Positions 1 to 32,618 of a stretch of DNA of 32,618 bases are shown here, in pieces. Below the pieces are notes generated by a model. It worked only from the letters and a program-made list of their open reading frames with translations, did not search any database and was not told where the DNA came from. The stretch lies in NCBI GenBank assembly GCA_937923345.1, contig CAKZVJ010000233.1:1-32618 (forward strand), written 5' to 3'. Both the position numbers and the translations under genes were made by a program. Origin of the DNA: an uncultured Saprospiraceae bacterium (GTDB taxonomy: Bacteria > Bacteroidota > Bacteroidia > Chitinophagales > Saprospiraceae). Within the stretch, counting starts at the first letter, position 1. Every line of letters starts with the position of its first letter.

Positions 1-160
1 GAAACCACAAAATGACTCTTTTGGCGATATTTTTCATTTTCTCAATCCACTGATGCTCAGGCATCACTGAATTTCGAGAATAAAAAATCTCATCCAAAAT
101 AGTTCATTTTTTGCAATCCGCTACCTTCCGGAGTGGACTCACCATTTATAATTAAAAAAA

Positions 161-310
161 GCGCTCTGGGGAGAAGTGATATGAACTGAGCTGGACGACT
201 AATGAATGGCTGGCTAGCGATGGATGAAACGATAGTGGAATACGGCGCTAGATAGACCATGAATAGGAGACTAGCTTAGTGAATACAAGCGGATCACCAG
301 ATACAAGCGC
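161..310 (+). ncRNA. Structured repeat, copy A (candidate RNA, family not identified)
   Basis: This element aligns with 22430-22553 (copy B): 66 bases from GATATGA to GAATAC align without a gap at about 70% identity, and both copies then reach GAATACAAGCG after 36-37 bases. Three helices can be drawn: P1 185-192 with 273-280 (ACTGAGCT/AGCTTAGT, one G-U pair), P2 206-209 with 257-260 (ATGG/CCAT), and P3 214-219 with 246-251 (CTAGCG/CGCTAG). The same helices form in copy B with compensatory changes, and the G-U pair favours the + strand. Outer pairing GCGCT/AGCGC (161-165, 306-310) is possible. The conserved blocks CTAATGA, TGAATAG and GAATACA recall group II intron domain I from memory only; no reverse transcriptase is nearby. 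The rest of 1-504 shows no gene. A CAAT-rich low-complexity stretch follows at about 319-352. Confidence 0.55.
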
Positions 311-440
311 CCAAAGTCAATTATGAATGTACAATTTTCAATGTGCAATTTTGCCTATATGGACTTAGTAAACAATGAAGTCAAAGATTAGAATTGAAAT
401 TGGAGGGAAACTTAGAGAGGAGATTAGAGTCTGTGATATG

Positions 441-487
441 AAAAGGACGTTAGGTACTAGCTTTTTCTAAACCTAATACCTAACGTC
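441..487 (-). terminator. Probable terminator of the proS-yqeY transcript
   Basis: A perfect 11-bp inverted repeat, GACGTTAGGTA (446-456) and TACCTAACGTC (477-487), lies just downstream of the yqeY stop on the minus strand. On that strand it is followed by a short CTTTTC run. The loop of 20 nt is long and the T run is weak, so the call is moderate. Confidence 0.45.
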
Positions 488-504
488 TAAAACCTAATAG
501 CTTA

Positions 505-951
505 TTATGAAAGGAGCTCTTTCACCATAGAAGAGATAGACTTGCCATCTGCTTTTCCAGCGAATGCTTTGGAGGCCATGCCCATCACTTTGCCCATATC
601 CTTCATGCTGCTCGCTCCGGTCTGGGTGATGATTTCTTGTACCTTTTTCTTAAGTTCTTCAGGGCTCAATTGGGCAGGGAGATATTTGCTGATGACGGCT
701 ATCTCTTCTCGCTCTACTACGGCCAAATCTTCTCTGCCTTGCTCTTCAAAAATCGAGAGCGAGTCCTGTCTTTGCTTTACTAATCTTTGCAAAATCTTAA
801 TCTCTGCCTCCTCATTGAGCTCTTCTCCGGTACCGCTCGTTTTGAATTTTAGCAACTCCGCTTTGACGGCACGAATACCGCGTAAGGAAGGTTGATCTTT
901 AGCTTTCATCGCTTCTTTTAAGTCGGTCATCAATTTACTTTCTAAGCTCAT
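505..951 (-). CDS. yqeY: GatB/YqeY domain protein
   Basis: A 148-residue protein that matches the YqeY family over its whole length. Visible family signatures are LRGIRAVKAE near the N-terminus, a central QRQDS...EEQGREDLA...E..EIAVISKYLPAQLS block, and the C-terminal MGKVMG...GKADGKSI segment. The family is homologous to the C-terminal tRNA-binding tail of the GatB amidotransferase subunit, but its role in bacteria is not settled. The ATG at 951 lies 44 bp after the proS stop on the same strand, so the two genes are probably co-transcribed, which fits a link to tRNA charging. The family assignment is secure; the function is inference. Confidence 0.93.
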   Translation of the reverse strand: MSLESKLMTDLKEAMKAKDQPSLRGIRAVKAELLKFKTSGTGEELNEEAEIKILQRLVKQRQDSLSIFEEQGREDLAVVEREEIAVISKYLPAQLSPEELKKKVQEIITQTGASSMKDMGKVMGMASKAFAGKADGKSISSMVKELLS

Positions 952-995
952 CTTATATATAGATTTTGATTTGTTAATGTTTGTTTATGCTGCTG

Positions 996-2462
996 TTAGT
1001 ACGCCTTGGCAAATAAAACTCTTTGCGTAGAGGGATTGCCAGTAAGGACGCATTGGCCATCTTCTTTTGGATTGTCCAGTGGGATGCATCGTATCGTAGC
1101 CTTGGTCATTTCTTTGATCTTCAATTCTGTTTCGGAAGTGCCATCCCAGTGTGCAGAAATGAAGCCCCCCTTGCCATCAAGTACCGACTTGAATTCCTCC
1201 ATGTTTTCCACTTTTGTGATGTGTTCATCTCTATACTTGGCTGCGGTGTCAAAAAGGTTCTGCTGGATAGTTACCAGCAATTGTTCAATGTAGTCATCTA
1301 TACCATCCATAGGTACGGAGGTCTTCTCCTTGGTATCACGTCTGGCCACTTCTACAACATTTTTTTCTAGATCTCTCTTGCCGATAGCAATTCGTACAGG
1401 TATGCCATGCATCTCGTGCTCTGCAAATTTGAAACCAGGTCGCTTTTTGGGGTCATCGTCATACTTAACTCTGATACCTTTAGCTTTTAAGGCAGCCATT
1501 ACTTTGTCTACTGCGGCATTGATGGTCTCATCAGGTTTGGGGACTGGTATGATCATCACCTGGGTAGGTGCCAACTTCGGAGGAAGGACAAGACCTTCGT
1601 CATCGGAGTGTGTCATGATCAGTCCACCGATCAGACGTGTCGATACTCCCCAGCTTGTCGCCCAGACATATTCTTCTTTATTGTTTTCGTTGGCAAACTT
1701 GACATCAAAAGCCTTGGCAAAGTTTTGTCCTAAAAAGTGGGAGGTACCTGCTTGCAGGGCCTTCGCATCTTGCATAAGGGCCTCGATGGTGTAAGTGTCT
1801 TCTGCACCGGCGAACCTTTCATTGGCTGTTTTTACCCCTTTGATGACCGGCATAGCCATATATTCCTCCGCAAAGGTGGCGTAAACGTTAAGCATTTGTA
1901 CCGTCTCGTCTACTGCTTCTTGTGAGGTAGCGTGCGCAGTGTGTCCTTCTTGCCAGTGAAATTCTGCAGTACGCAAGAATAACCTCGTTTTCATCTCCCA
2001 TCTGACTACATTGGCCCATTGGTTGATCAATAGGGGGAGGTCGCGGTAAGATTGTATCCAATCTCTATAGGTATTCCAGATAATGGTCTCACTGGTAGGT
2101 CGTACGATCAGCTCTTCCTCTAATTTAGCATCAGGATCTACGACGATTCCTTCGCCATCCGGATTGTTCATCAATCTATGATGCGTAACAACTGCGCATT
2201 CTTTGGCGAAGCCATCTACATGTTTTGCTTCTTTACTGAGGAAGCTTTTGGGTATAAAGAGGGGGAAACTCGCATTGACATGGCCCGTTTCTTTAAACAT
2301 TGCGTCCAATTGATCCCGCATATTCTCCCAAATAGCAAATCCGTAGGGTTTGATGACCATACAGCCCCTCACAGCAGAGTGATCGGCCATGTTTGCTCGT
2401 TTTACAATATCATTATACCATTTGGAGTAGTCTTCCGCACGGGAAGTGATGACTTTTGACAT
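996..2462 (-). CDS. proS: Prolyl-tRNA synthetase, type 3 (no editing domain)
   Basis: This cytosolic enzyme charges tRNA-Pro with proline. The 488-residue length and the lack of an inserted editing domain fit the archaeal/eukaryote-like (type 3) ProRS. Visible are the class II motif 2 region around [16 protein letters not shown] and [21 protein letters not shown], motif 3 with [12 protein letters not shown], the anticodon-binding domain (about residues 300-410), and the C-terminal domain ending in a terminal Tyr (AKAY), typical of this type. The start ATG at 2462 gives [16 protein letters not shown], the usual N-terminus. The gene is divergent from the exported protein at 2737 and leads into yqeY. 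I could not find a clear promoter in the 274-bp divergent gap. Confidence 0.97.
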
Positions 2463-2736
2463 AAACTTTAAGGATAATTAGGTGTTTAATTAAGTGAGTG
2501 TTAATAATTTATACTTTTAGTTAAATACTCTTAATTTGGTACGGTTATGTCTCTTCTATTGTGACATTTACTCCTTCCCAAGTCTTAAGTATAGATTACA
2601 AAGCGTGATTTAAATCTTTTTAACTATAAATCGCCAATATTTAATCTATTATTAACATAATATTAGAATCAAAAGTAATAAATTACCATTGTATTCTTTA
2701 AGAGAGTTACAGAATTACTGTTTAAATCAATTTGAC

Positions 2737-3936
2737 ATGAAAATCAATAAAATTTCAATCCTAAGTTTGCTTTTTGCCATGGGTATCTTCACGGCCGCAA
2801 ACGCTCAGTTTGACGACATTTATTACAATCCAGATGATACTCAGTATGAGGATGAATCGTATGATGACAACTACGAAGAGTCGACTTCATATGATGATGC
2901 GGATTATGATGATGCAGATTACGAATTCGAAGAAGATGATGATTACGATTATTACTACAGTTCAAGAATCAGAAGATTTAGAAGACCATACACTGGTTTT
3001 GGATTCTATGATCCTTGTTATGTAGATTATAACTACTATGATCCTTTCTTCGCTAGAAATGCTGGATTTGCTAACCCATATGGTGGTACAAGTATCTATT
3101 TTGGATTTGGTAACGCTTATGTTAATAGATGGAGCCGGTTCAATAGATTTAACAGCGGAGTATATGGATGGGGCTTTGGTCCATCAAGATCTAGGGCATA
3201 TAGAAATTTATACGCTAGAATAAATCCGTTTGCTTTCGGATATGGCAATCCTTATAATCCTTTCAATCCATTTGGTTTTAACAATGGATTTGGTAGACCA
3301 GGATTCAACAATTTTGGTGGTGGATCTTTCAATAATGCTTACTGTCCTCCAGGGTACTATGGTGGATCTGCTGCAAGTGTAGCTTCAAATAGAAATATCT
3401 ATAGTGGACCTAGAGCGATAGGGTCTGGCAGAACCTCTACAAACAGAGGTGGTACTGTTAGAAATACTCCATCCAACACTTCTCGTGGATCTAGTGTCAG
3501 AGGTGGAACTGTAGGATCAAGAAGCTCAGGAGCGACAGGGACTCCAAGAACATCTTCTAGAACTAGAGTGAATAGTGGGAATACGAACAGTACAAGAGGG
3601 GCTGCAAGAAGTACCTCTCCAACTGTAAAGCAGGACCGTTCTTCAATCTACAAGTCTAGTCGTAGTAACTCGAGATCAAATACGAACTTGAATAGCAACA
3701 AGCCTTCAAGATCTAATGCTACAAAAAGTAATACGAGAAGTAACTCAAAGAGCTACTCTCCTTCAAGATCAAACTCTAGTAGATCAAGAAGCTACTCTCC
3801 ATCGAGATCTAATAGCTCAAGAAGTTATTCTCCATCGAGATCTTCTAGATCAAGAAGTTACTCTCCATCGAGATCATCTTCTAGCAAGAGTTCTTCAAGA
3901 TCATCTTCTAGCAGATCTTCAAGAAGAGGGAATTAA
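2737..3936 (+). CDS. Exported Asp/Tyr-rich then Ser/Arg-rich low-complexity protein
   Basis: I do not recognise a family. The chosen start (ATG at 2737) opens a good signal peptide, MKINKISILSLLFAMGIFTAANA followed by Q; a TTG 48 bases upstream would put 16 polar residues in front of it. After the signal comes a very acidic Asp/Glu/Tyr tract (about residues 25-70), then a Gly/Asn/Phe/Tyr/Pro-rich middle (about 80-210), and a C-terminal 190 residues made almost only of Ser, Arg, Thr, Asn and Lys, ending in repeated SYSPSRS units. The chain is thus strongly acidic at one end and strongly basic at the other. No enzyme motif, membrane helix or sorting domain is visible. A strong terminator follows, suggesting a single-gene unit. 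A structural, matrix or nucleic-acid-binding role is only a guess. Confidence 0.8.
   Translation: MKINKISILSLLFAMGIFTAANAQFDDIYYNPDDTQYEDESYDDNYEESTSYDDADYDDADYEFEEDDDYDYYYSSRIRRFRRPYTGFGFYDPCYVDYNYYDPFFARNAGFANPYGGTSIYFGFGNAYVNRWSRFNRFNSGVYGWGFGPSRSRAYRNLYARINPFAFGYGNPYNPFNPFGFNNGFGRPGFNNFGGGSFNNAYCPPGYYGGSAASVASNRNIYSGPRAIGSGRTSTNRGGTVRNTPSNTSRGSSVRGGTVGSRSSGATGTPRTSSRTRVNSGNTNSTRGAARSTSPTVKQDRSSIYKSSRSNSRSNTNLNSNKPSRSNATKSNTRSNSKSYSPSRSNSSRSRSYSPSRSNSSRSYSPSRSSRSRSYSPSRSSSSKSSSRSSSSRSSRRGN
3751..3876 (+). repeat. In-frame tandem repeat encoding SYSPSRS units
   Basis: Four copies of AGYTAYTCTCCWTCRAGATC begin at 3751, 3790, 3823 and 3856. The intervals of 39, 33 and 33 bases are all multiples of three, so copy-number changes would keep the reading frame. 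The repeat lies in the Ser/Arg-rich tail of the exported protein. Confidence 0.8.
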
Positions 3937-3966
3937 GAGTCGGCTCAACATATAAGTATAAAGCTA

Positions 3967-4006
3967 ATAGTGGATGGAACGAGATGTTTTCATCCACTAT
4001 TTTTTT
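3967..4006 (+). terminator. Intrinsic terminator after the Ser/Arg-rich protein gene
   Basis: A perfect 10-bp stem, ATAGTGGATG (3967-3976) with CATCCACTAT (3991-4000), has a 14-nt loop and is followed directly by six T residues. Confidence 0.9.
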
Positions 4007-4062
4007 GTGTATATAGTGTGAAATAAGTCGCTATTAGGGATATTCAGTATCCTCATAATAAT

Positions 4063-4232
4063 GTTCGGCAATAAAATTCTAATGACGGACAATCAGTATG
4101 CTGCAATTGCCAGACTGTCAGACACTAATATCACTGTCATTTCTTTTTTTATCAAAAATTACCGAAGCAATCATCCCAACATAGCCTGAGTTTATCGCAA
4201 AACTTTTACTTTTACAAAGGTTCGGCAATAAA
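4063..4232. repeat. 13-bp direct repeat in the 3937-4364 gap
   Basis: GTTCGGCAATAAA occurs at 4063-4075 and again at 4220-4232, 157 bp apart. Each copy is followed within about 30 bases by related AATCAG/AGTATG sequence, so this may be a decayed longer duplication. Apart from the terminator at 3967-4006, I see no gene or clear promoter in this 428-bp gap. Confidence 0.5.
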
Positions 4233-4364
4233 TTTCAAACCTCTAATCAGCAGTATGGTTAAATCATCATTATGAGTTGTAAATGATTAAGCACTTACAA
4301 TATTGTGATTTATAACTTTTTAAAAAATTACTGAATCTGTTCTTATAATTACAAAATTTAGCAA

Positions 4365-5867
4365 ATGAAAATCAGTAAAACATATATGTGCCTTCTCGTC
4401 CTGAGCGTTGCGGTCAGTATTTTGAATGGGCAAACCGCATCAGAGTCGCTAAGGTATTCAGAACTGTTCCCAAGTGGCACAGCGCGCAATGTAGGTGTCG
4501 GGGGAGCCATGAGCTCATTAGGTGGAGATTTTGGTGCATTGAGTACTAATCCTGCTGGATTAGGAGTATATCGTAAGTCAGAGTTCGTGCTTTCACCAGC
4601 GGTACTCTTTACTAACATAAATAGTGTGCTCAACGATGGAAATAGCAATACCGCAAATAATTCACATTTTGGAATTGAAAATATCGGACTAGTCTTTTAT
4701 AAAGGATATGACAATCAGAAATTGAAGTCTTTCAACTTTGCAGCGGGTATCAACCGATTAGTCAATTTCAATAGACGGATTGAGTATAATGGAACAACAC
4801 CAGGGTCTATTGTCAACAGTTTTGTAGATGATTCACAGGGTTTATTTGCAGATGATCTAAATCCCTTTACTGGAGGTATTGCCTTGAATGCAGGTGCTAT
4901 ATTTAATCTAGATGCCGATGATGTTTGGGGCTCTGATTTTGTGGATCAAAATGGCTATTTATTTTTTGACCCCATTGATAGAGAAGAGACAATTACGACG
5001 ACTGGGGGCATTAGTGAGATTTTATTGGCGCTGGGCTTCAATATCTCTGACAAGCTTTATTTGGGCGGTGCATTGAATCTTCCCTTAGTACGTTTTGAAG
5101 AAGTTCGAGAATATACGGAGAACGATCAAACCAGTGACGTAATTCCTTTTTTTAGAGACCTTACCTACGAACAGAGACTATCTACTACCGGTGTCGGGAT
5201 AGGATTCAAAGCAGGTGCTATCTATAGAATCACGAATCAGATACGTATAGGTGCATCTGTACATTCCCCAACACGATATAGGCTATCTGATGATTTTACG
5301 ACTTCGCTCAACTATGTATTCATAGACGAAGCAGATGGAAGTCTGAACTCTGGTGATGGAGACTCTCCAGTAGGATCTTTTGGATACGCTTTAAGAACAC
5401 CTTGGAGATATAATGGGGGCGTATCTGTCGTTTTGAGAAAATTTGGGTTTATAAGCGTAGACCTTGAATACTTAGACTACACGACAAGTACATTTGATTT
5501 GACGGTAGATGGAAACAATTCGATTAACCAAATAGCAGGGGATAACCTTAATAATCAGATAGTGGACGATTTTCAAAATGCCTTTAATGTCAAGATAGGT
5601 GCGGAATATTTACTGGCTAAAAAGTTCAGACTTCGCGCTGGATATGGCCTTTTTGGCAATCCATTTAATTCAGATGAGTCTGGTAGGGGTGTTCTTAGTC
5701 TAGGGGCAGGATTTAGAGGGGAGAGAGTATATTTGGATTTAGCATTTAGGACAATTAAGTCAGAAGAGTTATATACGCCCTACGACACTTTTGTTGATGA
5801 GCAACAATTGGTAGATAGTGATATAAGTGCTAATAATTTTATTTTGACATTTGGGTACAGATTTTGA
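4365..5867 (+). CDS. OmpP1/FadL-like outer membrane transport protein
   Basis: This 500-residue protein starts with a signal peptide (MKISKTYMCLLVLSVAVSIL...NGQ). Right after it comes the N-terminal segment usual in the OmpP1/FadL/PorV-like group, with GGAMSSLGGDFGALSTNPAG at about residues 45-64. The rest shows alternating polar/hydrophobic strands with many Gly and aromatic residues, and it ends in ILTFGYRF, an aromatic C-terminal strand typical of outer membrane barrels. The family carries hydrophobic compounds such as fatty acids across the outer membrane in other bacteria; the substrate here is unknown. Bacteroidota annotations often call such proteins hemin receptors on weak grounds. 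The next exported protein begins 32 bp downstream and may share the transcript. Confidence 0.85.
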   Translation: MKISKTYMCLLVLSVAVSILNGQTASESLRYSELFPSGTARNVGVGGAMSSLGGDFGALSTNPAGLGVYRKSEFVLSPAVLFTNINSVLNDGNSNTANNSHFGIENIGLVFYKGYDNQKLKSFNFAAGINRLVNFNRRIEYNGTTPGSIVNSFVDDSQGLFADDLNPFTGGIALNAGAIFNLDADDVWGSDFVDQNGYLFFDPIDREETITTTGGISEILLALGFNISDKLYLGGALNLPLVRFEEVREYTENDQTSDVIPFFRDLTYEQRLSTTGVGIGFKAGAIYRITNQIRIGASVHSPTRYRLSDDFTTSLNYVFIDEADGSLNSGDGDSPVGSFGYALRTPWRYNGGVSVVLRKFGFISVDLEYLDYTTSTFDLTVDGNNSINQIAGDNLNNQIVDDFQNAFNVKIGAEYLLAKKFRLRAGYGLFGNPFNSDESGRGVLSLGAGFRGERVYLDLAFRTIKSEELYTPYDTFVDEQQLVDSDISANNFILTFGYRF

Positions 5868-5899
5868 TGTACATTTAATTTGAAAAACATTTGTAAAAA

Positions 5900-6919
5900 A
5901 TGTTCAAAATGAAGTCAAAGTATACCCTATTTGCGTGTTTTTTTTGCTTGTTTCCACTTTTTTCGGAAGCACAGATAAAAGATAATACCTCAGAACCCTC
6001 TTTTTTTGCGGTTGACGAAAGAAAAATCGTCGAAACAAAATGGAGGTATACTTATGCTATGCACCTTGAGTCTAATACCGTGATTCACCAGGCTGACGAG
6101 GATTACGACTTTTTCCTGTATTTCAAGTATGATTATACTTACGAACAATTCTTGAATGGAGAATTTGACAAAGGAATATGGAGCATAAGCGATAATGAAC
6201 TCTTTTATCAGTTCAAGCACATCAATAAATTCGTAATCAACGATATAGATAAGGAGAAGTTGATTTTAGAGTTTAACCAGCCAAATAGTAAAGGAACATA
6301 TCAATACCACTTTATTTCAGTAGAGTCAAAAGATGCCCCTTTCATTAAGCCAGCGAATGAATTACCTGATATTAACGTGGAAGCAGTTGATCCTAAGCAA
6401 AGCAAAAAAAGATGGTGGGCTACTAAACGTAAAAAACGAAAGAAAAAGGTTGAAGAGGTGGCAGAAACCTATATCAATGTGGAGTTGATTGGAGGAGGAT
6501 ATTATGGTGGCATAGATCCAGTTATTAGAGATTATATCCATATCAAAAGTGATGGTCGTTTGATAAAAGAACATAAAAGTATTACTAATGGTCTTTCTAT
6601 AGTCAAAAAGAATATATCCAGAAATGAGCTTGAAGATTTTGCGGAATACGTCATAAAACAAAAGTTTTTTGATTTTGAAAGGATATATGATTGCGACACT
6701 TCTGTTTGTAAAAAAAGAAAAGCGGATGCCCCAACGCCCATACCATTAAGATTGGCAATTGCCTATGGAAATAGGAAAAAAGTAATTACGATTGCTGTAT
6801 GGGGTGAAGATTCAAGGCGCGTACAGTATGTGGATTATCCACCAGCGCTTGATAATATTATTGATGCTATTCAGCGTATGGCGAATAGGATAGATGATAC
6901 CTACGAAGCTAGAAAATAA
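5900..6919 (+). CDS. Exported protein of unknown function
   Basis: I do not recognise this 339-residue protein. It has a signal peptide with a Cys/Phe-rich core (KSKYTLFACFFCLFPLFSEA, then Q), so it should be exported. Two ATG codons, at 5900 and 5909, are possible starts; the second gives the more usual signal (MKSKYTLF). The middle contains a short basic stretch around KKRWWATKRKKRKKK (about residues 169-183), which may link an N-terminal beta-rich part (about 30-155) to a C-terminal part (about 190-335). Two Cys lie close together in the C-terminal part (YDCDTSVCKKRK). It follows the OmpP1-like gene by 32 bp, so a joint envelope role is possible but unproven. Confidence 0.8.
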   Translation: MFKMKSKYTLFACFFCLFPLFSEAQIKDNTSEPSFFAVDERKIVETKWRYTYAMHLESNTVIHQADEDYDFFLYFKYDYTYEQFLNGEFDKGIWSISDNELFYQFKHINKFVINDIDKEKLILEFNQPNSKGTYQYHFISVESKDAPFIKPANELPDINVEAVDPKQSKKRWWATKRKKRKKKVEEVAETYINVELIGGGYYGGIDPVIRDYIHIKSDGRLIKEHKSITNGLSIVKKNISRNELEDFAEYVIKQKFFDFERIYDCDTSVCKKRKADAPTPIPLRLAIAYGNRKKVITIAVWGEDSRRVQYVDYPPALDNIIDAIQRMANRIDDTYEARK

Positions 6920-6961
6920 AACTTGCCCTATTCAATTCCATTCTTAAAGTCAAAATAGTCT

Positions 6962-6969
6962 TACCTTTG
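6962..6969 (+). promoter_or_regulatory. Candidate -7 promoter element for trmB-ligA
   Basis: TACCTTTG matches the Bacteroidota -7 consensus TAnnTTTG exactly and ends 17 bases before the proposed TTG start of trmB. No TTG with 19-20 nt spacing lies upstream, so only half the promoter is supported. Confidence 0.45.
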
Positions 6970-6986
6970 GGCTCAAATTTATTGCC

Positions 6987-7688
6987 TTGAGCCACCGAAA
7001 TAAACTTAAAAAATTCGCAGACATATTACGTTTTCCAAACGTGTATGAAAACTTCAATCCTCTTTCACCATTGTTGCAAAATGGCGACATCCATGATATC
7101 AATATGAAAGGGAAGTGGAATGCAGAACATTTTAGTCGGGAGGCAAAAATTTGTTTAGAACTGGCCTGTGGTAGAGGCGAGTATTCAGTTGCTCTTGCAG
7201 AAAGGTATCCTGATACACACTATATAGGATTAGATATCAAAGGGGCTCGGATTTGGCAAGGGGCAAGTAGAGCCTTAGAGGCTAAGTTTAATAATGTGGC
7301 ATTTGTAAGATCGAGGATAGAAAACATCCCATCATTTTTTGAAAAGCATGAGGTATCTGAAATGTGGATTACCTTTCCAGATCCTTTTCTCAGAGATAGT
7401 AAAGAAAACCGACGCTTGACTTCTCACAACTTTCTTAAACGATACCTTCACTTTCTTAGCCCGGACAATATCTTACATTTAAAAACAGATTCACCAGAAT
7501 TGTACGAATTCACTCTAGAGTCATTAGACACTTTTGAAAAAGCGACTATCATAAAGCATTTTGACGATATCTATAGTTTGCCTGAATTGCCTCAGCCAGA
7601 CTTAGATATCAAGACCTATTACGAGAAAATGCACTTGTCCAATTCTAAAACGATAAAGTATATCCAATTTCATCTAGAAGTGGACTAA
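6987..7688 (+). CDS. trmB: tRNA (guanine-N7-)-methyltransferase
   Basis: The enzyme methylates G46 in the variable loop of many tRNAs, using S-adenosylmethionine. The SAM-binding motif ELACGRGEYSVALAERYP and the acidic strand YIGLDIKGARIW are plain, as is the family motif ITFPDPFLRDSKENRRLT (usually FPDPW...K.RH.KRRL). At 233 residues it has normal length. The start used here is TTG at 6987, giving MSHRNKLKKFADI; this is the usual N-terminus and no ATG lies upstream in a sensible position. ligA begins 39 bp after the stop, so the two are likely one transcript. Confidence 0.95.
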   Translation: MSHRNKLKKFADILRFPNVYENFNPLSPLLQNGDIHDINMKGKWNAEHFSREAKICLELACGRGEYSVALAERYPDTHYIGLDIKGARIWQGASRALEAKFNNVAFVRSRIENIPSFFEKHEVSEMWITFPDPFLRDSKENRRLTSHNFLKRYLHFLSPDNILHLKTDSPELYEFTLESLDTFEKATIIKHFDDIYSLPELPQPDLDIKTYYEKMHLSNSKTIKYIQFHLEVD

Positions 7689-7700
7689 TTCAAATTTTGA

Positions 7701-9839
<2,139 letters not shown>

Positions 9840-9962
9840 ATCCTGGTAATAAGAATAAAAGAGTATTTTTTACGGTATAATTACAATCCTTTTGACTAAA
9901 GTGTCGTTCTTTCAGATGTATCCGCAAAGGACACAAAACCATACAATTATATACAAATTATT

Positions 9963-11339
9963 ATGACCAAGTCGAGTTTTTCATTCATACTATTGCTAGC
10001 TTTTTTATGTGTACAGATGCACACAAGTGACTTACACGCTAAAACGGTTGAACTAATCGTACAAGGGGCCAATTGCGATCAGATTAATGAAATGTACATT
10101 TTTGAATTTGATGGATTAGGATTTGAACAAGTTCAGTCTACTACCAAGAATGAAGCAGGAGAGTTTGTTTTCAAAGTGAAGACTGATGGTATGCAATTTC
10201 GATATGTCGGATTAGAAGTCGGAAAATTTAAAAGCATAGTATTAGGCGCTGAAGAAAAGGTAGTTATAAAAGGAGATTGTAGATCTTTCAATAAAGCGAA
10301 CGCTCCCGAAGGCTTGAACTTAGAATATAATACAATGATGAGCAAAATTCGACTCCATTCCAATAAAGAAAAAAATATAGGAACTCGGTTTGCCAAATCA
10401 TTTAGAGACCCAAGCAAACAAGCAGCATTGACAAAAGAGTTTGCCAGCCTAGATCAGGCAAAGAAAGAACTCATTGAAACCTATGCTGCAAAAAATGACT
10501 GGCTAGGCGAAGTGGCAAAATTGTATACCTATTATAGCTACCAAAACAGTGGTACTGATTTTCCCAATGAAGTGGTTTACTTTGGGAATGAATATTTTGC
10601 CCAAGCGGATCTAAAAAGCAAAGCCTATGGCAATATGCCGTTATTATTCGACGTATTCAGTAAGTTTAGTACTACGCTTAGTAAGGTGCAAGGTTTACCA
10701 GTCACAGAATTGGAAAATTTTTTAAACCTCAATCTTGATAAACTAACAGAAAATTCGGACGCTCAAAAAATGGCACTTGGAGGAATTTTGTCAGGACTTA
10801 GATCTGCACAAAGCCCGCTCTTTATTCCTTATGCAACGAGATACTTAGATCAATTCTGTGTGGATAATAGTAAAGGTTGTCAAAACTTAAAGAGCCAAAT
10901 TAAAAATGCAGAGAGTTTTATCGTTGGAGCAGTAGCACCTGATTTCACAATGAAAAATCTTGATGGCGAAGCGGTTAACTTATCGGATTTTCGAGGGAAA
11001 GTAGTACTGATTGATTTCTGGGCGTCTTGGTGTGGTCCTTGCCGAAAGGATAATCCGCACGTCGTAGAATTATACAAGAAGTATAAAAAAGACGGTTTTG
11101 AAATCTTAGGCGTAAGCTTGGATAAAACTAAAGATAAGTGGGAGCAGGCCATCTCAAAGGATAATTTGACTTGGACCCATGTTAGTGATCTCAAAGGCTG
11201 GAAAAATGAAGTCGCGCAGATGTACTCCGTCAAATCCATTCCGCACACAGTATTACTAGATGAGGAAGGAAAAATTATCGCTAGAAAATTGCGCGGCCCG
11301 CAATTAGATCAAAAATTAGCCGCTATTTTTGGTCATTAA
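9963..11339 (+). CDS. TlpA-like periplasmic thioredoxin-fold protein
   Basis: An exported 458-residue protein with a signal peptide (SFSFILLLAFLCVQ) and two parts. The N-terminal 300 or so residues resemble the domains that precede thioredoxin folds in many Bacteroidota TlpA-like proteins (DUF4369 type in its first ~110 residues; this is a tentative match). The C-terminal part, from about residue 318, is a full AhpC/TSA-TlpA domain: GAVAPDFTMKNLDGE, then WCGPC (C357 and C360) and the cis-Pro region SVKSIPHTVLLDEEG. Such proteins usually act as disulfide reductants in the periplasm. The gene overlaps the next by 11 bp, so the two are translationally linked. Confidence 0.92.
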   Translation: MTKSSFSFILLLAFLCVQMHTSDLHAKTVELIVQGANCDQINEMYIFEFDGLGFEQVQSTTKNEAGEFVFKVKTDGMQFRYVGLEVGKFKSIVLGAEEKVVIKGDCRSFNKANAPEGLNLEYNTMMSKIRLHSNKEKNIGTRFAKSFRDPSKQAALTKEFASLDQAKKELIETYAAKNDWLGEVAKLYTYYSYQNSGTDFPNEVVYFGNEYFAQADLKSKAYGNMPLLFDVFSKFSTTLSKVQGLPVTELENFLNLNLDKLTENSDAQKMALGGILSGLRSAQSPLFIPYATRYLDQFCVDNSKGCQNLKSQIKNAESFIVGAVAPDFTMKNLDGEAVNLSDFRGKVVLIDFWASWCGPCRKDNPHVVELYKKYKKDGFEILGVSLDKTKDKWEQAISKDNLTWTHVSDLKGWKNEVAQMYSVKSIPHTVLLDEEGKIIARKLRGPQLDQKLAAIFGH

Positions 11340-12081
11340 ATTGCACAGCCTTTTATTTATCCTCGCTATGTGCCTCTTAATGATGCATTGCGGGCAGTCC
11401 TCTTCACCGCAGGATGAAAAACCTAAGGCTATGCTTGCTGATTTCTCAAACTCAAAGCAAGCTGATGAGGAAATAAAAGCTGTAGTGCCACCAATCTCAA
11501 ACCCGGCGCCAGACTACGACACCTTGCTATGGTCAGAAATTGCGGTCCAAGAATACAAGATCCAATTAGATCTCAGATACGCAAGTGAGAACAACTTTGT
11601 AGAAGAGCAGCTTTATGAATGCCCAAGATGTTTCCTTCGACCAGAGGCAGCCAAAGCACTATACCAAGTCCAAGAAGCACTTCAAGATAAAGGATATGGC
11701 CTAAAGCTTTTTGATTGCTACCGACCGACGTCAGTGCAAGAAAGACTATGGGAGAAAGTGCCAAACGCCAGCTACGTGACTCCTCCTCACAAGGGATCTA
11801 TGCACAATCGCGGCTTTGCGATAGATGCTACTTTATTGGACGCAGCAGGAACCGAGGTAGACATGGGTACGGAGTTCGACTATTTTGGCCGTCGAGCACA
11901 TCATGATAATAAAGATTTAGACCAGGATATATTGAAGCATCGTGCTCTATTAAAGAACACCATGGCCGAGTTTGGATTCAAACACATTCGCACCGAGTGG
12001 TGGCATTATTCCTTCCGTGGGCCCTATCAAAGTCCTTTCAAATTAGCAGATTATCAATGGAGCTGTGAGGAAGAGCATTAG
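11329..12081 (+). CDS. VanX/DdpX-type D-Ala-D-Ala dipeptidase lipoprotein (M15D)
   Basis: The zinc dipeptidase motifs are clear: SMHNRGFAID (SxHxxGxAxD, two zinc ligands) and the EWWHY segment with the catalytic Glu and third zinc His. LRYASENNF and FDCYRPTSVQ are also family signatures. The enzyme splits D-Ala-D-Ala or related cell-wall dipeptides. The N-terminus is a probable lipoprotein signal (SLLFILAMCLLMMHC, Cys followed by GQSSS), so it is likely anchored in the envelope. The TTG at 11329 is chosen because it supplies a Lys before the hydrophobic core; TTG at 11341 is the alternative. It overlaps the TlpA-like gene by 11 bp. No VanH/VanA-type partner is nearby, so a peptidoglycan recycling role is more likely than vancomycin resistance. 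Confidence 0.9.
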   Translation: MVIKLHSLLFILAMCLLMMHCGQSSSPQDEKPKAMLADFSNSKQADEEIKAVVPPISNPAPDYDTLLWSEIAVQEYKIQLDLRYASENNFVEEQLYECPRCFLRPEAAKALYQVQEALQDKGYGLKLFDCYRPTSVQERLWEKVPNASYVTPPHKGSMHNRGFAIDATLLDAAGTEVDMGTEFDYFGRRAHHDNKDLDQDILKHRALLKNTMAEFGFKHIRTEWWHYSFRGPYQSPFKLADYQWSCEEEH

Positions 12082-12136
12082 TCAAGTGCAGCGCATAGTA
12101 TTACCTCAAAATGACAATATTGGTAGACTATAAGGG

Positions 12137-12144
12137 TATTTTTG
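12137..12144 (+). promoter_or_regulatory. Candidate -7 promoter element for hemA
   Basis: TATTTTTG fits TAnnTTTG and ends 15 bases before the hemA ATG. A TTG at 12120-12122 is only 14 nt upstream, shorter than the usual spacing, so support is partial. Confidence 0.35.
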
Positions 12145-12159
12145 TTGTTATTTCTATAC

Positions 12160-13383
12160 ATGCTCCAAGGGTACAAATTATTTACAGTTACGCATAGAAC
12201 CACTGATGTCAGTCAGATAGGGGACTTTCTTATTGATGCACCTGATGATCAAGCTCTTGAGAAAAAGCTCAAAAAAATCAAAGCATATTTTGGGATTTCG
12301 GAGCTGATGTACCTCAATACCTGCAACCGTATTTTGTTTTTCATGTACAAGCCAGAAGCCATTGATGTCAATGCCTTTTTCTATGCTGTGAATGAAAAAC
12401 TTAGGAATATGAGCGGCTCGCTCAACCAATCCATCGAATACTATGAAGACGAATTAGCTATCCATCACCTATATGAGGTGGCTAGCTCCGTAGATAGTTT
12501 GGTGATCGGTGAGCGAGAGATCCTTCGCCAATTGCGTGAAGCATACCAAAAGTGTAAGACCCAATTTTGCATCACTGGAGACAAGCTTCGCATTGCGATG
12601 CAGATGACCGTAAAGTCTGCAAAAATGGTGTACGGCAATACTCGTATTGGGGAGAAGCCGGTTTCCATTGTTTCCTTGGCGGTCAAAAAACTATTGCAAA
12701 CTTCTCCACCAGACAATGCCCGAGTCATTATCATAGGCGCAGGCCAGACAAACGTATTGATGAGCAATTTTTTGAAAAAATACAATTTCAAAGATGTCGC
12801 TGTATTCAATAGAACTCTTGGGAAAGCAGAAGAATTAGCGGATAGACTCCATGGTCAGGCGTTTACCTTAGACGGCTTACAGACCTTCGATAAGGGATTT
12901 GATATCATGATAATTTGCACCGGTTCTACCGCTAAATTCCTGGATCAAAAAATCTACGCACAACTATTGCAGGGGGAAAATAATCAAAAAATTATAGTAG
13001 ACCTTTCCGTTCCGAGCAATATCGACCCAGAGGTACTCGCCAACAATGATATACATTATATAAAGATCGATAGCCTCAAAAAGCTAGCTGCAGACAATAT
13101 GGCCTTCCGCAAAAAGGAAATTTCTAAAGTCAAAGAAATCTTGGCAGACCGCGTAGTGGAGTTCAAGGAGATATATCGACAGAGAGAAATCGAACGCGAT
13201 CATAGTCACATACCTACCGAGATCAAAGCGGTCAAAGAAAAAGCGCTCAACGTGGTGTTCAAAAAGCAACTCGCGAATGTAGACCCTGACACCAGACTCC
13301 TTATTGAGGAGATGATGACCTACATGGAGAAAAAGTGCATCGCTGTCCCGATCAAAAAAGCCAAGAAAGACCAATTGGTGTAA
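12160..13383 (+). CDS. hemA: Glutamyl-tRNA reductase
   Basis: HemA reduces glutamyl-tRNA to glutamate-1-semialdehyde, the first step of C5-pathway tetrapyrrole synthesis, in the cytosol. The N-terminal catalytic domain has the active-site Cys in NTCNRILFF (C55). SVDSLVIGEREILRQLREAY is the family signature, followed by the NADPH Rossmann motif VIIIGAGQTNVLM and DLSVPSNIDPEV. The ATG at 12160 gives MLQGYKLFTVTHRTT, a usual start; a TTG at 12142 would add six residues. The helical dimer tail (from about residue 300) is present. No other hem gene is in view. The 78-bp gap from the VanX-like gene contains the candidate -7 site. Confidence 0.96.
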   Translation: MLQGYKLFTVTHRTTDVSQIGDFLIDAPDDQALEKKLKKIKAYFGISELMYLNTCNRILFFMYKPEAIDVNAFFYAVNEKLRNMSGSLNQSIEYYEDELAIHHLYEVASSVDSLVIGEREILRQLREAYQKCKTQFCITGDKLRIAMQMTVKSAKMVYGNTRIGEKPVSIVSLAVKKLLQTSPPDNARVIIIGAGQTNVLMSNFLKKYNFKDVAVFNRTLGKAEELADRLHGQAFTLDGLQTFDKGFDIMIICTGSTAKFLDQKIYAQLLQGENNQKIIVDLSVPSNIDPEVLANNDIHYIKIDSLKKLAADNMAFRKKEISKVKEILADRVVEFKEIYRQREIERDHSHIPTEIKAVKEKALNVVFKKQLANVDPDTRLLIEEMMTYMEKKCIAVPIKKAKKDQLV

Positions 13384-13408
13384 TATCTTTTTAAAAATTA
13401 TAATTGGG

Positions 13409-13500
13409 GGGCCATCACGCCGAAAAGGGCGTGACCGGGCTCTGTCAGGGTGCGCTGTCGCTCCCGTCTCGATGAAAAAATCGAGACCAAGCCTTTTCGA
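13409..13500. repeat. REP-like double hairpin element
   Basis: Two perfect hairpins lie 31 nt apart: TCACGCC/GGCGTGA (13415-13421, 13428-13434, loop GAAAAG) and GTCTCGAT/ATCGAGAC (13466-13473, 13480-13487, loop GAAAAA). Between them is CGGGCTCTGTCAGGGTGCGC, and GATCCCTTGTCC follows. The layout (CGGGCT..., hairpin, ATCCCT) resembles dispersed palindromic repeats common in Bacteroidota genomes, recalled and not checked. It is GC-rich against its AT-rich surroundings and has no T run, so it is not a standard terminator for hemA. The rest of 13500-13956 shows no convincing gene. Confidence 0.6.
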
Positions 13501-13956
13501 TCCCTTGTCCGAAAAAGCAAAGAACAAAGACTCGATTTTGCCCTCTGACAAATTGAACTCAAGAATTACTCCGTTTTCAAAGCAATACTCTAGAATCCGA
13601 GGCGGTAATCTAGATTGTCCCTAATGTAAGAATTTGCCTTACAATAAATTGTATAATTTCTAAACATCCCTGCGCAATATGCACTATGAAGATACTAGGT
13701 AAAAAAAGAATATGTGCGTTTAATTCGGTTTTTAGGATGTCTTTTTTTTTGACATATTTGGATATAAACTCATGGAGTATCATCTACCTTGGATTTTTTT
13801 CTCAGTCAGATCGAACAATAATGTGCAAACTCAGTTTAGGTGCAAGCAATGCAAATTTATCTCATTTAAATTCCTTTAGAGATTCAACATCTTTTAGGTT
13901 TTAAGTAAGATAAACTCAAACTAGTAAGTATTTATTAACTAACTATAATTAAAATT

Positions 13957-14016
13957 ATGACTAACTTTAAAATTACCTTCCCCCCCCCCCGTTTTTTACT
14001 CGCTGAACACTTCTAA
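13957..14016 (+). promoter_or_regulatory. Upstream ATG and 11-C homopolymer: candidate phase-variation switch
   Basis: An ATG at 13957 begins MTNFKITFPPP, reads through 11 consecutive C residues (13980-13990), and ends at a TAA at 14014-14016. Removing one C (or adding two) joins this ATG to the long frame that follows. The joined N-terminus then contains NTSKLLIIVFGIFFFYSCEK: a Lys, a hydrophobic core and a lipobox-like FYSC. As written, the tract is in the off state for this start. A sequencing error in the homopolymer would have the same appearance. Confidence 0.65.
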
Positions 14017-14029
14017 ACTATTAATCATC

Positions 14030-15655
14030 GTGTTCGGAATATTCTTTTTTTATTCTTGCGAAAAAGATCATATAATACCAGACTCTTCTGTTGAAAATTT
14101 AATTATTGACAATAGAAGTAATAATGAAAATCCATTCTCAAATAATTGGGCTACTGGGTCTTACCTAGTTTTTGCGGATGCAGATGAAATAAGTAGTGTA
14201 TATAACCAACTCGTTGACAGATTTGATGACACTAATTATGATGTATTAGATTCTTTTGAAGAATCAAGAGATTTTTATTCAATGCGAAGGACTTATGATG
14301 AGTATCAAAATTACGCCTTAGATGAAGGTGCTGATCTCAGTCAAATTGTCGACAGGCCTATCTTTAGTGATGTTTTGAGCTCAATGATAAGTGTAGATGG
14401 TATTGTGCAGGTAGGAACAGAAATACAATATTTTTCACAAGAGATATACGCTAAAGCACCGATTTCTGAGAAAAATCGACTCAAGCAAATTGTCGTTGAT
14501 GGCGAGGTAATGACCCCAAATGATGTGTCGAATGGCATAGATATTACGCCTAGAACTTCATCATTTTGCAATGCCTCGTTTAACTTTACTGTGAACCATT
14601 CTACGTTCGAAGTAGACGTGGTATACACAGGAGATAGCCCAAATGGTGAAGACAAGTTTTTAACTTGGAACGTAGGTTCAAACAATAATAATCAACTTAA
14701 TTTTACACACCAGTTTGACAGTCCAGGAACCAAAGAAATTTGTGCAACATATGTGGAGAGGGAAATATTTCAAGATACAGTTTGTGTATTTTTACCTGCC
14801 ACGCGTGATTCTACGTTCACTACTTCATCTGGCCAAGATACGACCGTAACTATTTCATTTTTTGAAGAGCGCTGCATTCCGTTTAATAACGTTAAGGTTG
14901 GCTGTACTAGTACGATTTGCCGAGACATTAATATTGGAGGATGCACAGCCAACTTTTCTACAAATATTGGAATCGATAATGTTGTAAATTTTGTTAATCT
15001 ATCCTCATCACCCAATGGCGTGATTACTGGATATCAATGGAATTTTGGAGATGGGCAAACTTCTACTGAAGTTAACCCTACACACACTTACGAATGTGAT
15101 CGTGATTACAATGTAAATTTGATTATCTTTTCACCTCAATGCCCAGGCGGTCAGGCAACTGTATCTCAAACCATATCGGCCTCTGGAGTTAACTGCTGTG
15201 ATTCTAATCCAAGTTCCAATTGGAAGATTAAAGAACATCCAACTGATGAGGACAAACGAATAAGATACAGATATGACATGGGCTCAGCGTGGGAGTGGTT
15301 CAACGACCAAGACTTTAAAGGCAAGATTGAATATTGGGAAAATAGAAGAGGAGGTATTTTTGGAAGTAAGAGATGGAGAAAGACTGAAGGTATGCTTGAT
15401 GTTAATTTTAGTGGTAGTGTTTTTGCTGAGGATGAAGAACAGTGCGAATGTCAAGATCCACGTAACCTTGAGGCATCGCCACCGAATATAGAAGCAAGGA
15501 CACATACCTTTAAAGACCCACTGGCTAACACTGCCTTGTCGAATGACAAGTTGTGGCTAAAACAAAGTTCTCCTGTATTTATTGATTGGATGGTTGACGG
15601 CGTTTTATATTTAAGGCAAGAAGCACAGTTTGACCCTGCTTTTGAATGTGATTAA
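14030..15655 (+). CDS. PKD-domain surface lipoprotein, start out of frame across a poly-C tract
   Basis: The open frame has no ATG near its start. From the GTG at 14030 it would begin MFGIFFFYSCEK, with only part of a signal peptide and no basic residue before it. In the frame made by a 10-C tract, translation from ATG 13957 gives a complete lipoprotein signal, so I take the real gene to be 13957-15655 in its on state. After the Cys the mature chain is acidic. A PKD domain lies at about residues 310-385, with YQWNFGDGQTSTEVNPTHTY as its hallmark. Several Cys pairs (SFCNAS, CTSTICRD, VNCCDS, CECQD) suggest disulfides. No enzymatic motif is visible. An outer membrane barrel protein follows 12 bp later, probably in the same transcript. 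A role in surface binding is plausible but unproven. Confidence 0.8.
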   Translation: MFGIFFFYSCEKDHIIPDSSVENLIIDNRSNNENPFSNNWATGSYLVFADADEISSVYNQLVDRFDDTNYDVLDSFEESRDFYSMRRTYDEYQNYALDEGADLSQIVDRPIFSDVLSSMISVDGIVQVGTEIQYFSQEIYAKAPISEKNRLKQIVVDGEVMTPNDVSNGIDITPRTSSFCNASFNFTVNHSTFEVDVVYTGDSPNGEDKFLTWNVGSNNNNQLNFTHQFDSPGTKEICATYVEREIFQDTVCVFLPATRDSTFTTSSGQDTTVTISFFEERCIPFNNVKVGCTSTICRDINIGGCTANFSTNIGIDNVVNFVNLSSSPNGVITGYQWNFGDGQTSTEVNPTHTYECDRDYNVNLIIFSPQCPGGQATVSQTISASGVNCCDSNPSSNWKIKEHPTDEDKRIRYRYDMGSAWEWFNDQDFKGKIEYWENRRGGIFGSKRWRKTEGMLDVNFSGSVFAEDEEQCECQDPRNLEASPPNIEARTHTFKDPLANTALSNDKLWLKQSSPVFIDWMVDGVLYLRQEAQFDPAFECD

Positions 15656-15667
15656 TAAAAAAATAAA

Positions 15668-16699
15668 ATGAATAATTATACTATTTTAGTAGGTAAGGGG
15701 CGATTGCCCCTTACTATTACTTTCTTTTTGGCTGTATTCAGTATTACCCAAAACAGCTTTGCTCAAAATTCAAAATGGCAAGTCAAAATAGGTTATGAAC
15801 ATGTATATGTTAGACCTGAGTATACCAACGGCTTAGCCGAAAAAACCTTTACTTGGCACGATGAGAATAGAGGGGATTTGATACAGTGGAGAACCAACCT
15901 TCCTTTTGGTTATGATATTTCTATTGGCTACGACGTGACCAAATGGTGGAACGTATTTGTTGGCTCTAAACAGTATTACAGACGATACTACATTTGGGAT
16001 GGAGATTATTTGAATGAACCAAGGGATGGCACACCAGCAGGGGAATTTGCGATTATACGTTACTTAGGTCCTTTAGGATTTAGGGATAAATTCTTAGGTA
16101 CAACACTAAGGGCTAGAAGTTGGCATCTGGGCACTTCCTTTAAGCATGTCATCGGAAAAAGTAAAAAATGGGAACTACATTATATTTTATCTCTCAACCG
16201 AGACCAATATGAACTAGACCTAAATAGACTAGATACTCCAATAAATTTTGAAGGAAATGGATGGTATAGGCGCATAGAAGATGGCGTCAGAATAGAGCAT
16301 ACCCTCACAGGCGATTTTGTTTTAAGGTCGAATAATCCAGGTAATGGTGGCTACCAAGGGTCTACAACATTGGGGCTAGGCCTTAGTCGAAAACTCAAAA
16401 AAGGCATGGCATTTCGTCTTGAGTTTGGGTTTAGAAATATACTTTGGACAGAAGATTTGCAACTTGACGAAAACCATTGGGACTTGAACTTTGAGTTTCG
16501 AGAGTTTGATAGAGAAACCAACCAGACATTGTATCAAAATTCTATACAACATGATTTTCCTTTAGAGATAGCAGGTTTTTACAATAATATTTCTTTTACA
16601 TTCTATCCTTTTCGCTCAAAGTGGGATGACCCAAATTTTGTAAAGAAAAAATTTAATTTTGTTCCTAAGTTTTTACGAAAGAAAAAAATGGAGCATTAA
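15668..16699 (+). CDS. Exported beta-barrel-like protein of unknown function
   Basis: The family is not recognised. A signal peptide (LPLTITFFLAVFSITQNSFA, then Q) precedes 310 residues with alternating hydrophobic and polar strands rich in Tyr, Trp, Arg and Gly, e.g. WQVKIGYEHVYVRPEY and FRLEFGFRNILW, as seen in outer membrane barrels. The C-terminus is basic (FRSKWDDPNFVKKKFN...KKKMEH), so it lacks the usual terminal aromatic. The ATG is 12 bp after the PKD lipoprotein stop in an A-rich stretch, so the two are likely one operon and would share any phase switching through polarity. They may form a surface lipoprotein-barrel pair, which is inference. Confidence 0.75.
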   Translation: MNNYTILVGKGRLPLTITFFLAVFSITQNSFAQNSKWQVKIGYEHVYVRPEYTNGLAEKTFTWHDENRGDLIQWRTNLPFGYDISIGYDVTKWWNVFVGSKQYYRRYYIWDGDYLNEPRDGTPAGEFAIIRYLGPLGFRDKFLGTTLRARSWHLGTSFKHVIGKSKKWELHYILSLNRDQYELDLNRLDTPINFEGNGWYRRIEDGVRIEHTLTGDFVLRSNNPGNGGYQGSTTLGLGLSRKLKKGMAFRLEFGFRNILWTEDLQLDENHWDLNFEFREFDRETNQTLYQNSIQHDFPLEIAGFYNNISFTFYPFRSKWDDPNFVKKKFNFVPKFLRKKKMEH

Positions 16700-16719
16700 A
16701 CCTTTTGTTACGCTCAAAA

Positions 16720-16791
16720 GAAATTGGCTTGGGGCAATTTTTGGTACTTTATTGTAGTCAATAAATAGCAGAATAGTCCCAAACCAATTTC
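16720..16791. repeat. Large imperfect hairpin between convergent genes
   Basis: GAAATTGGCTTGGG (16720-16733) and CCCAAACCAATTTC (16778-16791) form 14 pairs with one mismatch (a G-U pair on the minus strand). Nested inside is TTTATTG/CAATAAA (16748-16754, 16759-16765) with a TAGT loop, almost exactly centred. It lies between the barrel gene (+) and rtcB (-) and may end transcription from one or both, though no long T run follows. Confidence 0.45.
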
Positions 16792-16839
16792 GTACGGGTA
16801 TTTGATCAAATGGGATCTCTTAATAGCACAGGTTTAATT

Positions 16840-18255
16840 TTATATCTCTGCCTTTTCTTGCTCAGCTAGCTCCTCCATACGCTTTCTTTTACGTACTCTC
16901 CAGGGAGCATCTTTCTGCCAGTCACCCGCCATGATGCATCCATAGGGCATGATTCTATCCACCACTTCTCCTAAACCAAATTCTTTCATCTGATCTTGGA
17001 CCGTTTGCGCATTCTTATAGGCAGAGGGCAATTCTGAGATATCAATGTGCGCTGAGAAAAAACGAACATCTAATCCTGCTGTTTCTTCATCAAATACCTC
17101 ACGGATAGTCTTGTGTCCTTTTGATCTAATATGCGCAGTACGGCTCATATTTCTACCTGCTCCGTGTGGAGCAAAGCCCATATTATTTTCAGTAGCTTCT
17201 CCTTTTACAATCAATACGGGTTCACTCATGTTCAAGGGGACCAAACGCAACCCATCTTTTCCATCTGGGACGAAAGCATCCTTCAATGGAGTAGCCCCCT
17301 TGGCATGATAGAAAGTATCCCCTTCTCTAAACACAAAGTTGTGTTCATTCCAAAATCTATTTTCAATCTGCGCACCAATCTTAGCACCAGTAGCATTATG
17401 CAATACCTCATGGTTCAATTTTGTCCAAGCGCGCACAATTTGCAATGCTTCCCAATATTGCTTCCCTTCCTCTTGATCGTATGGAATCCATGCATTCTTT
17501 GCTAAAGTCTTTGGAGAAATCACCTGTCTAAAGTTTTCAGCCGCTTGCATTCCTTTTCTAAACAAGAGTGCTCCGAACCCTCTGGATCCATGATGTGTTA
17601 CCATGATGGTCTCACCAGTTTTTTCAGACTTTCCTACATACAAGAAATGATTTCCATCTCCTTGGGTACCCAAGTGAGACTTTGCCAACTGAATACTCTT
17701 TTTAGAGTTTAAGAATACATTGCCTTGGATACGTTCCATCAAATCCTCAGGAAAATCAAAAGTATCTTGTCTTCCGCCACCGCCAAAGTGCGTCACACTA
17801 TGTGCTGCATCTAACACAAGCTTTGGATCGACATGCCCAAAGGAAGTCATCATTACAGAACAACATACATCTGCCGAGTGCATCGCTGGGTGAATTGCAT
17901 TTTTGGTAGCCACCACACCACCCACGGGGATCTGACCTTTGCCACCGGTAGGGCAAGCATCAGGCATCACCGCTCCTCCAACGATGGTGGGTGTCTTCAT
18001 CAATTCAGCCATTGTTTCGAATACAGAAGCTACGTTAGCAGCCTCTATATCGTTATCAGCACTAATATTCTTAAAGTACGGTACGCCTACCTCAAATGGA
18101 GCTATCGTCTGCGGTACCTTACTGTCTACATACGCCTTCAATTCGGTCATGGTCATTTCTTCACTTTCGTAAAGATGATCTAATACTTCACTAAACCATT
18201 TTCCGGGAGTGTATCCCATCGCAACCAAAATTTTTCCTGTGATTTTCATAATCAT
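16840..18255 (-). CDS. rtcB: RtcB-family RNA ligase, atypical clade
   Basis: RtcB joins RNA 2',3'-cyclic phosphate or 3'-phosphate ends to 5'-OH ends using GTP and Mn2+. Family motifs are present in order: GQIPVGGVVATKNAI, HSADVCCSVM (matching the DxxC metal site), GTQGDGNHFLYV, THHGSRGFG, and APHGAGRNMSRTAH with the His that carries GMP. However, the C-terminus ends in a basic and acidic tail (VRKRKRMEELAEQEKAEI) and lacks the usual final Lys-Gly loop seen in well-studied RtcB. At 471 residues it is longer than E. coli RtcB. It is divergent from a WYL regulator, 132 bp apart start to start, without an archease gene nearby. The ATG at 18249 (MKITGKIL) is a possible alternative start. Confidence 0.92.
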   Translation of the reverse strand: MIMKITGKILVAMGYTPGKWFSEVLDHLYESEEMTMTELKAYVDSKVPQTIAPFEVGVPYFKNISADNDIEAANVASVFETMAELMKTPTIVGGAVMPDACPTGGKGQIPVGGVVATKNAIHPAMHSADVCCSVMMTSFGHVDPKLVLDAAHSVTHFGGGGRQDTFDFPEDLMERIQGNVFLNSKKSIQLAKSHLGTQGDGNHFLYVGKSEKTGETIMVTHHGSRGFGALLFRKGMQAAENFRQVISPKTLAKNAWIPYDQEEGKQYWEALQIVRAWTKLNHEVLHNATGAKIGAQIENRFWNEHNFVFREGDTFYHAKGATPLKDAFVPDGKDGLRLVPLNMSEPVLIVKGEATENNMGFAPHGAGRNMSRTAHIRSKGHKTIREVFDEETAGLDVRFFSAHIDISELPSAYKNAQTVQDQMKEFGLGEVVDRIMPYGCIMAGDWQKDAPWRVRKRKRMEELAEQEKAEI

Positions 18256-18271
18256 TAATTTTACTTGTTGA

Positions 18272-18313
18272 GGGGAAGCCTTTTGTATTTTTCTTTTTTA
18301 TATCTGCTTCCCC
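18272..18313. promoter_or_regulatory. Inverted repeat in the rtcB leader
   Basis: GGGGAAGC (18272-18279) and GCTTCCCC (18306-18313) are perfect 8-bp arms separated by 26 bases. It is close to the rtcB start and could be a hairpin in its leader or a second regulator site; which cannot be told from sequence. Confidence 0.4.
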
Positions 18314-18339
18314 CTTTTGATGATGTAAAACTATATACC

Positions 18340-18364
18340 TACTGCGCAATTAATTTGCGTAGTA
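18340..18364. promoter_or_regulatory. 25-bp imperfect palindrome, candidate WYL operator
   Basis: Arms TACTGCGCAA (18340-18349) and TTGCGTAGTA (18355-18364) are complementary except for one pair and surround an AT core. The right arm contains the -33 TTTG of the regulator promoter, so a protein bound here should block that promoter, and it is also placed to affect divergent rtcB. Confidence 0.65.
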
Positions 18365-18384
18365 AAAATATTTTCCTATTTTTA
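18354..18384 (+). promoter_or_regulatory. Bacteroidota-type promoter of the WYL regulator
   Basis: TTTG (18354-18357), a 19-nt spacer, then TATTTTTA (18377-18384; one base from TAnnTTTG). The ATG at 18388 is only 3 nt beyond, so the mRNA would have almost no leader. Confidence 0.55.
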
Positions 18385-18387
18385 TTT

Positions 18388-19407
18388 ATGGCTACTAACA
18401 AAAATGCACTCATCCGCTACCGAACCATTGATAAATGCCTACAAAATCGCACCAAGAGATGGACTTTGGCGGATCTTATTGATGCTTGCTCAGATGCCCT
18501 CTACGAATTTGAAGGCAAAGATACGGAGGTCAGCAAACGTACCGTACAGCTAGACATCCAAGTGATGCGCAGCAATAAACTTGGCTATAATGCACCTATA
18601 GAAGTGTTTGAACGAAAGTATTATCGCTATTCGGAAGAAGACTATACCATCACTGACATTCCATTGACTCAGATCGATATGGACATCTTGACGGAGTCCA
18701 TGGAGATGCTGAGCCAGTTCAAAGACTTTTCCTTGTTCTCAGAACTGAACGGCGTCATTCAAAAACTAGAAGATAAAATATATCGAGAGTCGGAGAGTAA
18801 AGCGCCCATCATCCATATGGAAAAAAATGAAGACCTCAGAGGACTAGAACATCTAGATATATTATACCAAGCCATTCTAAAAAAAGTAGTATTAAAATTA
18901 ACTTATCGCTCTTTCAAGGCACGGTCAGCTAGAGAATTTAATTTCCACGGATATATCTTGAAAGAATTCAATAATCGCTGGTTCTTGGTAGGCTGCAGAG
19001 ACAATAATTTTAAAGTGGTCACCCTTGCCTTGGATAGAATACAAAATATTGATTTTGACTTAGAGACGGAATACAAAAAGAAACCAAGATTTGATGCCGA
19101 TAAATATTACCACAATACATATGGAGTCACGGTACTAAATGATAGTAGCCTCTTCAATATCGAGTTTTGGGTAGATAGTGAAAATGCACCCTATGTGATC
19201 AGTAAGCCCTTTCATCATTCGCAACAAATAATAGAAGAATACGAAAACGGTAGCGCAGTGCTACAAATCCGCGTCCACCACAATTTTGAGATAGAGCGAC
19301 TCTTTTTAGGGTTCGGAGACAGCATCGAGATCTTAAAACCTAGAAAATTGAGAAGCCGCATCAAAAAGAAATTAGAGCGAGCCTATGAAAATTATATGGG
19401 GGCTTAA
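18388..19407 (+). CDS. HTH-WYL domain transcriptional regulator
   Basis: A 339-residue regulator with an N-terminal winged HTH (about 15-75; TLADLIDACSDALYEF then SKRTVQLDIQVMR), a linker, a WYL domain (about 150-230; KLTYRSFKA, then RWFLVGCRDNNFKVVTLALDRI) and the C-terminal WCX-like extension (HNFEIERLFLGFGDSIEILKPRKLRSRIKKKL). WYL domains are known to sense nucleic acids or small ligands in DNA damage and defence regulators. I start it at ATG 18388 (MATNKNALIRYRTIDKC), since a longer frame from TTG 18265 adds 41 residues unlike the family and runs over the palindrome and promoter. Its divergent placement makes rtcB the most likely target, along with itself. Confidence 0.93.
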   Translation: MATNKNALIRYRTIDKCLQNRTKRWTLADLIDACSDALYEFEGKDTEVSKRTVQLDIQVMRSNKLGYNAPIEVFERKYYRYSEEDYTITDIPLTQIDMDILTESMEMLSQFKDFSLFSELNGVIQKLEDKIYRESESKAPIIHMEKNEDLRGLEHLDILYQAILKKVVLKLTYRSFKARSAREFNFHGYILKEFNNRWFLVGCRDNNFKVVTLALDRIQNIDFDLETEYKKKPRFDADKYYHNTYGVTVLNDSSLFNIEFWVDSENAPYVISKPFHHSQQIIEEYENGSAVLQIRVHHNFEIERLFLGFGDSIEILKPRKLRSRIKKKLERAYENYMGA

Positions 19408-19484
19408 GCAATACGATACTTTTGTAGCCTCCGTGGACCCGTTCTGATTTTCTCGAAAGGGGATACATATATTATATCGGCAAT

Positions 19485-19518
19485 AAAAAAAGGGCCTCTA
19501 GCAGAATACCAGAGACCC
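19485..19518 (-). terminator. Intrinsic terminator of mscS
   Basis: On the minus strand GGGTCTCT pairs with AGAGGCCC (plus 19511-19518 and 19492-19499; one G-U) and seven T residues follow (19485-19491). Confidence 0.85.
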
Positions 19519-19543
19519 ATTGTATCTTTTGTGATATCAAATC

Positions 19544-20392
19544 CTAATTTTGACTTGCTCGCTCGCTTTGACTTACGACGTTCAAGTCCATAGTTGGATA
19601 AGGGATACCTATTTCTTGCTTATCAAATGCTTTCTTTACATTTTCTTGCATGTAGAATAAAACATCCCAATAATGTTCAGCTTTGCAAAATGGACGCGTC
19701 GCGAGATCTACTGAACTATCTCCCAGATTAGCAACCACTACACCTTGTGCAGGATTATCTAAAATATGCGGGCAGGATTTACCCACCTCTAAAATCACCT
19801 TTCGTGCTTTGTCTATATCATCACTATATCCAATACCAAATGTCAATTCTACTCCCACAGTTCCTTCACCACTAACATTAGTGATATCATTTCCCGTCAC
19901 ATTGCTATTGGCAATGATGATGCGCTGGTTGTCCAAGGTTTTGAGCACCGTATTGAATGCAGTGATATTGTCAACGATACCCATAGACTGAGCACCACCG
20001 ATTTTGACTAGGTCTCCCACTTTAAACGGTTTGAAGATCATCAACATGACGCCTGAGGCGATGTGCCCTAAAGTTCCATTGAGCGCCATACCAATACCGA
20101 CCATCAAGGCGGAGAAGATGGCAATGAATCCAGTTGTATTTATGCCAAACATACCTGCCACTGACAGAAGCAAGATTACTTTAAGAGCAATACTGATCAA
20201 GGAAGATAAAAAATTAGCTAATGTTGCATCTAGCCCAGATTTGGTAATACCAAGAGTTGCCAGATTTACGATTCGTTTTATTATCCAAAATCCAATGATA
20301 AGCGTGACTATAGCCAGTAAGACAGTAGGCGCAAACGCTATAGCCATATCAATATACTTGCTTGCGAAATCGGTAACTTCCGTGGTTTCCAT
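19544..20392 (-). CDS. mscS: Small-conductance mechanosensitive channel
   Basis: MscS opens under membrane tension to release solutes in osmotic downshock. The 282 residues match the length of E. coli MscS. Three N-terminal membrane helices are visible (about 15-40, 60-85, 90-125); the third is the pore helix with the Gly/Ala-rich GMALNGTLGHIASGVMLMIF, followed by the beta domain KPFKVGDLVKIGGAQSMGIVDNI and the cytoplasmic cage. The ATG at 20392 begins METTEVTDFASKYI. A good terminator lies just after the stop. It shares strand with the hydroxylase upstream, but the 182-bp gap argues for a separate promoter that I could not locate. Confidence 0.96.
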   Translation of the reverse strand: METTEVTDFASKYIDMAIAFAPTVLLAIVTLIIGFWIIKRIVNLATLGITKSGLDATLANFLSSLISIALKVILLLSVAGMFGINTTGFIAIFSALMVGIGMALNGTLGHIASGVMLMIFKPFKVGDLVKIGGAQSMGIVDNITAFNTVLKTLDNQRIIIANSNVTGNDITNVSGEGTVGVELTFGIGYSDDIDKARKVILEVGKSCPHILDNPAQGVVVANLGDSSVDLATRPFCKAEHYWDVLFYMQENVKKAFDKQEIGIPYPTMDLNVVSQSERASQN

Positions 20393-20574
20393 AAATTATT
20401 TAATTTTTAGAATGAAAAAAATATAGTTCTTCTCCGTTTTGAACGAGTGGTGAAACAAAAGGGTTTTGGTTGAAATTTAAAGGAAAGACCCATCTTGATA
20501 TATAGTACAGAATGATTCGCGCATATACTGTCTTTATTGGATCATCCATTCTCTCCTAGGAAAATAATTCGGTT

Positions 20575-22302
20575 TTATGTTATATGGATCAAAGAGGACA
20601 ATTCGCTTTTTTTATTGACCAGTTCCTTAAGGTGATTCTTGATTCGCTGGACTATGCTTTCGTCCTGTGCTAATTCTAATAGTTCAGAAGGAAGTAGCCA
20701 GTCATTGGGATACTCCATTTGGATTGTGCGAAGTATGTCATGGATACGCTCTGTAGGTAATCCCTTTGCCCGACCATCTCTTACTTCTTGGTATAAGGTT
20801 TCTAGCTTGCTTTGTGCAAGGTTAATAGGCGGACGATGTGTCAAAACTTCAGAAGCTTTATAAAGATTAGGGAAAGACATATAATCTGCAGACCCCGCAA
20901 AAGCAGAAACAATTTCCTTCCCGATTGCCATATTGAACAGTCCATCACTAGGTTGGAAGAGCACTTCAGTTTTGTACATGACTGTGCAATCTACAAGTTG
21001 GATGAGCATCAATTTACCTTGGATATTGCGTATCCCTGTTACGTTCATTCCTTCTACTTTGATGCCAGAACTAAACTCGAAGGATAAAAATTTGCCATCG
21101 TAGAAATTATAAGCCTTCAAGTCGTAGGGACCCATATCCTCTATGGGGAGATTGATATTTTTGAGGGCACCTATGGGCGAACAAAATCCATTTGGATGAT
21201 CAGATATCCCATGCCCTATGAGTTCTTTTTCTCGATAAGCCAGAGCAGTCGCTCCTTCAGTTTGAAAAAATATGACTTGATTGTCTTCGTCGGTAATAGA
21301 GCGCGTAAACTTCCCTGAAATCTGCAGGCCCGTGCTCAATTCTATGGTGCCCACCATATGAGAGTCTATTAATCTTTGCAAGCCTCGACTGCCTCCTTTC
21401 CGCAAACTCAATGTCTTGGCAAACTCTTCTAAAACTTCCATCAGATAAGAAAAGTCTGGAGTGACAAACAACTTTGGTTGTGGCTTGGTGATATCAAATG
21501 ATTGGTTAATCACGTCAATCGAATAGGGTATTTTTTGCACTTCCTCTCTCATACACCACTTACTCTCTCCAATAGAGGAGAGTAGACCTGCACCATATAT
21601 TTTTGGATTGTCGAGTTCGCCGATGAGCCCGTACTCCACACTCCACCATTGCATGTTCCTCATTTGGGCCATTTCTGATGGTTCTGTTTCTATGGCTTGT
21701 AGTCTTTCTACCTCAGCAACAGCAGCTTCGATATCATGATCAGGTGTTCCTTCTGCCTCTTTTAATATGGACAATTTTCGTACAGCTTCATATACATCCA
21801 TGTCGTATTTGGATAGTATTGCTTTGGCTCCAATCTCACCTAGTCTACGCAGATATTCTGCATAGTCTGGATTGGCTATGATAGGAGCATGCCCTGCTGA
21901 TTCATGAATGATGTCAGGAGCAGGAGTATATTCAATATTTTCTAGTTGTCGGATATCGGAAGCAATGACTAAAACCTTGTATGCCTGAAATTCCATAAAA
22001 GCATTAGGCGGAATAAATCCATCTACTGCCACTGCCGCCCAACCAATTTCTTTTAAAATTCTATTCATGCCATACATACTCGGTATCTGCTCTATATCGA
22101 TCCCCGTCTTTTTGAGCCCATTGAGGTAGGAGTCATGTGCATAAGTAGATAGGTAGGCTACATTTCTACGCATGACGTATCGCCAAGTAGCCTGGTTGAT
22201 GGCAGTATATTGCTCATATTCTTGAGGTTTGATAAACTGTTTGAGATGCGGGGGCAGTCGCTCAATCAATTCATTGCTTTGATAAGAAGGGCTAGTATTC
22301 AT
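20575..22302 (-). CDS. Pterin-dependent aromatic amino acid hydroxylase, long form
   Basis: The catalytic domain (about residues 10-330) carries the 2-His-1-Glu iron site: IIHESAGHAPII gives H133 and H138, and MQWWSVEYGLIGE gives E223. KIYGAGLLSSIGE is another conserved segment. Phenylalanine 4-hydroxylase is the likely activity, using tetrahydropterin and O2, though tyrosine or tryptophan as substrate is not excluded. There is no N-terminal ACT regulatory domain. The C-terminal 230 or so residues (about 345-575), after the catalytic domain, are not part of the well-known bacterial enzymes of about 270-300 residues and I cannot assign them; long forms like this are, as I recall, common in Bacteroidota. 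Confidence 0.9.
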   Translation of the reverse strand: MNTSPSYQSNELIERLPPHLKQFIKPQEYEQYTAINQATWRYVMRRNVAYLSTYAHDSYLNGLKKTGIDIEQIPSMYGMNRILKEIGWAAVAVDGFIPPNAFMEFQAYKVLVIASDIRQLENIEYTPAPDIIHESAGHAPIIANPDYAEYLRRLGEIGAKAILSKYDMDVYEAVRKLSILKEAEGTPDHDIEAAVAEVERLQAIETEPSEMAQMRNMQWWSVEYGLIGELDNPKIYGAGLLSSIGESKWCMREEVQKIPYSIDVINQSFDITKPQPKLFVTPDFSYLMEVLEEFAKTLSLRKGGSRGLQRLIDSHMVGTIELSTGLQISGKFTRSITDEDNQVIFFQTEGATALAYREKELIGHGISDHPNGFCSPIGALKNINLPIEDMGPYDLKAYNFYDGKFLSFEFSSGIKVEGMNVTGIRNIQGKLMLIQLVDCTVMYKTEVLFQPSDGLFNMAIGKEIVSAFAGSADYMSFPNLYKASEVLTHRPPINLAQSKLETLYQEVRDGRAKGLPTERIHDILRTIQMEYPNDWLLPSELLELAQDESIVQRIKNHLKELVNKKSELSSLIHIT

Positions 22303-22322
22303 ATTTATTTCATTTGCTTGGA

Positions 22323-22330
22323 CAAAGGTA
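22323..22330 (-). promoter_or_regulatory. Candidate -7 promoter element for the hydroxylase
   Basis: On the minus strand this reads TACCTTTG, an exact TAnnTTTG match 20 bases before the ATG and identical to the octamer before trmB. No TTG at 19-20 nt spacing is seen. Confidence 0.45.
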
Positions 22331-22429
22331 ATCTCTACTATTCAATTTGCTTGAATAAGTATCTCCTTTTTACATATTTGTCATTTTTACTCAAATTATT
22401 TTAAGTACAGAGTTTTAGTTTTTGTGATA

Positions 22430-22630
22430 GGGGTAGCAGCGATATGAGCTGCCCTTGATGGCTAATGAAGGAATGTCTGACGACGGATGAGTGGATGAGC
22501 GAATACTAGTCAGACATATCCTGAATAGTCAGCTAGGGTAGGGAATACAAGCGAATGACCCGACCCCGTCTGCGTGGCAGTGGGTAGGCCTTTGAGCCTC
22601 GGCCAATTGGGAAGGCTACGGGGAATCACC
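22430..22630 (+). ncRNA. Structured repeat, copy B (candidate RNA, family not identified)
   Basis: This is the second copy of the element at 161-310. P1 is CTGCCCT/AGGGTAG (22449-22455, 22535-22541), P2 AGGA/TCCT (22469-22472, 22519-22522), and P3 a perfect 9-bp ATGTCTGAC/GTCAGACAT (22473-22481, 22509-22517), nearly continuous with P2. Compared with copy A each helix has two paired substitutions. Copy B has an extra hairpin domain at 22564-22623: CCCC/GGGG around GTAG-G-CCTT/AAGGCTAC. An outer GGGGT/ACCCC pair (22430-22434, 22563-22567) would compete with that hairpin. No open frame of note overlaps it, and no maturase, transposase or IscB-like gene is nearby. Confidence 0.55.
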
Positions 22631-22635
22631 GTAAT

Positions 22636-22790
22636 TAATGATCAATGTTCAATCCTTCAATGTTCAATCCTTCAATGATCAATCCTTCAATGATCAATTC
22701 ATCAATTCATCAATGATCAATTCATCAATGATCAATGTTCAATTTTTCAAATTAATAAATTAACAAATCAACAAATCCTCAATTAAAAAC
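22636..22790. repeat. Degenerate CAAT-rich tandem repeat
   Basis: The clearest unit is 15 bases, WTCAATYCWTCAATG, repeated with variation through about 22755, then fading into an AT-rich AACAAATC stretch. It directly follows structured repeat copy B; copy A is likewise followed by a shorter CAAT-rich run. There are no unique spacers, so it is not a CRISPR array. With copy B it fills the 542-bp gap before the Asp-box gene. Confidence 0.75.
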
Positions 22791-22844
22791 TATTTATTAT
22801 CTTGATGGCAAACCAAATGAATATCTAAATTGAAAAATATACCT

Positions 22845-25800
22845 ATGCGAAAGATATACCTTTCTTTGTTTTTAGCAGCTTGTTTCCTCGTGTCTGCCAA
22901 TGGTGACTTAGTGGCGCAAAAGAAAAAGAACAAAAAATCAAAAACAAGCATCCAGCTGACTGCGCCATCTGAAGAAGTGTATGATGCGATGAAGTGGCGC
23001 AATGTCGGACCATTTAGAGGAGGGCGTTCTGCCTCAGTAGTAGGCGTGGCGGGCAAGCCAAATCTATATTACTTTGGCGCGACTGGAGGAGGAGTCTGGC
23101 GCACGCAAGATGGAGGGAGAACTTGGAAAAATATTTCTGATGGATTTTTTGGAGGCTCCGTAGGCTCGATTGCAGTCAGCGAATCTGATCCCAATGTCAT
23201 CTACGTCGGACTCGGCGAAGTGACCGTGAGAGGAAACGTGTCCCACGGATATGGAGTATGGAAATCTGTAGATGCAGGTAAAACTTGGGTGTCGTTAGGC
23301 TTGGCCAAGACGAGGCATATCCCAAGAGTTCGCATCCATCCGACCAATCCAGATATCGTATATATCGCAGCGATGGGTAATCTCTATACCTCCAATGCTG
23401 AGCGTGGAGTATATAAAAGTACAGACGGTGGTGTGACCTGGAACAAAACGCTTTTTGTGAGTGATGAAGCGGGTGCGGTAGACCTGTGTTTCGATCCCAA
23501 TAATCCGCGGATCATGTTTGCTTCTACCTGGAAAATAAGAAGAACACCATACGATTTGTCTTCTGGGGGAGAAGGTTCAGCGCTTTGGTACAGCACAGAT
23601 GCTGGAGAGACTTGGGAAGATATTTCTACCAACAAAGGCTTGCCGAAAGGAACGCTTGGTATCATAGGCGTTACTGTTTCGCCAGTCAATTCTGATAGAG
23701 TATGGACCATCATAGAAGCAGCGGAAGGAGGAGTATTTAGATCAGATGATGGGGGCAAGACGTGGACAAAAACGAATGACGAAAGAAAGCTGCGTCAGCG
23801 TGCTTGGTACTACTCTCGCATCTATGCGGACTCGCAAGATGAAGATCGGGTGTACGTGATGAACGTGCGCTATCACCAATCGAAAGACGGCGGAAAAAGT
23901 TTTGAAGCCTTCGGTACGCCGCACGGAGATCACCATGATTTGTGGATTGCACCAGAGGATAATAACCGCATCATAGTAGCGGATGATGGAGGCGCGCAGG
24001 TGAGTTATGATGGATCAGAGACTTGGACGACCTACTATAATCAACCCACCGCGCAGTTTTATAGAGTGACAACCGATAACCACTTTCCGTTTAGAATCTA
24101 TGCAGCACAACAAGATAATAGTACCGTACGAATTTTGCACAGGACTGAAGGTGGAAGCATCGGAGAACGAGATTGGGAACCTACTGCGGGCTGTGAGTGT
24201 GGACATATTGCGATCGATCCTACGGATAATGATATCGTATATGGAGGATGTTACGATGGATTTTTAGGTCGACTCAATCATAAAACAAAACAGCGACAAA
24301 CTATTTCTGTATGGCCGGATAATCCAATGGGCCACGGGGCAGAAGGAATGCGATATCGCTTCCAGTGGAATTTTCCGATTTTCTTTTCGCCGCATCAGAA
24401 TGATAAATTGTATGCCGCGTCCAACCACTTGCATGTCTCTTACGATCAAGGGAGAAGCTGGGAGATTATCAGTCCAGACTTGACGCGCAACGATTCGACC
24501 AAGTTGGTTTCTTCTGGTGGACCGATCACGCAAGACAATACTTCGGTAGAATATTACTGTACCATTTTTGCGGCACTTGAATCGCCACGGGTCAAGGATT
24601 TGATTTGGGCCGGTTCTGATGATGGGTTGCTGCATGTCTCTAGAGATGCTGGAAAAAATTGGAACAAAGTCACGCCGACCAATATGCCCAAGTGGGCGAT
24701 GATCAATAGCATCGAGGCGGATCCATTTAATGATGGTGGCTTGTACGTGGCGGCTACTTTATATAAGTCTGGCGATTTTACGCCTTACCTGTATCACACG
24801 AGGGACTATGGTGCGACTTGGCGTAGGATAGATCAGGGCATAGATCGGGAGCACTTCACGAGAGTGATTCGAGCTGATCCCGAGCGCGAAGGATTGCTCT
24901 ATGCAGGTACAGAATTTGGCGTCTATGTATCTTATAATAATGGTTCTTCTTGGCAGCCGATACAGCTCAATTTGCCTATCGTGCCGATTACGGATATGAC
25001 TATAAAAGACAATAAGCTGATCGCTGCGACACAAGGGCGTAGCATCTGGATGATAGACGATCTTGGTCCTATCCGTCAGATGGACGATGCTATCGCCCGT
25101 GCAGATATGCACCTGTTTACCCCAGCGGATACCTACCGCATGGAAGGACGTCAATCTCAAAATCCTGGCAATGCAGGGATGAATCACCCCAATGGTGTGA
25201 TGACTTATTTTTATCTGAAGGAGGATCCAGATACGACGGCCGTCACCTTGAGCTATAACGATAGTGAAGGCACTTTGATTCGTGCATTTTCTACCACGGC
25301 CGAGGAGAAGAAAGACAAACTTACTGTAGAGCAAGGTGCCAATTATTTCAATTGGGATATGCTTTATCCGGAAGGGGAGAAGTTTGAAAAAATGATTTTG
25401 TGGTGGGCTAGCTTGGCGGGGCCGAAGGCGGTACCTGGACAATACACCGTCAAGCTAAGCTTGGGCGATGACACTATGGAGAAGACATTTAATATCCTCA
25501 ATGATCCGCGCAGTGAGAGTACTGATGCAGATATGCAGGCGCAGTTTACCTTTGTAAAAGAGGTGACCGATAAGGTATCTGAAGCGCACAAAGCCATCAA
25601 GGAAATAAGAGGGGTACGTAAGCAGCTCGATCACTATCGCGATCGACTCAAAGATCAAGACAGCTATGAGGACATTATCCAACTCGCCAATGATATCGAC
25701 TCCACGATGACTATTGTAGAAGAAGAATTGTATCAAACTAAAAATAGAAGTAGACAAGATCCGCTCAATTTCCCGATTCGCTTGACCAACAAATTGGCCC

Positions 25801-26009
25801 ATCTCAATTCCCTTATGCGGGCTGGCAACGAAGCGCCGACTGCTCAAGCGATAGCCGTGAAAGAGGAGCTGACAAGCCTCATCGACGAACAACTCAAGGC
25901 GTTCAACATGATATTGGATAATGATATTCCGAAGTTCAATGAGATGATGCGCAAGCGCGCAGTGGATGCGATTATTTTGGACGAAGAGGAGCAAGAAGAT
26001 TTGAATTGA
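22845..26009 (+). CDS. Large exported Asp-box (BNR/sortilin-like) beta-propeller protein
   Basis: A 1054-residue exported protein with signal MRKIYLSLFLAACFLVSANG. At least ten Asp-box motifs (SxDxGxTW) run through the first 730 residues, e.g. TQDGGRTW, SVDAGKTW, STDGGVTW, STDAGETW, SDDGGKTW, SKDGGKSF, SYDQGRSW, SRDAGKNW and TRDYGATW, indicating one or two beta-propellers of the VPS10/sortilin or YCF48 kind. The C-terminal part (about 770-1054) has a beta-sandwich-like segment and a helical, charged tail. Such proteins are often labelled glycosyl hydrolase or sialidase, but no catalytic sialidase set can be seen, so an enzyme name is not supported. I start at ATG 22845; a TTG at 22830 would add five residues. 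A terminator follows at 26161. Confidence 0.9.
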   Translation: MRKIYLSLFLAACFLVSANGDLVAQKKKNKKSKTSIQLTAPSEEVYDAMKWRNVGPFRGGRSASVVGVAGKPNLYYFGATGGGVWRTQDGGRTWKNISDGFFGGSVGSIAVSESDPNVIYVGLGEVTVRGNVSHGYGVWKSVDAGKTWVSLGLAKTRHIPRVRIHPTNPDIVYIAAMGNLYTSNAERGVYKSTDGGVTWNKTLFVSDEAGAVDLCFDPNNPRIMFASTWKIRRTPYDLSSGGEGSALWYSTDAGETWEDISTNKGLPKGTLGIIGVTVSPVNSDRVWTIIEAAEGGVFRSDDGGKTWTKTNDERKLRQRAWYYSRIYADSQDEDRVYVMNVRYHQSKDGGKSFEAFGTPHGDHHDLWIAPEDNNRIIVADDGGAQVSYDGSETWTTYYNQPTAQFYRVTTDNHFPFRIYAAQQDNSTVRILHRTEGGSIGERDWEPTAGCECGHIAIDPTDNDIVYGGCYDGFLGRLNHKTKQRQTISVWPDNPMGHGAEGMRYRFQWNFPIFFSPHQNDKLYAASNHLHVSYDQGRSWEIISPDLTRNDSTKLVSSGGPITQDNTSVEYYCTIFAALESPRVKDLIWAGSDDGLLHVSRDAGKNWNKVTPTNMPKWAMINSIEADPFNDGGLYVAATLYKSGDFTPYLYHTRDYGATWRRIDQGIDREHFTRVIRADPEREGLLYAGTEFGVYVSYNNGSSWQPIQLNLPIVPITDMTIKDNKLIAATQGRSIWMIDDLGPIRQMDDAIARADMHLFTPADTYRMEGRQSQNPGNAGMNHPNGVMTYFYLKEDPDTTAVTLSYNDSEGTLIRAFSTTAEEKKDKLTVEQGANYFNWDMLYPEGEKFEKMILWWASLAGPKAVPGQYTVKLSLGDDTMEKTFNILNDPRSESTDADMQAQFTFVKEVTDKVSEAHKAIKEIRGVRKQLDHYRDRLKDQDSYEDIIQLANDIDSTMTIVEEELYQTKNRSRQDPLNFPIRLTNKLAHLNSLMRAGNEAPTAQAIAVKEELTSLIDEQLKAFNMILDNDIPKFNEMMRKRAVDAIILDEEEQEDLN

Positions 26010-26160
26010 TTAGAATGAAGGCGATTGGGGAGCAATTTTTGGTTACCAGGATTAATTATTAGTTCTAAAAAAAATAACAAAATTGGAATTGTTGGTGGCT
26101 AAATATTATGACTTCTGAGTGTATTCGTAAAAGTATAATTTCTAAAAGCCTAAAAATTAG

Positions 26161-26186
26161 AGACTTTTTTATGGAGTCTTTTTTTT
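26161..26186 (+). terminator. Intrinsic terminator after the Asp-box gene
   Basis: AGACT (26161-26165) pairs with AGTCT (26175-26179), followed by a run of eight T residues (26179-26186). The stem is short but the T run is strong. Confidence 0.65.
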
Positions 26187-26308
26187 AATATCTTATTCTT
26201 TCTCTGAATCAAAAATTGAAGATTGCGTCCCCAGCCCCAAATTTATAATGCAAATTAAATGATCCAAAAACTCACTAACTTAATAGTTTTAACAGAAAAA
26301 CAAAATTT

Positions 26309-27193
26309 GTGAGACAACTAGACTTAGAGCTAATTGGTCAAATTAAACGCATTGCAGTGTTAGCAATGGTTTCAGATGATAATTTGATGGAAACCCTTAT
26401 TTTTAAAGGGGGTAGTGCTATTGATATGATTTACGATGTCTCTGGTAGAGGGTCATTAGATCTTGACTATTCTATGGCAGAAAGTCTCAATGAAGAAGAA
26501 GAAGAAGATATTGGAAGCAGAATAAAAGTAGCTTTAGAAAATACATTTAGAGAAGAAGGTTTCTTTGTTCACGGCATCAAATTTGAAAAGAGACCACATA
26601 GTCTTCCAGGAGGTATGAAAGATTTTTGGGGTGGCTATCAAGTTATCTTCAAAGTTATTTCTTCGCAAATAGCAGAAGAGTTAGGTCAAGACAGAGATGC
26701 AATAATTCGAAGATCTTTAGCCCTAGGAAAAAATGGAAGTACTAAATTCAAAATTGATATTAGTAGCTATGAATATATTGACACTAAGAAAACTAGTGAT
26801 TTTGAGGGATATACAATAAACGTTTATTCCCCTGAAATGATAGTTTATGAAAAGCTGCGAGCTATTTGTCAACAACTACCGAACTATAAAACTGTTGTTA
26901 AGACCTTTAAATCAAGAGCAAGAGCAAGAGATTTTTATGATATTGAGTTATTAATGACTCAATATTATATTGATCCAAATAATTTAGAACATAAAGAACT
27001 AATTAAGAATATCTTCGCCATAAAAAGAGTGCCCTTAGATTACATTAAAGAAATCAGAAAATATCGTGAATTTCATAGAGAAAATTTTGATACATCACTT
27101 AAGGGAACTATAATTAGAATAGAGGAATTAAAGGATTTTGATTACTATTTTGACTACGTTTTAGAAAAATTCGAAAATTTGGATTTATCGTAA
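26309..27193 (+). CDS. AbiEii/AbiGii-family nucleotidyltransferase (toxin)
   Basis: The nucleotidyltransferase motifs are clear in 294 residues: IFKGGSAIDM (G34-G35-S36), SLDLDYSM (D51 and D53, the metal-binding DxD), KFKIDISSYE (third Asp), SPEMIVYEKLRAI, and RARARDFYDIELLM near the end. In AbiE (type IV) systems this family is the toxin of a phage-defence or toxin-antitoxin pair; some relatives modify tRNA ends. The start is GTG at 26309. The stop overlaps the end of the AbiEi-like gene on the other strand by 9 bp. The gene and its surroundings are more AT-rich than the flanking housekeeping genes, suggesting acquisition. No strong promoter was found in the 299-bp gap upstream. Confidence 0.9.
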   Translation: MRQLDLELIGQIKRIAVLAMVSDDNLMETLIFKGGSAIDMIYDVSGRGSLDLDYSMAESLNEEEEEDIGSRIKVALENTFREEGFFVHGIKFEKRPHSLPGGMKDFWGGYQVIFKVISSQIAEELGQDRDAIIRRSLALGKNGSTKFKIDISSYEYIDTKKTSDFEGYTINVYSPEMIVYEKLRAICQQLPNYKTVVKTFKSRARARDFYDIELLMTQYYIDPNNLEHKELIKNIFAIKRVPLDYIKEIRKYREFHRENFDTSLKGTIIRIEELKDFDYYFDYVLEKFENLDLS

Positions 27194-28075
27194 TTCAATG
27201 TAATTAGAAAGATTCTTTGGATAGTAAAGCTTCCACTCTTTTGAGTATTCCATTTCTTTCATGTTATAAGTTAAATAAAAATCATACTTAAAATCAAAAC
27301 GCTTTAGTAAATCAATTTGACTATCTCTGTAAACATTTGATTTTTCTAGATAAAACCCAATAGCCTGATGATACGGATAAGTGTAATCAATTTTTTTTAG
27401 AAGTGCTGTTAACTTGTTGATAGATACGGTCTCAGCAGCACGCACAAAAGCTTCAAGGACTTCAGTAATCCCACCATTATAAAGAGGTCGTACTGTTGCA
27501 TCAATGAGGGCCCGCTCTACACTCGTTATTAAAACTCCATCGGTTCTTTTAATTATTCCAACATTATTTGTGTGTTTGGACTCTAAAAGACAGATAGTTT
27601 GCTTCTCGTTTAAATTTGCAATATTTTGGCTAATCCGCTGAGGTTTACTAAAAGCATTATCTATGCTTTTTTGTGTTAGTTTCCCTTTTTTATAGATTGT
27701 GGAACGCTCAGCCGTCACATAGATAGTCTTTGATATTTGATTAGTAAGATTGTGTGCAAACAATGCTGTATAGTGGCTAAGATAAGCTGAGGTTCTCAGA
27801 GAAAGAGCTATTTCACTAGGAGTAACATTACCCCAAACCATTCGACGTATGACACGGTTTGGGAACTCCAATTTTACAAGGTTGAATTTTTCTGTTTTTT
27901 CGACTAATGCATCTTTGAAATTGTGAACATTCCATGACTTTGGAAGTCTCCAAAATGAAGAGTTTTGAAAAAAAATCTTTTCTAGATCGTCAAGGGTGTA
28001 AAATTTCTTTTTTGAGCTGTCAAATTTTTTTTCTATATCTTTCTGAGCGATTGTAAAAGCGGATATTCTTGGCAT
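27185..28075 (-). CDS. AbiEi-like antitoxin / transcriptional regulator
   Basis: A 296-residue protein of the AbiEi type. The N-terminal part (about 1-90) looks like the winged HTH (YTLDDLEKIFFQNSSFWRLP...), and SLRTSAYLSHYTALFAHNLTNQISKTIYVT followed by VLITSVERALIDATVRPLYNGG is the usual antitoxin core. AbiEi proteins bind inverted repeats in their own promoter and restrain the AbiEii toxin. I start at ATG 28075 (MPRISAFTIAQKD): the longer frame to 28126 would run coding sequence over a perfect palindrome. It is tail to tail with the toxin gene, unlike the usual antitoxin-toxin operon. The C-terminal 80 residues may be a separate dimer or toxin-binding part. Confidence 0.85.
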   Translation of the reverse strand: MPRISAFTIAQKDIEKKFDSSKKKFYTLDDLEKIFFQNSSFWRLPKSWNVHNFKDALVEKTEKFNLVKLEFPNRVIRRMVWGNVTPSEIALSLRTSAYLSHYTALFAHNLTNQISKTIYVTAERSTIYKKGKLTQKSIDNAFSKPQRISQNIANLNEKQTICLLESKHTNNVGIIKRTDGVLITSVERALIDATVRPLYNGGITEVLEAFVRAAETVSINKLTALLKKIDYTYPYHQAIGFYLEKSNVYRDSQIDLLKRFDFKYDFYLTYNMKEMEYSKEWKLYYPKNLSNYIELR

Positions 28076-28098
28076 TTTGTTTTTAATTAACCCAGGAC

Positions 28099-28120
28099 AT
28101 AGTTGCATATATGCAACTAT
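28099..28120. promoter_or_regulatory. 22-bp perfect palindrome, candidate antitoxin operator
   Basis: The arms meet at the centre without a gap: ATAGTTGCATA (28099-28109) and its complement (28110-28120). It lies just downstream of the -7 site for the antitoxin gene, over the expected transcription start. Its core GTTGCATATATGCAAC is nearly that of the 44-bp palindrome at 28317. Confidence 0.7.
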
Positions 28121-28122
28121 AT

Positions 28123-28153
28123 CCAAGGTACTAATAATAATTTAGAAATGCAA
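28123..28153 (-). promoter_or_regulatory. Candidate promoter of the AbiEi-like gene
   Basis: On the minus strand TTG (28153-28151), a 20-nt spacer and TACCTTGG (28130-28123), one base from TAnnTTTG. The perfect palindrome at 28099-28120 begins two bases further on. Confidence 0.5.
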
Positions 28154-28211
28154 GTATTAACTTAATTTAGTTGTTTTTACCTATTAAAAGCTCTTTTTAC
28201 TATGGATAGTA

Positions 28212-28264
28212 TTGTTTTTTAATTTTATTCTTTGTATCTTTGTTAGGATATATCCTAACAAAGA
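28212..28264 (+). promoter_or_regulatory. Divergent promoter with a 28-bp perfect palindrome
   Basis: TTG (28212-28214), a 20-nt spacer and TATCTTTG (28235-28242), an exact TAnnTTTG match. A 28-bp perfect palindrome (28237-28264; half-site TCTTTGTTAGGATA) covers the -7 end and the expected start of transcription. No known gene lies downstream on this strand before 28889; see the short frame at 28265. Confidence 0.6.
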
Positions 28265-28369
28265 ATGATTAACGTTTTGTGTTCTAGAGTGTTTTGCTAT
28301 GCTTTCAAGAACCGTCATACTTATCCCACTGTTGTATATATACAACAGTGGGATAAGTATATTATCTGA
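28265..28369 (+). CDS. Short 34-codon frame after the palindrome promoter
   Basis: An ATG directly after the 28-bp palindrome opens MINVLCSRVFCYAFKN and ends at TGA 28367-28369. It reads through the 44-bp palindrome, which encodes TYPTVVYIQQWDKY. No family is recognised. Its position relative to a good promoter is the only argument for it. It may be a leader peptide, the broken start of a lost gene, or chance. Confidence 0.25.
   Translation: MINVLCSRVFCYAFKNRHTYPTVVYIQQWDKYII
28317..28360. repeat. 44-bp perfect palindrome
   Basis: Every base pairs with its partner across the centre at 28338/28339; the left arm starts ATACTTATCCCACTGTTG and the centre is TATATATA. The core GTTGTATATATACAAC differs from that of the 28099-28120 palindrome at one base pair. 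There is no T run on either side. It could be an operator or a cruciform or an RNA hairpin with no loop of its own. Confidence 0.9.
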
Positions 28370-28625
28370 AATTTCAGTTCTTTTTTTATTTAAAATAACT
28401 ATTCAACCTGCACTCACTCTCCTAACTTTTTATTTACCTAAATAAGTTAAGGTATGAAATAGAACAATGGCGAAAAGCCTATCCTTTATTTTTTAGGTGT
28501 AGTTCTAGGAATATCTTCTCGGTGCCAGGTTGTTTACTTAATATTCTGATATAGAGCCAGTTGAATTATGAATCAAAGTTTACTTTGCTCGAAGACACCT
28601 TGCCAAAAATATCTTCTAAAAGGTT

Positions 28626-28666
28626 ATACACCCAGTATACTTGTACACGTGGTGGTGTATTTTTTT
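28626..28666 (+). terminator. Terminator-like hairpin without an assigned gene
   Basis: ATACACC (28626-28632) pairs with GGTGTAT (28654-28660) and seven T residues follow (28660-28666). It would end a transcript from the promoter at 28212-28242, giving an RNA of about 400 nt. The rest of 28370-28888 shows no convincing gene or promoter. Confidence 0.5.
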
Positions 28667-28888
28667 CGCCGTTCAATTTTGCCTCTACAAAAACTATATC
28701 TACTAAGAGAAATTCTTTTTGTCCAGGGGGTATCAACTATTTTACCTCTCTATATATTTGTTCTATTACACGATATGGTCTGGTTTCAATAGCAATTAAA
28801 GATTTTTGCTTAACAATTCCACTATAAAACAATTCAACAATAAGTTATATCTTTAAAATTCGTTATACACTTATATTATAACAGCATT

Positions 28889-31531
28889 ATGGATACGAAT
28901 AATCAAGATAATACGCTAAGCGCCAAGGAGATAAGAGCTAAGAATAAGCCGACCTATAAACGTATAATAGGCGTTTTGTGGGCACTTGTCGCACTGGGGG
29001 TGATAGGGATGATAGTGCTATTCTACTTTGTATCCAAGAGTAATCTACCTTCCTTCGAAGAACTAGAGAATCCGAAGTATGACTATGCTACGCAAGTATT
29101 TGCAGAGGATGCCACGGTCTTGGGCAAGTATTATATCGAGAATCGAGTACCAGTAGGTTATGACGAACTAAGTCCAAATCTGATCAAGGCCTTAATTGCT
29201 ACAGAAGATGAGCGTTATTACGACCACAGTGGGATTGATTTTGAGGCCTTGGCAAGAGCGGTTACCAAGCGTGTGTTTTTAGGGAATACTTCTGCTGGGG
29301 GAGCAAGTACGATTAGTCAACAACTAGCCAAATTGCTTTTTACTGAGAACCCAGGAAATGGATTTGAGCGAGTAAAGCAAAAAATGCAAGAATGGGTGAT
29401 CGCTACCAGACTAGAAAGAAAGTATACCAAAGAGGAGATCATGGCGATGTACCTCAATAAATTTAACTTTATCAACGGGGCCTATGGAATCAAGGCAGCT
29501 TCAGAAATATATTTTGGTAAGCACCCCTCAGAATTGGCGATGGAGGAAGCAGCGATGCTAGTCGGCATGCTCAAAAATCCATCTCGCTACAATCCCAAAA
29601 GATTTCAGGAGAATACTAAAAAAAGAAGAGAAGTCGTACTCAAGCAAATGCAACGCAATGGGTATATAGACCAAGTAGCCTATGACAGCCTTCGTGTCAA
29701 GGCCATGGACATGACCAAGTTTAACCGTAAGACCCACGCCGATGGTTTGGCGCCGTACTTCAGAATGGAGCTCCGAAAAGAATTGAAGCGAATCTTAGAA
29801 AATGAAACGGAGCGTAAGCCCAATGGCAAACCCTTTGATATCTATCGGGATGGTTTGAAAATATACACCACCATTGACCCGAAGATTCAAGCGCATGCAG
29901 AGTCAAGTATGTTGGAGCACATGAAAGAACTCCAAACTACTTTCAATGCCAGATGGAAAAATGAAGATCCTTGGACCTACAGAGAAGAGCCCAACGAAGA
30001 GCTCAACGAGCCTGGCACGAGCGATGAAGAGATGGCAGCCCGCGCCTATCGTTTAGATTACTTGATTTTTGATTCTGATCGCGCAAAAAATATTAGAGAG
30101 AATACCCTATCGGAAGCCATTAAAGGATTTGAAGAGGAGTTGGATGGTTTTACCTTAAGAGATGTAGATATCAGACGGATGCTCGAAGAAAAGGAGGCAA
30201 AAGGCTATTTGCGAAAGCTACGTCAGCAAAAGATGATCGGAGAGAAGCTAGAAGTGAAGTACAAGAAGTTCATGAAAAGCGACAGCTGGGTAGAACTTCA
30301 AGACCTGTGGAATAAATACAAAAAGGATGTACAAAACTCATTTGAGAATAAGACGGAGATGAAAGTCTTCACTTACGACAATGAGGCTTTAGAAAAGGAT
30401 ACGACCATGACGCCTTTGGATTCCCTTAAGTACCACAGAAATTTTCTGCAGACGGGTATGTTAGCGGTGGATCCGATCTCTGGATATATCAAGGCTTGGG
30501 TTGGTGGGATCAATCACAAGTACTTTCAGTACGATCACGTGACTTCGGATCGACAGACGGGTTCTACCTTTAAGCCTTTTGTATATGCTACGGCTATTCA
30601 GCAGCAGGGCTTTTCTCCTTGCTATGAGGTAGATGATATTGCCTATACGATTCATACTGGGGAAGCCAACTTTGGATTGCTGCAAGACTGGTCTCCTCAG
30701 AACGCGGGAAAAGAATTTAGTGGAGATCGGTTCTCATTGTTTAAAGGGCTGATGTGGTCGAAGAATACTGTATCGGTATATTTGATGAAGCAGTTAGGCG
30801 ATGTCGCTCCAGTACGGGAGTTGGTATCTAATCTAGGTATCAATATCAAGAAGGTACCACCAGTGCCGTCGATTTGTCTAGGAGCAGCGGATCTGTCGGT
30901 ATATGATATGACCGGTGCGTATACTGCATTTGCCAATAATGGGATTTATAACAAACCTGTATTTATCAAGCGTATCGAAGACAAGTATGGAAAGATAATC
31001 TATGAGGGAATCCGTGAGGATAGACCTGCGCTTGACCCTAGAACCAATTATGTAATGATAGAGATGCTTCGGTCTGTGATGCGCCAAGGCTTAAGAGGTT
31101 TTGGAGGCATTAAATCTGATATGGGTGGAAAGACTGGAACCACGAATGACTATGTAGATGGCTGGTTTATGGGCTTGACACCGAACCTTGTAGTTGGTAC
31201 TTGGGTAGGTGGTGAAGAACGATGGATTCGCTTCCGTTCTCTTACCTACGGTATTGGAGCCAAGATGGCTAGACCCATGTTTGCCAAGTTTATACGAAAA
31301 ATGGAAAATGATAAAGAAGTTGATTTTGATGTCAATAAGAAGTTCATCATGCCAGAGGGCGATCTAGGGATAGAGCTAGACTGTGAGGTGTACAAAAGAC
31401 AAAGAGGGGACATCGTCAGCGGCTCCCTAGAAAACGGAGAAGGCTTTGGAGGAGATGGCATTGATAATGCTGCTCCTGTAGATTCTGTACAACTGTCTAT
31501 AGAGGAGGAAGAGTTTGGGGAAGATTTTTAA
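28889..31531 (+). CDS. Penicillin-binding protein 1A-type (class A PBP)
   Basis: A bifunctional peptidoglycan synthase anchored by one N-terminal membrane helix (about residues 26-48). The GT51 glycosyltransferase domain has the catalytic Glu in ATEDERYYDHSGID (E106), GASTISQQLAK, and the RKYTKEEI.AMYLN segment. The transpeptidase domain has GSTFKPF (S559 nucleophile, K562), SKNTVS (SxN) and GGKTGTTNDY (K748-T749-G750). At 880 residues it is slightly long; a helical insert rich in charged residues lies between the two domains (about 370-510). The ATG at 28889 is clear. A terminator shared with the convergent gene follows. Confidence 0.96.
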   Translation: MDTNNQDNTLSAKEIRAKNKPTYKRIIGVLWALVALGVIGMIVLFYFVSKSNLPSFEELENPKYDYATQVFAEDATVLGKYYIENRVPVGYDELSPNLIKALIATEDERYYDHSGIDFEALARAVTKRVFLGNTSAGGASTISQQLAKLLFTENPGNGFERVKQKMQEWVIATRLERKYTKEEIMAMYLNKFNFINGAYGIKAASEIYFGKHPSELAMEEAAMLVGMLKNPSRYNPKRFQENTKKRREVVLKQMQRNGYIDQVAYDSLRVKAMDMTKFNRKTHADGLAPYFRMELRKELKRILENETERKPNGKPFDIYRDGLKIYTTIDPKIQAHAESSMLEHMKELQTTFNARWKNEDPWTYREEPNEELNEPGTSDEEMAARAYRLDYLIFDSDRAKNIRENTLSEAIKGFEEELDGFTLRDVDIRRMLEEKEAKGYLRKLRQQKMIGEKLEVKYKKFMKSDSWVELQDLWNKYKKDVQNSFENKTEMKVFTYDNEALEKDTTMTPLDSLKYHRNFLQTGMLAVDPISGYIKAWVGGINHKYFQYDHVTSDRQTGSTFKPFVYATAIQQQGFSPCYEVDDIAYTIHTGEANFGLLQDWSPQNAGKEFSGDRFSLFKGLMWSKNTVSVYLMKQLGDVAPVRELVSNLGINIKKVPPVPSICLGAADLSVYDMTGAYTAFANNGIYNKPVFIKRIEDKYGKIIYEGIREDRPALDPRTNYVMIEMLRSVMRQGLRGFGGIKSDMGGKTGTTNDYVDGWFMGLTPNLVVGTWVGGEERWIRFRSLTYGIGAKMARPMFAKFIRKMENDKEVDFDVNKKFIMPEGDLGIELDCEVYKRQRGDIVSGSLENGEGFGGDGIDNAAPVDSVQLSIEEEEFGEDF

Positions 31532-31600
31532 AAGTTAAAAACTACCCTTTGTTTACTTTTGCTCCTTTGATTCCTTTGTGATTCCCCGAAAGAAAGCAAA

Positions 31601-31638
31601 AAAAAGCCCAAAGTAAAATCAATTACTTCGGGCTTTTT
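31601..31638. terminator. Bidirectional terminator
   Basis: AAAAAGCCC-A-AAGTAA (31601-31616) and TTACTT-C-GGGCTTTTT (31623-31638) form a stem with a T run on each strand. On the minus strand the A/C position becomes a U-G pair and eight T residues follow, so it fits the dsbD side best. Confidence 0.9.
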
Positions 31639-31659
31639 ATTTATGTTTTTCTGGAAGAT

Positions 31660-32618
31660 TTATTTGCTTCCGATACGAGTATCTTTATTTTTGAAAGCGT
31701 TCAATCCACATTCTAGGAAATCAGCATATTCTTGAGCACCCTCATGATAGCCTCTAGGCTTGGCTAATACCTTTTCATCAGGACTCATCATAACATATAG
31801 TGGTTGAGAATTTTGCTCAAAGTTGACAATCTGAAAATCAGCCCACTTACTTCCAACAGTTCTAAGCTTTTCGTTTGTTGCTTTAGATACTAAGGGCGTG
31901 TCCAGCTTCTTTCTATCATCTACATATAAGGAGATCAAAATAAAATCTTCATCGATTCTTGACCACACATCATCTACTATCCAAATGTGCTCTTCTGTCT
32001 TACGGCAGTTTACACAACCAAATCCTGTAAAATCTAAAAGAACAGGTTTGTTGATTTCATTGGCATAAGCCATTCCTTCATAGTAATCTTTAAAACAGTC
32101 AAGATTATTAGCACATTTAGTGAATGAAGGGTACTTGCTTTTGATATTTGCATCTACAGTGGTTTCTGCTGTCTTAGACAAAAAGTAGTTGTAGTTGCCC
32201 GGAGGCGCTAAACCACTCATTAGACTCAAAGCATTATAAGAATGTGTCTTGTCGTTTATCATAAAGCCTGTCGCTAGATAAAAAGTTAAGCCTGCAAACA
32301 AAGCGGCAAAACCCATCCTTGGAATACTCAATTTTTTCAATGGACTATCATGAGGAAACTTGATGAATCCTAGTAGGTATAAAGTAGTCCCTAAGAAACA
32401 AAGTATCCATAGGCCTAGGAATAATTCATATTTCAAAATACCCCATCCCATCGTCATATCCGCTACAGATAGAAACTTGAGGGCTAAGGCCAATTCTAAA
32501 AATCCTAATACGACTTTCACAGAATTCATCCAGCTTCCTGAGCTAGGTAATGAATTTAACATCGCTGGAAAAGCGGCAAATAAACCAAATGGTAGCGCCA
32601 ATGCAGAAGAGAAGCCTA
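31660..32618 (-). CDS. dsbD: DsbD-like protein-disulfide reductase, C-terminal part (cut by window edge)
   Basis: The frame stays open to the right edge: before the TTG at 32601 it continues ...GFSSALALPFGLFAAFPAML, the conserved last part of the DsbD membrane domain, so this is a partial gene missing its start. Membrane helices are visible (about SVKVVLGFLELALALKFLS, ELFLGLWILCFLGTTLYLLG, MGFAALFAGLTFYLATGF). The periplasmic C-terminal thioredoxin domain has GFGCVNCRKTE with the CxxC pair. DsbD passes electrons from cytosolic thioredoxin to periplasmic proteins, which could include TlpA-like proteins such as the one at 9963. The C-terminus and the terminator beyond it are intact. Confidence 0.92.
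   Translation of the reverse strand, partial: GFSSALALPFGLFAAFPAMLNSLPSSGSWMNSVKVVLGFLELALALKFLSVADMTMGWGILKYELFLGLWILCFLGTTLYLLGFIKFPHDSPLKKLSIPRMGFAALFAGLTFYLATGFMINDKTHSYNALSLMSGLAPPGNYNYFLSKTAETTVDANIKSKYPSFTKCANNLDCFKDYYEGMAYANEINKPVLLDFTGFGCVNCRKTEEHIWIVDDVWSRIDEDFILISLYVDDRKKLDTPLVSKATNEKLRTVGSKWADFQIVNFEQNSQPLYVMMSPDEKVLAKPRGYHEGAQEYADFLECGLNAFKNKDTRIGSK

Follow-up and report, generated by a model that had tools for sequence, protein, structure and literature searches.

Two copies of a dispersed, folded Saprospiraceae repeat family, an expanded variant of the orphan Flavo-1 motif

Introduction

Flavo-1 appears as a Bacteroidetes candidate in a list published in 2010 (PMC2864571). According to the part of a Flavobacterium psychrophilum transcriptome study that deals with it, its matches lie sense or antisense to transcribed regions, many fall outside them, and transcription is inconsistent (PMC9723704); the entry in a review places it among the abundant small RNAs and leaves the function blank (PMC9029176). 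Among the titles and abstract openings of the open literature on Flavo-1/RF01705, none describes an expanded form, a closing outer helix (P0 below) or mobility. Many genomes have at least 15 Flavo-1 copies, and three genomes have 40, 37 and 39; the 28 above-threshold copies of G585, a genome in a single contig, showed by eye no replication-strand bias, with the origin assumed at position 0.

Several other kinds of repeated folded sequence are relevant to the comparison. REP/BIME and IS200/IS605-derived elements are dispersed, folded and intergenic and lie without target duplication, those of the IS200/IS605 or REP kind having separate end hairpins. Group II D1D4, HEARO and omega RNAs are large folded RNAs present in several copies, and integron attC sites carry R boxes (GTTRRRY / RYYYAAC) and stand in cassette arrays.

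The DNA analysed here, called the window, is the whole 32,618-nt stretch of contig CAKZVJ010000233.1 (positions 1–32,618, forward strand) from an uncultured Saprospiraceae bacterium, the assembly of which (GCA_937923345.1) consists of 335 contigs. A first-pass annotation made from the letters alone had described two distant copies of a structured RNA in it. The two belong to a dispersed folded family which is an expanded variant of the orphan Flavo-1 motif.

Structure of the elements

The two copies had been placed at 161–310 and 22430–22630, and both are present about there on the + strand; their true extents are larger, 161–312 and 22424–22631. The aligned cores are identical at 92 of 135 positions (68%), in agreement with the earlier figure of about 70%. 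One fold fits both copies, as proposed, but it is a single long rod and not three separate helices.

Copy 1 (161–312) runs from P0 to P0' plus CC, and the model R1 matches its core at 166–301 with 132.4 bits. The 5' strand of P0, GCGCT (161–165), pairs with AGCGC (306–310), which is followed by CC and then AAA. The conserved 5' half of the core, consisting of P1 and the AGYGATATGA loop (166–184; alignment A1 and a two-piece profile), and the conserved 3' half, GAATACAAGCGGATCACCAGA (281–301; alignment A1), enclose an expanded distal rod of approximate extent 185–280, which, from the alignment and covariation, stands in place of the short Flavo-1 apex. At the position called P6, copy 1 has a 4-nt linker only. 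Copy 2 (22424–22631; R1 match to the core at 22429–22563, 136.6 bits) carries there a large variable side hairpin, CCCCGT...ACGGGG (22564–22624), recognised by its sequence and predicted fold. The P0 strands of copy 2, GTGAT (22424–22428) and ATCAC (22625–22629), could pair judging by their sequence, and its 3' end is CG, most copies having CC.

In the family as a whole the outermost helix is P0, with five pairs; a pyrimidine/T run immediately precedes it, and its 3' side is followed by CC and then A's. Of 141 copies tried, 131 passed the P0 search score, and all five pairs are formed in 125 of these, in 36 sequence versions, a fit that is partly built in since the search seeks complementarity. 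The flanking T and A runs do not lengthen P0 (pairing 301 against a shuffled mean of 314). Inside P0 lies P1 (RGGG/CCCR and variants), and beyond it the highly conserved loop pair AGYGATATGA/GAATACAAGCGGAT. The loops of the distal rod show a repeated ATGA/GAATA pattern able to form tandem G-A pairs, and the rod is capped by a short terminal hairpin. Between P1' and P0' there is a linker of 3–4 nt in 45 of the 131 copies and a spacer of at least 9 nt, often a P6 hairpin, in the other 86. P0 brings both ends of the element together, and the distal rod and P6 are exchangeable modules.

Longer elements were seen in the related genome G017 at seven loci (L427, L428, L429, L433, L435, L436 and L437), with an extra insert of about 120 to more than 200 nt in the apical loop; these inserts resemble hairpin repeats elsewhere in G017 and hold no ORF by eye. 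An autonomous version, in which an ORF would separate the two halves of the core, was sought, and no such ORF was seen by eye. Among 100 listed matches to the 5' half (121 in all), 14 had no match to the second model, R2. About six of these could be read far enough and have a larger apical insert; the rest run off the contig end, except L432, in which a 3' half is absent within 330 nt.

Folding and covariation

Copy 1 is predicted to fold much more stably than its own shuffles (z −5.6, with none of 200 as good), and the + strand stands out more than the reverse complement does from shuffles of that strand (z −1.7). Copy 2 gives z −2.9, with 1 of 200 shuffles as good; P1, the rod and P6 are formed in its predicted fold and P0 is absent, the folded range having ended 1 nt before the P0' end. 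When the two copies are compared over 43 modelled pairs, 23 pairs are unchanged, 10 are changed on both sides and still paired, one is changed on one side, one is gapped, and eight are lost in one of the copies, with G-A or A-G in several cases. The compensatory changes reported earlier are therefore real, and their number, given as six, was understated.

Alignment A1 comprises 20 of 21 extracted cores from the source genome, aligned by MAFFT in a structure-free manner, with the 43-pair rod drawn by hand; the omitted core has an aberrant 3' end, and one false match and one copy cut by a contig start had been set aside earlier. Paired cells make up 90.2% of A1 (shuffled 70.5), 34 of the 43 pairs show double-sided changes (shuffled 21.5), and the covariation score is 0.546 (shuffled 0.184; slid controls at most 0.127, over which the structure is somewhat favoured, having been drawn on the same sequences). 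None of 500 shuffles matches A1 on any of the three measures, and all slid controls are likewise exceeded on every measure. The larger alignment and the search for further homologues, both proposed as checks, thus turned out in favour of the structure, dozens of copies in the source genome fitting the same model. The non-canonical pairs of A1 (MAFFT) are 62 G-U, 3 A-C and 55 G-A. A G-U pair would read as A-C on the opposite strand, so it is the element's + strand that folds, and the selection on structure that had been claimed is strongly supported for this one strand.

Relationship to Flavo-1

A scan against Rfam, at the gathering threshold for the whole window and at E ≤ 10 for both copies, gave only chance-level matches. 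Group II D1D4, HEARO and omega RNA, named in the first-pass annotation as candidates, found no support, the window copies having no Rfam match to them at any threshold used. Neither copy gave a match at the Flavo-1 gathering threshold of 42 bits; because this defining test failed, the window copies are called Flavo-1-like and not Flavo-1.

The link to Flavo-1 comes from relatives of the window copies. Two short R2 matches, from class-level relatives, pass the Flavo-1 threshold with 53.1 and 42.4 bits. Among 20 long loci from other genera, eight match Flavo-1 on the element itself and in its orientation, though none reaches the threshold (E 0.0066–2.9, best score 32.0 bits). A two-piece core profile made from long elements only was run on 45 loci of the Flavobacteriaceae type, and in 36 its best match coincides with the Flavo-1 site given by Rfam; the type is our label for family f24 and its like, which are rich in Flavo-1. 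The profile scores are modest: 21 of the 45 exceed the best score among 45 shuffled loci, three of those 21 being off target, and scores for four long elements are 34 to 64; the evidence therefore lies in the position of the matches. R2 itself matched none of the same 45 loci, presumably for want of the rod.

The long elements possess the core of Flavo-1, in sequence as well as in the pairing around GAU-NG-AGYGG ... AGCGGAUAGC, and they share with that motif P1, the core loop sequence, the strand, the multi-copy intergenic placement, the phylum and the habit of occurring many times in a Bacteroidota genome. Flavobacteriaceae-type copies were found by eye to have mostly AGC...GCT ends followed by CC or TC and A/T, which equals the P0 and CC end of the window family. 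It is very probable that the core is homologous to that of Flavo-1. In contrast, the short apical hairpin of Flavo-1, of about 28 nt, is not found in the window copies, where the apex is a rod of about 100 nt; the spacing of at least 9 nt between P1' and P0' in most copies, the number of up to 113 copies per genome and the failure of the Rfam model are further differences. The arm of about 100 nt, P0 and the variable side hairpin are new over Flavo-1, and P0 probably belongs to Flavo-1 too, though it is absent from the Rfam structure line.

The source genome also holds 11 short Flavo-1-like matches of 78–129 nt, all below the Rfam threshold (L396, L399, L401, L403, L405, L407, L409, L411, L413, L415 and L417), several of them beside GCGGAGCGC-type arrays.

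Distribution and genomic setting

In place of the two distant copies first reported there is a dispersed family, with about 70 members in the source genome. Many of these relatives had come to light in a plain DNA search of that genome with copy 1. With 150 of 993 candidates scored, R1 matched 74 places at E ≤ 0.1, of which 72 had E ≤ 3e-6 and two were weak (E 0.004). Among 60 relatives R1 matched seven genomes, the source included, and of the five other genomes of the same genus two had no match. The model R2, built from 101 matches from 100 sources (alignment A3) after outlying and duplicate copies were left out, gave 113 matches at E ≤ 0.001 in G017. With eight candidates scored per genome, at least 19 of 398 genomes of the family had R2 matches; in the phylum set it was 3 of 395, the source being counted in both. 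The presence across Saprospiraceae is patchy. A pattern scan of named genomes gave at least 104 stretches, and all among the 80 listed belong to Saprospiraceae assemblies but one, from Ruminococcus, which is probably a chance match; viral contigs gave no pattern match.

Many copies in the source genome lie near contig ends (e.g. C178:16520–16657, C324:9253–9387 and C88:14433–14569). Short-read assemblies thus seem to be interrupted by the elements or by repeats next to them, in which case identical copies of recent origin may escape notice.

None of 70 copies in the source genome overlaps a called ORF of at least 150 aa, shorter overlapping ORFs having been discarded by the script, and the downstream gene is antisense in 42 of 63 cases (p = 0.011). 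Such placement and orientation would suit a riboswitch-like cis-regulatory leader or a bidirectional terminator between genes. The antisense bias, however, was not repeated elsewhere (18/34 in G004 and G005, which are of the same genus as the source genome, 12/29 in G017 and 26/51 for Flavobacteriaceae-type copies), and an upstream T run with a downstream A run is, by reasoning, unlike an intrinsic terminator on either strand, so that a leader or terminator is highly unlikely.

Persistence at shared loci

Comparison with sister species gave 12 syntenic pairs involving 10 copies of the source genome, with matching flanks 63–86% alike; the sister stretches had been chosen around elements, by which locus sharing is over-represented, and a doubtful thirteenth pair (L089/L158) was not counted. 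For four copies of the source genome (L036, L046, L089 and L115), inspection by eye of one or two sister genomes showed no match where one was expected. In the ten syntenic pairs present in the structure-fitted alignment A3, 238 pair positions are unchanged, 96 are changed on both sides and paired, 23 are changed on one side, 51 are broken and 12 are unpaired in both. The similarity between syntenic copies often does not exceed that between paralogues.

Of 15 G501 loci compared, 12 were found among the G703 stretches analysed, which were mostly chosen around elements, and all 12 have the element; the other three were uncovered. At these 12 loci the element has a mean identity of 87%, the 120 nt upstream 74% and the downstream side 86%; with the downstream side so close to the element, there is no clear excess conservation of the latter.

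That several loci are common to different species fits fixed functional genes and speaks against mobility. The elements could then be small RNA genes of one large family, in which every copy would be transcribed alone, with the core binding one protein and the rods and P6 varying with target or partner. The structure kept at syntenic loci by the 96 double-changed positions, the folding of one strand only and the 87% identity of the G501/G703 elements against 74% upstream, though 86% downstream, agree with such genes. Against them, the 60 nt upstream of 70 copies show only the pyrimidine/T run and no other position-specific signal, gene orientation is inconsistent between genomes, and the copy number ranges from 1 to 113, with 379 of the 398 family genomes unmatched at eight candidates scored each. 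The passages on Flavo-1 in F. psychrophilum, with matches sense, antisense or outside transcribed regions (PMC9723704), point the same way. Small RNA genes are on this evidence a serious but unlikely explanation.

Copying, flanks and exchange of modules

Genome G263 holds two copies with one mismatch between them, alike from the 5' end of P0 through P0' plus CC. Upstream they are unrelated; downstream about 8 nt of A/T are similar with a one-base shift, after which they are unrelated too. The 5' end of this copied pair is sharp at P0, and the 3' end lies at, or a few bases past, P0' plus CC. No recombinase was apparent among the genes between the two copies, ORF starts being judged by eye.

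Among 28 accepted copies of the 113 in G017, 36 pairs are at least 94% identical (mean 96%; the pairs are not independent). Their flanks are near random, with 35% identity at −15 to −5 and 32% at +5 to +20, and directly beside the ends identity is 53% at −4 to −1 and 73% at +1 to +4, which fits a preference for T and A. Target duplications of at least 4 nt occur in 6 of 131 copies against a shuffled mean of 5.9, i.e. the elements lie without target duplication. A MITE of a DDE transposase was considered and rejected on this count. Integron attC R boxes were not noticed by eye at the P0 ends.

Modules are exchanged between copies. Of 38 near-identical pairs in G017, 31 have different P6 hairpins (below 60% identity), and at one locus common to G501 and G703 (flanks 96% and 93%) the apical hairpin is wholly different (L444/L472); rods and P6 therefore move separately. 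Because P6 differs between near-identical rods, some of the G017 pairs may represent rod conversion between resident copies, and whole-unit copying thus rests mainly on the G263 pair. Copies of the source genome are mostly 70–87% alike to their nearest paralogue, which makes recent movement there doubtful.

Candidate enzymes and the mobile reading

A reverse transcriptase domain (RVT_1, PF00078) was found in 7 of 12 element-bearing genomes tested, and so was Y1_Tnp (PF01797), G000 being included in both counts. At E ≤ 1e-5 neither was detected in G017, which is 97% complete and the richest in copies; RVT_1 was likewise absent from element-bearing G002, G004, G005 and G097, and Y1_Tnp from G005, G010, G126 and G164. 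Reverse transcriptase and Y1 transposase are unsupported as mobilisers for G017, where loss after amplification or an assembly gap may play a part.

These counts bear on two explanations. The first is a hairpin element acting at the DNA level, of the type of IS200/IS605 or REP and mobilised by a Y1 transposase, for which the folded strand, the lack of target duplication and the Y1_Tnp hits can be cited; Y1_Tnp is, however, missing from the five genomes named and present in 5 of 7 tested genomes without R1 or R2 match. The window family also differs from REP/BIME and IS200/IS605-derived elements in its core rod of about 135 nt, its conserved loops and its ends joined by P0 in place of separate end hairpins, and this explanation appears quite improbable. 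The second, a SINE-like RNA copied by the reverse transcriptase of a group II intron or retron, agrees with a folded molecule containing G-U pairs, with ends set by a helix plus CC and with the RVT_1 hits. It has against it the five genomes in which RVT_1 was not found and the missing Rfam match of the window to group II, HEARO or omega RNA, and we give it a very slim chance.

A non-autonomous mobile element, recognised as the folded strand, is the reading we favour, with prospects that are about even; they are not put higher since the copied G263 unit lacks a 3' boundary defined to the exact nucleotide. A putative host or mobile enzyme would recognise the folded strand, as RNA or single-stranded DNA, and would insert the element, with a pyrimidine/T run on one side and an A run on the other, without target duplication; resident copies would also swap rods and P6 hairpins among themselves.

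It is tempting to speculate further that Flavo-1 and the expanded Saprospiraceae form make up one modular mobile class across Bacteroidota, driven by neither reverse transcriptase nor Y1 transposase, in which the fixed P0/P1 core would serve as a scaffold for recognition, with rod and P6 swapped as whole arms between resident copies, even at one orthologous locus; this is tentative, and its probability falls somewhat short of even. What has been annotated as a small RNA motif may in fact be an element that is modular and spreads, and the closing helix, the defined unit and the exchangeable arms offer a concrete alternative to the Flavo-1 "sRNA", namely a structured dispersed element. If so, many "sRNA" annotations in Bacteroidota would need revising, and a mobilising enzyme outside the usual reverse transcriptase and Y1 families would await discovery.

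Neighbouring repeats

Other repeats were observed beside the elements. In G017 many copies have mosaic repeats on the 5' side and mostly unique DNA on the 3' side; chains of mosaic small repeats with AAACAGCGAAG-like units lie upstream of the element at L072, L176, L179, L197 and L198, and in five loci translated upstream of G017 copies no repeated coding sequence was recognised, the flanks being mosaic repeats. Heptamer-like tandem repeats often adjoin the elements, of the types TCAATGA and ATTATAA (window 22640–22770 and the flanks of many copies, among them L005 and L086) and, in G017, AACTGAC or AGCTTGC. Beside copy 1, positions 1–144 of the window belong to a second dispersed repeat, the end of which, GGAGTGGACTCACC, is the inverse of the GTGAGTCCGCTCC end in the L009 copy (from about 1671); from its sequence this repeat looks like a MITE of about 190 bp.
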